Below are positions 1 to 64,000 of a stretch of 64,000 nt of DNA, piece after piece (position 1 is the stretch's first letter; each line of letters begins with the position of its first letter). The position numbers were made by a program, and so were the translations under genes. Origin of the DNA: Variovorax paradoxus (GTDB lineage: Bacteria; Pseudomonadota; Gammaproteobacteria; Burkholderiales; Burkholderiaceae_C). Location: assembly GCF_018614875.1 (NCBI RefSeq), contig NZ_JAGGNW010000002.1, positions 372,001 through 436,000 of the forward strand. The letters are read 5' to 3'. Below the pieces are notes generated by a model. It was not told where the DNA came from and made no database searches. It saw only the letters and a program-made list of their open reading frames with translations.

Positions 1-411
1 GATGCGCGCCGCGACTTCGCCCACCACGCCGGCCACCAGGTGGCAGTAGCGCGCGAGGCCGGGGAAGTCGAGATAGCGGGTCTGGTCGAGGTCCATCTGG
101 CAGCCGTCGATCACCTCGTGGAGCTGGCGCGGCTCGATGCCGTAGGCGGCGGCATGCGGCACCAGCGCCTGCATCACGGGATGGCGCGGCGGGCCCGAGA
201 AGGACTGCGCCACCTCGGTGCGCCACCAGGCCAGCTTGGTGGCGGCCACGCCGGGGTCGCTGACCTCGTCGACCACGTCGTCGATCTCGCGGCAGAAGGC
301 ATAGAACGCGGTGATCGCGGCACGCCGCGGCTTGGGGAGGAACAGAAACGCGTAATAGAAACTGCTGCCCGAGGCGGCGGCCTTGTCCTGTACGTATTGC
401 TCGGGAGTCAT
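1..411 (-). CDS. hpnD: HpnD, presqualene diphosphate synthase (3' part missing)
   Basis: The frame reads MTPEQYVQDKAAASGSSFYY from an ATG at 409-411 and runs off the window edge, so only the first ~137 codons are visible. Aspartate-rich motif CREIDDVVDE near residue 40 is the first diphosphate/magnesium-binding motif of squalene/phytoene synthase enzymes. HpnD condenses two farnesyl diphosphates to presqualene diphosphate, the first step of the HpnCDE route to squalene for hopanoids. The start codon overlaps the hpnC stop (ATGA), so the pair is translationally coupled; hpnE would be expected next, outside the window. Family assignment rests on the motif and the hpnC neighbour. Confidence 0.9.
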   Translation of the reverse strand, partial: MTPEQYVQDKAAASGSSFYYAFLFLPKPRRAAITAFYAFCREIDDVVDEVSDPGVAATKLAWWRTEVAQSFSGPPRHPVMQALVPHAAAYGIEPRQLHEVIDGCQMDLDQTRYLDFPGLARYCHLVAGVVGEVAARI

Positions 412-1319
412 CGGAGGGGCGCTTTCATGGGCGGCAATTGTCTCCGCATCCGCAGGGCCCGCCAGGCCAGCAGCGGGGCATCGGCCTTGCCGATCTTCGG
501 GCGCTGCGAAAAGGTGTCGAAGCCCAGGTCCTCGATCTTGTCGAGAATGCGCAGGCCGCCCTGGACGACGAAGCGCAGCTCCCAGCCGGCGCGGCCGGGC
601 AGGCGGTGGACCAGCGGCGCGCCCTGGGCCATCAGCTCGCGCGCCCATGCGCTTTCGACGGCGATCAGGTTGATGGCTTCATGCGGCGGCGGCGCGTCGG
701 CCAGGGGCATGAAGACCTTGAAGCTCTCGCGCGTCAGGCCGCGCCGCGCGCAGTCGGCCAGCGGCAGATAGAAGCGGCCGCGCGGCAGGTCCACGCTCGG
801 GTCCTGCCAGAAATTGATGAGCTGCAGCGCGCTGCAGATGGCGTCGCTTTGCGCCAGCGCCTGTGCATCGTTCACGCCGTAGAGGTGCAGCAGCAGGCGG
901 CCGATCGGGTTCGCGGAGCGGCGGCAGTAGTCGAGCAGCTCGGCGCGGTCGGCATAGGCTCCGCCGTCGCGGGTCTTCTCGATGTCCTGCATGAAGGCGT
1001 TCAGCAGGTCGGCGAGCAGCTGTTCGAGGAGCTTGAATTGCGAGATGCTGTGGGCGAGCGGGCCGAACACCTGCGGCCAGCGCGAGGAGGCCGGCGCGCT
1101 GCCGCGGGCAGCGGCTGCCAGTTCTTCGCGGTAGTGGCGCAGGTCGGCCAGCCGCTGGTCGGGCGAGGCATTGCCTTCGTCCGCGATGTCGTCAGCGGTT
1201 CGCGCGAAATGGTAGATGGCGGCAATCGGCGGCCGCAGGTGCGGCGGACACAGCCAGGAGGCCACGGGGAAATTCTCGTAATGCGCCGGCGGCGCGGCAA
1301 TGTGGGGTGGTGCAGACAC
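408..1319 (-). CDS. hpnC: HpnC, hydroxysqualene synthase
   Basis: 303 residues, usual length for HpnC, with a GTG start (SAPPHIAAPPAH follows). Both aspartate motifs of the squalene/phytoene synthase fold are present: FARTADDIADEG near residue 40, and NFWQDPSVDLPRGRFYLP near residue 170. HpnC converts presqualene diphosphate made by HpnD into hydroxysqualene, which HpnE reduces to squalene, the substrate of squalene-hopene cyclase. It is the first gene of the minus-strand operon and diverges from kup over about 70 bases. No ATG lies near the 5' end, so the GTG is accepted, though the exact start is less certain than the function. Confidence 0.93.
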   Translation of the reverse strand: MSAPPHIAAPPAHYENFPVASWLCPPHLRPPIAAIYHFARTADDIADEGNASPDQRLADLRHYREELAAAARGSAPASSRWPQVFGPLAHSISQFKLLEQLLADLLNAFMQDIEKTRDGGAYADRAELLDYCRRSANPIGRLLLHLYGVNDAQALAQSDAICSALQLINFWQDPSVDLPRGRFYLPLADCARRGLTRESFKVFMPLADAPPPHEAINLIAVESAWARELMAQGAPLVHRLPGRAGWELRFVVQGGLRILDKIEDLGFDTFSQRPKIGKADAPLLAWRALRMRRQLPPMKAPLR

Positions 1320-1326
1320 GCGGCGA

Positions 1327-1356
1327 TTGTCCGCGACGCACGGCGCGGACTATGCT
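1327..1356 (+). promoter_or_regulatory. Candidate sigma-70 promoter of kup
   Basis: TTGTCC (1327-1332) and TATGCT (1351-1356) are separated by 18 bases in the short divergent gap between hpnC and kup. This would start transcription near 1363, leaving a leader of roughly 27 bases before the kup ATG. Prediction from sequence only. Confidence 0.4.
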
Positions 1357-1389
1357 CGTGGCGTTGCCACACCCCCCACTTCTTTTTTC

Positions 1390-3312
1390 ATGAATGCACC
1401 CATGCCGGTTCCCGCCGCTCCGAGTCCAGCGCACAGCGAGGCATCTCACGCGGCAGGGCCGGGCCTGATGATCGCGGCGCTGGGGGTCGTTTTCGGCGAC
1501 ATCGGCACTTCACCGCTCTATGCCTTCAAGGAAACGCTGAACCCCGAGCACGGCGTGGCGTTCACGCCCGATGCGGTGCTGGGCCTGCTCTCGCTCATCT
1601 TCTGGGGCCTCATGTTCGTGATCACGCTCAAGTACGTGGTGTTCGTGCTGCGCGCCGACCACGACGGCGAGGGCGGCATTCTTGCCCTGCAGGCGCTCGC
1701 GCGCAATGCGGCCGGAGGCCCGGGGGCGCGGCCGTGGCTGTGGAACGCCATCGGGGTGCTCGGCCTGGTCGGCGCGGCCATGTTCTATGGCGACAGCCTG
1801 ATCACGCCGGCCATTTCCGTCCTGTCGGCGGTCGAGGGGCTTGAGGTGCAGGCGCCGGTGCTGCAGCGCGTGGTGATTCCGATCACCATCCTCATCCTGC
1901 TTGGGCTCTTCGCGGTGCAGCGCAAGGGAACGGGCGTGGTGGGCAAGGTGTTCGGGCCGGTCATGCTGCTGTGGTTTCTGGTGCTGGCGGTCGCGGGCGG
2001 CTGGCAGGTGCTGCAGCAGCCGCAGGTGCTCGCGGCGCTCGATCCGCGCCGGGCGCTCGGCTTTCTGGTCGAGCACCGGCTCCAGTCGCTGGCGGTACTG
2101 GGGGCGGTGTTCCTGGCCTTCACGGGCGGGGAGGCGCTGTACGCCGACATGGGCCATTTCGGCGCGCGGCCGATCCGGCTGGCCTGGCTTTTCATTGCGA
2201 TGCCCGGGCTGGTGCTGAACTACTTCGGGCAGGGCGCGCTGGTGCTGGCGAATCCCGCGGCCATCGACAACCCCTTCTTCCGGCTCTTTCCCTCCTGGGG
2301 CGTGGTGCCGATGGTGGTGCTGGCCGCCATGGCGACGGTGATCGCCTCGCAGGCGGTGATCTCGGGCGCCTTCTCGCTCACCGCGCATGCAATGCGCATG
2401 GGCTACCTGCCGCGCATGCGGGTGATCCAGACCTCGGGCGCGGCCATCGGGCAGATCTACGTGCCCGCGGTCAACTGGCTGCTGATGGTGGGCGTGCTGC
2501 TGCTGGTGCTGGGCTTCCGCAGTTCGGGCGCGTTGTCGGCGGCCTACGGCATCGCGGTGTCGATCACCATGGTGACCACCACGCTGCTCGCCGGCATCGT
2601 GGCCTGGGGCCTGTGGCGCTGGAACAAGGTGGCGGTGGCGGTGGGCGTGCTGGCTTTTGCGGTGGTCGACCTGACCTTCGTGGTCGCCAACAGCCTCAAG
2701 GTGGCGGACGGCGGCTGGCTCACGCTCGCGGTGGCGGCCGCGGTGATGATTGTCTTTACCACTTGGTCGAAGGGCCGCCGGCTGGGCCTGGAGGCCGCCG
2801 CGGCCGAGAGCCTGCCGCTGCGGTCCTTCGTCGAGTCTCTGGCGAAGCACATGCCGCACCGGGTCAGCGGCACGGCCGTGTTCCTGAACCCCGACGCCAC
2901 GGCCGTGCCGCACGCGCTGCTTCACAACCTCAAGCACAACCAGGTGCTGCACGAGCAGGTGATCGTGCTGCGGATACTGGCCTGCGACACGCCGCGTGTG
3001 GACGCGCGCATTCGCATCGAGGCCGAGCAGCTGATGGACGGCATCTGGGTGGTCACCGCCCGCCACGGCTTCATGGAGCGGCCCGACGTGCCCGAATTCA
3101 TCCGCATCCTGGCCTACCAGAAGACGCTGGCCATCGATTCGATGAAGACCTCGTATTTCGTCTCGCGCGCCTCGGTGGGCGAGGAGAACCTGCCGGGCAT
3201 GAACCCGATCCGCCGGGCGCTTTTCGGCTGGCTCCAGCGCAATGCCGGGCGCGCCTCCGACTATTTCGAGCTGCCCGACAACCGGCTGGTGGAAATGGGC
3301 CAGCGCACGTAG
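1390..3312 (+). CDS. kup: Kup-type potassium uptake transporter
   Basis: 640 residues from the ATG at 1390. The upstream in-frame extension to 1300 would overlap hpnC and the likely promoter, and lacks family similarity. The hallmark N-terminal motif GVVFGDIGTSPLYAFKE starts about 35 residues in, followed by about twelve hydrophobic segments and a hydrophilic C-terminal cytoplasmic domain. This is the layout of constitutive low-affinity KUP potassium/proton symporters of the inner membrane (E. coli Kup is 622 residues). The gene stands alone, with its own promoter in the gap to hpnC and a regulated promoter of the next operon right after it. No canonical Shine-Dalgarno is obvious before the chosen ATG. 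Confidence 0.95.
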   Translation: MNAPMPVPAAPSPAHSEASHAAGPGLMIAALGVVFGDIGTSPLYAFKETLNPEHGVAFTPDAVLGLLSLIFWGLMFVITLKYVVFVLRADHDGEGGILALQALARNAAGGPGARPWLWNAIGVLGLVGAAMFYGDSLITPAISVLSAVEGLEVQAPVLQRVVIPITILILLGLFAVQRKGTGVVGKVFGPVMLLWFLVLAVAGGWQVLQQPQVLAALDPRRALGFLVEHRLQSLAVLGAVFLAFTGGEALYADMGHFGARPIRLAWLFIAMPGLVLNYFGQGALVLANPAAIDNPFFRLFPSWGVVPMVVLAAMATVIASQAVISGAFSLTAHAMRMGYLPRMRVIQTSGAAIGQIYVPAVNWLLMVGVLLLVLGFRSSGALSAAYGIAVSITMVTTTLLAGIVAWGLWRWNKVAVAVGVLAFAVVDLTFVVANSLKVADGGWLTLAVAAAVMIVFTTWSKGRRLGLEAAAAESLPLRSFVESLAKHMPHRVSGTAVFLNPDATAVPHALLHNLKHNQVLHEQVIVLRILACDTPRVDARIRIEAEQLMDGIWVVTARHGFMERPDVPEFIRILAYQKTLAIDSMKTSYFVSRASVGEENLPGMNPIRRALFGWLQRNAGRASDYFELPDNRLVEMGQRT

Positions 3313-3324
3313 AAGGCTCCTACC

Positions 3325-3342
3325 ACTGACCAGGCGGTCATT
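3325..3342. promoter_or_regulatory. TetR-like operator copy 1 upstream of RND operon
   Basis: ACTGACCAGGCGGTCATT is an interrupted dyad (arms ACTGACC and GGTCATT, four-base centre). It ends at the start of the -35 box TTGACA and matches the second copy at 3370-3387 in 14 of 18 positions. Size and symmetry fit TetR-family operators, but no tetR gene is adjacent. Confidence 0.5.
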
Positions 3343-3369
3343 GACACTGCCTGAGGTTTACCCTAGATT
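3341..3369 (+). promoter_or_regulatory. Strong sigma-70 promoter of RND adaptor-permease operon
   Basis: A perfect -35 box TTGACA (3341-3346) and a -10 box TAGATT (3364-3369) are separated by exactly 17 bases. The predicted transcription start near 3376 falls inside the second operator copy, so repressor binding there would block initiation. Confidence 0.6.
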
Positions 3370-3387
3370 ACTAACCGGTGGGTCATT
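3370..3387. promoter_or_regulatory. TetR-like operator copy 2, overlapping the start site
   Basis: ACTAACCGGTGGGTCATT repeats copy 1 centre to centre at 45 bases. It overlaps a perfect 16-base palindrome GGGTCATTAATGACCC (3380-3395), which supplies a third AATGACC half-site on the other strand. Confidence 0.5.
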
Positions 3388-3419
3388 AATGACCCGGTTT
3401 GTCCTTTCTTGGGTGTCTC

Positions 3420-4607
3420 ATGACCGCCTCCGCCGTTCTCCTTCGTGCCCGCAGCGCCGCCTGGCTGCTGCTTCCCTCCCTGTTCCTGGCCGGCTGTGCG
3501 CCCAAGCCGCCGGCCGAGGAGCCCGTGCGAGCGGTGAAGCTCGTGACCGTCGGCACCAGCGATTTCGACGCCCAGCCGGAGTTTTCGGCCGAGGTGCGGG
3601 CCCGTGTCGAATCGCGGCTCGGGTTCCGCGTGGCGGGCAAGATCACCAAGCGCCAGGCCGAGCTCGGCCAGCACGTGCAGGCCGGCCAGGTCTTGGCGCA
3701 GCTCGACCCGCAGGACTACAAGCTGGCCGCCGAAGCCGCCCGCGCCCAGCAGGCCGCGGCCCTGACCAACCGCGACCTGGCCGCCGCCGACCTGAAGCGC
3801 TACCGCGAGCTGCGCGAGCAGAACTTCATCAGCGGCGCCGAGCTCGAGCGCCGCGAAACCACCTGGAAGGCCGCCCAGGCACAGCTCGAACAGGCGCAGG
3901 CCCAACTCGCCTCTCAGGGCAACCAGGCCAACTACACGACGCTGGTGGCCGACGTGGCGGGCGTCATCACCGCCATCGAGGCCGAGCCGGGACAGGTGGT
4001 GCAGGCCGGCACGCCGGTCGTGCGCATCGCGCAGGACGGTGCGCGCGACGTGGTGTTCGCGGTGCCTGAAGACCGTGCCGCGCTGATCAAGCCCGACTCG
4101 CCGGTGACGGTGCGCGGCTGGTCCGGGGGCAACGAACTGCAGGGCGTCGTGCGCGAAGTGGCCGCCAGCGCCGACGCGGTCACGCGCACCTACTCGGTCA
4201 AGGTCGCGATCGACGCGGCCACCTCGCCCGCGCTGGGCGCCACCGTCTACGCGCGCCCGCAGGCGCTGGCGCACAGCAGCACCGCGGTGATGAAGCTGCC
4301 GACCAGCGCGCTGCGCCAGGAAGGCAAGGGCACGGCGGTGTGGGTGCTCGACAAGTCGACGATGACGGTCCGTTCGCAACCGGTGCAGGTGGCGACCGCC
4401 GACGGCAACGAAGCCGTGATCGGCGGCGGGATCGCGCCCGGCATGATGGTGGTGGCCGCGGGCGTGCACGTGCTGTCGCCGGGGCAGAAGGTCACCATCT
4501 ACCAGTCGAAGGAGGCGGCCGCGGCCGCCAACGTGAAGGACGCCGCGCAGCCCGCCGAGGCCGTTGCCGCAACCAAGAAGGAGATCGCTGCAGGTGCCGC
4601 CAAATGA
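3420..4607 (+). CDS. RND efflux periplasmic adaptor (membrane fusion lipoprotein)
   Basis: 395 residues from the ATG at 3420; a TTG seven codons upstream is less likely. The N-terminus is a lipoprotein signal with lipobox LAGC, placing the mature protein in the periplasm anchored to the inner membrane. Then follow the barrel-sandwich halves (RVAGKITKRQ.. and ..AGVITAIEAEPGQVVQAGTPV) around an alpha-helical hairpin rich in Ala, Gln and Glu, the layout of HlyD/AcrA-family adaptors. It links the permease encoded next to an outer-membrane channel. Its stop overlaps the permease start (ATGA). No channel gene is in this operon, so a partner encoded elsewhere is needed. Substrate unknown. Confidence 0.93.
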   Translation: MTASAVLLRARSAAWLLLPSLFLAGCAPKPPAEEPVRAVKLVTVGTSDFDAQPEFSAEVRARVESRLGFRVAGKITKRQAELGQHVQAGQVLAQLDPQDYKLAAEAARAQQAAALTNRDLAAADLKRYRELREQNFISGAELERRETTWKAAQAQLEQAQAQLASQGNQANYTTLVADVAGVITAIEAEPGQVVQAGTPVVRIAQDGARDVVFAVPEDRAALIKPDSPVTVRGWSGGNELQGVVREVAASADAVTRTYSVKVAIDAATSPALGATVYARPQALAHSSTAVMKLPTSALRQEGKGTAVWVLDKSTMTVRSQPVQVATADGNEAVIGGGIAPGMMVVAAGVHVLSPGQKVTIYQSKEAAAAANVKDAAQPAEAVAATKKEIAAGAAK

Positions 4608-7600
4608 CGGAAGGCGCAGCGACCACCACCGCCAAGCCCGCCGGCTTCAATCTCTCCAAATGGGCGCTGGACCACGCGCCGCTCACGCGCTACCTGATGG
4701 TGGTGCTGATGGTGCTGGGCGCCTTCGCGTACTTCCAGCTCGGCCAGGACGAAGATCCGCCGTTCACCTTCCGCGCCATGGTGGTGCGCACCTACTGGCC
4801 CGGCGCCACCGCGCAGCAGGTGGCCGAGCAGGTCACCGACAAGCTCGAGCGCACGCTGCAGGAGGCGCCGTACGCCGACAAGATCCGCAGCTATTCGAAG
4901 CCCGGCGAGTCGCAGATCATCTTCAACATCAAGGACTCGTCGAAGTCCACCGAGGTCGCGAACGTCTGGTACACGGTGCGCAAGAAGATCGGCGACATGC
5001 GCAACACGCTGCCCGCGGGCGTGCAGGGCCCGTTCTTCAATGACGATTTCGGCGACGTCTACGGCGTGATCTATGCGCTGGAAAGCGAAGGCTTCAGCTA
5101 CGCCGAGCTCAAGACGCTGGCCGACGACACGCGCCAGCAGCTGCTGCGCGTGAAGGACGTGGCCAAGGTCGACCAGTTCGGCGTGCAGGACGAGAAGGTC
5201 TACATCGAGATCTCGCAGAAGCGCCTGGCGCAGCTGGGGCTCGACTTCAACGCCGTGCTCGCGCAGCTCGGCTCGCAGAACGCGATCGAGAGCGCGGGCT
5301 CGATCCAGTCGCCGCTCGACGTGGTGCAGGTGCGCGTGGCCGGCCAGTTCACCAGCGTCGATCAGCTGCGCGAGATGCCGATCCGCGGCAGTTCGGGCAA
5401 CCAGATCAAGCTCGGCGACATCGCCGAGATTCGCCGCGGCTATGTCGATCCGCCGGCCGTCAAGGTGCATCACCAGGGCAAGGAAGTGATCGCGCTCGGC
5501 GTCTCGATGGCCAAGGGCGGCGACATCATCGCGCTCGGCAAGGCGCTGAAGGCGACGACGGTGCAGATCGACCAGCGCCTGCCGGCCGGCGTGAAGCTGG
5601 CGCAGGTGCAGGACCAGCCGGTGTCGGTGTCGAGCTCGGTCAACGAGTTCGTCGGCGTGCTGATCGAGGCCGTGGCCATCGTGCTGGCCGTGAGCATCAT
5701 CTCGCTCGGCCTGCACAAGGGCGGGCGCTTCGGCTGGTATATCGACATGCGCCCGGGGCTGGTGGTGGCAATCACCATCCCGCTGGTGCTGGCCGTGACC
5801 TTCCTCGCGATGAATTATTTCGGCATCGGGCTGCACAAGATATCGCTCGGGTCGCTGATCATCGCGCTCGGCCTGCTGGTGGACGACGCGATCATCGCGG
5901 TCGAGATGATGGTGCGGAAGATGGAAGAGGGCTACGACAAGGTCCGCGCCGCCACCTTCGCCTACGACGTCACGGCCAAGCCGATGCTCACGGGCACGCT
6001 CATCACGGCGGCGGGTTTCCTGCCGATCGGCATCGCCAAGTCGGTGACGGGCGAGTACACCTTCGCCATCTTCGCGGTGACGGTGATTGCGCTGGTGCTG
6101 TCGTGGATCGTCTCGGTGTACTTCGTGCCCTACCTGGGCACGCTTTTGCTCAAGGTGAAGCCGCACGACCCGAATGCACCGCCGCACGAACTGTTCGACA
6201 CGCCGTTCTACAACGCCTTCCGCCACGCGGTGAACTGGTGCGTGCAGCACCGCTGGATGACCATCGGCGCCACGGTGCTGATCTTCGCGCTCGGCATCTT
6301 CGGCATGGGCAAGGTGCAGCAGCAGTTCTTCCCCGATTCGAGCCGGCCCGAGATCCTGGTCGACATCTGGTTCCCCGAAGGCACCTCGTTCGCGGCCAAC
6401 GAAGAAGTGGCGAAGCGCGTCGAGCAGCGCTTCATGCGGGAAGAGGGCGTGAAGACGGTCAGCACCTGGGTCGGCTCGGGCGTGCCGCGCTTCTACCTTC
6501 CGCTGGACCAGGTGTTCCCGCAGACCAACGTGTCCCAGCTCATCGTGCTGGCCAAGGACCTGAAGGTGCGCGAGCGCTTGCGCATCAAGCTGCCGGCCCT
6601 GTTGGCGCAGGAATTTCCGGAGGTGCGCGGCCGCGTCAAGCTGCTGCCCAACGGGCCGCCGGTGCCGTATCCGGTGCAGTTCCGCGTGATCGGCACCGAG
6701 CCCGCACAGCTGCGCGGGCATGCCGACGAGGTCAAGGCGGTGCTGCGCGAGAACGCCAACATGCGCGGCGTGAACGACAACTGGAACGAGTCGGTGAAGG
6801 TGATCCGCCTCGAGGTCGACCAGGCCAAGGCGCGCGCGCTCGGCGTGACCAGCCAGGCCATCGCCCAGGCCTCCAAGACGATGTTCTCCGGCACCACGGT
6901 GGGCCAGTACCGTGAGAACGACCAGCTGATCGACATCGTGCTGCGCCAGTCGCCCGACGAGCGCGAGGCCATCTCGGACATTGCCAACGCCTACATCCCC
7001 ACGACCTCGGGCCGCTCGATTCCGCTGACCCAGATCGCCCGGCCGGTCTTCACCTGGGAGCCCGGCGTGATGTGGCGCGAGAACCGCGACTACGCCATCA
7101 CGGTGCAGGGCGACGTGGTCGAAGGCCTGCAGGGCGCCACGGTGAGCGCGGAGCTGCTGCCGAAGCTGCGCCAGCTCGAAGCCGGCTGGCACGCGGCCGG
7201 GCAGGGCGGCTACCGCATCGAGGTGGCCGGCGCGGTGGAGGAGAGCAGCAAGGGCTCGGCTTCCATCGTGGCGGGCGTGCCGATCATGCTGTTCCTGGTG
7301 TTCACGCTGCTGATGCTGCAGCTGCACAGCTTCAGCCGTTCGCTGCTGGTGTTCGTCACGGGGCCCATGGGCATCGCCGGCGTGGCCGGCGCGCTGCTGG
7401 TGCTGAACCGGCCCTTCGGCTTCGTGGCGCTGCTGGGCGTGATCGCGCTGATGGGCATGATCCAGCGCAACGCGGTGATCCTGATCGACCAGATCGAGAG
7501 CGACCGCGAGGCCGGCGTGCCGGCCTGGGACGCGATCGTCGAATCGGCCGTGCGGCGCCTGCGGCCCATCGTGCTGACGGCCGCGGCGGCGGTGCTGGCG

Positions 7601-7762
7601 ATGATTCCGCTCTCGCGCAGCGTGTTCTGGGGCCCGATGGCCGTGGCCATCATGGGCGGCCTGATCGTGGCCACCGTACTGACCCTGCTGGCCCTCCCGG
7701 CAATGTACGCCGCCGCCTTCCGTGTGAAGCGGGAGCCGAAACAGGGTCTTATTAGCGCTTAA
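4604..7762 (+). CDS. RND efflux transporter permease
   Basis: 1052 residues, typical of resistance-nodulation-division pumps. The ATG at 4604 overlaps the adaptor stop; longer in-frame extensions lie within the adaptor gene. First transmembrane segment near residue 30 followed by DEDPPFTFR, two large periplasmic loops, and the transmembrane-4 motif LGLLVDDAIIAVEMM with the paired aspartates used for proton relay. In transmembrane 10 the sequence is GMIQRNAVILIDQ, with Arg where AcrB-type drug pumps have the relay Lys. This places it in an RND branch different from the second pump in this window (53350-56634). Proton-driven export is expected; the substrate cannot be read from sequence. Confidence 0.93.
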   Translation: MTEGAATTTAKPAGFNLSKWALDHAPLTRYLMVVLMVLGAFAYFQLGQDEDPPFTFRAMVVRTYWPGATAQQVAEQVTDKLERTLQEAPYADKIRSYSKPGESQIIFNIKDSSKSTEVANVWYTVRKKIGDMRNTLPAGVQGPFFNDDFGDVYGVIYALESEGFSYAELKTLADDTRQQLLRVKDVAKVDQFGVQDEKVYIEISQKRLAQLGLDFNAVLAQLGSQNAIESAGSIQSPLDVVQVRVAGQFTSVDQLREMPIRGSSGNQIKLGDIAEIRRGYVDPPAVKVHHQGKEVIALGVSMAKGGDIIALGKALKATTVQIDQRLPAGVKLAQVQDQPVSVSSSVNEFVGVLIEAVAIVLAVSIISLGLHKGGRFGWYIDMRPGLVVAITIPLVLAVTFLAMNYFGIGLHKISLGSLIIALGLLVDDAIIAVEMMVRKMEEGYDKVRAATFAYDVTAKPMLTGTLITAAGFLPIGIAKSVTGEYTFAIFAVTVIALVLSWIVSVYFVPYLGTLLLKVKPHDPNAPPHELFDTPFYNAFRHAVNWCVQHRWMTIGATVLIFALGIFGMGKVQQQFFPDSSRPEILVDIWFPEGTSFAANEEVAKRVEQRFMREEGVKTVSTWVGSGVPRFYLPLDQVFPQTNVSQLIVLAKDLKVRERLRIKLPALLAQEFPEVRGRVKLLPNGPPVPYPVQFRVIGTEPAQLRGHADEVKAVLRENANMRGVNDNWNESVKVIRLEVDQAKARALGVTSQAIAQASKTMFSGTTVGQYRENDQLIDIVLRQSPDEREAISDIANAYIPTTSGRSIPLTQIARPVFTWEPGVMWRENRDYAITVQGDVVEGLQGATVSAELLPKLRQLEAGWHAAGQGGYRIEVAGAVEESSKGSASIVAGVPIMLFLVFTLLMLQLHSFSRSLLVFVTGPMGIAGVAGALLVLNRPFGFVALLGVIALMGMIQRNAVILIDQIESDREAGVPAWDAIVESAVRRLRPIVLTAAAAVLAMIPLSRSVFWGPMAVAIMGGLIVATVLTLLALPAMYAAAFRVKREPKQGLISA

Positions 7763-7875
7763 AATAGCGGGTTGACCGATTTCAGGCGGGCGGTCTTTGG
7801 GCAGCGGGTATCCGGTATCGGGTGTTCGCGGCACCAGGGCCGTCCGCTTTTGCATTCACCTGAAAAATTGGCATC

Positions 7876-7962
7876 GCGCGGGTGGCGAAATTGGTAGACG
7901 CACCAGGTTTAGGTCCTGACGTTCGCAAGAACGTGCCGGTTCGAGTCCGGCCCCGCGCACCA
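7876..7962 (+). tRNA. tRNA-Leu (anticodon UAG)
   Basis: 87-base class II tRNA with encoded CCA. Acceptor stem GCGCGGG (7876-7882) pairs with CCCGCGC (7952-7958). Anticodon loop TTTAGGT carries TAG at 7910-7912, a long variable arm (GTTCGCAAGAAC) follows, and the T-loop GGTTCGAGTCC is canonical. It ends only 26 bases before the trigger factor ATG. Confidence 0.97.
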
Positions 7963-7988
7963 GCCACACCCCTCACAAGGAAGACACC

Positions 7989-9305
7989 ATGACCGTGACC
8001 GTTGAAACTCTCGAGAAGCTCGAACGCAAGATCACGCTGACCCTGCCGGTCGGCACCATCCAGTCCGAAGTCGATTCGCGCCTCAAGAAGCTCGCGCGCA
8101 CCGTCAAGATGGACGGCTTCCGCCCCGGCAAGGTGCCGATGAACGTCGTGGCCCAGCGCTACGGCTACTCGGTGCACTACGAGGTCATGAACGACAAGGT
8201 CGGCGAAGCCTTCTCGCAGGCCGCCAACGAAGCCAAGCTGCGCGTGGCCGGCCAGCCCCGCATCACCGAGAAGGAAGAGTCGCCCGAAGGCCAGCTCGCC
8301 TTCGACGCCGTCTTCGAAGTGTTCCCCGAAGTCAAGATCAGCGACCTGTCCGGCGCCGAAGTCGAGAAGCTCTCGGCCGAAGTGGGCGACGACGCCATCG
8401 ACAAGACGCTCGACATCCTGCGCAAGCAGCGCCGCACCTTCGCGCAGCGCGCACAAGACGCCGTCGCCCAGGACGACGACCGCGTGACGGTCGACTTCGA
8501 AGGCAAGATCGACGGCGAGCCCTTCCAGGGCGGCAAGGCCGAAGACTTCCAGTTCATCGTCGGCGAAGGCCAGATGCTGAAGGAATTCGAAGACGCCGTG
8601 CGCGGCATGAAGTCCGGCGACAGCCGCACCTTCCCGCTCTCGTTCCCGGCCGACTACCACGGCAAGGACGTGGCCGGCAAGCAGGCCGATTTCATGGTCA
8701 CGCTGAAGAAGATCGAAGCCTCGAACCTGCCCGAAATCAACGAACAGCTCGCCAAGTCGCTCGGCATTGCCGAAGCCACGGTCGAGGGCCTGCGCGCCGA
8801 CATCAAGAAGAACCTCGAGCGCGAAGTGAAGTTCCGCCTGCTGGCGCGCAACAAGAACGCCGTCATGGACACCCTGGTGGCCAACGCCGAGCTCGACCTG
8901 CCCAACGCCAGCGTGCAGTCCGAAGTCAACCGCATGGTCGAAGGCGCCCGTGCCGAGCTCAAGCAGCGCGGCATCAAGGACGCCGACAAGGCGCCGATCC
9001 CCGACGAAGTGTTCCGCCCCCAAGCCGAGCGCCGCGTGCGCCTGGGCCTGGTGGTGGCCGAACTGGTGCGCGCCAACAACCTGCAGGCCAAGCCCGAGCA
9101 GATCAAGGCCCACATCGACGAGCTGGCCGCCAGCTACGAAAAGCCGGCCGACGTCGTGCGCTGGTATTTCAGCGACAACAACCGCCTGGCCGAAGTCGAA
9201 GCCGTGGTCATCGAGAACAACGTGACCGAGTTCGTGCTCGGCAAGGCCAAGGTCAACGAAAAGTCGGTGACGTTCGACGAGCTGATGGCGCAGCAGCAAG
9301 GCTGA
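7989..9305 (+). CDS. tig: Trigger factor, ribosome-associated chaperone and prolyl isomerase
   Basis: 438 residues, the usual length. Domains in order: N-terminal ribosome-binding domain with the signature region [17 protein letters not shown] (about residues 44-60), the FKBP-like peptidyl-prolyl isomerase domain (about 160-250), and the C-terminal helical chaperone domain. It binds near the ribosome exit tunnel and shields nascent chains. AAGGAAG just upstream is a good ribosome-binding site. The gene follows tRNA-Leu by 26 bases and precedes clpP-clpX-lon, the conserved folding/proteolysis gene order of proteobacteria. A hairpin terminator follows the stop. Confidence 0.98.
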
Positions 9306-9326
9306 TCCGCTATCGCCCGCAGCGCC

Positions 9327-9360
9327 AATGGGGCTTGTGCTTTGCGGCACGAGCCCCATT
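9327..9360 (+). terminator. Hairpin after tig
   Basis: A 14-base stem, AATGGGGCTTGTGC (9327-9340) with GCACGAGCCCCATT (9347-9360), contains one G-U pair and a six-base loop. There is no clear U-tract after it, so it may be a weak terminator or a processing/stability hairpin separating tig from clpP. Confidence 0.55.
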
Positions 9361-9421
9361 TCACTCAGGCGTACAGTTAAATTCGAACAGCGAACGAACC
9401 CCTTTTCCGGAAAGAAAATTC

Positions 9422-10030
9422 ATGAGCTCACAGGATATTCAAGGCCTCGGCATGATCCCGATGGTCATCGAGCAGTCGGGCCGCGGCGAGCGGTCCTACG
9501 ACATCTATTCGCGTCTCCTGAAGGAACGCATCATTTTCCTGGTGGGCGAGGTGAACGACCAGACCGCCAACCTCGTGGTGGCGCAGCTGCTGTTCCTCGA
9601 GAGCGAGAACCCGGACAAGGACATTTCGTTCTACATCAACTCCCCGGGCGGCAGCGTGAGCGCCGGCATGGCCATCTACGACACCATGCAGTTCATCAAG
9701 CCCGACGTTTCCACCATGTGCATCGGCTTTGCGGCCAGCATGGGCGCCTTCCTGCTGGCGGCCGGTGAAAAGGGCAAGCGCTTCTCGCTGCCCAATTCGA
9801 AGATCATGATCCACCAGGTGCTCGGCGGCGCGCGCGGCCAGGCCACGGACATCGAGATCCATGCCCGCGACATCCTGCGCACCAAGGACCAGATGAACCG
9901 CATCCTGGCCGAACGCACGGGCCAGCCGCTCGAAAAAGTCAAGTCGGACACCGAACGCGACTATTTCCTGACGGCCGACGAAGCCAAGGAATACGGCCTG
10001 GTGGACCAGGTCATCGCCAAGCGCAGCTGA
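9422..10030 (+). CDS. clpP: ClpP, ATP-dependent Clp protease proteolytic subunit
   Basis: 202 residues from the ATG at 9422, giving the usual [18 protein letters not shown] start; the longer frame adds non-conserved sequence across the intergenic hairpin. Catalytic Ser106 lies in GFAASMGAF and His131 in [10 protein letters not shown]; the aspartate of the triad is in the following helix region. ClpP forms the double-heptamer chamber that degrades proteins unfolded by ClpX or ClpA. clpX follows 122 bases downstream after a terminator hairpin. Confidence 0.98.
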
Positions 10031-10078
10031 GCAATTGAGCCCGTGCCGCGGCGCCGGCGGCGCCCAAAAGGCAAAAAC

Positions 10079-10113
10079 CGGCGTTTTCCACACGGGAAAC
10101 GCCGTTTTTGTTT
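10079..10113 (+). terminator. Rho-independent terminator between clpP and clpX
   Basis: Stem CGGCGTTTTCC (10079-10089), loop ACAC, GGGAAACGCCG (10094-10104), then TTTTTGTTT. The pairing is near perfect and has a U-tract, so most clpP transcripts should stop here. clpX would then depend on read-through or its own promoter. Confidence 0.8.
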
Positions 10114-10152
10114 AGTTATCATTGTCCCTACCCCGTTACGAGGCACCTGTCC

Positions 10153-11418
10153 ATGGCCGAAAAAAAAGGCTCTTCCAGCGAAAAAACGCTTTATTGCTCG
10201 TTCTGCGGCAAGAGCCAGCATGAGGTCAAGAAGCTGATTGCGGGCCCTTCGGTCTTTATTTGCGACGAGTGCATCGACCTCTGCAACGAAATCATCCGCG
10301 ACGAACTGCCGGCCGGTGAAGAGGCGCGCGAAGCGCGCAGCGACCTGCCCACGCCGCTGGAGATCAAGACAAACCTCGACAACTACGTGATCGGCCAGGA
10401 GCCGGCCAAGCGCATGCTGTCGGTGGCGGTCTACAACCACTACAAGCGCCTGCGCCACAAGGAAAAGGCCAAGGGCGACGACGTCGAACTCAGCAAGAGC
10501 AACATCCTCTTGATCGGGCCCACGGGCTCCGGCAAGACGCTGCTCGCGCAAACGCTCGCGCGCATGCTCGACGTGCCCTTCGTGATGGCCGACGCCACCA
10601 CGCTGACCGAAGCCGGCTACGTGGGCGAAGACGTCGAGAACATCATCCAGAAGCTGCTGCAGAGCTGCAACTACGAAGTCGAGCGGGCCCAGCGCGGCAT
10701 CGTCTACATCGACGAAATCGACAAGATCTCGCGCAAGTCGGACAACCCCTCGATCACGCGCGACGTGTCGGGCGAGGGCGTGCAGCAGGCGTTGCTGAAG
10801 CTCATCGAAGGCACCATGGCCAGCGTGCCGCCGCAGGGCGGTCGCAAGCACCCGAACCAGGACTTCCTGCAGATCGACACGACGAACATCCTGTTCATCT
10901 GCGGCGGCGCCTTTGCCGGGCTCGAGAAGGTCATCGAAAACCGCACCGAGGCTTCGGGCATCGGCTTCGGCGCCAAGGTCAAGAGCAAGGCGCAGCGCAG
11001 CATCACCGAGGTGTTCCGCGAAGTCGAACCCGAAGACCTGATCAAGTTCGGCCTGATCCCCGAACTCGTGGGCCGCATGCCCGTGGTGGCTTCGCTGGCC
11101 GAACTCAGCGAAGACGCGCTGGTGCAGATCCTGACCGAGCCCAAGAACGCGGTGGTCAAGCAATTCACCAAGCTGCTGCAGATGGAGGGCGTCGACCTCG
11201 AGATCCGCCCCGCGGCCCTCAAGGCCATTGCGCGCAAGGCGCTGGCCCGCAAAACCGGCGCGCGCGGCCTGCGTTCGATCCTCGAACAGTCGCTGATCGA
11301 CACCATGTTCGAACTGCCGAATGCCACCAACGTCGACAAGGTTGTGGTGGAGGAATCCACAATCGATGAAAACAAGCCGCCGCTGCTCGTGTACCGCGAA
11401 GCGGCCAAGAAGGCCTGA
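10153..11418 (+). CDS. clpX: ClpX, ATP-dependent unfoldase subunit of ClpXP
   Basis: 421 residues from the ATG at 10153 ([11 protein letters not shown]). The N-terminal zinc-binding domain has four cysteines at 15, 18, 37 and 40 (CSFC..CDEC), which bind substrates and adaptors. The AAA+ module has Walker A GPTGSGKT (122-129), Walker [10 protein letters not shown], and a C-terminal small domain. ClpX recognises tagged proteins, unfolds them and threads them into ClpP. It lies between clpP and lon on the same strand. Confidence 0.98.
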
Positions 11419-11438
11419 AAGAAGGCCTGAATGAGCGC

Positions 11439-11472
11439 GGCGCCGGCTCTTTTCACCCAGGCGTCCGGCGCC
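11439..11472 (+). terminator. GC-rich hairpin after clpX
   Basis: GGCGCCGG (11439-11446) and CCGGCGCC (11465-11472) are perfect inverted arms with an 18-base loop in the clpX-lon gap. No U-tract follows. It may attenuate or mark the 3' end of the clpX message. Confidence 0.35.
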
Positions 11473-11549
11473 TTCGACAAAGACCGGGTGCACGGGCTTG
11501 AAATGCCCGCACACCCATCCATCTTTGCCTGATCAATCAAAGGATATTC

Positions 11550-13988
11550 ATGTCCGGTCATACCCCCCTGCCTGCCGACGCGATCGACCTGCCGCTGCTG
11601 CCGCTGCGCGACGTCGTCGTGTTCCCCCACATGGTGATCCCGCTGTTCGTGGGGCGCCCCAAGAGCATCAAGGCGCTCGAACTGGCCATGGAAGCCGAGC
11701 GCCGCATCATGCTGGTGGCCCAGAAAGCCGCAGCCAAGGACGAACCCTCCGTCGAGGACATGTTCGAGGTCGGGTGCGTCTCGACCATCCTGCAGATGCT
11801 CAAGCTGCCTGACGGTACCGTGAAGGTGCTGGTCGAGGGCCAGCAGCGCGCCCGCGTGAACCGCATCGACGACGGCGAGACCCACTTCTCGGCCAACGTG
11901 ACGCCCGTCGAGGCGGCCGCAGGCGAGAAGGGCACCGAGGTCGAGGCGCTGCGCCGTGCCGTGATGCAGCAGTTCGACCAGTACGTCAAGCTCAACAAGA
12001 AGATTCCGCCCGAGATCCTCACCTCGATCTCCAGCATCGACGATCCGGGCCGCCTGGCCGACACCATCGCGGCCCATCTGCCGCTGAAGCTCGACAACAA
12101 GCAGGCCGTGCTCGACCTCGACGACATCAAGTCGCGGCTCGAGAACCTCTTCGGCCAGCTCGAACGCGAGGTCGACATCCTCAATGTCGACAAGAAGATC
12201 CGTGGCCGCGTGAAGCGCCAGATGGAAAAGAACCAGCGCGACTTCTATCTCAACGAGCAGGTCAAGGCGATCCAGAAGGAGCTCGGCGAAGGCGAAGAGG
12301 GCGCGGACATCGAGGAGATCGAGAAGAAGATCAAGCTCGCCAAGATGCCCAAGGAAGCGCTCAAGAAGGCCGAGGGCGAGCTCAAGAAGCTCAAGCTGAT
12401 GTCGCCGATGTCGGCCGAAGCCACCGTGGTGCGCAACTACATCGACGTGCTGGTCGGCCTGCCCTGGAGCAAGAAGACCAAGATCAAGCACGACCTCGCG
12501 CATGCAGAGGAAGTGCTCAACGAGGACCACTACGGGCTCGAGAAGGTCAAGGACCGCATCCTCGAATATCTCGCGGTGCAGCAGCGCGTCGACAAGGTCA
12601 AGGCGCCCATCCTGTGCCTCGTGGGCCCGCCCGGCGTGGGCAAGACCTCGCTCGGGCAGTCGATCGCCAAGGCGACCGGCCGCAAGTACACCCGCATGGC
12701 GCTCGGCGGCATGCGTGACGAAGCCGAGATCCGCGGCCACCGCCGCACCTACATCGGCGCGCTGCCGGGCAAGGTGCTGCAGGGGCTGAACAAGATCGGC
12801 ACCCGCAATCCGCTGTTCCTGCTCGACGAGATCGACAAGCTGGGGACCGATTTCCGCGGCGATCCTTCGAGCGCGCTGCTCGAGGTGCTCGACCCGGAAC
12901 AGAACCACACCTTCGGCGACCACTACGTCGAGGTCGACTTCGACCTGAGCGACGTGATGTTCGTGGCCACCTCGAACTCGATGAACATCCCGCCGGCGCT
13001 GCTCGACCGGATGGAAGTCATACGCCTTTCGGGCTACACCGAGGACGAGAAGACGCACATCGCGCTCAAGTACCTGCTGCCCAAGCAGCTGAAGAACAAC
13101 GGCGTCAAGGAAGACGAGTTGCTGGTCACCGAAGAGGCCGTGCGCGACATCGTGCGCTACTACACGCGCGAAGCCGGCGTGCGTTCGCTCGAGCGCGAGC
13201 TCTCCAAGATCTGCCGCAAGGTGGTCAAGGGCCTGCTGCTCAAGCAGATGACTCCCAAGGTCGTGGTCGACGGGGCCAACCTCAACGAGTTCCTGGGCGT
13301 TCGCAAATACAGCTTCGGGCTGGCCGAGAAGCAGAACCAGGTCGGCCAGGTGGTCGGCCTCGCGTGGACCGAGGTCGGCGGCGACCTGCTCACCATCGAA
13401 GCCGTCACCATGCCCGGCAAGGGCGTCATCAGCCGCACCGGTTCGCTGGGGGACGTGATGAAGGAATCGGTCGAGGCCGCACGCACCGTGGTGCGCAGCC
13501 GCTCGCGCCGCCTGGGCATCAAGGACGAAGTGTTCGAGAAGCGCGACATCCACATCCACGTGCCCGATGGCGCAACGCCCAAGGACGGCCCGAGCGCGGG
13601 CGCGGCAATGACGACGGCTTTCGTGTCGGCGCTCACGGGCATTCCCGTGCGTGCCGATGTCGCAATGACCGGCGAGATCACGCTGCGCGGCGAGGTCACG
13701 GCCATCGGCGGACTGAAGGAAAAGCTGCTGGCGGCTCTGCGCGGCGGCATCAAGACCGTGCTGATTCCCGAAGAGAACGCGAAAGACCTGCAGGACATTC
13801 CCGAGAACGTGAAGAACGGCCTCGAGATCGTGCCCGTGAAGTGGATCGACAAGGTCCTGGAGATCGCGCTCGAGAAAATGCCTGAGCCGCTGTCGGACGA
13901 GGAGGTTGCCGCCTCCGCGGCCGCCGTGGCTGAACTGGCCAAGCAGCGCGCGGGCAGCCCCGCTTCCGAGGGCTCCGTCAAACATTGA
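11550..13988 (+). CDS. lon: Lon, ATP-dependent serine protease La
   Basis: 812 residues, full-length LonA. Order: N-terminal substrate-binding domain (about 1-215), central coiled coil with [20 protein letters not shown]+ ATPase with Walker A GPPGVGKT (359-366) and LFLLDEIDK, and the C-terminal protease domain. The catalytic dyad is Ser682 in DGPSAGAAM and the Lys about 43 residues later in [10 protein letters not shown]. Lon degrades damaged proteins and short-lived regulators in the cytoplasm. It closes the tig-clpP-clpX-lon block; the ~130-base gap after clpX is likely to hold its own promoter. Confidence 0.98.
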
Positions 13989-13998
13989 TCGGCAGAAC

Positions 13999-14028
13999 TT
14001 GCCGAGCCCCGAAAAAGTGTTCTATAAT
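13999..14028 (+). promoter_or_regulatory. Promoter of the tRNA-Gly gene
   Basis: TTGCCG (13999-14004), an 18-base spacer and a perfect TATAAT (14023-14028). It lies 14 bases before the mature tRNA 5' end, with a GC-rich stretch after the -10 box as expected for stable RNA promoters. Confidence 0.7.
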
Positions 14029-14042
14029 TCGAGGCTCGAAAC

Positions 14043-14118
14043 GCGGGAATAGCTCAGTTGGTAGAGCGCAACCTTGCCAAGGTTGAGGTCGAGAGTTCGA
14101 GACTCTTTTCCCGCTCCA
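14043..14118 (+). tRNA. tRNA-Gly (anticodon GCC)
   Basis: 76 bases with encoded CCA-type end TCCA. Acceptor GCGGGAA pairs with TTCCCGC. The anticodon stem CAACC/GGTTG holds the loop TTGCCAA, with GCC at 14076-14078. Canonical D arm AGCTCAGTTGGTAGAGC. Confidence 0.97.
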
Positions 14119-14124
14119 GTTTTG

Positions 14125-14153
14125 AAAAAGGGAAGCACTGCTTCCCTTTTTTT
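14125..14153 (+). terminator. Rho-independent terminator after tRNA-Gly
   Basis: GGGAAGC, loop ACT, GCTTCCC, then seven T residues (14147-14153), preceded by AAAAA that can extend the stem. A textbook terminator 12 bases after tRNA-Gly. Confidence 0.85.
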
Positions 14154-14182
14154 CGCGAGTTCGATTTCGTTTTCAGCAGCGT

Positions 14183-14256
14183 GGCGCGATAGCAAAGCGG
14201 TTATGCAACGGATTGCAAATCCGTCCAGCCCGGTTCGACTCCGGGTCGCGCCTCCA
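14183..14256 (+). tRNA. tRNA-Cys (anticodon GCA)
   Basis: 74 bases ending TCCA. Acceptor GGCGCGA pairs with TCGCGCC. Anticodon stem ACGGA/TCCGT and loop TTGCAAA carry GCA at 14215-14217. T arm CCCGGTTCGACTCCGGG is canonical. Confidence 0.97.
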
Positions 14257-14301
14257 CCTCTTTCTCCGATCAAGCTCGATCCATCCCCCATTGAAAAAAC
14301 A

Positions 14302-14339
14302 AGCCCCGCCAACCTGCGTTGCCGGGGCTCGTTTCGTTT
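14302..14339 (+). terminator. Terminator after tRNA-Cys
   Basis: AGCCCCG (14302-14308) pairs with CGGGGCT (14323-14329). An inner CAAC/GTTG helix lies past a C-C mismatch, and CGTTTCGTTT follows. It separates tRNA-Cys from tRNA-Leu(UAA). Confidence 0.65.
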
Positions 14340-14365
14340 GGGTTATCGTCGATGTTCAACCCGAG

Positions 14366-14457
14366 GCCCGGATGGTGAAATTGGTAGACACATCGGACTT
14401 AAAATCCGCCGCTTCCTTAATCGGGGCATACGGGTTCGACCCCCGTTCCGGGCACCA
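14366..14457 (+). tRNA. tRNA-Leu (anticodon UAA)
   Basis: 92-base class II tRNA with encoded CCA. Acceptor GCCCGGA pairs with TCCGGGC. Anticodon loop CTTAAAA has TAA at 14400-14402, followed by a long variable arm. It ends 22 bases before the next protein gene and has no terminator of its own. Confidence 0.97.
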
Positions 14458-14479
14458 CACTTAGACAAGGGAGCACTCC

Positions 14480-15112
14480 ATGCCTCGCTACAACGCTCCA
14501 TTTGAAATCCATGTGCACGGCGACGTGCCTTTGCGCTCCGACGTCGGCTTCGATCAGATCCAGGAAGCGCTCAAGCCGCTCTGGGCCTATGCGGGCGCCA
14601 AGTCGCTGGCCGATGGCGCGACAAGCACCTACGAAGAAGAACCCGGCATTCGTTTCGAGCAGAAGGACCACATGCTCCAGATCTGCTGGACGGTGCCGGG
14701 CGACGAAGACTTTCGCCAGGCGCTCGACGAGATGTGCATGGCCCTGAACGAGCTGTCGGAGCGCGGCGCCGCCATCGAGGTCACCTTCTACGACACCGAT
14801 TTCGACGAGGAAGAGGGCGACCCCGACGAAGAGTCCCGCGACGATTTCCTGATGCTGTTCGTCGGCCCCAATCCGGCCGCGATCATGCAGGTGCAGCGCG
14901 ACCTGCTGGTGGAAGACGTCGTCAACCTGATGGAGCGCCACTTCGACGGCGCCGAGCTCGGTGGCGTCGTGGCCGAGATCGATCGCCTGTTCAGCGACCG
15001 CTTCGATGCGCTCGTGAATTCGCTCGAGATCGGCAAGCGCCCGCGCGGCACCGGCGGCAGTGGCAGCGGCGGCGGGCATGGCGGCGGCCGCCGCCCGCGC
15101 CACCTGCACTGA
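14480..15112 (+). CDS. Conserved hypothetical acidic protein
   Basis: 210 residues starting MPRYNAPFEIHVHGDVPLR, with Shine-Dalgarno AAGGGAG at 14467-14473. I do not recognise a named family. The body is soluble, strongly acidic in the middle (YDTDFDEEEGDPDEESRDD, near residues 102-120) and predicted mixed alpha/beta. The last ~25 residues are a low-complexity Gly/Ser/Arg/His tail (GTGGSGSGGGHGGG) that could be flexible or bind metal. No signal peptide or membrane segment. It lies 22 bases after tRNA-Leu(UAA), with no promoter visible between them, so it is probably cotranscribed with the tRNA and freed by tRNA 3' processing. Real gene: good RBS and coding bias. Function unknown. Confidence 0.8.
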   Translation: MPRYNAPFEIHVHGDVPLRSDVGFDQIQEALKPLWAYAGAKSLADGATSTYEEEPGIRFEQKDHMLQICWTVPGDEDFRQALDEMCMALNELSERGAAIEVTFYDTDFDEEEGDPDEESRDDFLMLFVGPNPAAIMQVQRDLLVEDVVNLMERHFDGAELGGVVAEIDRLFSDRFDALVNSLEIGKRPRGTGGSGSGGGHGGGRRPRHLH

Positions 15113-15155
15113 CCCGGCCAAGGTTGCGTCCGGCGGCCGGCCGATCCCTCGCCGC

Positions 15156-16457
15156 ATGGCGCTGTTCCCGTCTTCTGCCCTGAATGCCGGCGTGCGCAAG
15201 CGCGAGGTGTTCGGCTGGGCCATGTACGACTTTGCCAATTCCGGCTACACCACGGTCGTCATCACGGCCGTGTTTGCCGCCTATTTCGTGGGTGGCATCG
15301 CCAAGGGGGCGCCGTGGGCGGCCTTCGCCTGGACCGCGGCGCTCAGCGCGTCCTATGCCATCGTCATGCTCTCGATGCCTGCCATCGGCGCCTGGGCCGA
15401 CCGCCGCGCAGCCAAGAAGCGCGTCCTGCTCGCCGCGACCGTGGGCTGCGTGGTTGCCACTGCCGCGCTCGCATTCACGCCGAGGTTCGCGGGGCCCCTG
15501 GGCGTTGCGGTTGCGATGGCACTGGTCATCGTCTCGAACACTTTCTATTCCTACGGCGAGTCGCTGGCCGGCGCCTTCCTGCCCGAACTCGCGACAGCCG
15601 AGGGCATGGGCAAGGTCAGCGGATGGGGCTGGAGTTTCGGCTACGTCGGCGGCATGCTCGCGCTGGGGCTGTGCCTGGCCTATGTGCTGTCGGCCCAGGC
15701 GAAAGGCCTGGCTGCGTCGCACTTCGTTCCGGTCACGATGCTGATCACGGCGGCCATCTACGGCGCAGCCGCTTCCGTCACCTTTGCGCTCTTGCCCGAA
15801 CGCGCGCAGCCTCGAGCGGCCGGCAGCGCGGTGGGCGCGTGGCAGCAACTGCGCGCAACCTTCCGGCAGGCCCGCGCCTACCGCGATTTCATGCAGTTGC
15901 TGGCCTGCACCGTCTGCTACCAGGGCGGCGTGGCGGTGGCCATCACGCTTGCGGCCATCTATGCCGAACAGGTCATCGGCTTCGTGGCGAGCGAGACCAT
16001 GGTGCTGATCTTCGTGCTCAACATCGCGGCCGCGCTCGGCGCCTTCGGCTTCGGCTACGTGCAGGACCGCATCGGCCACAAGGTCTCGCTGGCCGGCACG
16101 CTGGTGGCGTGGATCGCGGTCTGCGTGATTGCCGCGATGGCGAGCACCAAGGGCACCTTCTGGTGGGCCGCTGCCATCGCGGGGCTCGCCATGGGCTCGA
16201 GCCAGTCGGCCGGCCGCGCGATGACGGGCTACCTTGCGCCACCGCGGCAGCTCGCAGAGTTCTTCGGGCTCTGGACCGTTGCCACGCGGCTGGCGGGCAT
16301 CATCGGTCCGCTGATGTTCGGCGCCATCACGTGGGCTGCGGGCGGCAATCAGCGCATCGCCATTCTCTCGACCGCGGCGCTGTTCATTGCGGGACTGCTG
16401 CTTTTGCTGCCCATCGACATGGCGCGCGGCCGGGAAGCCGCGCTGCGCAGCCGGTGA
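15156..16457 (+). CDS. MFS transporter, UMF1/Atg22-like
   Basis: 433 residues from the ATG at 15156; an earlier in-frame start at 15060 would overlap the preceding gene and adds a low-complexity Ala stretch. About twelve hydrophobic segments are present. The N-terminal motif FGWAMYDFANSGYTTVV is characteristic of the UMF1/Atg22 branch of the major facilitator superfamily, whose yeast member exports amino acids from the vacuole. Bacterial substrates are largely unknown. Inner-membrane location is certain from the hydrophobicity; the substrate is not. It ends 10 bases before a convergent gene's stop. Confidence 0.88.
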   Translation: MALFPSSALNAGVRKREVFGWAMYDFANSGYTTVVITAVFAAYFVGGIAKGAPWAAFAWTAALSASYAIVMLSMPAIGAWADRRAAKKRVLLAATVGCVVATAALAFTPRFAGPLGVAVAMALVIVSNTFYSYGESLAGAFLPELATAEGMGKVSGWGWSFGYVGGMLALGLCLAYVLSAQAKGLAASHFVPVTMLITAAIYGAAASVTFALLPERAQPRAAGSAVGAWQQLRATFRQARAYRDFMQLLACTVCYQGGVAVAITLAAIYAEQVIGFVASETMVLIFVLNIAAALGAFGFGYVQDRIGHKVSLAGTLVAWIAVCVIAAMASTKGTFWWAAAIAGLAMGSSQSAGRAMTGYLAPPRQLAEFFGLWTVATRLAGIIGPLMFGAITWAAGGNQRIAILSTAALFIAGLLLLLPIDMARGREAALRSR

Positions 16458-16467
16458 GGCGGGCGGG

Positions 16468-17259
16468 TCAGGGCATCTGCGGCTTCAGAGACTTCGGTAC
16501 CCGGTAGCGCTCGCCGTCGTAGCGCAGCGTCACGGTATTGAACCGCGCGGGCATGGCCTTTTTCGCGCAGCCCTGGTCTTCCTGCATCTGCGCGCGGCTC
16601 TGCACCAGCGTGCGCGACAGTTGCAGATCGGCGTAGCCGTTGCTCGTCGGCTTGCCGACCGAGAGCATTGTGCGAAGCTGCTCGAAGCGGCCGGTGCAGC
16701 TGCTGTCCCATTCACCGCTGTCATGGTCGAGTTCGACCTCTTGCAGTACCTGGCGCAGCTTGTTGCCGTGCTGCACGTAGAGGCGGACGGTTTCGCTTGC
16801 CGCCGTGCTGCCCGGTGCCGTGCCTCGATAGCGCACGCGCAGCCCGAAGGCGCGCGTGTCGGACGACAGCACGTAGCGCGAGGTGTCGATCCGGATGTCC
16901 TGGATGACGGTGGCGCTGTCTTCGTCGAGCGCCTCGGGCTGGAAGATGCGGCCGATCACCGTGTCCCGCTCGGTGTTGCCGTTGTCGGGCCGCTGGATGA
17001 GCAGCACTTCGAGATCGAAGACCTTGGCTCCCGTGCTGCTGGTTTCGCGCGGCACGGGAAGCACCACGATGCTGCGCCCCGGAAAGGCGGGCCAGAGCTT
17101 GCAGGCCGCCAGGCGCTCGTCGAGCGGGCGGTTCGGGTACAGCTTGGCGTGCATGCGCTCGGCAAGCCCGCTCTCGCAGGCCGCATGGCTCAGGCCTGCT
17201 GCCGAAAGGCAGAACAGGAGCAGGGCGCGGCGCATAAGAAGATGCATGTCGGTCGGCAT
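16468..17259 (-). CDS. Hypothetical secreted protein
   Basis: 263 residues. The start ATG overlaps the murI stop (ATGA), and an internal Met (MRRALLLFCLSAAGLSHA) begins a clear Sec signal peptide with cleavage likely after SHA. The mature protein is mixed beta-rich with a few cysteines (ACESGLAERM, AACKLWP, SSCTGRF, QGCAKKA) that may form disulfides in the periplasm. No family is recognised. It is last in the fumarase-murI-this-gene run on the minus strand, so it is probably cotranscribed with murI, but nothing connects its role to either enzyme. Confidence 0.75.
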   Translation of the reverse strand: MPTDMHLLMRRALLLFCLSAAGLSHAACESGLAERMHAKLYPNRPLDERLAACKLWPAFPGRSIVVLPVPRETSSTGAKVFDLEVLLIQRPDNGNTERDTVIGRIFQPEALDEDSATVIQDIRIDTSRYVLSSDTRAFGLRVRYRGTAPGSTAASETVRLYVQHGNKLRQVLQEVELDHDSGEWDSSCTGRFEQLRTMLSVGKPTSNGYADLQLSRTLVQSRAQMQEDQGCAKKAMPARFNTVTLRYDGERYRVPKSLKPQMP

Positions 17260-18071
17260 CAGGCGGCGGTTGCAGCGCGCGCCGCCATACCTTGTTGTTG
17301 CGGCTGTTGCAGCCAGTGCGCGGCTGCGGCTTCGAGCACGGCGGAGTCGCCGCTGCCTTGCAGGACCAGCCCGCCTTCGCCACCGTCCGCCAGCCGGCCG
17401 AGCGAAGCCAGCACGCGCCGGGTCTGCTGCGCGACCGGCGCGCCGGTGTCGATGAAGCGCAGCGCGGACGGCGCATGGCGCTGCAGTTCACCCTTCACGA
17501 GCGGATAGTGCGTGCAGCCGAGCACCACGGTATCGACTTCGCCGGGCGCGTTGCCGAAAGGGCCGGCTTCGGCCATGTAGCGGGCGCAGAGTTCGGCAAT
17601 GGCCGTGGCATCGAAGCTCTCGATCGCTTTCACGAGTCCGTCGCACGGCACGGCGCGAACATTGGCAGATCCGGCGAAAGAGTCGCGCAGTGCCGCGTAT
17701 TTGGCACTGGCCAATGTCCCGCGCGTGGCCATCACCGAGATGTGGCCGGTGCGGCTCGTCGCCACCGCGGGCTTGAGCGCAGGCTCCAGGCCCACGATGG
17801 GCAGCGTCGGATACTCGGCACGCAGCAGGTGGATCGCCGCCGTGGTGGCCGTGTTGCACGCCACCACCAGCGCCTTGATGCCGTGCTCGGCAATCAACTG
17901 CTCGGCCACCTTGCGCGAACGCTCGATCACATAGGCATCGCCGCGTTCGCCATACGGTGCGAAAGCGGTGTCTGCGAAGTACACGAAGCGCTCGTGCGGC
18001 AGTTCGGCGCGCAGCGCCGCGAGCACGCTGAGTCCGCCGACGCCGCTGTCGAAGACGCCTACAGGGAGCAC
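17259..18071 (-). CDS. murI: Glutamate racemase
   Basis: 270 residues. The family pattern is complete: N-terminal GVFDSGVGGLSVL, first catalytic cysteine Cys72 in VVACNTAT, second catalytic cysteine Cys186 in LGCTHYP. The enzyme interconverts L- and D-glutamate in the cytoplasm; D-glutamate is the second residue of the peptidoglycan stem peptide. It starts 37 bases after the fumarase I gene on the same strand and overlaps the next gene by four bases, so the three are likely an operon. Confidence 0.96.
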   Translation of the reverse strand: MLPVGVFDSGVGGLSVLAALRAELPHERFVYFADTAFAPYGERGDAYVIERSRKVAEQLIAEHGIKALVVACNTATTAAIHLLRAEYPTLPIVGLEPALKPAVATSRTGHISVMATRGTLASAKYAALRDSFAGSANVRAVPCDGLVKAIESFDATAIAELCARYMAEAGPFGNAPGEVDTVVLGCTHYPLVKGELQRHAPSALRFIDTGAPVAQQTRRVLASLGRLADGGEGGLVLQGSGDSAVLEAAAAHWLQQPQQQGMAARAATAA

Positions 18072-18108
18072 CAGAGAGCCTCCGCGCTGCGCACTGGCCT
18101 GGCGGCGC

Positions 18109-19662
18109 TCAAGCTTCTTCCATCATGATGGTCTTGAACTCGCCGCTGGCAATGCGCTTCTGCCACTCGGCCGGGCCGGTGATGTGCGCGCTGGTACCGC
18201 CGGCGTCGACCGCCACCGTCACGGGCATGTCGACCACGTCGAATTCATAGATGGCTTCCATGCCCAGGTCTTCGAAGCCCACCACCTTGGCGGTCTTGAT
18301 GGCCTTGCTCACGAGGTAGGCGGCGCCGCCCACGGCCATGAGGTAGGCGCTCTTGTGCTTCTTGATGGCCTCGATGGCAACCGGGCCGCGCTCGGCCTTG
18401 CCGATCATCGCGATCAGGCCGGTCTGGGCCAGCATCATCTCGGTGAAGCCGTCCATGCGCGTGGCGGTGGTCGGGCCGGCGGGGCCCACGGCCTCGTCGC
18501 CGACCGGATCGACCGGGCCGACGTAGTAGATGACGCGGTTGGTGAAGTCCACCGGCAGCTTCTCGCCCTTGGCCAGCATGTCCTGGATGCGCTTGTGCGC
18601 GGCATCGCGGCCGGTGAGCATCTTGCCGTTGAGCAGGATCGTGTCGCCGGGCTTCCAACTCGCCACTTCGGCGGGCGTGAGCTTGTTCAAATCGACGCGC
18701 TTGCTCTTCTTTTCGTCGGGCGCCCAGTTCACGTCGGGCCACAGGTCGAGCGAGGGCGGGTCGAGGTACACCGCACCGCTGCCGTCCATCACGAAGTGTG
18801 CATGGCGCGTGGCCGCGCAGTTGGGGATCATCGCCACGGGCTTGCTCGCCGCGTGCGTGGGGTACATCTTGATCTTGATGTCGAGCACGGTGGCCAGTCC
18901 GCCCAGGCCCTGCGCGCCGATGCCCAGCGCATTGACCTTCTCGTACAGCTCGATGCGCAGCGCCTCGACCTTGCTGAGCTCGGCGCCCGAGGCCTTCTTG
19001 GCCTGCAGCTCGTGCATGTCGAGGTCGTCCATCAGGCTTTCCTTGGCCATCAGCGCGGCCTTCTCGGCCGTACCGCCGATGCCGATGCCCAGCATGCCCG
19101 GCGGGCACCATCCTGCCCCCATGGTCGGCACGGTCTTGAGCACCCAGTCGACCACGCTGTCGCCGGGGTTCAGCATCACGAGCTTGCTCTTGTTCTCGCT
19201 GCCGCCGCCCTTGGCCGCGACCGTCACCTCGACGGTGTTGCCCGGCACGATCTCGGTGAAGATCACCGCGGGCGTGTTGTCCTTGGTGTTCTTGCGGTCG
19301 AACTGCGGATCGGCCACGACCGAGGCGCGCAGCGTGTTGTCAGGATGGTTGTAGCCGCGGCGCACGCCTTCGTTGATGGCGTCGTCCAGCGAACCGGTGA
19401 AGCCGCCCCAGCGCACGTCCATGCCCACCTTGAGGAACACGTTGACGATGCCGGTGTCCTGGCAGATCGGGCGGTGGCCCGTGGCGCTCATCTTGCTGTT
19501 GGTCAGAATCTGCGCGATGGCGTCCTTGGCCGCGGGGCTCTGCTCGCGCTCGTAGGCGCGGGCCAGGTGGGCGATGTAGTCGGCGGGGTGGTAGTAGCTG
19601 ATGTACTGCAGCGCGGCGCTGATCGATTCGATCAGGTCGGCCTGCTGGATCGTGGTCGTCAT
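18109..19662 (-). CDS. fumA: Class I fumarate hydratase (iron-sulfur)
   Basis: 517 residues from the ATG at 19660-19662 ([13 protein letters not shown]). Upstream in-frame codons fall into the divergent promoter region. Single-chain class I fumarase with the three cluster cysteines Cys67 (RPICQDTG), Cys186 (GAGWCPPG) and Cys282 (IPNCAATRH). The 4Fe-4S cluster is the Lewis acid for reversible hydration of fumarate to malate in the TCA cycle. These enzymes are oxygen- and superoxide-sensitive. The class II enzyme fumC is encoded divergently 161 bases away. The symbol could equally be fumB; sequence alone does not separate them. Confidence 0.94.
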
Positions 19663-19699
19663 GGTGGGGAATGCTTTTTGGAGTGGGAAACGCCCACCG

Positions 19700-19728
19700 A
19701 TTATCTCAGCCGCCGTTTTCACGGAAAA
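19700..19728 (-). promoter_or_regulatory. Candidate promoter of fumA
   Basis: Read on the minus strand: TTTTCC (19728-19723), 17 bases, GATAAT (19705-19700). The -10 is good and the -35 weak. It lies about 38 bases before the fumA ATG. Confidence 0.35.
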
Positions 19729-19823
19729 AGCCTGCCGGATGCGAGCCATTCTTATCGAGGCCATACTCGGCCTTGCACCCGGCGAGCGGGCACAACCATC
19801 CAAGACTGCGGAGTTTTTTCATC

Positions 19824-21221
19824 ATGACGACTTCCCCCAAGACCCGTGCCGAGCGCGATACCTTCGGACCGATCGACGTGCCGGCCGACAAGCTGTGGGG
19901 TGCGCAAACGCAGCGCTCGCTGCAGAACTTCGACATCTCGGGCGAGCAGCAGCCGCGCGAGATCATCAAGGCGCTGGCACAGGTCAAGCGGGCGTCGGCC
20001 GTGGTCAACCATGCGCTGGGCCTGCAGGACGAGAAGAAGACCCAGGCCATCGTGGCCGCGGCCGATGAAGTCATCGCCGGCAAGCACCCGGGCGAGTTCC
20101 CGCTGGTGGTCTGGCAGACCGGCTCGGGCACGCAGACCAACATGAACGTCAACGAGGTGCTGGCCAACCGCGCGAGCGAAATCCTCGGCGGCGAGCGCGG
20201 GGAAGGGCGCCTCGTGCATCCGAACGACGACGTCAACCGCAGCCAGTCGAGCAACGACGTGTTCCCGACCGCCATGCACGTGGCGGCCGTCGAAGCCATC
20301 ACGCACAAGCTGCTGCCCGCCATCGCCAAGCTGCGCGGCACGCTCGAACAGAAGGCGAAGGATTTCGCCGATATCGTGAAGATCGGCCGCACCCACCTGC
20401 AGGACGCCACGCCCCTCACGCTGGGCCAGGAGTTCTCGGGCTACGTGGCGCAGCTGGCGCACGGCGAGGCGCACGTGCGCGCCGCGCTGCCGCACCTGAG
20501 CGAACTGGCGTTGGGCGGCACGGCCGTCGGCACCGGACTCAATGCGCCCAAGGGCTATGCGGAGCAGGTGGCCGCCGAACTAGCCAAGCTCACGGGCCTG
20601 CCGTTCGTGACCGCGCCGAACAAGTTCGAAGCCATGGCCAGCGTCGACGCGCTGGTGCACGCCCACGGCGCGCTCAAGACGCTCGCCGCCAGCATGAACA
20701 AGATCGCCAACGACGTGCGCTGGCTCGCCAGCGGCCCGCGCAGCGGCATCGGCGAACTCAGCATTCCCGAAAACGAACCCGGCTCGTCGATCATGCCGGG
20801 CAAGGTCAACCCGACCCAGAGCGAGGCCGTCACGATGCTGGCCGCGCAGGTGTTCGGCAACGACGTGGCCATCAACATCGGCGGCGCCTCGGGCAACTTC
20901 GAGCTCAATGTGTTCCGCCCGATGGTCGCGCACAACTTCCTGCAGAGCGTGCGCCTCTTGGCCGACGGCATGGTGAGCTTCAACGACCACTGCGCCGTGG
21001 GCATCGAGCCGAACCGCGAACGCATCACAGAGCTGGTGCAGCGCTCGCTGATGCTCGTGACCGCGCTCAACACGCACATCGGCTACGACAAGTCGGCCTA
21101 CATCGCGAAGAAGGCGCACAAGGAAGGCACGAGCCTGCGGGAAGCCGCGATTGCCTCGGGGCACCTCACGGGCGAGCAGTTCGACCAGTGGGTGATTCCC
21201 GAGAACATGACTGGCCGGTAA
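19824..21221 (+). CDS. fumC: Class II fumarate hydratase
   Basis: 465 residues from the ATG at 19824 ([15 protein letters not shown]). Fumarase/aspartase superfamily signature [11 protein letters not shown] at 320-330 carries the catalytic serine loop. The conserved region [16 protein letters not shown] begins at 189 with His191. It is an iron-independent, oxygen-stable homotetramer catalysing fumarate to L-malate. Divergence from the iron-sulfur fumarase suggests the two are alternatives used under different oxidative or iron states. Confidence 0.97.
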
Positions 21222-21233
21222 ATCCGGTGGGCT

Positions 21234-21851
21234 TCAGTACCCGATGGTGTAGCGCTGGCGCGAATGAGCCTGCTTTTCGAGTTCGTCGATGAACGCGATC
21301 GCGTAGTCCTCGAACGTGATCCAGCTGCGGCCTTCGGCACTCACGAGCAGGTCGTCCTTGCCGAGGCGGAACTTGCCTGTGCGCTCGCCTTCGACGAATT
21401 CGGCCGAAGGCGAGAGGAAGGTCCAGTCGAGTTCCTTCTCGCTCTGCAGCACCTTCAGGAACGCGGCGCCGGCGGAGGCTTCGGCCTTGTACGCCTCGGG
21501 GAAGTTCGGCGTGTCGATCACCTTCAGGCCCGGCGCCGCAAACAGGCTGCCGGCGCCGCCGACCACCAGCAGGCGCTTCACGCCCGCGCGCTTGGCGGGT
21601 TCGATGATGGCCGCGGGCGGCACGGTTGCGAAGTGCGCGGCGCTGAACACGGCGTCGTGGCCGGCCAAGGCCTTTTCGAGCGCGGCGCCGTCGAGCACGT
21701 CGAGGTCCACGGCCTTCACATCGGCGCGGCCCGACAGCTTTTCGCTGGCCTTGCGTGCGATGGCCGTCACGGTGTGGCCGCGGCGCAGGGCTTCCTCGAG
21801 AAGGCGCCCGCCGGCGCGTCCGGTGGCGCCGATGATGGCGATGTGGCTCAT
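21234..21851 (-). CDS. NAD(P)H-binding Rossmann oxidoreductase (YwnB-like)
   Basis: 205 residues. The N-terminal nucleotide motif IAIIGATGRAGGRLLEEALRR is that of atypical SDR/NmrA-like NAD(P)-binding proteins. The rest is a single Rossmann domain with no YxxxK catalytic pair visible. Members act as quinone-type oxidoreductases or NADP sensors; the substrate is unknown. The gene diverges from a LysR regulator over 101 bases holding a good inverted repeat, so it is the likely target of that regulator. It ends 12 bases after the fumC stop, convergent. Confidence 0.85.
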   Translation of the reverse strand: MSHIAIIGATGRAGGRLLEEALRRGHTVTAIARKASEKLSGRADVKAVDLDVLDGAALEKALAGHDAVFSAAHFATVPPAAIIEPAKRAGVKRLLVVGGAGSLFAAPGLKVIDTPNFPEAYKAEASAGAAFLKVLQSEKELDWTFLSPSAEFVEGERTGKFRLGKDDLLVSAEGRSWITFEDYAIAFIDELEKQAHSRQRYTIGY

Positions 21852-21900
21852 GAGTGACTCCAGAAAATGAACGGGATGAACCGCATCTTAGGTTTCTGGT

Positions 21901-21920
21901 TTCGAAAGAAATACCTCGAA
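21901..21920. promoter_or_regulatory. Candidate LysR operator
   Basis: TTCGA-N10-TCGAA in the divergent gap between the oxidoreductase and LysR genes. A further TTCGAA (21948-21953) overlaps the regulator start codon. Spacing and symmetry fit LysR recognition sites. Confidence 0.45.
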
Positions 21921-21952
21921 TAGCGCGCTTGTTTATTCCTAAAATCGTTCGA

Positions 21953-22861
21953 ATGGATCGATTGAATGCAATGCGCGTGTTCGTCAACGTGGTGGATGCG
22001 GGCAGCCTTTCGGCCGCGGCCGACAAGCTCGACCTCTCGCGGCCGGTGGTCACGCGCTACGTGGCCGAGCTCGAGCAATGGACCGGCGCACGCCTGTTGC
22101 ACCGCACGACGCGCCGGCTGAGCCTCACGGCGGCGGGCGAGGAACTGTTGCCGCGCTGCCGCCAGGTGCTCGAACTCGCGGGCGACATGCAGGAGGCCGT
22201 GCGGCATCCGGCCGAGGCGCCGCGCGGGCAGCTGCGCATCACGGCCAGCACCTCGTTCGCGCAGGCGCAGTTGGCCGATGCGGTGGCCGACTACGTGCGG
22301 CTCTATCCCGGCGTGGCGGTCGATCTGGTGCTGCTGGACCGGGCGGTGAACCTGGTGGACGAGCGCATCGACCTGGCCATTCGCGTGGCGGTGGAGATCG
22401 ATCCCAACCTCATTGCGCGGCGACTCACCGACTGCCGTTCGGTGGTGTGCGCGTCACCCGGCTATTTGAAGGAGCACGGGCAGCCGCTGCGCGTGGAGGA
22501 ACTGGCCCAGCGCAACTGCCTCACGCACTCGTACTTCGGGCGCAGCCTCTGGAATTTCACGCGCAAGGACGACGGCACGCCCGTTTCGGTGGCCGTCGGC
22601 GGCAACGTGTCGACCAATGATGCCGCGAGCCTGATGCATCTTGCGCGGGCAGGGGCCGGCATCGCGATGCTGCCGACCTACCTGACCGCCGGCTTGCTGC
22701 AGGCGGGCGAACTGGTGCGGCTGTTTCCTGAGTTCGAGCCGCAGGTTGTCGGCATGTACGCGGTGTACGCCTCGCGCAAGCACATGCCGGCCACGCTGCG
22801 CACGATGCTCGACTTCCTGGCCGCGCGCTTCACTGAAACGCCGGCGTGGGAAACGCCTTAG
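21953..22861 (+). CDS. LysR-family transcriptional regulator
   Basis: 302 residues from the ATG at 21953 (MDRLNAMRVFVNVVDAGS). N-terminal winged helix-turn-helix (about 1-60: SLSAAADKLDLSRPVVTRYVAELE, then LLHRTTRRLSLT) and a C-terminal periplasmic-binding-like effector domain. The HTH and RTTRR pattern fits the CrgA/DsdC-like branch common in Burkholderiales. Divergent from the NAD(P)H-binding oxidoreductase, with an inverted repeat TTCGA-N10-TCGAA between them. Its stop overlaps the stop of the convergent YqhA-like gene by two bases. The effector is unknown. Confidence 0.92.
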   Translation: MDRLNAMRVFVNVVDAGSLSAAADKLDLSRPVVTRYVAELEQWTGARLLHRTTRRLSLTAAGEELLPRCRQVLELAGDMQEAVRHPAEAPRGQLRITASTSFAQAQLADAVADYVRLYPGVAVDLVLLDRAVNLVDERIDLAIRVAVEIDPNLIARRLTDCRSVVCASPGYLKEHGQPLRVEELAQRNCLTHSYFGRSLWNFTRKDDGTPVSVAVGGNVSTNDAASLMHLARAGAGIAMLPTYLTAGLLQAGELVRLFPEFEPQVVGMYAVYASRKHMPATLRTMLDFLAARFTETPAWETP

Positions 22862-23493
22862 TGGCGCGTGTTGGCGGCTGCGGCTTCGTTCATCAGCTTG
22901 TCGGTGTAGGCGATGGCCATGGCCGAGAACAGGAAGGCGATGTGGATCACGGTCTGCGCAATCAGCACGCGGTCGGTGTAGTTGTCCGCGTTGATGAAGG
23001 TCTTCAGCAGATGGATCGAGCTGATGCCGATGATGGCGGTGGCCAGCTTCACCTTGAGCACCGAGGCGTTCACGTGGCTCAGCCACTCGGGCTGGTCGCG
23101 GTGGCCTTCGAGGTCCATGCGGCTCACGAAGGTCTCGTAGCCGCCCACGATCACCATGATCAGCAGGTTGGAGATCATCACCACGTCGATCAGCGCCAGC
23201 ACCACCAGCATGATCACCGTTTCGTTGAGCGTGCCCACCGGGGCGCTGGTTTTGTAGCCGATGCTGGTGATCAGTGCCTGCAGCGCGTCCTTGCTGCCGA
23301 AGCCGGCCTCGACCAGGTGCAGCAGCTCGACCAGGAAGTGCACCACATACACCGCCTGTGCCACGATCAGGCCCAGGTACAGCGGCAGTTGCAGCCAGCG
23401 GCTTGCGAAAATCAGCTTGGGCAGCGGCCTGAGCGGCGAACCTTTGGCTGGAATTGGCGGATGGCGGGAATCGAAAGGGTCGGTAGCGGACAT
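22858..23493 (-). CDS. YqhA/UPF0114-family membrane protein
   Basis: 211 residues with about four hydrophobic segments. The motif GGYETFVSRM and the segment KVKLATAIIGISSIHLLKTFI are typical of the YqhA (UPF0114, TIGR00645) family of inner-membrane proteins. The family has no firmly established function. Neighbours give no clue: convergent with LysR and divergent from acs. The start ATG is followed by a hydrophilic Pro-rich N-terminus. Confidence 0.85.
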   Translation of the reverse strand: MSATDPFDSRHPPIPAKGSPLRPLPKLIFASRWLQLPLYLGLIVAQAVYVVHFLVELLHLVEAGFGSKDALQALITSIGYKTSAPVGTLNETVIMLVVLALIDVVMISNLLIMVIVGGYETFVSRMDLEGHRDQPEWLSHVNASVLKVKLATAIIGISSIHLLKTFINADNYTDRVLIAQTVIHIAFLFSAMAIAYTDKLMNEAAAANTRH

Positions 23494-23639
23494 CGGCAGG
23501 GTGGTCGTGTAAGACCGACGATTCTAGGGGTGCCCCTGTGTCGGACTCGTGATAACCCTGCGAACTAACATCGGACCCGTCAGTGACCCGTAAGTGCGGC
23601 GGCCGACATTACGCCGCATCCATCCAGGAGACAAAGCGA

Positions 23640-25637
<1,998 letters not shown>

Positions 25638-25715
25638 TTCGATCTGTAGGACATGGCCGTTAGTGGGAAGCAGGGGCCATTGCGGCTCGCGGCCTGAGGT
25701 AAAACCGGCGCAGTT

Positions 25716-25739
25716 GCCATGCGCCTCGACGCGCATGGC
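25716..25739 (+). terminator. Perfect 9-bp hairpin between acs and next gene
   Basis: GCCATGCGC, loop CTCGAC, GCGCATGGC. No U-tract follows. It may be a Rho-independent-like stop for acs, or an mRNA 5' structure ahead of the small membrane protein gene 38 bases downstream. Confidence 0.35.
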
Positions 25740-25777
25740 GGATTCCACTGTGTTCGATCTTTACGAAGGAGGCCCCC

Positions 25778-26278
25778 ATGGGCGTGAGATCTGCTTTCCT
25801 GTTCGTCATCCTGCTGCTGATCGCGGCGCTCGCCGCGCTCAACTGGGGCACGCTCTCGGCGCCCGTGCCGGTGTCGCTGGGCTTCATGACCGTGTCCGCG
25901 CCGCTGGGCCTCATGATGCTGGGGCTGACGGTCGCATTGGGCGTGTTCTTCCTGGTCTACGTTCTGTACCTGCACAGCTCGGTGCTGCTCGACGCCAAGC
26001 GCCACAACAAGGAAATGCAGGTGCAGCGCGACCTGGCCGACAAGGCCGAGGCCTCGCGTTTCACCGAGCTGCGCAATTTTCTCGAGGCTCAGGAAACCAA
26101 GCACATGGCGCAGAACGCGGACCGGCATGCCGCGCTGCTGACCCGGCTGGGCCAGGTCGAGAGCGTGATCCGCCAACGTTCGGAGCAGTCCGACAACACC
26201 GTGGCCGCGCACATCGGCCAGCTCGAAGACCGCATCGAGCGCAAGCCGTTGCCCACAGACATCGATCCGCGGGTTTGA
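25778..26278 (+). CDS. Small membrane protein with coiled-coil tail (LapA-like)
   Basis: 166 residues preceded by a very strong ribosome-binding site GAAGGAGG. Two transmembrane helices (residues 5-22 and 36-65) are joined by a short loop, then a long charged heptad-rich cytoplasmic tail (about 70-160). The architecture resembles the LapA-domain (DUF1049-type) membrane proteins that act in envelope assembly in enterobacteria; this similarity is by layout, not by a decisive motif. No partner gene is adjacent. Confidence 0.7.
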   Translation: MGVRSAFLFVILLLIAALAALNWGTLSAPVPVSLGFMTVSAPLGLMMLGLTVALGVFFLVYVLYLHSSVLLDAKRHNKEMQVQRDLADKAEASRFTELRNFLEAQETKHMAQNADRHAALLTRLGQVESVIRQRSEQSDNTVAAHIGQLEDRIERKPLPTDIDPRV

Positions 26279-26312
26279 TGCGAACCTGACCGAGCGCGCG
26301 GCGCCCCGAGCC

Positions 26313-26618
26313 TCAGCGCGCCAGCAGCACCCAGGCCGCCAGCTTCTTGGCGTCGGCTTCGCTGACCTGGGTGTTGGCCGGCATCGGCACCGGGCCCCAG
26401 ACGCCAGAACCGCCCTTGATGATCTTCGCCGCCAGCATGTCGACGGCGCCGGCGTTGCCCTTGTACTTGGCCGCCACGTCCTTGAAGGCGGGGCCGAGCA
26501 CCTTGCGGTCCACCGCATGGCAGCTCATGCAGTTCTTCGACGTTGCCAGCGCCAGGTCGGCAAAGGCGGGTGCTGCCAAGCCGAGACCGAGGACTGCGAA
26601 TGACAGGAGTCTTTTCAT
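26313..26618 (-). CDS. Class I cytochrome c (c551/c552-like)
   Basis: 101 residues with a Sec signal peptide (MKRLLSFAVLGLGLAAPAFA), then the haem-attachment site CMSCH (residues 30-34) and a likely axial methionine in GPVPMPANT. Size and motif placement match small soluble periplasmic c551/c552 electron carriers that shuttle electrons between bc1-type complexes and terminal oxidases or peroxidases. Single gene, convergent with the membrane protein gene upstream and divergent from the Trp-rich gene. Confidence 0.92.
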   Translation of the reverse strand: MKRLLSFAVLGLGLAAPAFADLALATSKNCMSCHAVDRKVLGPAFKDVAAKYKGNAGAVDMLAAKIIKGGSGVWGPVPMPANTQVSEADAKKLAAWVLLAR

Positions 26619-26724
26619 GGGGCCTTGTTCGTAATGGCTGGGTTACATTCGATGCAACGCGATTGTAGGTAGCGCCGTGCACCGGCGTTCGGAGCGTTGC
26701 CAACAAAACCCGGAGGGATTCGCG

Positions 26725-26979
26725 ATGCTTTTTCTGCTGTTGGGCCTGCTTGGCGTGGGCCTCAAGTATTTCGAGGTAGGCATGGTTGCCGGCTGGAGCT
26801 GGTGGATCGTGCTGTCGCCTTTTGCCATGGCCTTGGCGTGGTGGGCATGGGCCGATGCGTCGGGCTACACCAAGCGCAAGGTCATCGAGCGCGAGGAAGC
26901 GCGCAAGCAGGCGCGCATCGACCGCCAGCGCAGCAACATGGGCCTGCCGGGCAGCAAGGGCCAGCGCCCGAAGCGCTGA
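26725..26979 (+). CDS. Small Trp-rich membrane protein (TIGR04438-like)
   Basis: 84 residues from the ATG at 26725, with GGAGGG eight bases upstream. Two hydrophobic segments rich in tryptophan (WSWWIVL, LAWWAWAD) are followed by a very basic tail (KRKVIEREEARKQARIDRQR). This matches the small Trp-rich protein family found mainly in Comamonadaceae-type betaproteobacteria. Function is unknown, but it is a useful taxonomic marker. The basic tail would face the cytoplasm. Confidence 0.82.
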   Translation: MLFLLLGLLGVGLKYFEVGMVAGWSWWIVLSPFAMALAWWAWADASGYTKRKVIEREEARKQARIDRQRSNMGLPGSKGQRPKR

Positions 26980-27012
26980 CCGGCACCACGCACACGGATG
27001 GCCTGAGGGGCT

Positions 27013-28707
27013 TCAGAACTTGTCGAGCACCGCGCCCGAGCTCGCGCTCGAGGCGTTGAACGCGAACTTGGCCTGCACGCCGCGGGTATAGCGCGGCGCC
27101 GGCGGCTTCCAGCCTTCGCGGCGCTTGGCAAGCTCGGCTTCGGGCACGTTGAGTTCGAGCACCAGCTTGTGCGCGTCGATGGTGATCGAATCGCCCTCGT
27201 TGACGAAGGCAATCGTGCCACCGGCCGCCGCTTCAGGTGCGACGTGGCCGACCACCATGCCCCAGGTGCCGCCCGAGAAGCGGCCGTCGGTGATCAGGCC
27301 CACGCTTTCGCCGAGGCCGGCGCCGATCAGCGCGCCCGTGGGAGCCAGCATTTCCGGCATGCCGGGGCCGCCCTTGGGGCCGAGGTAGCGCAGCACCATC
27401 ACGTCGCCGGCCACGATCTTGCCCGCCAGGATGGCTTGCAGCGCCGACTGCTCGTCGTCGAACACCCGCGCCGGGCCGGTGATGACCGGGTTCTTCAGCC
27501 CGGTGATCTTGGCGACCGCGCCTTCGGGCGAGAGATTGCCCTTGAGGATGGCCAGGTGGCCTTCGGCGTACATCGGCTTGTCGATAGTGCGGATCACGTC
27601 CTGGTCGGCGCGCGGCACGTCGGGCACGTCCTTCAGCACTTCGGCAATCGTCTGGCCGCTGATGGTGATGCAGTCGCCATGCAGCAGGCCTGCGTTCAGC
27701 AGCACCTTCATCACTTGCGGAATGCCGCCGGCCTTGTGCAGGTCGACCGCAAGGTACTTGCCCGAGGGCTTCAGGTCGCACAGCACCGGCACCTTCTTGC
27801 GCATGCGTTCGAAGTCGTCGATGGTCCATTCGACCTCGGCCGCGTGCGCAATCGCCAGGAAGTGCAGCACCGCATTGGTCGAACCGCCCGTGGCCATGAT
27901 CACTGCCACCGCGTTCTCGATGGCCTTCTTGGTCACGATGTCGCGCGGCTTCAGGTCTTTCTTGATGGCCTCGATCAGCACCTTGGCCGATTCCTTGGCC
28001 GAGTTGGCTTTTTCCTCGTGCGGGTTGGCCATGGTCGACGAGTAGGGCAGCGAGATGCCCAGCGCCTCGAACGCGCTGGACATGGTGTTGGCCGTGTACA
28101 TGCCGCCGCACGAGCCGGTGCCGGGAATGGCGCGCTTCTCGATCTCGTGCAGGTCTTCGTCGCTCATGTTGCCCGCGGCGTTCTGGCCCACGGCCTCGAA
28201 CACGCTCACGATGTTGAGGTCTTGCCCCTTGTAGCGGCCCGGCAGGATGGTGCCGCCGTAGACGTAGATGGCCGGCACGTTGGCGCGCAGCATGCCCATC
28301 AGCCCGCCGGGCATGTTCTTGTCGCAGCCGCCGACCACGAGCACGCCGTCCATCCACTGGCCGCCCACGCAGGTCTCGATGCAGTCGGAGATGACCTCGC
28401 GGCTCACCAGCGAGTACTTCATGCCTTCGGTGCCCATGGCCATGCCGTCGGAGATGGTGGGGGTGCCGAACACCTGCGCATTGCCGCCGGCTTCTTCGAT
28501 GCCCTCGATGGCCGCGTCGGCCAACTTCTGCAGGCCCGAGTTGCAGGGCGTGATGGTGCTGTGGCCGTTGGCAACGCCGACCATCGGCTTCTTGAAGTCG
28601 GCTTCTTCGTAGCCCATGGCGTAGAACATCGAGCGGTTGGGGGCGCGGCTCTTGCCTTCGACGATGTTGGCGCTGCGGCGGTTGATCTTGATCGGCTTGG
28701 TGTCCAT
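27013..28707 (-). CDS. ilvD: Dihydroxy-acid dehydratase
   Basis: 564 residues, the shorter [2Fe-2S] type. Cluster cysteines Cys55 (ITPCNSG), Cys128 (GGCDKNMPG) and Cys200 ([12 protein letters not shown]); C-terminal signature region [12 protein letters not shown]. It dehydrates dihydroxy-isovalerate and dihydroxy-methylvalerate in valine/isoleucine synthesis in the cytoplasm. Monocistronic on the minus strand, divergent from a LysR regulator that may control it. The gap contains two inverted repeats (28741-28757 and 28798-28812). Confidence 0.97.
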
Positions 28708-28797
28708 GGTGTCTCTTGTGTCGTGGGGAGATCGAGGGGGAGTCCAAGTATCGGACTTCTCATTGATTCATTCCAATCCATTCTTGTGCACTGATTG

Positions 28798-28812
28798 ATA
28801 TGCTCGGCATAT
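28798..28812. promoter_or_regulatory. Palindrome overlapping LysR start codon
   Basis: ATATGC-TCG-GCATAT is a perfect dyad that includes the ATG of the LysR gene. With AGTCC-N7-GGACT at 28741-28757 it marks the ilvD/lysR divergent gap as a probable autoregulated operator region. Confidence 0.4.
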
Positions 28813-29752
28813 GAAAGAAGCCTTGATCGACCTGCGCGCCTGGCGCCAGTTCGTGGCCGTGGCCGAGGAGCTGCATTTCGGCCGCGCCGCGCTGCGGCTG
28901 CACATGACCCAGCCGCCCGTCACGCAGGCCATTGCCCAGCTTGAAAAGACATTGGGCGTGGTGCTGTTCGACCGCACGCGCCGCCGCGTCGCGCTCACGC
29001 CCGCCGGCGAGGCCTTGCTGCCCGACGTGCGCGAGCTGCTGGCGCGCGCCCAGGCGCTGCCGGCGCGGGCTCGCGCGGCGGCGGCGGGGCAGGTGGGGCG
29101 CGTGCGAATCGCCTTTGTCTCGACCGTCGGCTTCGAGCAGCTGCCGGCCTGGGTGCGCGAATTCCGCGTGCTCTGTCCCGAGGTGGCGCTCGAACTGGTC
29201 GAAGCCACGGGCGACGTGCAGCTCGAAGCCTTCGCGCGCGGCGAAATCGATGCCGGCCTGATGCTGCATTCGCCGGGCGCCGCGCCGCCGGGGCTGGCTC
29301 GGCTGCCGGTGGAGGAAGAGGCGCTGGTGCTGGCCCTGCCGGCGCAGCACCGGCTCGCGCGTGCGCGGCCCGTGCCGCTGGCGGAGGTGCTGGCCGAACC
29401 GCTCGTGATCTTCCCGCGCCGCATCGTGCCGTCGCTGCACGATGCGGTCTTCGATCTCTATCACGCGGCGGGGCGCACGCCGCAGGTGGCGCAGGAGGCG
29501 ATACAGATGCAGACCATCGTCAACTTGGTGTCGGGCGGCATCGGCGTGGCCTGGGTGCCGCACAGCGTGATGCAGTTCCGTCGCGCGGGCGTGGTCTATC
29601 GGCAGGCCGACGAGTTCAAGGGCACGGGCCGGCGCCGCGTGGCGCTTCCGGCTTGTGAAACCAGCCTCGTGTGGCCTGCGCAGGCCGCGCATCCGGCGCT
29701 GGCGCGCTTCGTGGAATTCGTGCGGGAGCGCACCGGGGCGCGGGCGAAGTAG
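28811..29752 (+). CDS. LysR-family transcriptional regulator next to ilvD
   Basis: 313 residues. N-terminal HTH: FGRAALRLHMTQPPVTQAIA, then LGVVLFDRTRRRVALTPAGEALL. C-terminal effector-binding domain. The TQPPVTQAI recognition helix is of the CbbR/BenM-like type. Its position divergent from ilvD suggests control of branched-chain amino acid synthesis, but LysR regulators also act on distant targets. A palindrome overlaps its start codon, compatible with autoregulation. Confidence 0.92.
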   Translation: MKEALIDLRAWRQFVAVAEELHFGRAALRLHMTQPPVTQAIAQLEKTLGVVLFDRTRRRVALTPAGEALLPDVRELLARAQALPARARAAAAGQVGRVRIAFVSTVGFEQLPAWVREFRVLCPEVALELVEATGDVQLEAFARGEIDAGLMLHSPGAAPPGLARLPVEEEALVLALPAQHRLARARPVPLAEVLAEPLVIFPRRIVPSLHDAVFDLYHAAGRTPQVAQEAIQMQTIVNLVSGGIGVAWVPHSVMQFRRAGVVYRQADEFKGTGRRRVALPACETSLVWPAQAAHPALARFVEFVRERTGARAK

Positions 29753-29771
29753 GGAATACGGCGTCCGCCGC

Positions 29772-30716
29772 CTACTTGCGCGATCCCCGTGCGCCGGCCG
29801 GCCTGGGTGCTTCGGGCGGATCGAGCGAAGCAGCGAGCAACATCTCGAGCCAGCCTGCGAACGCCTGCATGCGCCGCGAGAGGTTGCGCCGGTGCGGATA
29901 GATCAGGTGCACCGGCAGCGGCTGGGCGCGCGCCGCGGGCAATACTTCGACCAGTTCGCCGGCCGCCAGGTGTTCGCGCACGTCGTAGGCCGGAATCTGG
30001 ATCAGTCCCAGCCCGGCCAGCGCGCAGGCGATGTAGGTCTCGGCGTTGTTCGCGGCCACCTGGCTGCGCATGCGCAGCGTCGCGGTCTCGCCGTCGCGCT
30101 GCCACTCCCACGGCGCCGCGCGGCCGCTGGTCGGCGAGGCGTAGTTGACCGCGATGTGTTCCGGCAGGTCCCCTGGCGTGCGCGGCGTGCCGTGGCGCGC
30201 AAGGTAGGCCGGGCTCGCGCAGTTGATCAGCGTGAATTGCCCCAGCGGCCGCGCCACCAGGCTGCTGCTCGCCAGCGGACCCACGCGCAGCGCGCAATCG
30301 ACCCCTTCCAGCACCAGGTCCACCGCACGGTCGCTGGAGCCGAGTTCGAGCTCGATCGCCGGGCAGCGCTCGAAAAAACCCGGCAGCGCCGGCGCAATGA
30401 GCCGGCGCGCAATGCGGCTCGGCACATCGACCTTGAGCCGCCCGCTGACATGGCTGTGCGAGGGCAGGAACTGCTGCTCCATGTCTTCCATGTCGGCCAC
30501 GAGCGTGCGGGCCCTCTCCACCAGCACTTCGCCGTCGGGCGTGAGGCCGACGCGCCGCGTGGTCCGGTGCAGGAGGCGCGAGCCCAGCCGCGCTTCGAGC
30601 TGCTGCACAGCGGTGGAAACGGTGGCGCGCGGCAGCGCGAGCCGATCGGCCGCACGCGTGAAGCTGCCGGTTTCGGCCACGCGCAGGAATACCTTGAGAA
30701 GGTCGATGCGGTCCAT
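29772..30716 (-). CDS. LysR-family transcriptional regulator
   Basis: 314 residues from the ATG at 30714-30716 (MDRIDLLKVFLRVAETGS). HTH SFTRAADRLALPRATVSTAVQQLE, then LLHRTTRRVGLTPDGE, and a C-terminal substrate-binding fold. CrgA-like branch. It diverges from a short-chain dehydrogenase gene over 130 bases. AGTCTA (30751-30756) and TAGACT (30795-30800) form an inverted pair in that gap. The likely target is the SDR gene; the inducer is unknown. Confidence 0.92.
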   Translation of the reverse strand: MDRIDLLKVFLRVAETGSFTRAADRLALPRATVSTAVQQLEARLGSRLLHRTTRRVGLTPDGEVLVERARTLVADMEDMEQQFLPSHSHVSGRLKVDVPSRIARRLIAPALPGFFERCPAIELELGSSDRAVDLVLEGVDCALRVGPLASSSLVARPLGQFTLINCASPAYLARHGTPRTPGDLPEHIAVNYASPTSGRAAPWEWQRDGETATLRMRSQVAANNAETYIACALAGLGLIQIPAYDVREHLAAGELVEVLPAARAQPLPVHLIYPHRRNLSRRMQAFAGWLEMLLAASLDPPEAPRPAGARGSRK

Positions 30717-30846
30717 GCGTGTCGGCTGGATTGTTCGTGATTGTTCAAACAGTCTAGCTTCGGATTGCTGATTTATTCGGGAACTGACGATCAATAGACT
30801 GAAGCTTCCCCTCGCCCATCAACGCTCTTCAGCAGGAGGTCATTCC

Positions 30847-31620
30847 ATGTCCGCACGCACTCTCAAGAACAAGGTCGCCGTCATTGCCGGCGGCGGCAAG
30901 AACCTCGGCGCGCTCATCGGCCATCAACTGGTCGACGGCGGCGCCCGCGGCATTGCCATCCACTACAACAGCGATGCCTCGCGCGGCGATGCCGAGAAGA
31001 CCGCCGCCGAACTCGAGGCCAAGGGCGCCGGCACGCTGCTGGTGCAGGGCGACCTCGCCGTGGTGGACAGCAACGCCAGGCTGTTCGACCAGGCCGTGGC
31101 GCATTTCGGGCAGGTCGACATCGCGATCAACACCGCGGGCGTGGTGATCAAGAAGCCGATCCTCGATGTCACCGAAGCCGACTACGACCGGAGCTTCGAC
31201 GCCAACGCCAAGGCTGCGTTCTTCTTCATCCAGCAGGCCGGCCGCACGCTGGCCGACGGCGGCAGCATCGTCTCGCTGGTGACTTCGCTGCTCGCGGCCT
31301 ACACGCCGTTCTACGCGATCTATCCGGCCTCCAAGGCGGCGGTGGAGCACTACACGCGCGCCGCCTCGAAGGAGTTCGGCGAGCGCGGCATCTCGGTCAA
31401 TGCCATCGGCCCCGGTCCGATGGACACGCCGTTCTTCTACGGCCAGGAAAGCAAGGAGGCCGTCGAATACCACAGCAGCGCGGCGGCGCTCAGCAAGTTC
31501 TCCACGAAGGGCCTCACCGACATCGAGGACATCGCGCCCATCGTGCGCTTCCTGGTCACCGAAGGCTGGTGGATCACCGGCCAGACGATCTTTGCCAACG
31601 GTGGCTACACCACCCGCTGA
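30847..31620 (+). CDS. Short-chain dehydrogenase/reductase
   Basis: 257 residues with an AGGAGG ribosome-binding site. Classical SDR layout: cofactor motif IAGGGKNLGALIG (a TGxxxGxG variant starting at about residue 14), NTAG-type motif INTAGVV, catalytic YxxxK as YPASK, and the C-terminal GGYTT end. NAD(P)H-dependent oxidoreductase of unknown substrate, resembling 3-oxoacyl-ACP reductase-like SDRs. Translated together with the small membrane protein gene 29 bases downstream and probably controlled by the divergent LysR gene. Confidence 0.9.
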   Translation: MSARTLKNKVAVIAGGGKNLGALIGHQLVDGGARGIAIHYNSDASRGDAEKTAAELEAKGAGTLLVQGDLAVVDSNARLFDQAVAHFGQVDIAINTAGVVIKKPILDVTEADYDRSFDANAKAAFFFIQQAGRTLADGGSIVSLVTSLLAAYTPFYAIYPASKAAVEHYTRAASKEFGERGISVNAIGPGPMDTPFFYGQESKEAVEYHSSAAALSKFSTKGLTDIEDIAPIVRFLVTEGWWITGQTIFANGGYTTR

Positions 31621-31649
31621 TCCGCATCGCGCCTGGAGGAAAACGCAAG

Positions 31650-31919
31650 ATGCACACGATCATGGTGGTGGGCGGCGGCTTCGTGCTGCTGGTGGTGTTT
31701 CTATTGGCCAGCCGCTTCATCGGCGACGGCTCTTCGCTGGCACTGGCCACGGCCGCCAAGTGGTTCATCCCGGCATGGTTCGTCGGCGCCGGCATCAACA
31801 TGGCCGTGGGCGTGATCAAGGCGGGTTATTCGGTGGCCGAAGAACTGCCGATCTTCCTGCTGGTCTTTGCCGTGCCGGCGGTCGTGGCGGCACTGCTGTG
31901 GTGGAAGTTCGGACGCTGA
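31650..31919 (+). CDS. Small hydrophobic membrane protein
   Basis: 89 residues preceded by TGGAGGA. Three hydrophobic stretches (about 3-20, 32-52 and 66-85) predict an inner-membrane protein with very short loops. No family recognised with confidence. It lies 29 bases after the SDR gene on the same strand, so the two are likely cotranscribed. A small partner for the SDR cannot be inferred beyond that. Confidence 0.75.
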   Translation: MHTIMVVGGGFVLLVVFLLASRFIGDGSSLALATAAKWFIPAWFVGAGINMAVGVIKAGYSVAEELPIFLLVFAVPAVVAALLWWKFGR

Positions 31920-31976
31920 CATTGCCCTGAATGTCCCCGCACCGGCCGCGACATTTAGGCCGGGCACAATCCGCGG

Positions 31977-32798
31977 ATGCTCATGTATCCGCAGATCAAC
32001 CCCATCGCCCTGCAACTGGGGCCCGTGGCCATCCACTGGTATGGCCTGACCTACCTGGCGGCCTTCGCGCTGTTCTATTTTCTCGGCACGCGCCGGCTGC
32101 ACCATGAGCCGTACCGCTCCCTCGTGGGCGCGGGCGCCTGGCAGCGCAAGGACATCGAGGACATTCTCTTTCTGGGCGTGATGGGCGTCATCGTGGGCGG
32201 GCGGCTTGGCTACTGCCTGTTCTACAAGCCCGACTTCTATCTCGCGCATCCGCTCGAAATTTTCTACGTGTGGCAGGGCGGCATGAGCTTCCATGGCGGC
32301 CTGCTGGGCGTGATCGGCGCGATGGTGTGGTTTGCGCATTCGCGCGCCCGGCCGTTCTGGCAGGTGATGGACTTCGTGTCGCCCTGCGTGCCCACCGGCC
32401 TGGCGGCGGGCCGCGTGGGCAACTTCATCAACGGCGAACTCTGGGGCCGCTTCAGCAGCCCCGATCTGCCCTGGGGCATGGTGTTTCCGCAGAGCGGTTC
32501 GATGCTGCCGCGCCATCCCTCGCAGGTCTACCAGTTCCTGCTCGAGGGGCTTCTCCTGTTCGTCATCATGTGGCTCTACGCGCGCAAGGAGCGCAGGGAG
32601 GGGCAGGTGGCTGCGGTGTTCCTGATCGGCTACGGCGCGCTGCGCTTCATTGCCGAGTATTTCCGCGAGCCCGACGACTTTCTGGGCCTTCGCGCGCTCA
32701 ACCTGAGCCAGGGGCAGTGGCTCAGCGTGCCGATGGTGGTCTTCGGCATCGGCCTGTGGATCTGGGCCGCGCAGCGCCGCCAGCCGGCGAGCGCTTGA
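31977..32798 (+). CDS. lgt: Prolipoprotein diacylglyceryl transferase
   Basis: 273 residues with about seven transmembrane helices. Family signature [16 protein letters not shown] (Lgt pattern GRxGNFxNxExxG), the [12 protein letters not shown] and [11 protein letters not shown] motifs, and PRHPSQVYQ near the C-terminal part. Lgt transfers diacylglycerol from phosphatidylglycerol to the lipobox cysteine of prolipoproteins in the inner membrane, a step needed for lipoproteins such as the adaptor at 3420 and the channel at 56668. An alternative ATG two codons later (31983) is possible. Confidence 0.97.
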
Positions 32799-32879
32799 GC
32801 ATCGGTTTCTCAGGGTAAGTCCGGGCCGCGCATTGCGTGCGCGGCCCTTGCGCCGCATTCGATGCAGCCACACAATTAT

Positions 32880-32901
32880 GCGTAATTACACAAAATTACG
32901 C
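32880..32901. promoter_or_regulatory. Operator-like inverted repeat upstream of GntR gene
   Basis: GCGTAAT-N8-ATTACGC, containing the 8-base palindrome GTAATTAC (32882-32889). It is an AT-rich island in a GC-rich region, 24 bases before the regulator ATG. A likely autoregulatory GntR site for the malonate operon. Confidence 0.55.
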
Positions 32902-32924
32902 GTTGTGGAACGCCCTTGCATCTC

Positions 32925-33593
32925 ATGCGCCTGGTCCCCAACTCCCTGCACGACGAAGTAGCCGCCACCTTGCGCGAGCAGATCTTCGCGGGCGCGCTGG
33001 TGCCGGGCAGCTTCCTGGACGAGGCTGCGCTGTGCGAACGCCTGTCGATTTCACGCACGCCGCTGCGCGAGGCGCTCAAGGTGCTGACCGCCGAAGGCCT
33101 GCTGCGGCACGAGCCGCGGCGCGGCTGCTTCGTGCGCGAGGTGACGGAGCGCGATCTCGACGAGATATTTCCGGTCATCGCGCTGCTCGAAGGCCGCTGC
33201 GCCTACGAGGCCGCCCGCAACGCGAGCGATGCGGAGCTGAACGAGCTCGACGCGCTGCACGAGCGGCTGGTGCGGCACGCCAAGGCGCGGCGCATCAACG
33301 ACTACTACGCCACCAATCACCTCATTCACGAGGCGATCATCCAGTTGGCCGATAACAAGTGGCTGGCGCAGGTGATTGGCGATCTGCGCAAAATTCTCAA
33401 GCTGGCGCGGCTTCAGCAGCTGCATGCGCCGGGCCGGCTCGAGCAGAGCCTGGCGGAGCACCTGGCGGTGTTCGCGGCGCTCAAGGCACGCGACAGCGAG
33501 GGCGCGGACGCGGCCATGCGCACGCACCTGACCCGCCAGCGCGAGGCGCTGCGCGAGGTGGCGCGGCAACAGAAATCCAGGGTGATGTCGTGA
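32925..33593 (+). CDS. GntR-family regulator (FadR/FCD type) of the malonate operon
   Basis: 222 residues from the ATG at 32925; a TTG three codons upstream also fits the frame. N-terminal GntR winged helix: LREQIFAGALVPGSFLDEA, then LSISRTPLREALKVLTAEGLL. C-terminal all-helical FCD effector domain with metal-ligand-like histidines (HLIHEAIIQLA). First gene of an apparent operon with malonyl-CoA decarboxylase, a Bug protein and malonyl-CoA synthetase; same arrangement and family as MatR regulators of malonate operons. It probably represses the operon until malonate or malonyl-CoA is present (inference). Confidence 0.9.
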   Translation: MRLVPNSLHDEVAATLREQIFAGALVPGSFLDEAALCERLSISRTPLREALKVLTAEGLLRHEPRRGCFVREVTERDLDEIFPVIALLEGRCAYEAARNASDAELNELDALHERLVRHAKARRINDYYATNHLIHEAIIQLADNKWLAQVIGDLRKILKLARLQQLHAPGRLEQSLAEHLAVFAALKARDSEGADAAMRTHLTRQREALREVARQQKSRVMS

Positions 33594-33642
33594 ACGGCGT
33601 GAAAGAACGCATCAGCGCAGCCCACAGCATTGGAGTTTGTCG

Positions 33643-35115
33643 ATGAGTGCGACCGAGTGGTTCCAGGCGCGACTGCGCTCTGGCGAGAAGTCCGGCGACA
33701 AGGTGCCCGTGGCACCCGAGGGCGTGGCCCGCAGCGCGGCGAAGACAGCTGCGAAGCCCAGCGTGCGCTCGACCGCCGAGCGCCTGCAGGCCACGCTGCG
33801 CAAGGCCGACGAGGCGATGTCGCCGCGTGCCCTGCGTCGCGTGCTCACGGCGCTGCAGGCCGTGATCGATCCGCGCGTGAGCGAGGTCGAGGGTGGGCGC
33901 CGGGCGCATGCCATTGCACGCGAATACGCGGGCGCCACGCCCGAGGCGCGGCGCGACTACTGGGCACTGATGAGCGAGCATTTCGCCGCCGACCCGCACA
34001 AGCTCAAATCCGCGCGCGACCAGCACCAGGTCGCCGTCGGAACAGCCGACGAAGGACAGGCCGAGCTGCGGCTGCGGCGCGCGCTGGTGTCGCCGCGCAT
34101 GCGCCTGCTGCAGCGTTTTGCGGTCGAGCCGGAGGGCATGCGCTTCCTGGTCGACATGCGCGCCGAGCTGCTGCCTTTCCTGAAGTCCGACAAGCGGCTC
34201 ATCGCGCTCGACGCCGAGCTGGAGCATCTGTTCTCCACCTGGTTCGACGTCGCGTTCCTCGAGCTGCGCCGCATCGACTGGCATTCGCCGGCTTCGCTGA
34301 TCGAGAAGCTGATCCGCTACGAGGCGGTGCACGACATCAAGAGCTGGACCGATGTGAAGAACCGGCTCGACGACAGCGACCGCCGCTGCTACGGCTTCTT
34401 TCATCCGCGGCTGCCCAACGAGCCGCTGATCTTCGTCGAGGTGGCGCTGGTCGACCGCATCAGCGACGGCATCACGCCGCTGCTCGACGAGGCCGCCGTA
34501 CCGATCCTGCCAGCCAAGGCCACCACCGCCATCTTCTATTCGATCAGCAACACCCAGAACGGGCTGCGCGGCGTGAGCTTTGGCGATTCGCTCATCAAGC
34601 GCGTGGTCGAGACGCTGCAGGAGGAGCTGCCGCGCCTGAAGATCTTTGCCACGCTGTCGCCGATCCCCGGTTTTCGCAGCTGGCTTGCCAGGAATGCCGC
34701 GCAGCTGCTGCCGCGCCTGGACGAAAAACGCGAGGCCGAGCTCGGCCGCCTCGTCGGTTCGCTGCCGCCGACCGCCGAGCGCCTGCTCGCCGCGGTGGAC
34801 GCGCCCGCCACGCTCGATGCCAAGTCGCCGCTGCGCCAGTGGCTTCTGCAAGCGGCCGCCGAATACCTGGGCCACACGCTGATCGACGGCACACCGGCCG
34901 ATCCCGTGGCGCGCTTTCACCTGGGCAACGGGGCGCGCGTGGAGCGGCTCAACTGGGCCGGCGATCCGTCGCCCAAGGGCCTGAGGCAGTCGTATGGCCT
35001 GATGGTCAATTACCTCTACGATCTCAAGCGCCTCGACAAGCATCGCGCATGGCTGGCCGGGGGCAAGGTGGCGGTTTCAGGGGATGTTGAAAGCCTGTTC
35101 TTCAAAAAAGGCTGA
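33643..35115 (+). CDS. Malonyl-CoA decarboxylase
   Basis: 490 residues from the ATG at 33643 with TGGAG upstream; a TTG two codons earlier is less likely. Family hallmarks: GFFHPRLPNEPLIFVEVAL (from residue 251), AIFYSISNTQNGL (from 296, holding the serine that matches the assigned catalytic serine of the human enzyme), LSPIPGF (338-344), and FHLGNGARVERLNW with His426. It decarboxylates malonyl-CoA to acetyl-CoA and CO2. With the malonyl-CoA synthetase downstream it forms a two-step malonate-to-acetyl-CoA route, as in rhizobial MatA/MatB. Confidence 0.95.
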   Translation: MSATEWFQARLRSGEKSGDKVPVAPEGVARSAAKTAAKPSVRSTAERLQATLRKADEAMSPRALRRVLTALQAVIDPRVSEVEGGRRAHAIAREYAGATPEARRDYWALMSEHFAADPHKLKSARDQHQVAVGTADEGQAELRLRRALVSPRMRLLQRFAVEPEGMRFLVDMRAELLPFLKSDKRLIALDAELEHLFSTWFDVAFLELRRIDWHSPASLIEKLIRYEAVHDIKSWTDVKNRLDDSDRRCYGFFHPRLPNEPLIFVEVALVDRISDGITPLLDEAAVPILPAKATTAIFYSISNTQNGLRGVSFGDSLIKRVVETLQEELPRLKIFATLSPIPGFRSWLARNAAQLLPRLDEKREAELGRLVGSLPPTAERLLAAVDAPATLDAKSPLRQWLLQAAAEYLGHTLIDGTPADPVARFHLGNGARVERLNWAGDPSPKGLRQSYGLMVNYLYDLKRLDKHRAWLAGGKVAVSGDVESLFFKKG

Positions 35116-35130
35116 GTTCTGAAAAAGAGT

Positions 35131-35149
35131 CCGGCGCCCGATGCGCCGG
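35131..35149 (+). other. Intercistronic hairpin
   Basis: CCGGCGC, loop CCGAT, GCGCCGG, between the decarboxylase and Bug genes. No U-tract. It may stabilise one side of a processed transcript so that the binding protein is made in excess of the enzymes (inference). Confidence 0.35.
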
Positions 35150-35189
35150 CCCGCATGGTGCGGCGATCTACAACGACAGGAGATGACAG

Positions 35190-36179
35190 ATGACTCAGAG
35201 TTTTCAACGACGCGACGTGCTGCGCCTGGCTGCGGCCGGTGCAGCCGTTCTGTGTGGCGGGGCAGGCGCGCAGGGGGGCAACTGGCCGACACGGCCGGTC
35301 AACATGGTCGTGCCGTTTCCGGCCGGCGGCGGCACCGATGCCTTCGCACGCCCGCTCTCGGCCCAGTTCGCCAAGGTCACCGGCCAGACGCTGGTCATCG
35401 ACAACCGCGGCGGCGCCGGCGGCACCGTGGGTGCCAGCATCGCCGCCAAGGCCCAGCCCGACGGCTACACGCTTTTCATGGGCGCGGTGCACCACGCGAT
35501 TGCGCCGTCGATCTATCCCAAGCTCGACTACGACCTCGAGAAAGACTTCGTGCCGCTGATGCTGCTGGCCAACGTGCCGCAGGTGGTGGTGGTCAATCCG
35601 CGCCGCGTCACGGCCAACACGCTGCAGGAGCTCGTTGCCGCCGCCAAGCGCAGCCCCGGCAAGCTCAACTACGGCTCGGCGGGCGCGGGCACCTCGCACC
35701 ACCTGGCGGGCGAGCTGTTCAAGCTGCAGACCGGCACTTTCATCACGCACATTCCCTATCGCGGAGCGGGGCCGGCGCTGTCCGACCTGATTGCCGGCAA
35801 CGTCGACCTGATGTTCGACGGCCTCGGTTCTTCCGCCCAGCACATCAAGGGCGGGCGCATCAAGGCGCTGATGGTCGCCGGCAGCAAGCGCAACCCCGCA
35901 TTCCCCGACGTGCCCTGCGCGGCCGAAGTGGGCCTGCCCGACTACACGGTCACCACCTGGTATGGCCTGTGGGCGCCCAAGGGCACGCCGGTCGACCTGC
36001 AGGCGCGCATCGTCGACAGCATGAAGAAGGCGCTGGCGAGCGACGAGCTCAAGGTCATCTGGACCCAGAATGGCTCCGAGATCCCGAGCCTCACCATGGC
36101 GTCGTACGGCGGCTTCGTGAATTCCGAGATCAAGCGCTGGGCCGCGGTGGTGAAAGCCTCGGGCGCCAAGCTGGAGTAA
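35190..36179 (+). CDS. Bug-family tripartite tricarboxylate transporter substrate-binding protein
   Basis: 329 residues, with a leader containing twin arginines (QRRDVLRLAAAGAAVLCGGAGA), so export by Tat or Sec to the periplasm. Bug/TctC fold signatures: IRLVVPFPAGGGTD-like NMVVPFPAGGGTDAF, VVIDNRGGAGGTVG-like VIDNRGGAGGTVGAS, and GYTLFMG. Its place between malonyl-CoA decarboxylase and synthetase suggests it binds malonate. No TctA/TctB membrane partners lie nearby, so it would work with a shared permease, or as a sensor. RBS GACAGGAG just upstream. Confidence 0.93.
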   Translation: MTQSFQRRDVLRLAAAGAAVLCGGAGAQGGNWPTRPVNMVVPFPAGGGTDAFARPLSAQFAKVTGQTLVIDNRGGAGGTVGASIAAKAQPDGYTLFMGAVHHAIAPSIYPKLDYDLEKDFVPLMLLANVPQVVVVNPRRVTANTLQELVAAAKRSPGKLNYGSAGAGTSHHLAGELFKLQTGTFITHIPYRGAGPALSDLIAGNVDLMFDGLGSSAQHIKGGRIKALMVAGSKRNPAFPDVPCAAEVGLPDYTVTTWYGLWAPKGTPVDLQARIVDSMKKALASDELKVIWTQNGSEIPSLTMASYGGFVNSEIKRWAAVVKASGAKLE

Positions 36180-36235
36180 CGAGCGAGCAAGGTTTCATGC
36201 CAAGCGCACACCGAATTTCCGAAGTACCTGCCCCG

Positions 36236-37771
36236 ATGAAGACGAAAGCCAATTCCAACCTATTTGCCGCCTTGCGCGCGGCCTTTCCCGCCGACCTCGG
36301 CAGCATTGCCGTGGAAACCGACAACGGCCTGTTCTATTCTTGGCAAGACCTCGACCGCGCCAGCGCAATGATCGCCAACCTGTTCGGCGCGCTGGGGCTG
36401 GAGGAAGGCGCCCGCATCGCGGCGCAGGTGGAGAAATCGGTCGAGGCGATGATTCTCTATCTTGCCACGCTGCGCGCCGGCTACGTGTTCCTGCCGCTCA
36501 ATACCGCCTACCAGAGCGCCGAGATCGAATACTTCGTCGGCAACGCCGAACCGGCCGTGGTGGTGTGCACCCGCCGCAATGCCGCGTGGGTCGGACCGAT
36601 CGCCGCTGCGGCGGGCACCCGGCATGTGTTCACGCTCGACGACGACCGCACCGGCACGCTGCTGGAGCTGGCCGCGCAGTGCAGCGACCAGCACGCGGTG
36701 GTGCAGAAGAAGTCCGGCGACCTGGCCGCCATCCTCTACACCAGCGGCACCACCGGCCGCAGCAAGGGCGCGATGCTCACGCACGGCAACCTGCTGTCGA
36801 ACGCCGAGGTGCTCAAGGACTACTGGGGCTGGACACAAGGCGACGTGCTCATCCATGCGCTGCCGATCTTCCATGTGCATGGCCTTTTCGTTGCGCTCCA
36901 TGGTGCGCTGCTCAATGGCAGCAAGATGATCTGGTTCGGCAGGTTCGACCCGAAGCGCGTGCTCGAGAAGCTGCCCGAGGCGACCGTGTTCATGGGTGTG
37001 CCCACGCTCTACGTGCGGCTGCTGGCCGAGCCCGGCCTCACGCACGAAGCGGTGCGCAACATGCGGCTGTTCGTCGCCGGTTCCGCGCCCCTGCTCATCG
37101 AGACCTTCGACGAGTGGCGAGAGCGCACCGGCCACACCATTCTCGAACGCTACGGCATGAGCGAAACCATCATGCTCACCTCCAACCCCTACAGCCCCGC
37201 GCAGGGCGAGCGCCGCGGCGGCACGGTGGGTTTTGCCTTGCCGGGCGTGCGGCTGCGCGTGCGCGACGACGCCGGCCGCGACTGCACCACCGACGAGATC
37301 GGCAACATCGAGGTCAGCGGCCCGAACGTGTTTGCGGGCTACTGGCGCATGCCGGAAAAAACGAAGGAAGAATTCACGGCCGATGGTTTCTTCAAGACCG
37401 GCGACGTCGGCAAGATCGACGGCCGTGGCTACATCACCATCGTCGGACGCAGCAAGGACCTGATCATCAGCGGCGGCTACAACGTCTACCCGGCCGAGAT
37501 CGAGGGCTACATCAACGAACTGCCCGGCGTGGCCGAGAGCGCGGTGGTCGGCGTGCCGCACCCCGATTTCGGCGAGGTGGGCGTGGCCATCGTGATCGCC
37601 AAGGCGGGCGGGGCGCTCGACGCCGATGCCATCGTGGCGGAGCTCAAGTCGAAGCTCGCGAACTTCAAGATTCCGAAGTGCTGCTTCGTCGTGCCGGAAC
37701 TGCCGCGCAACACCATGGGCAAGGTGCAGAAGGCACTGCTGCGGGAGCAGCACAAGGGGCTGTTCGCCTAG
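36236..37771 (+). CDS. matB: Malonyl-CoA synthetase
   Basis: 511 residues from the ATG at 36236 (MKTKANSNLFAALRAAF), which matches the short N-terminus of MatB enzymes; an ATG at 36197 would add 13 residues. AMP-binding motif YTSGTTGRSKG (168-178), GRSKDLIISGGYNVYPAE near residue 404, and a C-terminal catalytic lysine in NTMGKVQKALL. It makes malonyl-CoA from malonate, ATP and CoA. Together with the decarboxylase it lets the cell use malonate as carbon source; the operon order is regulator, decarboxylase, binding protein, synthetase. Confidence 0.94.
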   Translation: MKTKANSNLFAALRAAFPADLGSIAVETDNGLFYSWQDLDRASAMIANLFGALGLEEGARIAAQVEKSVEAMILYLATLRAGYVFLPLNTAYQSAEIEYFVGNAEPAVVVCTRRNAAWVGPIAAAAGTRHVFTLDDDRTGTLLELAAQCSDQHAVVQKKSGDLAAILYTSGTTGRSKGAMLTHGNLLSNAEVLKDYWGWTQGDVLIHALPIFHVHGLFVALHGALLNGSKMIWFGRFDPKRVLEKLPEATVFMGVPTLYVRLLAEPGLTHEAVRNMRLFVAGSAPLLIETFDEWRERTGHTILERYGMSETIMLTSNPYSPAQGERRGGTVGFALPGVRLRVRDDAGRDCTTDEIGNIEVSGPNVFAGYWRMPEKTKEEFTADGFFKTGDVGKIDGRGYITIVGRSKDLIISGGYNVYPAEIEGYINELPGVAESAVVGVPHPDFGEVGVAIVIAKAGGALDADAIVAELKSKLANFKIPKCCFVVPELPRNTMGKVQKALLREQHKGLFA

Positions 37772-37778
37772 GCGGCGC

Positions 37779-38204
37779 CTACTGCACCAGCAGCACCGAG
37801 ATGTCGGTCTCGGAGATCACCTTGGTGGCCACCGAGCCCATCAACGCACGGCCGAAGATGCCGTGGCCATGGGTACCGAGCACGATCAGTTCCGCATGCG
37901 CTGCTGTGGCCGACTTGAGGATTTCCTCGGCCGCATGGCCATGGCGCCTGTCGATCGTGTAGTTGCTCACGCCGTTCTCCGCGAGCAATGCCGCCACGGG
38001 GTCGAGCACCTTGGCGTTTTCTTCGGCGTAGTAGCCGGTGATCACCTCCTTGCTGAGGTGGCGTGCCACGTGGCCCGAGATGCCGGTGCAGACATGCACG
38101 ACGATCAGTTCATGGCCCTCCACGAACATGGAGCGGTTGGCCAGCAGGTATTTGAGCGCCTTCTGCGTATAGGCGCTGCCATCGACGGCGATGAGGATTT
38201 TCAT
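37779..38204 (-). CDS. Universal stress protein UspA family
   Basis: 141 residues from the ATG at 38202-38204 (MKILIAVDGSAYTQKAL); longer in-frame starts add Arg/Pro-rich non-conserved sequence. The ATP-binding pattern G-2x-G-9x-G-S is present in GTHGHGIFGRALMGSVA near the C-terminus, so it belongs to the nucleotide-binding Usp group. Cytoplasmic dimer, usually induced by starvation or redox stress. Convergent with matB, eight bases between stops. Confidence 0.92.
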   Translation of the reverse strand: MKILIAVDGSAYTQKALKYLLANRSMFVEGHELIVVHVCTGISGHVARHLSKEVITGYYAEENAKVLDPVAALLAENGVSNYTIDRRHGHAAEEILKSATAAHAELIVLGTHGHGIFGRALMGSVATKVISETDISVLLVQ

Positions 38205-38278
38205 GAGCCCGTTATACGACCGGGGCCGAGGCGTCGCAACCGGTCTCACCCGAGACCCGAGGGGCTTTCAGGATCCCC

Positions 38279-39100
38279 TCAACCCTGCAGGCCCTTCCAG
38301 AGCATGTAGGCCGCGAGCAGGTACAGGATGCTCGCGAACACGCGCTTGAGCTTCTTCACCGGTAGGTTGTGCGCCGCCTTCGCGCCCAGCGGCGCGGTGA
38401 GCACGCTGCACACCGCAATGACCGCGAGCGCAGGCAGCCAGATGTAGCCGAACGAGCCGGCCGGAAGGCCCTGCACCGACTGTCCGCTCACCACATAGCC
38501 CAGCACGTTGGCCACCGCAATCGGAAAGCCGAGCGCGGCGCTGGTGGCCACGGCGTTGTGGATGGAGATGTTGCACCACGTCATGAACGGCACGCTGACG
38601 AAGCCGCCGCCCGCGCCGACCAGGCCCGAGATGAAGCCGATGGCGCCGCCCGCCGACAGCTGCCCCGCGGTGCCCGGCATCTGGCGCGTGGGCTCGGGCT
38701 TGCGGTCGAGGAACATCTGCGTGGCGGAGAAGCCCACGAACAGCGCAAAGACGATGGCGAGCACCGTGCCCTTGAGCAGCGCGAACACGCCGAGGCTGCC
38801 CAGCAGGCTGCCGATGACGATGCCGGGCGCGAGGCGCCGCACGATGTCCCAGCGCACCGCGCCGCGCTTGTGATGCGCGCGCACGCTGGACACCGAGGTG
38901 AAGATGATCGTGGCCATCGAGGTGGCAATGGCCATCTTCACGGCAAGATCGGACGCCACCCCGCGGTGTCCCATGATGATCGTGATGAACGGCACCATGA
39001 GCATCCCGCCGCCGATGCCGAGCAGGCCCGCCAGGAAGCCGGTCCCCAGGCCAAGCGCGGCCAGTTCGGCGATCAGGACGGGGTCGAGCAGGGAAGTCAC
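38279..39100 (-). CDS. TauE/SafE-family (TSUP) membrane transporter
   Basis: 273 residues with about eight hydrophobic segments in two repeats. Each repeat has the glycine-rich motif (GLLGIGGGMLMVPF near residue 25, and GLVGAGGGFVSVPFM near 160) typical of the 4-toluene sulfonate uptake permease/TauE-SafE superfamily. Members export or import sulfite, sulfoacetate or related anions; the substrate here is unknown. Same strand as uspA downstream and followed upstream by the 6S RNA terminator. Confidence 0.9.
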   Translation of the reverse strand: MTSLLDPVLIAELAALGLGTGFLAGLLGIGGGMLMVPFITIIMGHRGVASDLAVKMAIATSMATIIFTSVSSVRAHHKRGAVRWDIVRRLAPGIVIGSLLGSLGVFALLKGTVLAIVFALFVGFSATQMFLDRKPEPTRQMPGTAGQLSAGGAIGFISGLVGAGGGFVSVPFMTWCNISIHNAVATSAALGFPIAVANVLGYVVSGQSVQGLPAGSFGYIWLPALAVIAVCSVLTAPLGAKAAHNLPVKKLKRVFASILYLLAAYMLWKGLQG

Positions 39101-39114
39101 GCAGCGGGGCCTTG

Positions 39115-39154
39115 AAAAAAAGCAACGGCCCCGTGCAGTGCATGCAGGGGCCGT
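39115..39154 (-). terminator. Terminator downstream of 6S RNA
   Basis: On the minus strand, ACGGCCCC (39154-39147) pairs with GGGGCCGT (39132-39125) and is followed by TTGCTTTTTTT. A second stop after the 6S RNA U-run, insulating the TSUP gene. Confidence 0.7.
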
Positions 39155-39162
39155 ATGAACGG

Positions 39163-39344
39163 AAAAAAGGTGTCTGCAAGTGGCGCCGAACCCGCATCCT
39201 GAACCAGGGTTCAGGTGGGCGAGGGCAGCAAGACTTCGGGTTCATCTGACGCGAGATGATCACACCCGTCAAGCGATGTACCAAGCCCGGCTCCGGAGAG
39301 CATTGGAACAAGGAAATATTAAGCCCGACGCGCACCGCAGACAG
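39163..39344 (-). ncRNA. ssrS: 6S RNA
   Basis: About 180 nucleotides on the minus strand directly after zapA, the conserved 6S position in beta- and gammaproteobacteria. The 5' segment TGTCTGCGGTGCGC (from 39343) pairs with the 3' segment GCGCCACTTGCAGACA, forming the closing stem. The 3' half has the typical CCACCTGAACCCTGGTTCAGG element, comparable to CACCTTGAACCAAGGGTTCAAGG in E. coli 6S. It ends in a T-run (39168-39163). 6S RNA mimics an open promoter and sequesters sigma-70 RNA polymerase in stationary phase. Ends are approximate. Confidence 0.85.
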
Positions 39345-39349
39345 TTCGG

Positions 39350-39355
39350 ATTTTA
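39350..39355 (-). promoter_or_regulatory. -10 box of 6S RNA
   Basis: TAAAAT on the minus strand, 7 bases before the inferred 6S 5' end. No convincing -35 box was found at 16-18 bases. Confidence 0.45.
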
Positions 39356-39382
39356 CGCCTCACACGAACCGGGCGCTTCCGG

Positions 39383-39730
39383 TCAGAGCAAATGGTCATC
39401 GCCCGCGAGGGCTTGATCGAGTTTCTGAATGAGCTGGGCGGCCCTGGCATCGGCTTCGCCGCCGTCCGCCGCGGCGGACGCGGGAACTGCAGCCACGGGG
39501 ACGGATAGCGGCGCGGCCGCAGCGGCGGCCTGCTGTGCGGCCAGGTCGAAAGCCAGGTTCAGCGAGGCCAGCACCGCGATGCGGTCGCGTGCCTTCACCT
39601 TGCCTGCATCGCGGATCTTGCACATGGCTGCGTCCACGCGATCGACGGCTTCGCGCAATTGCGCCTCGCCGCCGTCGGGGCAGCCGAGCAGATAGCTCTG
39701 GCCCATGATCTGAACTTCAATCTGCTTCAT
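39383..39730 (-). CDS. zapA: ZapA, cell division FtsZ-ring stabiliser
   Basis: 115 residues. The N-terminal MKQIEVQIMGQSYLLGCPDG and the helix with REAVDRVDAAMCKIRDAGKV are conserved in ZapA. An Ala-rich linker (about 65-88) and a C-terminal helix for coiled-coil tetramer formation follow. It binds FtsZ and bundles protofilaments at midcell. Overlaps the upstream ZapB-like gene by four bases and precedes 6S RNA, the usual order. Confidence 0.93.
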   Translation of the reverse strand: MKQIEVQIMGQSYLLGCPDGGEAQLREAVDRVDAAMCKIRDAGKVKARDRIAVLASLNLAFDLAAQQAAAAAAPLSVPVAAVPASAAADGGEADARAAQLIQKLDQALAGDDHLL

Positions 39731-39951
39731 GCGGGGGAATCTTGGGAAGGGGGTTCGGCCGGCAGCCGCTCGAGCAGTGCGTCGAGGCGCGTGCGGGCCG
39801 CGGCAAGCCGCGACTTCAGCGCGTCGCGCTCGCGCGTGAGCGCTTCGACCTGCTCCTGCAGCAGCGCATTGGTGCGCTGCACCTCTTCATGACGCACGAG
39901 CAGGCGTTCCACACGCTCGGCGATCTGGTCGATGGGGCTGGAAGCGGGCAT
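39727..39951 (-). CDS. ZapB-like coiled-coil protein (TIGR02449-like)
   Basis: 74 residues from the ATG at 39949-39951. Nearly all one coiled coil: heptads from IAERVERLLVRHEEV to LDALLERLP, no cysteines, no membrane segment. Small coiled-coil genes of this kind sit directly before zapA in betaproteobacteria and are thought to act in Z-ring organisation. Its stop overlaps the zapA start (ATGA). Function by context. Confidence 0.85.
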   Translation of the reverse strand: MPASSPIDQIAERVERLLVRHEEVQRTNALLQEQVEALTRERDALKSRLAAARTRLDALLERLPAEPPSQDSPA

Positions 39952-40022
39952 GGTTGGCGATTGTAGTTTCCCGGCGAACCACGGACGGCGCAACTTTTGG
40001 CTTACTGTGCCGGCGCAGGCCA

Positions 40023-40028
40023 TAGAAT
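40023..40028 (+). promoter_or_regulatory. -10 box of the btuB/cobalamin operon
   Basis: TAGAAT, placing transcription start at about 40035, right where the riboswitch begins. The -35 region (TTGGCT/GGCTTA) is poor or has unusual spacing. Confidence 0.4.
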
Positions 40029-40032
40029 CCTG

Positions 40033-40256
40033 CCCGTTGGTGCCTGCGGCGTGGTTCACACGCCGCGGTTCAACGGGAAGCAGGAGTGAACGCCCCCCGG
40101 AAACGGGACACGGCCGAAGCCGCCTGCGCTGCCCCCGCAACGGTCAAGCAGTCGACGCCGCAAGCGTCAACCTCATCCATCAAGCCACTGGGTGCCCTGA
40201 AACAGGCACCTGGGAAGGCGGTGAGGCCGCACTGCCAGCCCGGATACCGGCCAACG
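40033..40256 (+). promoter_or_regulatory. Cobalamin riboswitch
   Basis: All landmarks of the AdoCbl riboswitch appear in order: 5' GGTGCCTGCGG, GGTTCAACGGGAAGCAGGAGTGA-like element near 40070, CTGCCCCCGCAACGG (40129-40143), GCCACTGGG near 40185, CACCTGGGAAGGC, and a full B12 box AGCCCGGATACCGGCC (40237-40252). It precedes btuB and a whole cobalamin uptake/salvage operon, which it should switch off when adenosylcobalamin is bound. The expression platform lies in 40257-40370, where no clear terminator was seen, so translational control is more likely. Confidence 0.95.
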
Positions 40257-40370
40257 AGGCGGCTGCCGCATGCGCGATCGATATCCATTCGACGACGCAC
40301 GACGCAGCCATTGCGCCCAAACGCTGGCGGGGAGGCCGGCGACGGGCATAGACGTTCGTTCGGTCCATTC

Positions 40371-42314
40371 ATGATTTCCTGTGGTTCCCTTTCCCTCGGC
40401 GGCGTTCCTGCGCGCCGTCGCCGCCTTGCCTGCCTGCCGCTCGCGCTGGCCTCCGCCTTCGGCGGCATTGCGCTGGTCCAACTGCCCTTGACGGCGCATG
40501 CCCAGCAAAATGCGCCCGCGCTCGGCGAGACCGTGGTCACGGCCAACCGCACGCCGCAGCCCCTGTCGGACCTGGTGGGCGACGTGTCCGTGGTCGACCG
40601 CCAGACCATCGAGCGCAGCGGTGCGGTCGGCGTGGCCGACGTGCTGGCGCGCCTGCCCGGCATCGAGATCACGCGCAACGGCGGCGTGGGCAACACCACC
40701 AGCCTGTACATCCGTGGCGCGGAGACGCGCTTCACGGCCGTCTACGTCGACGGCGTGCGCGTCGATTCGCAATCGACCGGCGGTGCCGGCTGGGAAAGCA
40801 TTCCCCTCTCGCAGATCGACCGCATCGAAGTGCTGCGCGGCCCGGCCGCCGCTGTGTACGGCTCCGATGCCGTGGGCGGCGTGATCCAGCTCTTCACGAA
40901 GCGTGGCGAAGAGGGCGTGGCACCTTACGCGGGCATCGGCTTCGGCAGCCATGGCCTGCGCAAGGCCGAGGCGGGCGTGAGCGGGAAGTCGGGCGATTTC
41001 GACTACTCGCTGGGCGTCGCGCACGAGGAAAGCCGGGGCTTCAACGTGCTGCCGATGGACAAGCGCACGCCCTCGAAAGACGGCTTCACGAGCCCCGACC
41101 GCGACGGCTACCGCAGCAATGCCGGCAACCTGCGCTTGGGCTATCAGCTCGCCCCGAACCAGCGGCTCGAAGCCACGCTGCTGTACAGCGACATGGACGC
41201 CGGCTACGACGCGCCGGTCAGCTTCAGGACCCGGCCGCCGATCCTGTTCAGGAACGACATCTCGAGCAACACGCTGCGCACGGCCGGGCTTTCCTGGTCG
41301 GCCAAGTGGAACGACATCTACAGCACGCGCGTTCAGGTCACCGATTCGCAGTCGGTCTACAAGACCCAGCCTTCGTTCTACCGCACCGAGACGAACCTGC
41401 GCGGCTACCTGTTCCAGAACGAATTCCGCTTCGGTCCGCACCTGGTGACGGCCACCCTCGAGCGCCGCGAAGACGCGCTCGAGAACGCGCCCACCACCAG
41501 CAGCGGCCTGCTCTCGAGCAAGCGCTCGCAGGATGCGGTCTCGCTCGGCTACGGCTTCGTGCAGGGCGCGCATTCGCTGCAGCTGCACGTGCGCCATGAC
41601 GACGACAGCGAGTTCGGCGGCAAGACCACCGGCAGTGCGGCCTACGGCTACGCGATCACGCCCAGGCTGCGCGCCACCGTGTCGGCCGGCACGGCCTTCC
41701 GCGCACCCACGCTGTATCAGCGCTTCAGCGAATACGGCGTGGCAAGCCTCAAGCCTGAGTCGGGCCGCAACGTCGAGCTCGGCCTGCAGTACACCGACGG
41801 CGGCACGCATGCGGGCATCGTCGTCTACCAGAACCGCGTCAATAACCTGATCGTGTTCGACGGTTCGGCCACCAACTGCAGCTCCGGCTTCGGCTGCTAT
41901 GCCAGCACAGCGCGTGCCCGCTACCAGGGCGTGACGCTGTCGGGCGGGCACCGCATCGGCGACGTGACCTTGCGCGCATCGGCCGACTTCCAGGACCCGC
42001 GCGACCTGGACACCGACCACCTGCTCGCACGCCGCGCGCGCCGCCATGGCACGCTGGGGGCCGACTGGCGCATTGCCGGCTGGACGCTCGGCGCCGAGCT
42101 ACAGTCGTCGAGCAAGCGCTTCGACGACGCGGCCAACACCCGCACGCTGGGCGGCTATACCGTGCTGAACCTCGTGGCCAGCACGCAGATCACGCGCGAC
42201 CTCGGCCTGGTGGCCCGCGTGGACAATGTGGGCGACAAGGACTACACGCTTGCACGCGGCTACGCCACCGGCGGCCGCAACGCTTACATCGGCCTGAAGT
42301 GGACACCGCAATAA
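40371..42314 (+). CDS. btuB: BtuB-type TonB-dependent cobalamin receptor
   Basis: 647 residues from the ATG at 40371. Long signal peptide with RRRR and cleavage after AHA; then a TonB box region (GETVVTANRTPQPLSDL), plug domain (IERSGAVGVADVLARLPGI, VLRGPAAAVYGSDAVGG), and a 22-strand barrel ending in aromatic-rich strands. The riboswitch in its leader identifies the ligand as vitamin B12 or other corrinoids. It imports them across the outer membrane with TonB energy. Earlier in-frame starts lie within the riboswitch. The Shine-Dalgarno is weak. Confidence 0.95.
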   Translation: MISCGSLSLGGVPARRRRLACLPLALASAFGGIALVQLPLTAHAQQNAPALGETVVTANRTPQPLSDLVGDVSVVDRQTIERSGAVGVADVLARLPGIEITRNGGVGNTTSLYIRGAETRFTAVYVDGVRVDSQSTGGAGWESIPLSQIDRIEVLRGPAAAVYGSDAVGGVIQLFTKRGEEGVAPYAGIGFGSHGLRKAEAGVSGKSGDFDYSLGVAHEESRGFNVLPMDKRTPSKDGFTSPDRDGYRSNAGNLRLGYQLAPNQRLEATLLYSDMDAGYDAPVSFRTRPPILFRNDISSNTLRTAGLSWSAKWNDIYSTRVQVTDSQSVYKTQPSFYRTETNLRGYLFQNEFRFGPHLVTATLERREDALENAPTTSSGLLSSKRSQDAVSLGYGFVQGAHSLQLHVRHDDDSEFGGKTTGSAAYGYAITPRLRATVSAGTAFRAPTLYQRFSEYGVASLKPESGRNVELGLQYTDGGTHAGIVVYQNRVNNLIVFDGSATNCSSGFGCYASTARARYQGVTLSGGHRIGDVTLRASADFQDPRDLDTDHLLARRARRHGTLGADWRIAGWTLGAELQSSSKRFDDAANTRTLGGYTVLNLVASTQITRDLGLVARVDNVGDKDYTLARGYATGGRNAYIGLKWTPQ

Positions 42315-42460
42315 GCCAGCCCGACGCCAACAGCGAATCGATCGCTGCGCACGCCTGCGCCGCCGTGCTGGTGGCGGCGCCGGCTTCGGGGCAGGGCAAG
42401 ACCACGGTCACGGCCGCGCTGGAACGCGAAACCCTGGAGCCGGATGCGCATGCCCGTTGA
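42311..42460 (+). pseudogene. Relic of cobB/cbiA (cobyrinate a,c-diamide synthase)
   Basis: In the gap between btuB and cobU, the frame starting at 42311 encodes CAAVLVAAPASGQGKTTV (42356-42409) followed by TAALERETLEPDAHAR and a stop at 42458. The P-loop segment is the diagnostic N-terminus of CobB/CbiA, normally about 430 residues. Here the similarity breaks after TAAL, as if an in-frame deletion removed nearly the whole gene. No ATG is present (GTG at 42365 only). The tail overlaps the cobU start region. Most likely a deletion scar; a functional 30-residue peptide is unlikely. Confidence 0.7.
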
Positions 42461-43028
42461 GCACGAATTCATCCTCGGCGGCCAGAAAAGCGGCAAGTCG
42501 CGCCGCGCCGAACAGCGCGCCGTCGAATGGCTGGCCGAAGCGCCCGCAACGCGGCGCGCGGTGCTGATTGCCACCGCCCAGGCGCATGACGACGAGATGC
42601 AGGAGCGCATCGTGCGCCATCAGGCCGACCGCGCCCGGCGCGTGCCCGCGATGCGAACCGTGGAGGAACCGGTCGAGCTGGCGCGCGCCATCGTCACCCA
42701 GAGTTCGCCCGAGACGCTGGTGGTGGTCGACTGCCTCACGCTCTGGCTCACCAACCTGCTGATGCCGCTGCGCACGGAGGCCGCGCGGCCGGTCTCGCGC
42801 ACGCCCGCGGCGCATGCCGCCATGCTGCTGGTTGCGCTGCGCGAGGCGCGCGGGCCGGTGGTGCTGGTCGGCAACGAGATCGGGCTGGGCGTGATTCCGC
42901 TCGGCCGCGAAACGCGTGCCTTCGTCGATGCGCTGGGCCGCATGAACCAGGACGTGGCGGCCGCTTGCGACCGCGTCACGCTGATGGCGGCCGGGTTGCC
43001 GCTGACGCTGAAGGCACCCGCCGCATGA
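42450..43028 (+). CDS. cobU: Adenosylcobinamide kinase / adenosylcobinamide-phosphate guanylyltransferase
   Basis: 192 residues from the ATG at 42450 (MPVEHEFILGGQKSGKS); an ATG two codons earlier is too close to the GGAG ribosome-binding site. P-loop GGQKSGKS (10-17), RIVRHQADR with the histidine that carries GMP in CobU enzymes, and VVVDCLTLWLTNLL Walker B region. It phosphorylates adenosylcobinamide and adds GMP in the nucleotide-loop assembly. Its stop overlaps the btuF start. Confidence 0.95.
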   Translation: MPVEHEFILGGQKSGKSRRAEQRAVEWLAEAPATRRAVLIATAQAHDDEMQERIVRHQADRARRVPAMRTVEEPVELARAIVTQSSPETLVVVDCLTLWLTNLLMPLRTEAARPVSRTPAAHAAMLLVALREARGPVVLVGNEIGLGVIPLGRETRAFVDALGRMNQDVAAACDRVTLMAAGLPLTLKAPAA

Positions 43029-43894
43029 CAAGACACTGGATTCGATCTTTTTCCGCCGCTCTTGGCCTCGGCCTCTTCGCGCTGGCCGCGCAGGCCCTCG
43101 ATGTGGTCGACGAGCGCGGCCTGACGGTGAGCCTGCCGCAGCCGCCGCAGCGCATCGTTACGCTGCTGCCGTCGCTGACCGAAGGGGTCTGCGCGCTGGG
43201 CGCGTGTTCCCGGCTGGTGGGCGTCGACAACTATTCCAACTCGCCGAGTGCGGTGCGCGCCTTGCCGCAACTGGGCGGCGGGCTCGACCCCAACGTCGAA
43301 GCCATCGTGGCGCTGCGGCCCGATGCGGTGCTGCTCGCCAAGTCGTCGCGCATGACGCAGCGGCTCGAGGCACTGGGCCTCAAGGTGCTGGTGCTCGAAC
43401 CCAAGAGCCATGCCGACGTGCGGCGCGTGCTCGACAAGCTCGACCAGGTGCTCGGCACCCACGAGGCCCCGAACATCTGGCGCGCGATCGATGCCGGCGT
43501 GTCGGCCGCGGCCGAGTCGCTGCCGGCCAGTGCGAAGGGCCAGCGGGTCTACTTCGAGGTCAACAGCGCGCCCTATGCGGCCGGCGAGTCGTCGTTCATC
43601 GGCGAGACGCTCACTCGCTTGGGCATGAAGAACATCGTGCCGGCTTCGCTCGGACCCTTTCCCAAGCTCAACCCCGAATACGTGGTGCGTGCCAATCCCG
43701 ATCTCATCATGGTCAGCGTGCGCAGCGCGGCGGGCATGGAGCAGCGCCCGGGCTGGAGCGGCATCCGCGCGGTGCGCGAAGGGCGCATCTGCCGCTTCGA
43801 CGCCGCGCAGTCGGACGTGCTGGTGCGCCCCGGCCCGCGCATGGACGAGGCCGCCAGGCTGATGGCCCGCTGCATCGCGGAGAAGGCCGGTTGA
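43025..43894 (+). CDS. btuF: BtuF-like cobalamin-binding periplasmic protein
   Basis: 289 residues from the ATG at 43025 (ATGA overlap with cobU). Sec signal peptide MTRHWIRSFSAALGLGLFALAAQA. Class III (helical backbone) binding protein features: PQRIVTLLPSLTEGVCALG, LGGGLDPNVEAIVALRPDAVLL, and GPRMDEAARLMARC at the end. The operon context with btuC and btuD and the upstream riboswitch identify it as the vitamin B12 binding protein rather than an iron-siderophore one. Confidence 0.92.
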   Translation: MTRHWIRSFSAALGLGLFALAAQALDVVDERGLTVSLPQPPQRIVTLLPSLTEGVCALGACSRLVGVDNYSNSPSAVRALPQLGGGLDPNVEAIVALRPDAVLLAKSSRMTQRLEALGLKVLVLEPKSHADVRRVLDKLDQVLGTHEAPNIWRAIDAGVSAAAESLPASAKGQRVYFEVNSAPYAAGESSFIGETLTRLGMKNIVPASLGPFPKLNPEYVVRANPDLIMVSVRSAAGMEQRPGWSGIRAVREGRICRFDAAQSDVLVRPGPRMDEAARLMARCIAEKAG

Positions 43895-43908
43895 GCCGCA
43901 GCGACTTC

Positions 43909-44919
43909 ATGCACACACACCACATGCGCCGCGTCTGGCTCTTCGGCATTGCCTTGCTGGCTCTGGGCGGCGCGCTGGCGCTGTTGGGACTGGGCATCGG
44001 CAGCACCGGCTTCGAAAGCCTGCTGGCGGCGCGGCACGATTCCGTGGCGCTGCGGATCGTCTGGGACATCCGCTTGCCGCGCACGCTGGGCGCATGGCTC
44101 GCGGGCGCATTGCTCGGGCTGGCGGGCTCGGTGGCCCAGGGCCTGTTTCGCAACCCGCTGGCCGATCCCTATCTGCTCGGCAGCGCCTCGGGTGCCTCGC
44201 TCGGCGTGGCGGTGGCGCTGCTGCTGTTCGGCGGCTCGGCCGCCAGCACGCAATGGGCGATGCGCCTGGGGCTCACCGGTGCGGCCTTCGTGGGGGCGGT
44301 GCTCGCGGTGATGCTTACGCTGGTGCTGGCGCGCGGGGTGCAGCAGACGCTGCGGCTGCTGCTCGCCGGCGTGATCGTCGGCGTGGTGCTCGGCGCCGCC
44401 AAGGACCTGATCACCATCGCCTCGGCCGACATCCTGCAAGCGATCCAGGGCTTCATCCTCGGCAGCACCGGCCTGGTCGGCTGGAGCGCGTGCGCGGTGA
44501 TGGCTGCGGTCGGCGCGGTGTGCCTGCTGCTGGGCTGGGCGCTCGCGCCGGTGCTCGACGGCCTGGCGCTCGGAGAAGCCACGGCCCGCAGCCTGGGCCT
44601 GCCGCTGGGCGCGATGCGCGCCGCGCTGGTGGTGGTGCTGGCGCTCGCGACCGGCGCGGCCGTGGCGCAAACCGGCCTGATCGCCTTCGTGGGGCTGGCC
44701 GCGCCGCACCTCGTGCGTTCCGTGGTCAAGACCACGCATGCCGGGCTGATCGTGCTGTCGGCGGCCATGGGCGGCCTGTTGCTGATGGCGGCCGACCTGC
44801 TGGCGCGCTGGCTCATCGCGCCGCAGGAACTGCCCGTGGGCGTGCTCACGGCCGTGCTCGGCGGCAGCTACCTGCTGTGGCTGATGCACAGGCGCAGCGC
44901 GCGAGGCGGCGTGGCATGA
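43909..44919 (+). CDS. btuC: BtuC-like cobalamin ABC transporter permease
   Basis: 336 residues from the ATG at 43909; ATG at 43924 (MRRVWLFG) is also possible. About ten hydrophobic helices of the FecCD/BtuC family. Signatures: RLPRTLGAWLAGALLGLAGSVAQGLFRNPLADPYLLG-type N-terminal half (from about residue 46), and the cytoplasmic coupling region GLIAFVGLAAPHLVRSV. It forms the inner-membrane channel with the BtuD-like ATPase encoded next. Confidence 0.93.
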   Translation: MHTHHMRRVWLFGIALLALGGALALLGLGIGSTGFESLLAARHDSVALRIVWDIRLPRTLGAWLAGALLGLAGSVAQGLFRNPLADPYLLGSASGASLGVAVALLLFGGSAASTQWAMRLGLTGAAFVGAVLAVMLTLVLARGVQQTLRLLLAGVIVGVVLGAAKDLITIASADILQAIQGFILGSTGLVGWSACAVMAAVGAVCLLLGWALAPVLDGLALGEATARSLGLPLGAMRAALVVVLALATGAAVAQTGLIAFVGLAAPHLVRSVVKTTHAGLIVLSAAMGGLLLMAADLLARWLIAPQELPVGVLTAVLGGSYLLWLMHRRSARGGVA

Positions 44920-44941
44920 GCGCAGCGCCAAGGGTGCATCA

Positions 44942-45724
44942 ATGATTCGCAATGTTCCGGCGCTGGAAGCCCGCGGCCTGAGCGCCACGCTCGGCAACAC
45001 CGAGGTACTGCACGGCATCGACCTGAAGCTCGGTGCCGCGCGCTGGACCAGCGTGGTCGGGCCGAACGGCGCGGGCAAGTCGACCCTGCTCAAGGCGCTT
45101 GCGGGCCTGCTCGCGCACCGCGGCGAAGTCTTTCTTTTCGGCGAAGCATCGGCCAAGGTGCCGGGCCGCATTCGCGCGCAGCGCCTTTCGTGGCTGGGCC
45201 AGAGCGGCGCGGCGGGCGAGGGCAACGCCGACGACCTGATGGTCTACGACATCGCCATGCTCGGCCGCCTGCCGCACCAGCGCTGGCTTGCGGCACCGAG
45301 CACGGCCGACCGCGAGGCGGTGGAGCGCGCGCTGCGCAGCACCCAGGCCTGGGAATGGCGCGAGCGGCCGCTGGGCCAGCTCTCGGGTGGCGAACGCCAG
45401 CGCGTGCTGCTGGCGCGCGCGCTCGCGGTCGAGGCCGAGCTGCTGCTGATGGACGAGCCGCTCGCCAACCTCGACCCTCCGCACCAGGCCGACTGGATGC
45501 AGACCACCCGCGCGCTGGTGGCCCAGGGCCGCACCGTGGTCAGCGTGCTGCATGAACTCCCGATGGCGCTGGCCGCCGACGAACTGGTGGTGATGAACCA
45601 TGGCCGCGTGGTGCATCACGGCGGCAGCAGCGACCCGGCCACCCACGCCGCGCTCGAACAGGTGTTCGACCATCGCATCCGCGTGCACCGCGTGGCCGAC
45701 CAGTGGATCGCGCTGCCGAACTGA
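44942..45724 (+). CDS. btuD: BtuD-like cobalamin ABC transporter ATPase
   Basis: 260 residues. Walker [10 protein letters not shown] (40-48), Q-loop LGQSG, signature LSGGERQRV, Walker [13 protein letters not shown] and H-loop VLHEL, all intact. The nucleotide-binding subunit that powers BtuC/BtuF import. Starts 22 bases after btuC. An ATG closer to the btuC stop is out of frame. Confidence 0.94.
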
Positions 45725-45749
45725 CCCACATCAACACAGGGCCCGCATC

Positions 45750-46319
45750 ATGCAAATCGAAACTCCCCCCGGCGAGAAGCCGTACGAGAAGGCCGAAGGC
45801 GAACGCCGCGGCATCGTCATCGTCAACACCGGCGACGGCAAGGGCAAGAGCACCGCGGCCTTCGGCCTGGCGCTGCGCGCGCACGGCCGCGGCAAGGCGG
45901 TGAAGATCTACCAGTTCATGAAAGTGCCATCGGCGCGCTTCGGCGAGCACCGCATGTTCGAGCAGATCGGCATTCCGATCGAAGGCCTGGGCGACGGCTT
46001 CAGCTGGAAGAGCCAGGACCTCGAACGCTCCGGCCAGCTGGCGCGCGACGGCTGGGAAAAAGCCAGGGCGGCCATTCTTTCCGGCGAGTTCTTCCTGGTG
46101 GTGCTGGACGAGATCACCTATCCGCTGATTTACGGCTGGCTGCCGCTCGAAGGCGTGCTCGAAACGCTGCGCGCGCGGCCGAAGCATGTGCACGTGGTGC
46201 TCACCGGCCGGCGCTGCCCGTCCGAGATCGTCGAGCTGGCCGACACCGTGACCGACATGGCCATGGTCAAGCATGCCTTCAAGGCCGGCATTCCCGCGCA
46301 GCGCGGCATCGAGGACTGA
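45750..46319 (+). CDS. cobO: Cob(I)yrinic acid a,c-diamide adenosyltransferase
   Basis: 189 residues from the ATG at 45750. P-loop [19 protein letters not shown] (26-44) of the CobO/BtuR/CobA family, then KIYQFMK and [14 protein letters not shown]. It transfers the 5'-deoxyadenosyl group of ATP to cob(I)alamin or cobinamide, which makes imported cobinamide a substrate for CobU. In the operon between btuD and cbiB. Confidence 0.95.
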
Positions 46320-46322
46320 GCT

Positions 46323-47258
46323 GTGCCCGCCGTCGCGGCGCTGTGGATTGCGTTGGCCATCGACCGCTGGCTGGGTGAACCCGCCGCGCGCTGGCATCCC
46401 GTGGTGTGGATGGGGCGGTACCTCGGCTTTATCGGCTCCCGCATGGCGCCGCGGGCGGCCGATGCGAAGCCGCGCGATCTGCCGCTGTTGCTGGCCGGGG
46501 CGCTGGCCTGGGGCATGGGCGCGATGCTGGTGGGCATGCTGGCGCTGGCATTGGAAAAAAGCGCGACGCAATGGCTGCCCGGCTGGGCGATCGCACTGGT
46601 GCTGGCCCTTGCGCTGAAGCCGCTCTTCGCATGGCGCATGCTGCGCGCCGAAGTGCTTGCGGTCGAGGCCGCGCTGGCCGTGTCGCTGGAAGCGGGCCGC
46701 GCGCAGCTCGCCCGGCTGGTGAGCCGGGACGTCTGCGCGCTCAGTGAGCGCGAGGTGCGCGAAAGCGCGATCGAGTCGCTGGCCGAGAACCTCAACGATT
46801 CGCTCGTAGCGCCGCTGTTCTGGTTCGTGCTGCTGGGCCTGCCGGGTGCTGCGGTCTATCGCTTCGCCAACACGGCCGATGCGATGTGGGGCTACCGCGG
46901 CGAGCGCAATGGCCGCGACTGGAGCTGGTTCGGCAAATGGGCCGCGCGCGCCGACGACGTGCTTTCGTGGCTGCCGGCACGGCTCACTGTGCTGCTGCTC
47001 ACGCTCGCGGCATGGCGATGGCCGTTGGGCCTGACACGCGAGGCGCGCCGCACGCCATCGCCCAACAGCGGCTGGCCGATGGCGGCGATGGCGCTGCTGC
47101 TCGGTGTGCGGCTCGCCAAGCCCGGCGTCTATGCCTTGAATGCCGAAGGGCGGCCAGCCGAAGCGGCCGATACGCAGCAGGCCGCGCGATGGGGCGGCAG
47201 GGTGGTGCTGGCGCTGGCTGTCTGTGCGTCATTGGCAATCCTCGCGGCAACCAGATGA
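46323..47258 (+). CDS. cbiB: Adenosylcobinamide-phosphate synthase CbiB/CobD
   Basis: 311 residues with GTG start three bases after cobO. N-terminal ALAIDRWLGEPAARWHPVVWMGR matches the CbiB family (D-x-x-x-GxP-x-x-HPVxxxG). Four to five membrane segments, the catalytic-region motif RESAIESLAENLNDSLVAPLFWF, and RFANTADAMWGYRGER. It attaches aminopropanol phosphate (or aminopropanol) to cobyric acid in the inner membrane. Stop overlaps the cobC start. Confidence 0.94.
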   Translation: MPAVAALWIALAIDRWLGEPAARWHPVVWMGRYLGFIGSRMAPRAADAKPRDLPLLLAGALAWGMGAMLVGMLALALEKSATQWLPGWAIALVLALALKPLFAWRMLRAEVLAVEAALAVSLEAGRAQLARLVSRDVCALSEREVRESAIESLAENLNDSLVAPLFWFVLLGLPGAAVYRFANTADAMWGYRGERNGRDWSWFGKWAARADDVLSWLPARLTVLLLTLAAWRWPLGLTREARRTPSPNSGWPMAAMALLLGVRLAKPGVYALNAEGRPAEAADTQQAARWGGRVVLALAVCASLAILAATR

Positions 47259-48286
47259 GCATGACACCGGAACACACGACATCCGCCGGCCTGCTGCATG
47301 GCGGCCCCGACGAGGCCGGCATCGCCCGGCACGATTTCTCGACCAACGGCAACGCCACGGGCGCGTGCCCGGCGGTCCTTGCCGCGCTGCGCACAGCCGA
47401 CGCGGCCCACTATCCGGACCCGGGCTACACGGCGCTACGCGGCGCATTGGCGGCCTTTCACGGCGTGGCGGCCGACCGCATCGTGATCGCGGCCAGTGCG
47501 AGCGAATTCATTCACCGCATCAGCGCCGCCATTGCGCAGGGCGGTGGGCGGCAGGCATGGTTGCCGGCGCACAGCTATGGCGACTACGAGCGTGCGGCAT
47601 CGGCCTGGGGCTTGCAGGTGCTGCGGCCGCCGGAGCCGCACGGCGAGGCCGCGCTGCGCTGGTGCTGCGAACCTTCGAGCCCGCTGGGCCAGGCACAGTC
47701 CGACCTCGCGCTGCATGCAGCAGCAGGCGGCACCTGCGTGCTCGACCTGGCCTACGAACCGCTGCGCCTCGAAGGCGCGGCATCGCTCGACGCGGCGCGG
47801 CGCAATCGCGTCTGGCAGCTGTGGACGCCGAACAAGGCGATGGGCCTGACGGGCATCCGCGCCGCCTATGCCATTGCGCCCGACGACGATGCCGCCGCGC
47901 CGCTGAAGCAGCGCCTCGAACGGCTGGCCCCCTCGTGGCCGGTGGGTGCCCACGGCGTGGCGCTGCTCGAGACCTGGATCGGCGATGAGGCGCAAGCCTG
48001 GCTCGCTCGAAGCCTGTGCACCCTGCGCACATGGAAGGCGCAGCAGCGCGCCCTCTGCGAATCGCTGGGATGGCAGTGCCTGCCGAGCGACGCCAACTTC
48101 TTCTGCGCGCGCACCGACGCGCCTTACCCGCGTCTGGCCGCCGCACTGCGCGCCGAAGGCATCAAACTGCGCGACTGTGCATCATTCGGCCTGCCGGGCC
48201 ACGTGCGGCTCGGTGTGCTGCCGCCGCAGAGCCAGCAGGCGCTGAAAGAGGCCTGGACGCGCGCCGTGGCCTTGGCCGGCCATTGA
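47255..48286 (+). CDS. cobC: L-threonine-O-3-phosphate decarboxylase (CobC, PLP enzyme)
   Basis: 343 residues from the ATG at 47255 (ATGA with cbiB). Fold-type I aminotransferase-like: substrate-end region RHDFSTNGNATGACPAVLAAL, PLP-binding lysine Lys194 in LWTPNKAMGLTGIRAAY, and arginine-rich C-terminus. The enzyme makes (R)-1-amino-2-propanol phosphate, the linker used by CbiB. Named cobD in Salmonella, cobC in Pseudomonas. Last clear cobalamin gene; cobS, cobT and the CobC-type phosphatase are not in the window. Confidence 0.92.
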   Translation: MSMTPEHTTSAGLLHGGPDEAGIARHDFSTNGNATGACPAVLAALRTADAAHYPDPGYTALRGALAAFHGVAADRIVIAASASEFIHRISAAIAQGGGRQAWLPAHSYGDYERAASAWGLQVLRPPEPHGEAALRWCCEPSSPLGQAQSDLALHAAAGGTCVLDLAYEPLRLEGAASLDAARRNRVWQLWTPNKAMGLTGIRAAYAIAPDDDAAAPLKQRLERLAPSWPVGAHGVALLETWIGDEAQAWLARSLCTLRTWKAQQRALCESLGWQCLPSDANFFCARTDAPYPRLAAALRAEGIKLRDCASFGLPGHVRLGVLPPQSQQALKEAWTRAVALAGH

Positions 48287-48315
48287 AAGCCAAAACCTAC
48301 CCGCAGGACATCCGC

Positions 48316-48669
48316 ATGCTCCACGCCATCACCACGCTCTTCCTTTGCCAACTGGCCGGCGAACTGCTCGTGCAGTGGCTGGGCCTGCCGATTCCCGGTC
48401 CGCTGATCGGCATGCTGCTGCTGTTCATCGTGCTGCTCGTGCGCGGCAGTGTGCCCGAGGCGTTGAGCGAGACCTCGGGCCATCTGCTGCGCAACCTCAT
48501 GCTGCTGTTCATTCCCGCGGTGACCGGCGTCATGCTGCATTTCGAACGGGTAGGGCGCGAGTGGCTTCCGTTCCTCGCGGCCGGCATCGTGGGCGCGGCC
48601 TTCACCATGGCCGTGACCGCGCTCACCTTGCGCTGGATGATCCGCATCACCGGCAAGGATGCTGAATGA
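48316..48669 (+). CDS. CidA/LrgA-family holin-like membrane protein
   Basis: 117 residues with four hydrophobic helices. Motif QLPIPGPLIGMLLLF-like GLPIPGPLIGMLLLFI and the NLMLLFIPAVTGVM segment typify the CidA/LrgA family. In other bacteria such proteins modulate murein hydrolase export, cell death or pyruvate/glycolate transport with an LrgB-type partner. It starts 30 bases after cobC and overlaps the next gene by four bases, so it may be cotranscribed from the cobalamin operon. Confidence 0.9.
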   Translation: MLHAITTLFLCQLAGELLVQWLGLPIPGPLIGMLLLFIVLLVRGSVPEALSETSGHLLRNLMLLFIPAVTGVMLHFERVGREWLPFLAAGIVGAAFTMAVTALTLRWMIRITGKDAE

Positions 48670-49397
48670 CCGCGCCCGCGAAGCTGTCCGAGATCTGGGT
48701 TTTTCTTGCGCAGTCGCCGCTGCTGTGGCTGTCGCTCACGCTGCTGGCCTACCTGGGCGCGCTGTGGCTGCACCGGCGCAGCGGCGCCAACCCGGCGGTG
48801 AATCCGGTGCTGGTGTCGGTGATTGCCATCGTGAGCGTGCTGCTCGTCACGCGCACGCCTTACGACACCTATTTCGAAGGCGCCAAGTTCGTGCACTTCC
48901 TGATCGGGCCGGCCACCGTGGCGCTGGCCGTGCCGCTGTATGGCCAGCTCGGGCGGCTGCGGCGCCTGTGGCTGCCGATCGGCGTCGCGTTGCTGGTGGG
49001 CTCGGTGGCGGCCATCGTGTCGGCCATCGGCATTGCCTGGGCGCTGGGCGGATCGCACGAACTGCTGATGTCGCTCGCACCCAAGTCGGCCACCATGCCG
49101 ATCGCGATGGGCGTGGCCGAGAAGATCGGCGGCTTGCCGTCGCTGGCCGCGGTGGCCGCCGCCGTGGCGGGCATCTCCGGCGCCATCATGGCAACCGGCC
49201 TGCTGAACCTGCTGCGCATCGAGGAACCCGCGGTGCGCGGCTTCGCGGTGGGCATGGCGGCGCACGGCATCGGCACCGCGCGCGCCATCCAGGTGAACGA
49301 AACGGCGGGCGCATTCTCCGCGCTGGCCCTGGGGCTGAACGGCATCGCGACGGCGCTGCTGGTGCCGTTGCTGATCAGGCTGTCCGGCTACTTCTGA
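48666..49397 (+). CDS. LrgB/CidB-family membrane protein
   Basis: 243 residues, start overlapping the CidA-like stop (ATGA). About seven hydrophobic segments, with FLIGPATVALAVPLY, LAPKSATMPIAMGVAEKIGG and AAHGIGTARAIQVNETAGAFSALALGLNG, all hallmark LrgB motifs. It forms the transporter or modulator unit with the CidA/LrgA-like protein. Plant and bacterial homologues move glycolate, glycerate or pyruvate; which applies here is unknown. Confidence 0.92.
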   Translation: MTAPAKLSEIWVFLAQSPLLWLSLTLLAYLGALWLHRRSGANPAVNPVLVSVIAIVSVLLVTRTPYDTYFEGAKFVHFLIGPATVALAVPLYGQLGRLRRLWLPIGVALLVGSVAAIVSAIGIAWALGGSHELLMSLAPKSATMPIAMGVAEKIGGLPSLAAVAAAVAGISGAIMATGLLNLLRIEEPAVRGFAVGMAAHGIGTARAIQVNETAGAFSALALGLNGIATALLVPLLIRLSGYF

Positions 49398-49436
49398 CGC
49401 AGAATGGCGCTCCCCATTGGCGCTGGAGAGCAAGGC

Positions 49437-49913
49437 ATGTCCGAATACATCGCAGAAATCCTCTGGCAGCGAGGCGAGCAGGATTTCCTCGGCAACACCT
49501 ACAGCAGAAGGCATTCGCTGCGCTTCGATGGCGGCGCGGAAGTGCCGGGCTCCTCGTCGCCGCATGTGGTGCCGCTGCCGTTTTCCGATGCCGCGGCGGT
49601 CGATCCCGAAGAAGCCTTCGTCGCTTCGCTGTCGAGCTGCCACATGCTGTGGTTTCTCACCATGGCGGTGAAGCGCAAGTTCAACGTCGACCGCTACTTC
49701 GACGCGGCCAGCGGCGTCATGGAAAAGAACGCCGAAGGCAAGATGGCGATGACGGTGGTCACGCTCCGGCCGGAGGTCGCCTTCTCCGGCGCGAACCTGC
49801 CCACGCGCGAGCAGGTCGGACACATGCACCACCGGGCGCACGAAGAGTGCTTCATTGCCAACTCGGTGAAGACCGAGGTGCGTTGCGAGCCGGTGTTCGC
49901 TCCGGCCGCCTGA
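49437..49913 (+). CDS. OsmC/Ohr-family peroxiredoxin-like protein
   Basis: 158 residues from the ATG at 49437. The first conserved cysteine lies in LSSCHMLWFL and the second in HEECFIANSVKTEV, the two redox cysteines of OsmC-type organic hydroperoxide reductases. The fold is a small alpha/beta dimer in the cytoplasm. It detoxifies organic hydroperoxides using dihydrolipoyl or thioredoxin-type donors. Closer to the general OsmC group than to Ohr. Convergent with the LysR gene. Confidence 0.9.
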   Translation: MSEYIAEILWQRGEQDFLGNTYSRRHSLRFDGGAEVPGSSSPHVVPLPFSDAAAVDPEEAFVASLSSCHMLWFLTMAVKRKFNVDRYFDAASGVMEKNAEGKMAMTVVTLRPEVAFSGANLPTREQVGHMHHRAHEECFIANSVKTEVRCEPVFAPAA

Positions 49914-49929
49914 GCGGCGGCAGGCGCAT

Positions 49930-50844
49930 TCAGCGCCGCTGCAGCCGCGGGTTCTTCGCGAACAGCTCCGCCGCCCAGTCCACGAACGCCCGCACCTTGG
50001 CACTCAGGTGGCGGTTGGGCGGATAGACGACGTGGATCGGCAGCGGATCGCGGTGCCACTCGGGCAGCAGCTCGATCAGTTCGCCGGTTTCCAGCAGCGG
50101 CTCGGCCTGGAAGCTGATCACCTGCGAGATGCCGAAGCCGCCCAGCACGGCCGCCAGGTGGGCATTGCTCTCGTTGACCGACACGCGGTAGGGGCCGTTG
50201 AGCTCGATGGTTTCGTCGCCCTTCTTGAACTCGTGCGGGTAGATGCGTCGCGTGCTGCCCGAGAAGTAGCTCACCACGTGGTGGCGCTTCTCGATGTCGT
50301 TCGGATGCTGCGGATTGCCGTAGCGCTTGACGTAGGCGGGCGACGCCACGGTCACGAAGTGCAGCGTGCCGATGCGCCGGGCCACCAGCGACTGGTCGCT
50401 CAGTTCGCCGGCCCGGATCACGCAGTCGACGTTGTCGCTGATGAGGTCGACCGTGCGGTCGCTCACGCCCAGGTCGACCTGGATTTCAGGGTAGCGGTCG
50501 CAGAAGGTGGCCAGCGCGGGCAGGATGATCAGCCGCGCCACCGAGGTGCCGACGTCGATGCGCAGCCGCCCCGTGGGATTGGCCTGCGCATTGGTCATGC
50601 CGGCTTCGATGTCGTCGAAGTCGTTCAGCAGGCGCGCCGCGCGCTCGTAGTAGGCCGCGCCGTCCGGCGTGACGGTGACGCGCCGCGTGGTGCGGTTGAG
50701 CAGCTTCACCCGCAGGCGCGATTCCAGCGCCTGGATCTGCTTGGTGACCGTTCCCTTGGGCAGCGCGAGCGAGTCCGCGGCCCGGGTGAAGGTGCCTGCT
50801 TCCACCACGCGGACGAAGATCCGCATTGCCTGGATTTGATCCAT
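49930..50844 (-). CDS. LysR-family regulator divergent from the second RND operon
   Basis: 304 residues from the ATG at 50842-50844 (MDQIQAMRIFVRVVEAGT). HTH TFTRAADSLALPKGTVTKQIQ, then LLNRTTRRVTVTPDGAAYYERAA. C-terminal effector domain. CrgA-like branch. It faces the esterase-like gene and the RND pump; the gap holds ACAATCC-N12-GGATTGT (50904-50929), a perfect inverted repeat of LysR-box type. LysR activators of RND pumps are well known (MexT, BpeT), so control of the adjacent pump is plausible. Confidence 0.92.
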   Translation of the reverse strand: MDQIQAMRIFVRVVEAGTFTRAADSLALPKGTVTKQIQALESRLRVKLLNRTTRRVTVTPDGAAYYERAARLLNDFDDIEAGMTNAQANPTGRLRIDVGTSVARLIILPALATFCDRYPEIQVDLGVSDRTVDLISDNVDCVIRAGELSDQSLVARRIGTLHFVTVASPAYVKRYGNPQHPNDIEKRHHVVSYFSGSTRRIYPHEFKKGDETIELNGPYRVSVNESNAHLAAVLGGFGISQVISFQAEPLLETGELIELLPEWHRDPLPIHVVYPPNRHLSAKVRAFVDWAAELFAKNPRLQRR

Positions 50845-50903
50845 TGATGACTGTTCCTGGGAGCCCGGCCATGCCGAGGGGACGCGGATTCTCACACAAG
50901 GTG

Positions 50904-50929
50904 ACAATCCCCAGTGTTCTCCGGATTGT
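50904..50929. promoter_or_regulatory. LysR-box inverted repeat ACAATCC-N12-GGATTGT
   Basis: Perfect 7-base arms (50904-50910 and 50923-50929) with a 12-base spacer, 60 bases upstream of the LysR start. It is about 100 bases before the esterase-like gene, whose possible -10 box TATATT is at 50988-50993. Confidence 0.6.
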
Positions 50930-51026
50930 TAGCGGTTTGGAAACAGAGTAGGGGCGGCTTGCCTGTTCAATGCTGCACCGGCCGCCTTATATTTCGGCTA
51001 TCGCCCATCCTCCTGAGGTTGCTTCC

Positions 51027-51908
51027 ATGTCTCCCCGCCCATCTTCCCGGTCTGCCGAAGCCGCTGCTCTCGCCGCGGCGCAAGGTGTGGAAGCCGATCT
51101 CTCGATCGAGCTGCCCGGCCGCGAGCCCGTGGGCGCCCGGGTCTACGGGCTCCGCCCGCGGGGAGAAACCGTGCCGCTGGTGCTGCATTTCCATGGCGGC
51201 ACCTTCATCTGCGGCAACCTGGACAACGGGCGCAACGTGGCCCGGCTCTTGGCCGGTGCTGGCGCGGTGGTGGTGTCGGTGGCCTATCCGCTGGCACCCG
51301 AATCGCCGTTCCCCGAGCCCATCGAAGTAGGCTATGCCGCGCTCGAGTGGCTCTACAAGCAGCGCGTGAAGCTCGGCGGCAAGGGTGCCCAGGTGTACCT
51401 GGCCGGCGAAGAGGCCGGCGGCAACCTGGCTGCCGGGGTGGCGCTGATCGCCCGCGACCGGGCGCATCCGCCGCTGGCGGGCCAGATCCTGCTGTCGCCC
51501 ATGCTCGACCCCTGCGCGGGCACGGCGTCGCTGCGCAAGGCCACCAACGACGCCGCCGAATGCCGCTGGGCCACGGGCTGGGAGAAATACCTGAGCTGCC
51601 CTTCGAACGCGATGCACCCCTATGCGGTGCCGAGCGGATCGCTCCGGCTCTCGGCCCTGGCGCCCGCCCTGGTGCTGGTGGGGCAGGACGATGCCATGCG
51701 CGACGAGGCGCTGACTTTTGCCGGACGCCTGCGCGCGGCCGGCATCGACGTCACCAGCAGCGTGCTGCCCGGCGCCGCGAACTGGCCCAAGGCCCTGTAC
51801 GACCCCGAACCCTCGGGCTGCAAGGCGTGCGAGGCCAGCGTCCAGCAGCATTTCCGCGAGTTTTTCAGTGCCACCACGCCGCCTCCGGTAGCACCCAAGC
51901 CCAGCTAG
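51027..51908 (+). CDS. Esterase-fold (HSL-type alpha/beta hydrolase) with altered catalytic residues
   Basis: 293 residues from the ATG at 51027, TGAGG upstream. Hormone-sensitive-lipase family landmarks: oxyanion motif HFHGGTF near residue 55 and a C-terminal LVLVGQDDAMRDEA with the acid. At the nucleophile elbow the sequence is GEEAGG (127-132) in place of GDSAGG, so position 129 is Glu instead of Ser. At the usual catalytic His the sequence is PGAANWPK with Asn252. Both changes predict loss of esterase activity. It begins the run into the RND adaptor. A binding, scaffolding or regulatory role is inference. Confidence 0.85.
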   Translation: MSPRPSSRSAEAAALAAAQGVEADLSIELPGREPVGARVYGLRPRGETVPLVLHFHGGTFICGNLDNGRNVARLLAGAGAVVVSVAYPLAPESPFPEPIEVGYAALEWLYKQRVKLGGKGAQVYLAGEEAGGNLAAGVALIARDRAHPPLAGQILLSPMLDPCAGTASLRKATNDAAECRWATGWEKYLSCPSNAMHPYAVPSGSLRLSALAPALVLVGQDDAMRDEALTFAGRLRAAGIDVTSSVLPGAANWPKALYDPEPSGCKACEASVQQHFREFFSATTPPPVAPKPS

Positions 51909-52058
51909 GCGGGCCGGTCGCGACAGCACGGCTGACGACGCGACGCCGCCCCTGGGCCGACCGGCAATCCCGGTCATTTTCGAATTCCGCCTCCTGGCGC
52001 CACAAGCGCCGGGGTGGCCTGTTGCATCCCAAAAAGTCATCGAGAAGGACGAATCATC

Positions 52059-53309
52059 ATGTCGAACAACAAGCAAAAACTGTCTTCCGTCGCCCGCAAG
52101 GGCCTGTGGCCCGCAGTGACCGGGCTCACCGCACTGCTGGCGGTGGCCGCCGCGGTGCTGGGCATGCACAGCTTCAAGGCCGAGGCCACGGCACCCGCCG
52201 CGGCGCAGCAGGGCACGCCGGTGTCGGTGGCGGCCGTGGCTTCGAGCGAGATCAATGCCTGGGACGAGTTCTCGGGCCGGCTGGAGGCGGTGCAGCGCGT
52301 GGACGTGCGTTCCCGCGTGGCGGGCGCCGTGCAGTCGGTGCACTTCCGCGAAGGCGCGCTGGTGAAGCAGGGCGACCTGCTGATCACCATCGACCCCGCG
52401 CCGTACGCGGCCGAGGTGGAGCGTGCCGAAGCCCAGGTGGCGTCGGCACAGGCCCGTCAGTCGTTCAGCCGCAGCGAGCAGGAGCGCGCCAAGCGCCTGT
52501 GGGACGACAAGGCCATTGCCCAGCGTGAATACGACGAGCGTGTGAACGCCGGCAGCGAAGCCAATGCCAACCTGCGCGCCGCGCAAGCCCAACTGCAGAC
52601 GGCGCGCCTGAGCCTGGGCTACACCCAGGTGCGGGCGCCGGTGCCGGGCCGCATCGGCAAGGTCGAAGTGACGGTGGGCAACCTGGTGGCCGCTGGCCCC
52701 GGCGCGCCGGTGCTGACCACGCTGGTGTCGGTGAGCCCGATCTATGCGAGCTTCGATGCCGACGAGCAGGTGATCACGCGCGCCCTCAAGGACCTGCCGA
52801 GCGGCTCCAGCGCCCGCGGCCAGATCGAGAGCATTCCCGTGCAGATGGGCACCGCCGGCCTCGAGGGCACGCCCTTCACCGGCAAGCTGCAGCTGATCGA
52901 CAACCAGGTCGACGCCAGGAGCGGAACCGTGCGTGTGCGGGCCTCGTTCGACAACAAGGACGGCGCCCTCATTCCCGGCCAGTTCGCCCGCATCCGCATG
53001 GGCCAGGCCCGCAGCGACTCCGCGCTGCTGGTGAGCGAACGCGCCATCGGCACCGACCAGAACAAGAAGTTCGTGATGGTGGTGGGCGACGACAACAAGG
53101 CGGTCTACCGCGAAGTCACGCTCGGCGCATCGATCAACGGGCTGCGTGTCGTGAGCAAGGGCCTGAAGGCCGGCGATCGCGTGGTGGTCAACGGCCTGCA
53201 GCACATCCGCCCCGGCGCGCTGGTGGTGCCGCAGACAGTGACGATGGACGCCAAGGCGGACCCCAAGCAACAACAACCGGAACGCGTCGCGGAAGCCGCG
53301 AAGTCCTGA
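52059..53309 (+). CDS. RND efflux periplasmic adaptor (AcrA/MexE type)
   Basis: 416 residues from the ATG at 52059, with AGAAGGACG upstream. N-terminal membrane anchor or uncleaved signal (AVTGLTALLAVAAAVLGMHS). Lipoyl/barrel-sandwich halves flank a helical hairpin (SAQARQSFSRSEQERAKRLW). Then come a beta-barrel domain (GKLQLIDNQVDARSGTVRVRA) and the membrane-proximal domain. It couples the permease encoded next to the outer-membrane channel. Together with 53350-56634 and 56668-58152 it forms a complete tripartite system. Confidence 0.95.
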   Translation: MSNNKQKLSSVARKGLWPAVTGLTALLAVAAAVLGMHSFKAEATAPAAAQQGTPVSVAAVASSEINAWDEFSGRLEAVQRVDVRSRVAGAVQSVHFREGALVKQGDLLITIDPAPYAAEVERAEAQVASAQARQSFSRSEQERAKRLWDDKAIAQREYDERVNAGSEANANLRAAQAQLQTARLSLGYTQVRAPVPGRIGKVEVTVGNLVAAGPGAPVLTTLVSVSPIYASFDADEQVITRALKDLPSGSSARGQIESIPVQMGTAGLEGTPFTGKLQLIDNQVDARSGTVRVRASFDNKDGALIPGQFARIRMGQARSDSALLVSERAIGTDQNKKFVMVVGDDNKAVYREVTLGASINGLRVVSKGLKAGDRVVVNGLQHIRPGALVVPQTVTMDAKADPKQQQPERVAEAAKS

Positions 53310-53349
53310 ACTCGGAGGGGAGCGCACCAGCGCTCGCCGGAGAACCAAC

Positions 53350-56300
53350 ATGAATCTCTCTAAATTCTTCATCGACCGGCCGATCTTTGCCGGCGTGCTG
53401 TCGCTATTGATGCTGATAGCCGGCCTGATCGCGCTGCGCGGGCTGCCGATCTCGGAGTACCCGGAAGTCGCGCCGCCTTCGGTGGTGGTGCGCGCCCAGT
53501 ACCCGGGCGCCAACCCGAAGGTGATCGCGGAAACCGTGGCCACGCCGCTCGAGGAGCAGATCAACGGCGTCGAAGGCATGCTCTACATGGGCAGCCAGGC
53601 GACCACCGACGGCGTGCTCACGCTCACCGTCACCTTCCGCCTCGGCACCGATCCCGACAAGGCACAGCAACTGGTGCAGAACCGCGTCTCGCAAGCCGAG
53701 CCGCGCCTGCCGGAAGAAGTGCGCCGGCTCGGCATCACGACCGTGAAGAGCGCCCCCGACCTGACGATGGTGGTCCACCTCGTCTCGCCGAACAACCGCT
53801 ACGACATCAACTACCTGCGCAACTACGCGGTGCTGAACGTGAAGGACCCGCTCGCGCGCATCGAAGGCGTGGGCCAGGTGCAGATCTTCGGCGGCGGCGA
53901 CTACTCGATGCGCGTCTGGCTCGACCCGCAGAAGGTCGCGCAGCGCGGCCTCTCGGCGAGCGACGTGGTGGCTGCGATCCGCGGCCAGAACGTGCAGGCC
54001 GCGGCCGGCGTGGTCGGCGCATCGCCGGGCCTGTCGGGCGTGGACATGCAGCTCTCGATCAATGCGCAAGGGCGCCTGCAGAGCGAGGAAGAGTTCGGCG
54101 ACATCATCGTGAAGAGCGGCACCGACGGCGCCGTGACCCGCCTGCGCGACATCGGCCGGCTCGAGATGGGCGCCGCCGACTACTCGCTGCGTTCGCTCTT
54201 GAACAACGACCCGGCCGTCGGCATGGGTGTGTTCCAGGCGCCGGGCTCCAACGCGCTCGACATCTCGTCCAACGTCCGCAAGACGATGACCGAGCTCAAC
54301 AAGAACATGCCCGAAGGCCTGGAATACCGCATCGCCTACGACCCGACGCAGTTCGTGCGCGCGTCCATCGAATCGGTGATCCACACGCTGCTCGAAGCCA
54401 TCATGCTGGTGGTGCTGGTCGTGATTTTGTTCCTGCAGACGTGGCGCGCGTCGATCATTCCGCTGCTGGCCGTGCCGGTGTCGGTGATCGGTACCTTCGC
54501 GGTGCTGCACATCCTCGGTTTCTCGATCAATGCGCTGAGCCTGTTCGGGCTGGTGCTGGCGATCGGCATCGTGGTGGACGATGCCATCGTGGTGGTGGAG
54601 AACGTCGAGCGCAACATCGAGGCCGGACTCACGCCGCGTGAAGCGACCTATCGAGCGATGCGCGAAGTGTCGGGCCCCATCATCGCGATCGCGCTGGTGC
54701 TGGTGGCCGTGTTCGTGCCGCTGGCTTTCATCAGCGGCCTCACAGGCCAGTTCTATCGCCAGTTCGCGGTGACGATTGCGATCTCGACGGTGATCTCGGC
54801 CATCAACTCGCTGACCTTGTCGCCCGCGCTCGCCGCCTTGCTGCTGCGCGGGCATGACGCGCCCAAGGACGCACTGACGCGCGGCATGGACAAGGCCTTT
54901 GGCTGGCTGTTCCGCGGCTTCAACCGCCTGTTCCGTCGCGGCTCGGAAGCCTACAGCGGCGGCGTGAAGAACGTCATCTCGCGCAAGGCGCTGATGCTGG
55001 CGATCTACGTCGCGCTCATCGGCGTGACCTTCGGCCTCTTCAAGGCGGTGCCCGGCGGCTTCGTGCCGGCGCAGGACAAGCAATACCTGATCGGCTTTGC
55101 CCAGCTGCCCGACGGCGCCACGCTCGACCGCACCGACGAGGTGATCCAGCGCATGGGCGAGATCATGAAGAAGAACCCGAACGTGGAAGACGCCATTGCC
55201 TTCCCGGGTCTCTCGATCAACGGCTTCACCAATAGCTCGAACTCGGGCATCGTGTTTGCCACGCTCAAGCCCTTCGACCAGCGCAAGCGCGCGGACCAGA
55301 GCGGCGGTGCGGTGGCGGGCCAGCTGAACGGTGCCTTCGCCAGCATCCAGGACGCGTTCATCGTGATGTTCCCGCCGCCACCCGTGGCGGGCCTGGGCAC
55401 CACGGGCGGCTTCAAGCTGCAGCTGGAAGACCGCGCCTCGGTCGGCTACGACCAGATGGACCAGGCTGTGAAGGCTTTCATGGCCAAGGCACAGGCCGCA
55501 CCCGAACTGGCCGGCATGTTCACGAGCTGGCAGGTCAACGTGCCGCAGCTGTATGCCGACATCGACCGCACCAAGGCCCGCCAGCTCGGCGTGCCGGTGA
55601 CGGACATCTTCGACACCATGCAGATCTACCTCGGGAGCCTCTACGCGAACGACTTCAACAAGTTCGGCCGCACGTACTCCGTGCGCGTTCAGGCCGATGC
55701 GCCTTACCGCGCCCGTGCCGAAGACGTGGGCATGCTGAAGGTGCGTTCGACCACGGGCGAAATGGTGCCGCTGGCCGCGCTGATGAAGGTCAACTCGACC
55801 TTCGGCCCGGAGCGCGCCATGCGCTACAACGGCTATCTGGCCGCCGACATCAACGGCGGCCCGGCCCCCGGCTACTCGTCGGGCCAGGCGCAGGACGCGA
55901 TCACCAAGATCGCGGCCGAGACGCTGCCCAAGGGCGTGAGCTTCGAGTGGACCGAGCTGACGTACCAGGAAATCCTGGCCGGCAACTCCGCCTTCCTGGT
56001 GTTCCCGCTGGCCATCCTGCTGGTGTTCCTGGTGCTGGCCGCCCAGTACGAGAGCCTGACGCTGCCGATCGCCATCATCCTGATCGTGCCGATGGGCATC
56101 CTGGCCGCGATGACCGGGGTATGGATATCGGGGGGTGACAACAACGTCTTCACGCAGATCGGGCTGATCGTGCTGGTGGGGCTGAGTGCGAAGAACGCGA
56201 TTCTGATCGTGGAGTTTGCACGCGAGCTGGAGTTTGCCGGGCGCACGCCGATCCAGGCCGCGATCGAAGCCAGCCGCCTGCGCCTGCGCCCGATCCTGAT

Positions 56301-56634
56301 GACCTCGCTGGCCTTCGTGATGGGCGTGCTGCCCCTCGTGCTGTCCACCGGCGCGGGCTCCGAAATGCGCAAGGCGATGGGCGTGGCGGTGTTCGCCGGG
56401 ATGATCGGTGTGACGGCCTTCGGCCTGTTCCTGACGCCGGTGTTCTATGTGCTGCTGCGCCGCCTGGCGGGCAACCGGCCGCTCAAGCTGCATGGCGAAG
56501 TGCCGCACGGAGAAGACTTCGTTTCGGCGACCCATCCGGCCGCGCCGGCACCGTCGTCCCACGGTGGTTCCGGCGGTGGCGGGCTGCATCCGGTGCCGGC
56601 CTCGCCGCGTCCTTCGCACGGATCGCATGACTGA
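53350..56634 (+). CDS. RND multidrug efflux permease, HAE1 family
   Basis: 1094 residues. Begins MNLSKFFIDRPIFAGVLSLL and has the full HAE1 pattern: FGGGDYSMRVWLDP (porter domain), GIVVDDAIVVVENVER with the two relay aspartates in TM4, GLTGQFYRQFA, and GLSAKNAILIVEFA with the relay lysine in TM10. The C-terminus is extended by a Pro/Ser/Gly/His-rich tail of about 40 residues beyond the last helix. A proton-driven trimeric drug/solvent exporter of AcrB/MexF type; substrate range unknown. 40 bases after the adaptor. Confidence 0.96.
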   Translation: MNLSKFFIDRPIFAGVLSLLMLIAGLIALRGLPISEYPEVAPPSVVVRAQYPGANPKVIAETVATPLEEQINGVEGMLYMGSQATTDGVLTLTVTFRLGTDPDKAQQLVQNRVSQAEPRLPEEVRRLGITTVKSAPDLTMVVHLVSPNNRYDINYLRNYAVLNVKDPLARIEGVGQVQIFGGGDYSMRVWLDPQKVAQRGLSASDVVAAIRGQNVQAAAGVVGASPGLSGVDMQLSINAQGRLQSEEEFGDIIVKSGTDGAVTRLRDIGRLEMGAADYSLRSLLNNDPAVGMGVFQAPGSNALDISSNVRKTMTELNKNMPEGLEYRIAYDPTQFVRASIESVIHTLLEAIMLVVLVVILFLQTWRASIIPLLAVPVSVIGTFAVLHILGFSINALSLFGLVLAIGIVVDDAIVVVENVERNIEAGLTPREATYRAMREVSGPIIAIALVLVAVFVPLAFISGLTGQFYRQFAVTIAISTVISAINSLTLSPALAALLLRGHDAPKDALTRGMDKAFGWLFRGFNRLFRRGSEAYSGGVKNVISRKALMLAIYVALIGVTFGLFKAVPGGFVPAQDKQYLIGFAQLPDGATLDRTDEVIQRMGEIMKKNPNVEDAIAFPGLSINGFTNSSNSGIVFATLKPFDQRKRADQSGGAVAGQLNGAFASIQDAFIVMFPPPPVAGLGTTGGFKLQLEDRASVGYDQMDQAVKAFMAKAQAAPELAGMFTSWQVNVPQLYADIDRTKARQLGVPVTDIFDTMQIYLGSLYANDFNKFGRTYSVRVQADAPYRARAEDVGMLKVRSTTGEMVPLAALMKVNSTFGPERAMRYNGYLAADINGGPAPGYSSGQAQDAITKIAAETLPKGVSFEWTELTYQEILAGNSAFLVFPLAILLVFLVLAAQYESLTLPIAIILIVPMGILAAMTGVWISGGDNNVFTQIGLIVLVGLSAKNAILIVEFARELEFAGRTPIQAAIEASRLRLRPILMTSLAFVMGVLPLVLSTGAGSEMRKAMGVAVFAGMIGVTAFGLFLTPVFYVLLRRLAGNRPLKLHGEVPHGEDFVSATHPAAPAPSSHGGSGGGGLHPVPASPRPSHGSHD

Positions 56635-56667
56635 TCGCGCGATCGATCAAGAAGAAAGTTCATCATC

Positions 56668-58152
56668 ATGAAATTCGCATTCCAACCTTTGGTCCGCGGC
56701 GCCTTGCTGCCGCTGGTGGCCGCCCTGGCGCTGGCCGGCTGCGCGACCGTGCCCTCCGGCGTGCCGGAGATCCAGACCACCGCCCAGTTCAAGGAGCAGG
56801 GCGCCGCCCCGCCGGCCGGCTGGACGCGTGGCGTGCCTTCCGAAGCGCAGGCGCGCGGCGCCTGGTGGCTGGCCTTCAATGACCCGGTGCTCGATGCGCT
56901 GGTCGAGAAGGCCGACGTCAACAACAACAACATCCAGGCTGCGGCGGCGCGGCTGGCCGAGGCCCGCGCGCTGGCGCGCAGCGCCAACGCCGACCGGTTG
57001 CCGCAGATCGGCCTGGGCGCGGGCGCCAACCGCGGCGCGGGACTCGACAAGGCTATGGCCAGCACCAAGCCGGCCACCATGACCAACATCGGCGCCACGT
57101 TCTCGTACGAAGTCGACCTGTTCGGCCGCCTCTCGGGCGCGAGCAACGCGGCCAAGCTCGACGCACAGAGCCGCGAGGCCCTGCTGCAGAGCACGCGCCT
57201 CGCGGTGCAGGCCGAGGTGGCGCAGACCTACCTGCAGCTGCGCGCGCTCGATGCCGAGCGCGCGCTGGTGCGCGAACAGGTCGAGGCCTACCGCGACACG
57301 CTGCGCCTCACGCAGCGCCGGCAGCAGGCCGGCGACATCGCCGAGCTCGACGTGGCGCGCGTGCAGACGGAGGTCTCGTCCACCGAATCGGATGCGCTCG
57401 CGCTCGACCGCCAGCGCGCCCAGGTCGAGCATGCGCTCGCCGTGCTGGTGGGCGACTCGGCCTCGAGCTTCGGCCTGCGCACCGACGACTGGGCCACCGC
57501 GCTGCCGGCCATTCCGCCCGGCGTGCCGGCCACGGTGCTGACGCGCCGCCCGGACGTCTCGGCCGCACAGAACGCGGTGCTCTCGGCACAGGCGCGCGTG
57601 GGCGTGGCGCAGGCGGCCTGGTTCCCGGACATCTCGCTGACCGGCGCCGCCGGCTACGCGTCGCCGGAAATCGGCGACCTGTTCAAGTGGTCGGCCCGTT
57701 CATGGGGCGTGGGCGCGCTGCTCTCGCTGCCGATCTTCGACGGCGGCCGCCGCGAGGCCGGCGTGCAGGGCGCCAACGCCCAGCTCGACGGCGCGCTCGC
57801 GAACTACCGCAGCCAGGTGCTGGTGGCGTTCCAGGAGGTCGAAGACCAGCTCTCCGCCATCCGCATCCTGCAGGAGCAGTCGACCGTGCAGGCGCAGGCC
57901 GTCACTTCGGCCCAGCGCGCGACCAGCCTGTCGGACACGCGCTACCGCAACGGCTACGTCAGCCAGCTCGACCTGCTCGACGCCCGCCGCAGCGAGCTGC
58001 GCAACCGGCGCCAGGCGCTGCAGGTGAAGTCGGCGCAGTACCAGGCCGCCGTGGGGCTGATCCGCGCCATTGGCGGCGGCTGGGAGGCGCCGGCTGCCAC
58101 GGCGCAGGTGCAGCCCGGCGAGGCTGCCGCGGTACGGACCGCGGCGCGCTGA
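56668..58152 (+). CDS. RND outer-membrane channel lipoprotein (NodT/OprM family)
   Basis: 494 residues. Lipoprotein signal with lipobox LAGC (MKFAFQPLVRGALLPLVAALALAGC spans residues 1-25). Two outer-membrane efflux protein repeats: ARLAEARALARSANADRLPQ-type helix near 90 and VGVAQAAWFPDISLTGAAGY near 310. TolC-like trimeric barrel plus periplasmic tunnel. It is the exit duct of the pump encoded just upstream. A strong terminator follows directly, closing the operon. Confidence 0.95.
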   Translation: MKFAFQPLVRGALLPLVAALALAGCATVPSGVPEIQTTAQFKEQGAAPPAGWTRGVPSEAQARGAWWLAFNDPVLDALVEKADVNNNNIQAAAARLAEARALARSANADRLPQIGLGAGANRGAGLDKAMASTKPATMTNIGATFSYEVDLFGRLSGASNAAKLDAQSREALLQSTRLAVQAEVAQTYLQLRALDAERALVREQVEAYRDTLRLTQRRQQAGDIAELDVARVQTEVSSTESDALALDRQRAQVEHALAVLVGDSASSFGLRTDDWATALPAIPPGVPATVLTRRPDVSAAQNAVLSAQARVGVAQAAWFPDISLTGAAGYASPEIGDLFKWSARSWGVGALLSLPIFDGGRREAGVQGANAQLDGALANYRSQVLVAFQEVEDQLSAIRILQEQSTVQAQAVTSAQRATSLSDTRYRNGYVSQLDLLDARRSELRNRRQALQVKSAQYQAAVGLIRAIGGGWEAPAATAQVQPGEAAAVRTAAR

Positions 58153-58158
58153 ACATCA

Positions 58159-58184
58159 AGAAAGGGGCGCAAGCCCCTTTTTTT
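58159..58184 (+). terminator. Terminator of the second RND operon
   Basis: AAAGGGGC, loop GCAA, GCCCCTTT, then TTTT (U-run to 58184). A strong intrinsic terminator seven bases after the channel stop. Confidence 0.88.
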
Positions 58185-58403
58185 GCGCTTCGTGGCTTCG
58201 GGGGATGGCGTGAATCCGTCGGATTTTTCAGGAGCGAGCGCAGGGCGCTCTCGAAGCTCGATTTGCTAAACTGGGACGCAGGAGCATGCGCGCATTCCGG
58301 TGCAGCCCGTCTCCATCGCCACTGCTGCAGCCCGAGCGCCGGCAGTCTCGCGCTGACCCGCTTCGGGCCGACCGACCCAGCGGTGCGCTTCATACCCATC
58401 GCA

Positions 58404-59786
58404 ATGCAAACACCCGACGGCGCCAACCATTCCTGGCAACAGCGCAGCCTGCGCAGCGTCTGGCATCCCTGCACGCAGATGCAGCGCGCGGCCGCGGTGC
58501 CGCCGTTGCCGATCGCGCGGGGCGTTGGCCCGTGGCTTTTCGACCATGAAGGACAGCGGTACTTCGACGCCACCAGCTCCTGGTGGGTCAACCTGTTCGG
58601 CCATGCCGACGCGCGCATCAACGCGGCGCTGAAAGACCAGCTCGACCGCCTGCCGCATGTGATGCTGGCCGGCTGCACACACGCACCGGCGGTGGAACTG
58701 GCCGAACGCCTGTCGGCCTTGACCGGTGGCGTGCTCGGGCATTGCTTCTTTGCCAGCGACGGCGCCTCGGCGGTCGAGATCGCGCTGAAGATGAGCTTCC
58801 ATCACTGGCGCAACCGCGGCCGCCCGAACAAGCGCGAGTTCGTCTGCCTGCGCCAGGGCTACCACGGCGAGACGCTGGGTGCCCTGGCGGTCACCGACGT
58901 GGCGGTGTTCCGCGATGCCTACGACCCGCTGCTGATGCGCGCGCACCAGGTGATGTCGCCCGATGCGCGCCAGGCGGCAGCCGGCGAAACCGCGGTGGAC
59001 GTGGCTGCGCGGGCCGCGGCCGAATTGCAGGCGCTGTTCGAATCGCGCCATGAACACATCGCCGCACTGATCGTCGAGCCGCTGGTGCAGGGCGCCGCCG
59101 GCATGGCCATGCACGACGCGGCCTACCTTCGCACCGTGCGCGCGCTGTGCGAGCGCTACGAGGTGAACCTGATCGCCGACGAGATCGCGGTCGGCTGCGG
59201 GCGCACCGGCACTTTCTTCGCCTGCGAGCAGGCCGGCATCTGGCCGGACTTCGTCTGCCTCTCCAAGGGCATCAGCGGCGGCACGCTGCCGCTGTCGCTG
59301 GTGATGGCGCGCGACGCGATCTACGAAGCCTTTCTCGATGACGACGTCGCCCGCGGCTTCCTGCATTCGCATTCCTACACCGGCAACGCGCTGGCCTGCC
59401 GCGCCGCGCTCGCGGTGCTGGACCGGTTCGAGGAAGACGATGTGCTTCAGCGCAACCGGCAACGCGCCGCCGCACTGAGCGCGGCGCTCGCGCCCTTGCA
59501 GGCCGACCCGCGCATCGAACACTTCCGCCAGCGCGGCATGATCTGGGCTTTCGACGTGCGCGAGGCCTTCACCGGCGAGCGCTTCGCCGAACGCTTTCAT
59601 CTCGCGGGCCGCGAGCGCGAATTGCTCATTCGGCCGATCGGCCGCACCGTCTACCTGATGCCGCCCTACGTGCTGGACGACGGGCTCGCAGCCTGGCTCG
59701 CGCAGCGCGTGATGCAAACACTGGATGCCGTGGCCTCCGCAGAAAGCGCCCATGCTGATCGAACACCTGAACCGCCGACTGCGTGA
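58404..59786 (+). CDS. bioA: Adenosylmethionine-8-amino-7-oxononanoate aminotransferase
   Basis: 460 residues from the ATG at 58404 ([20 protein letters not shown]). Class III aminotransferase; substrate and cofactor region [11 protein letters not shown] (BioA-specific double Trp), [24 protein letters not shown], and PLP lysine Lys288 in [13 protein letters not shown]. It converts KAPA to DAPA using S-adenosylmethionine. First gene of the biotin operon. The 219 bases upstream hold no clear promoter beyond a weak TAAACT near 58266. Overlaps bioF by 35 bases. Confidence 0.96.
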
Positions 59787-60954
59787 GCTCGACGCGCAGG
59801 CGCTGCGCCGGCAGCGGCGCACGGCCGAGTCGCCCTGTGCGCCGCACCAGCGGGTGTCCGGGCGCGAGATGCTGGCTTTCTGCAGCAACGACTACCTCGG
59901 GCTCGCGAACCATCCGGCGCTGATCGAGGCGCTGGCCGAAGGGGCGCGCCTGCATGGCGCGGGCAGCGGCGCATCGCATCTGATCAGTGGCCATTCGCGC
60001 GCCCATGCGCTGCTCGAGGACGAGCTCGCGCGATGGATGTCGCCTTCCATCCCGCAGGCGCGCGTGCTGGGCTTCTGCACCGGCTACATGGCCAACCTGG
60101 CGCTGCTCACCGCGCTCGGCGACGATAGCGCGACGATCTTTGCCGACAAGCTCAACCATGCCTCGCTGGTCGACGGCGCGCTGCTGGCCAAGGCGCCGCT
60201 GCAGCGCTATCCGCACGGCCGGCTCGACCTGCTGGCGGGCCAGCTCGGGCGCTGCAACACGCCGATCAAGCTGATCGTGAGCGATGCCGTCTTCAGCATG
60301 GACGGCGACCTGGCGGACCTGCCAGCGCTGCTGGCACTTGCCGAGGCGTACGACGCGTCGCTGGTGATCGACGATGCCCATGGCTTCGGCGTGCTCGGCG
60401 AGGGCGGCCGCGGCAGCCTCTCGCATTTCGGCCTGCGCAGCGAGCGCCTGATCTGCATGGGCACGCTCGGCAAGGCCGCGGGCCTGGGCGGCGCCTTCGT
60501 GGCCGCGCACCCGAGCATCATCGAATGGCTGGTGCAGTCGGCGCGCAGCTACATCTACACGACGGCGGCGCCGCCGGCGGTCGCGCATGCGCTGTGTGCG
60601 AGCCTGCGCCTGATCGGCGGCGACGAAGGCGAAGCGCGGCGTGCGCGGCTGCGGCAATTGATCGACCTGCTGCGCGAACGGCTGGGTGCCCTGATTCGGC
60701 AGAACCCGCGGCTCGGCTGGCGGCTGGCCGATTCCGCCACCGCGATCCAGCCCTTGATCGTCGGCGACAACGCGGCGGCGCTGGCCTTGTCTGCCGCGCT
60801 GGATGCGCAGGGCCTGTGGGTGCCGGCGATCCGCCCGCCGACCGTGCCGGCAGGCACCGCGCGGCTGCGCATCACGCTGAGCGCATCGCACACGCCGCAG
60901 GATGTGCAGACCCTCGTCGATGCACTGGCGCGGGCTGCCGGGAGCATGCGATGA
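59752..60954 (+). CDS. bioF: 8-amino-7-oxononanoate synthase
   Basis: 400 residues from the ATG at 59752 ([18 protein letters not shown]), a start matching the family; an ATG nine codons upstream is possible. [42 protein letters not shown], and PLP lysine Lys241 in [11 protein letters not shown]. It condenses pimeloyl-ACP (or pimeloyl-CoA) with L-alanine. Its substrate is what the P450 at the operon end could help supply. Stop overlaps bioD start. Confidence 0.96.
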
Positions 60955-61655
60955 ACGGCTGCTTCGTTACCGGCACCGACACCGAGATCGGCAAGACGCG
61001 CGTCAGTGCCGCCTTGCTGCATTGGCTCGGCAAGCAAGGCCTGCGTTGTGCCGGCTACAAGCCGGTGGCGGCCGGCACCGAGACGATCGATGGCGAGACC
61101 GTCAACGAGGACGTGCGCGCGCTGCGCGACGCGAGCTCGGTGGCGTTGACCGATGCCGAGGTCGGCCCCTGCCAGTTCGCAGCCGCCTGCGCGCCGCACA
61201 TCGCCGCGGCGCTCGAGCGCCGCGCCATCGAGCCTGACGTCCTGCTGCAGGGGGCCAGCACACTGGCGGCGCGCGCCGAGTACCTGGTCGTCGAAGGCGT
61301 CGGCGGTTTCTGCGTACCGTTCGCGCCCGACTTCGACAGCGCCGATTTCGCCGCGGCGCTGGGCCTGCCGGTGGTGCTGGTGGTCGGGTTGCGCCTGGGC
61401 TGCATCAACCATGCGTTGCTGAGCGCCGAGGCGATCCGCGCGCGCGGCCTGCGGCTGGCGGGCTGGGTCGCGAACACCGTCGACACGGCCATGCCGCACC
61501 GCGATGCCAACCTCGCCACGCTGCGCGATGAATTGGAGCGGCGCCACCAGTCGCCTTGCCTGGGCGTGGTGCCCCGGCTGGCCAGCCCGGACCCGGCGGC
61601 TGTTGCGGCCTGCCTTGACGATGCGGCGCTGCGCGCACTGTTCGACCTCTGCTGA
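60951..61655 (+). CDS. bioD: Dethiobiotin synthetase
   Basis: 234 residues from the ATG at 60951 (ATGA with bioF). P-loop [17 protein letters not shown] (7-23), [20 protein letters not shown]. It carboxylates DAPA to dethiobiotin with ATP. Third gene of the operon; a 101-base gap with a small hairpin (61693-61713) separates it from bioB. Confidence 0.96.
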
Positions 61656-61692
61656 GGCAAGTGCGGGCATGGCGCAATTTGCAACCACACTG

Positions 61693-61713
61693 GCCGCCCT
61701 TGTGACGGGCGGC
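61693..61713 (+). other. Hairpin in the bioD-bioB gap
   Basis: GCCGCCC, loop TTGTGAC, GGGCGGC, no U-tract. It may adjust bioB translation or be a partial stop. A short frame 61671-61727 ([18 protein letters not shown]) overlaps it, with no evidence that it is translated. Confidence 0.35.
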
Positions 61714-61756
61714 TGGCTATCCTGACCCGAACGGGCCATCCCGCCCGAAGAACGAC

Positions 61757-62764
61757 ATGACCACCACATCCACCGTTTCCCTGTCCTCTTTGCGCAGCAC
61801 CACGTCGCGCACCGGGCCGAGCCCGGAGCGCTGGCGCGTCGCCGACGTCGAGGCCCTGTTCGCGCTGCCGTTCATGGACCTGCTGTTCCGTGCGCAGCAG
61901 GTGCACCGCGCGCACTTCGATGCCAACGAGGTGCAGCTGTCCACGCTGCTGTCGATCAAGACCGGCGGCTGCGCGGAAGACTGCGGCTACTGCCCGCAGT
62001 CCGCGCACCACGACGCCGGCGTCGAGGCCGGCAAGCTCATGCCGCTGCGGGAAGTGGTCGACGCGGCACAGGCCGCCAAGGCGCAGGGCGCCACGCGCTT
62101 CTGCATGGGTGCTGCCTGGCGCAGCCCCAAGGCGCGCGACATGGAGCGCGTGACCGACATGGTGCGAGAAGTCCGCGCGCTGGGCCTGGAGACCTGCATG
62201 ACGCTGGGCATGCTCGAAGCCGAGCAGGCCCGGGCGCTGAAGGACGCCGGGCTCGACTACTACAACCACAACCTCGACAGCGCCCCCGAGTTCTACGGAA
62301 ACATCATCGGCACCCGCACCTACCAGGACCGGCTCGACACGCTGGCCCATGTGCGGGATGCGGGCATCCATGTCTGCTGCGGCGGCATCGTCGGCATGGG
62401 CGAAAGCCGCGTCGAGCGCGCCGGGCTGATCGCACAGCTGGCCAACCTCGATCCCTACCCCGAGTCGGTGCCGATCAACAACCTGGTGCAGGTCGCGGGC
62501 ACGCCGCTGGCCGGTACCGAGCCGATCGACCCTTTCGAATTCGTGCGCAGCATCGCGGTCGCACGCATCGCGATGCCGACGACCATGGTTCGGCTGTCGG
62601 CCGGGCGCGAGCAGATGGACGAGGCGCTGCAGGCGCTGTGCTTCGCGGCGGGCGCCAATTCGATCTTCTACGGCGACAAGCTGCTGACCACGAGCAATCC
62701 GCAGGCCGAGCGCGACCGGGCGCTGTTCGAGCGCCTGGGGCTGAAGGCGAAGCGCTTGCAATGA
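61757..62764 (+). CDS. bioB: Biotin synthase
   Basis: 335 residues. Radical-SAM cluster motif CAEDCGYC with Cys72, Cys76 and Cys79. Further BioB motifs [26 protein letters not shown] and the C-terminal [12 protein letters not shown]. It inserts sulfur into dethiobiotin using an auxiliary iron-sulfur cluster. Its stop overlaps the start of the P450 gene by four bases (ATGA). Confidence 0.97.
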
Positions 62765-63999
62765 GTGCGGTGCTGGCTCCGCCGGCGAGTCCGCTCGGCC
62801 GCCCGCTCATCGACGCGGCCTTCCGCGCCGATCCCTATCCGGTCTACGCCGCGCTGCGCGAGGCCGGGCCGATCCACTGGAGCGACGAATTCTTCGGCGG
62901 CGCGTGGCTGCTGACCCGCCATGCCGACGTGGAGGCGGTGCTTCGCGATGCGGCGGGTTTCTCGGCGCAGCGCACCGGCGGCTGGGTGATGCAAAACCGC
63001 GCCGCGCGCGGCGAGCTGAAAGATTTCCAGCGGCTCTTCGCGCGCGCGATGCTGTTCGTCGACGCGCCGGACCACACGCGCATCCGCGGCGTGCTCAACG
63101 CGGGCTTTCGCAACGACGTCCTGCAGCAGTTCGTGCCGGCCATCGAGCAGCGCGTGGATGCCCTGCTCGATGCGGTGGATGCCGACGCGGGCTTCGATTT
63201 CATGCAGGCCCTGGCACGGCCGCTGCCGGCCGAGGTGATGGCGATGCTGATGGACATTCCCGCGGCCGATCGCGGCGACTTCATCGCCTGGTCGGACGAT
63301 CTCGCGGCGTTCATCGGTGCGCCGGTGCCTTCGCTCGACCAGGCGCGGCGCGCGCGCACCAGCCTGCTGGCGATGAGCGCCTATTTCGAGCAGCTCGTGC
63401 CGCAGCGCCGGCACGCGCCGGGCGACGACCTCGTGAGCCGGCTGCTGCGCGCCGAGGCGGCGGGCGATATCGGCGCTGGCCCCGAACTGCTCGCCCAATG
63501 CGCGATGCTGCTGTTCGCCGGCCACGAGACCACGCGCAACCTGCTGGGCAACGGCCTGCAGGCACTGCTTGCCGATCCGGCCTCGTGGCAGCGCCTGCAG
63601 CGCGAGCCCGAGCTGCTGCCGGGCGCCTTGCGCGAGCTGCTTCGCTTCGACAGCCCGGTGCAGTACACCGGCCGCCGCGTGGTGGCCGATCTCGTGCTGC
63701 ATGGCCGGCAGCTGCGCCGCGGCGACCTGGTCGTGCCGCTCATCGCGTCCGCCAACCGCGATCCGGCGCGCTACGCAGAACCCGATCGGCTGGATGTCGC
63801 GCGCCGCGGTGGCGGCCTGCTGTCTTTCGGTGCCGGAGCGCATGTGTGCATCGGCGCCAGCCTGACACTGATGGAGGCCGAGATCGTCTTCGGCCGGCTG
63901 CTGCGCCGACTGCCCGGGCTGCGGCTGGTCGATGCGCAACCGTGCTGGAGCGGCAATGCGGTGTACCGCGGCCTGAGCGCGCTGCAGGTGCGTCACTGA
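62761..63999 (+). CDS. Cytochrome P450 coupled to the biotin operon (BioI-like role possible)
   Basis: 412 residues from the ATG at 62761, which overlaps the bioB stop. I-helix AGHETTR (253-259) with the acid-alcohol pair, ExxR as ELLR, haem loop [10 protein letters not shown] with cysteine ligand Cys363. No membrane anchor, so a soluble bacterial class I P450 that needs an external ferredoxin and reductase (none in the window). Translational coupling to bioB strongly links it to biotin. In Bacillus, P450 BioI cleaves acyl-ACP to pimeloyl-ACP; the same job here is inference. Confidence 0.93.
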
Positions 64000-64000
64000 G

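Follow-up and report, generated by a model that had tools for sequence, protein, structure and literature searches.

A cytochrome P450 in the biotin operon of Variovorax paradoxus and other Burkholderiales as a candidate source of pimeloyl thioester

The biotin operon and its cytochrome P450

The window (the whole stretch of Variovorax paradoxus DNA analyzed, 64,000 nucleotides) ends with the gene order bioA-bioF-bioD-bioB-P450 at 58404-63999, with all frames open, on a single strand (plus) and tightly spaced. The four bio genes named in a preliminary description are all present, each scoring over its NCBIfam cut-off: bioA at 58404..59786 (460 amino acids; TIGR00508, 511.9 bits, cut-off 405), bioF at 59725..60954 (409 amino acids from 59725, with 59752 the likelier start; TIGR00858, 431.5 bits, cut-off 426.45), bioD at 60951..61655 (TIGR00347, 162.6 bits, cut-off 83.3) and bioB at 61757..62764 (335 amino acids; TIGR00433, 410.6 bits, cut-off 225). 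The bioD start shares 4 nucleotides with the bioF stop, and direct reading places the bioB stop and the P450 start in an ATGA overlap at 62761..62764. The P450 itself (412 amino acids, 62761..63999) is assigned from its PF00067 match, its bio-linked orthologues and its clade in the tree, and cobQ, the next gene past the window end, begins 14 nucleotides 3' of its stop. Neighboring genes beyond those scanned with profiles were recognized from their translations by eye, and no redox-partner genes were noticed adjoining the operon. A promoter scan of 58100-64000 returned no sigma-70-like promoter, a result that carries little information. An extra copy of bioB, 69% identical, lies elsewhere in the window genome (G000:C3), the assembly of which is 89.6% complete.

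The protein belongs to the cytochrome P450 superfamily (PF00067, 79 bits versus a cut-off of 22.8), and its modeled structure is a P450 fold (Z up to 44.5 against PDB chains). The catalytic residues reported earlier are in place: AGHETTR at residues 253-259, containing the I-helix acid-alcohol pair E256-T257, the ExxR motif at E292-R295, and the heme cysteine C363. Across 32 aligned orthologues C363 is invariant and E292 nearly so.

Linkage of the P450 to biotin genes

We scanned a genome collection with the P450 alone as seed, using a short-peptide-pattern method that is non-exhaustive. A bio gene lies directly upstream, on the same strand, at 32 of the 33 betaproteobacterial orthologue loci found, indicating that the adjacency is more than chance; the proposal that the P450 is part of the operon is thereby borne out, and the contrary outcome named beforehand (a xenobiotic P450 clade lacking conserved linkage) is not what we observed. 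Among 36 distinct bio/P450 junctions (each bio gene read in its own frame, with the nearest candidate P450 start used), 28 are 4-nucleotide overlaps (24 ATGA and 4 GTGA), five lie within 11 nucleotides, one spans 176 nucleotides, and of the remaining two one is unsure and the other frame-broken. The P450 is kept with bio genes in at least seven gene orders: AFDB-P450, AFD-P450, B-P450-AFD, B-P450-FAD, F-P450, F-B-P450 and B-P450 alone. At five of the 33 loci it follows bioA-F-D with bioB gone from between; at other loci (L143-L145) it stands beside bioF without other bio genes; and in Paraburkholderia (L116) and the Comamonadaceae genus 2FH (L110) it follows bioB with no bioA, bioF or bioD in the stretch.

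A scan of the host family gave a similar picture. The P450 is present, at the cut used, in 45 of 399 genomes, and 38 of its 47 loci are within or adjoin bio genes (35 less than 2 kb from bioF on the same strand, plus those in G384 and G375 and the second copy in G144, which is L110). The nine loci not seen beside bio genes comprise five from one genus, three remoter copies (47-49% identity) and one at a contig end. bioF was found in 43 of the 45 P450-bearing genomes versus 142 of the 354 others (Fisher p = 8.5e-14, uncorrected for relatedness); in G493, a P450-bearing genome, a canonical BioC is present and bioF gave no match. A profile search extended to 368 genomes sampled from the class outside the host family returned no relatives at E 1e-105 or better, a strict cut that remoter bio-linked P450s could escape, and an Azoarcus P450 at 60% identity (L121) indicates that the P450 family extends further than the host family. 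We consider it very probable that the P450, a member of the biotin operon, is dedicated to the biotin synthesis pathway.

The bioAFDB-P450 operon is patchy within the genus (5 of 101 species), and bio operons carrying the P450 also occur on plasmids. No bio gene lies closer than 6 kb to two of the six plasmid P450 copies, and the four annotated plasmid copies are labelled merely 'cytochrome P450'. The GntR genes adjoining two of the plasmid operons encode FCD-type regulators; no biotin regulator was identified.

Comparison with Bacillus BioI

The closest known precedent is P450BioI (CYP107H1) of B. subtilis, likewise a bacterial P450 whose gene belongs to a biotin operon, with the I-helix acid-alcohol pair, ExxR and heme cysteine in common. 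By sequence the two are not close: identity between the window P450 and BioI (3ejb) is 31% (122/392), and BioI ranks only 23rd in a PDB sequence search with the window P450. CYP families are by convention grouped at about 40% identity. On these figures we rejected BioI orthology, and membership in CYP107H, by sequence.

Contacts to the BioI ligand were taken from an excerpt of PMC10741444 and mapped onto the window P450, with E64 excluded (it aligned to a gap), S56 mismatching the chain numbering, such that its column may be one off, and the alignment unsure in the loop region. Eight of 30 contacts are identical in the window P450, no higher than in other P450s (8/27 in PksS and 8/29 in another Variovorax P450), and a BioI ligand-contact signature was rejected as well. 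The same columns are strongly conserved among the orthologues themselves: the 30 that correspond to BioI ligand contacts show 83% identity versus 59% over 399 columns, and the figures are 83% (23 columns) versus 51% (212 columns) when the comparison is restricted to columns variable in other P450s. Residues conserved across the family, predicted to line the channel, include F45, R71, T72, F99, F184, F252, G304 and Y402. Not one of 20,000 random draws reached this conservation with either column set, which suggests one fixed substrate for the orthologues.

The bio-linked P450s form a clade with support of 100/98, and BioI falls outside it, separated at 98/91 in the free tree (which omits L026, one of eight other Variovorax P450 loci). 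The tree has long branches, and a topology forcing the bio-linked P450s and BioI into a single clade is not rejected (AU p = 0.114); the earlier suggestion that this P450 arose separately from BioI is thus favored by the free tree but not established by it. In structure, of 1000 chains compared with VIA-align, the three with the highest Z are BioI-ACP complexes: 3ejd_D (Z 44.5, rmsd 2.4, 383 aligned), 3eje_D (44.4, 2.5, 383) and 3ejb_H (44.3, 2.5, 386). CalO2 comes next (Z 43.3, rmsd 2.5, 389 aligned), a lead for BioI of about 1 Z unit. The structure model has poor stretches around residues 70-103, which hold the pocket residues R71, T72 and F99, and at 354-361, beside the heme cysteine.

Pimelate supply and the role of the P450

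The preliminary description had remarked on the absence of bioC, bioH and bioW from the window. Over the whole window genome (89.6% complete) no BioC and no BioH exceeds its family cut-off (best matches 83 bits versus 185, and 83 bits versus 207), and BioW was found in none of 46 P450-bearing genomes, the window genome included (G116, G181 and G284 lay outside this search; the B. subtilis control matched). The remark needs qualifying for BioC: a comF-linked orthologue exists in the window genome, but it scores 81 bits, covers model positions 95-243 only and is without SAM-binding motif I, and motif I is replaced in the orthologues of two Variovorax and two Rhodoferax (four copies read). Generic alpha/beta hydrolases may stand in for BioH. 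BioC exceeds the cut-off in one of the 45 P450-bearing genomes of the family scan and in none of a further set of 28, at least four of which are shared with the 45.

Against this background, the P450 probably supplies the pimeloyl thioester required by BioF through oxidative cleavage of acyl-ACP, a reading by analogy, drawn from the gene's place in the operon and from BioI as precedent. Its substrate would be a long-chain acyl-ACP, which it would hydroxylate successively and then cut between C7 and C8, as BioI does in Bacillus; the C7 product, presumably a pimeloyl thioester, would be condensed with alanine by BioF, and electrons would come from housekeeping redox partners. In Comamonadaceae the P450 would replace a BioC-BioH route whose BioC lost its SAM-binding motif. 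The fuller scenario, in which Burkholderiales evolved a further P450-based way of making pimeloyl thioester independently of Bacillus BioI, this route became the operative source of pimelate wherever the SAM site of the comF-linked BioC was lost, and the genes spread between lineages as a plasmid-borne bioAFDB-P450 cassette, we put forward tentatively, as a possibility somewhat weaker than acyl-ACP cleavage itself.

The operon position and the conserved pocket demand a biotin-related substrate, not necessarily a long acyl-ACP, and the BioI contact residues are not specially common to the family. The P450 might accordingly form a pimelate precursor by oxidizing a different acyl substrate, short or cyclic (an alicyclic carboxylate, say, or a C7 acyl group attacked at its omega end), leaving long acyl-ACP uncleaved; we regard this as unlikely, given that the known biotin-operon P450 cleaves acyl-ACP (excerpts of PMC7645780 and PMC10741444) and that BioI-ACP structures head the structural ranking. 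Less likely still is action at another biotin step with no pimelate made, such as clearing an inhibitory intermediate or salvaging oxidized biotin. Loci L116 and L110, at which the P450 follows bioB, fit such a role, as does a near-full or full-model BioC-like gene (155-171 bits, cut-off 185) in P450-bearing Burkholderia, Paraburkholderia, Caballeronia and Azoarcus and in Burkholderiaceae L115; with a full-length gene in several Burkholderia-group genomes, pimelate may not be limiting there. Retention of the P450 with bioF alone or with bioA-F-D minus bioB, however, speaks for action at the pathway's BioF end. That the P450 is a general detoxifying enzyme carried along by chance on a mobile bio operon, as the patchiness, the plasmids and the orthologues away from bio genes could suggest, is close to refuted by its retention across seven gene orders in many genera, the far higher conservation of the pocket columns and the co-occurrence with bioF.

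Canonical BioC occurs in just 3 of the 399 genomes of the host family, and 142 of the 185 bioF-bearing genomes have no P450 at the cut used; another pimelate route must therefore exist in many relatives, and it may also be present in P450-bearing genomes. At L155 and L156, loci of two relatives lacking the P450, bioF is followed by bioH-like and bioC-like genes, so that the E. coli BioC-BioH pair resembles the P450 in occupying the same slot and in its expected product, pimeloyl-ACP; the enzymes are unrelated, and a methyl-ester disguise in fatty acid synthesis takes the place of oxidative cleavage. We did not conclude that erosion of BioC was the cause: weak BioC matches (E 1e-18 or better, other methyltransferases counted) occur in 354 of 399 genomes, one genome (G001) has such a match yet no bioF, and bioF is present in 9 of 20 listed genomes without one. 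The BioE route of Elizabethkingia and Chlamydia resembles the proposed P450 reaction in needing oxygen to turn long acyl chains into a pimeloyl moiety (excerpt of PMC12915131), but BioE is a ferritin-like diiron enzyme and the window enzyme a heme P450; the same paper lists bioE in Burkholderiaceae too.

In the literature, a Moraxella esterase mutant given bioI from B. subtilis regains growth on medium lacking biotin (PMC7026016, in part). BioI makes pimeloyl-ACP, yet B. subtilis can do without the enzyme, its BioF making no use of pimeloyl-ACP (excerpts of PMC7645780 and PMC12915131). B. subtilis has BioW, unlike the P450-bearing genomes tested, and BioI is called unique to B. subtilis in an excerpt of PMC12915131, whereas the Burkholderiales P450 is widespread in its order. 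Our search of the open-access literature (subscription papers were outside its scope) turned up no Burkholderiales P450 described as part of a biotin operon. The P450 forms a second, widespread biotin-operon lineage in genomes that lack BioW and, for the most part, canonical BioC; there it may be the sole pimelate source, and the long-standing BioI enigma would thereby become directly testable. If the proposed function is correct, it would add a new route beside the known pimelate pathways (BioC-BioH, BioI-BioW, BioZ and BioE), would help to predict which members of a large environmental order are biotin prototrophs, and might provide an acyl-cleaving P450 for dicarboxylate production.

The biotin operon of the window and its counterparts in the genus

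The genes bioA-bioF-bioD-bioB-P450 lie on one strand of the window (58404-63999), with a 4-nt overlap joining bioF and bioD and an ATGA overlap of the bioB stop with the P450 start at 62761-62764, the latter as the preliminary description had it. The P450 is 412 amino acids long and has the usual catalytic motifs; the genome assembly comprises 5.59 Mb in 36 contigs, with a completeness of 89.6%. On the same strand, cobQ, cobT, cobS and a cobC-like gene lie 3' of the P450 (L004:8015-11849, just past window position 64000), starting 14 nt after its stop, so that at this locus one transcript may cover biotin and late cobalamin genes. The fetched stretches of four other Variovorax P450 operons lack cobT and cobS. 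In the genome G158 (locus L166), cobT-cobS-cobC is found immediately upstream of panD-bioA.

A close P450 is present in five of the 101 species of the genus examined, the window's own among them (the other four are 92, 90, 90 and 70% identical to it), and the bio operon houses it in all five: after bioB in four, and after bioD, again with an ATGA overlap, in G014, whose operon is missing bioB. Eight further P450 matches in the genus (34-38% identity) are on another contig than bioB, more than 1 Mb from it, or in a genome with no bioB match. The genus scan found bioF in 60 species. Apart from the five with the P450, G078 carries a related bioAFDB operon from which the P450 is absent; seven species have bioA-F-D-B within a carboxylase cluster (one with only bioD and bioB on the fetched contig); and the remaining 47 have bioA-F-D by themselves (10 bioF stretches read), while the standard bioB is in a carboxylase cluster in the eight stretches read around it. 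The G078 operon is the only one in the genus that is closely related to the P450 operon yet does not include the P450; after its bioB comes a frame identified by eye as an OXA-like beta-lactamase (L070:9950-10750). In the genus stretches read, inspection by eye revealed no bioC, bioH, bioW or bioZ next to the bio genes.

Both types of bioB occur in the window genome and in two other Variovorax genomes (G028 and G086); the second bioB of the window genome (G000:C3:414434-415369, locus L068) is in a carboxylase cluster and is 69% identical to that of the window. The P450 operon therefore looks like a second version, acquired by transfer. At the cuts used, bioB was found in 81 of the 101 species as against 60 for bioF, so that at least 21 species have bioB and no BioF, and these may live on dethiobiotin.

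Linkage of the P450 to bio genes beyond the genus

A single scan across 84,980 species genomes, with only five P450s as seeds, yielded 34 loci. One holds an actinobacterial P450 (36%); the other 33 are betaproteobacterial (56-92%; G028, G086 and G014 appear again, as L095-L097, and two genomes contribute two loci each), from hosts that include Variovorax, Rhodoferax, Polaromonas, Limnohabitans, Caballeronia, Paraburkholderia, Burkholderia, Azohydromonas, Macromonas and Azoarcus, among others. The adjacency proved to be conserved, with a bio gene immediately upstream on the same strand in 32 of the 33 betaproteobacterial loci, the lone exception (L127) being a fragment; bioB is lacking between bioD and the P450 in five (L097, L098, L102, L103 and L109). 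We compared 36 distinct junctions (the window, the 33 loci minus L127, the genome G095 and two plasmids) and found a 4-nt overlap at 28 (24 ATGA and 4 GTGA, taking the nearest candidate start); five others are within 11 nt, L112 is separated by 176 nt, L115 is uncertain, and a frame break affects L125. Six loci (L100, L101, L104, L112, L113 and L128) present a nadB-queE-queD-panD-bio-P450 cofactor cluster, named by eye, with panD immediately upstream of bioA.

Among 399 genomes of the host's family, a profile built from 32 orthologues (E 1e-130 or better) placed the P450 in 45 genomes from 24 of 141 genera; a class-wide sample of 369 genomes gave no additional P450 at the strict cut. Of the 185 family genomes with bioF (E 1e-90 or better), 43 are among the 45 with the P450 (of which G157 and G493 lack bioF at that cut) and 142 among the other 354 (Fisher p 8.5e-14, relatedness not corrected). 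At 35 of 47 P450 loci bioF is within 2 kb on the same strand, and three more adjoin bio genes on reading (G384, G375 and the second G144 copy). The nine without visible bio neighbours comprise five in one genus (three read behind sucCD, genes named by eye; one on a 5 kb contig; one whose coordinates put it 37 kb from bioF), three more divergent copies (47-49%) and one close to the end of a contig. New gene orders are bioB-P450-bioA-F-D (G261 and G474), bioB-P450-bioF-A-D (G384, its P450 just 45% identical) and bioF-P450 (G333, G412 and G469, read, and G401, by coordinates).

Plasmids bear bioA-F-D-B-P450 operons in Cupriavidus sp. P-10 and C. necator N-1, and broken versions in Cupriavidus sp. 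EM10 (conjugative) and Polaromonas sp. P1-6. In the latter (L180) and on the Polaromonas P2-4 chromosome (L125, with an additional P450 fragment at 10674-11145) frame changes interrupt several bio genes as well as the P450, through decay or sequencing error. No bio gene was found within 6 kb of the P450s on plasmids of C. pinatubonensis and Massilia putida; the former (L176, plasmid p2; a 63% orthologue) adjoins a convergent gene for pyruvate carboxylase, a biotin enzyme.

Relation of the P450 to BioI

The preliminary description had suggested that the P450 may have arisen separately from Bacillus BioI or been transferred. The free tree favours a separate origin, in that the 39 family rows form one clade (support 100/98), set off (98/91) from BioI and from the other P450s of known structure in the tree; a joint clade, at a cost of 13.3 log units, is not rejected (AU p 0.114). 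BioI is 31% identical to the window P450, and 8 of 30 comparable ligand contacts are identical, the same level as in other P450s. The BioI-contact columns are nevertheless the conserved heart of the P450 family (83% pairwise identity versus 59% overall; among columns variable in other P450s, 83% versus 51%, with 0 of 20,000 draws as high), and because they are so much more conserved than the rest, a single fixed substrate is the natural interpretation. The AlphaFold model has a mean pLDDT of 79.6, with weak stretches around 70-103 and 354-361. Its best structural matches are three BioI-ACP crystal entries (Z 44.5, 44.4 and 44.3; rmsd 2.4-2.5; 383-386 aligned), followed by CalO2 (Z 43.3, rmsd 2.5, 389 aligned) and PksS (42.2, 2.4, 376); Foldseek's own order puts CalO2 first and BioI second. 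So narrow a margin for BioI is on its own not enough to assign function.

Other pimelate routes and the probable role of the P450

Canonical BioC exceeds its cut-off in three of the 399 family genomes, one of which has the P450 (G493, which has no bioF match), and in none of a second set of 28 P450-bearing genomes (at least four of them shared with the family sample); BioW was found in none of 46 P450-bearing genomes. In two relatives without the P450 (L155 and L156), the genes after bioF are one like bioH, scoring 137 and 159 bits against a cut-off of 207, and one like bioC, scoring 183 and 173 bits against a cut-off of 185. Weak BioC matches are near-universal (354 of 399, other methyltransferases counted in), and comF adjoins all nine BioC-like copies checked for it (comF-linked orthologues: L006:1411-2322, L181-L187 and L189). 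Copies from Paraburkholderia, Burkholderia, Azoarcus and the L115 genome have an intact SAM motif I, and G342 retains it in part. The two Variovorax and two Rhodoferax orthologues read have lost the motif, other residues standing in its place, with the remainder of the protein conserved. Two observations count against a simple story: weak BioC matches occur also in genomes without bioF, and most family genomes with bioF lack both the P450 and canonical BioC.

Searches of an open-access library gave no report of the bio-P450 family of Burkholderiales, and a 2025 paper (PMC12915131) calls BioI unique to B. subtilis. The P450 is very probably part of biotin synthesis. The most economical reading, and a reasonably probable one, is that it forms the pimeloyl thioester, because the set of ring-assembly genes next to it is complete and the pimelate step is the one missing, because bioH-like and bioC-like genes occupy the slot in two relatives, and because the known P450 of a biotin operon does so.
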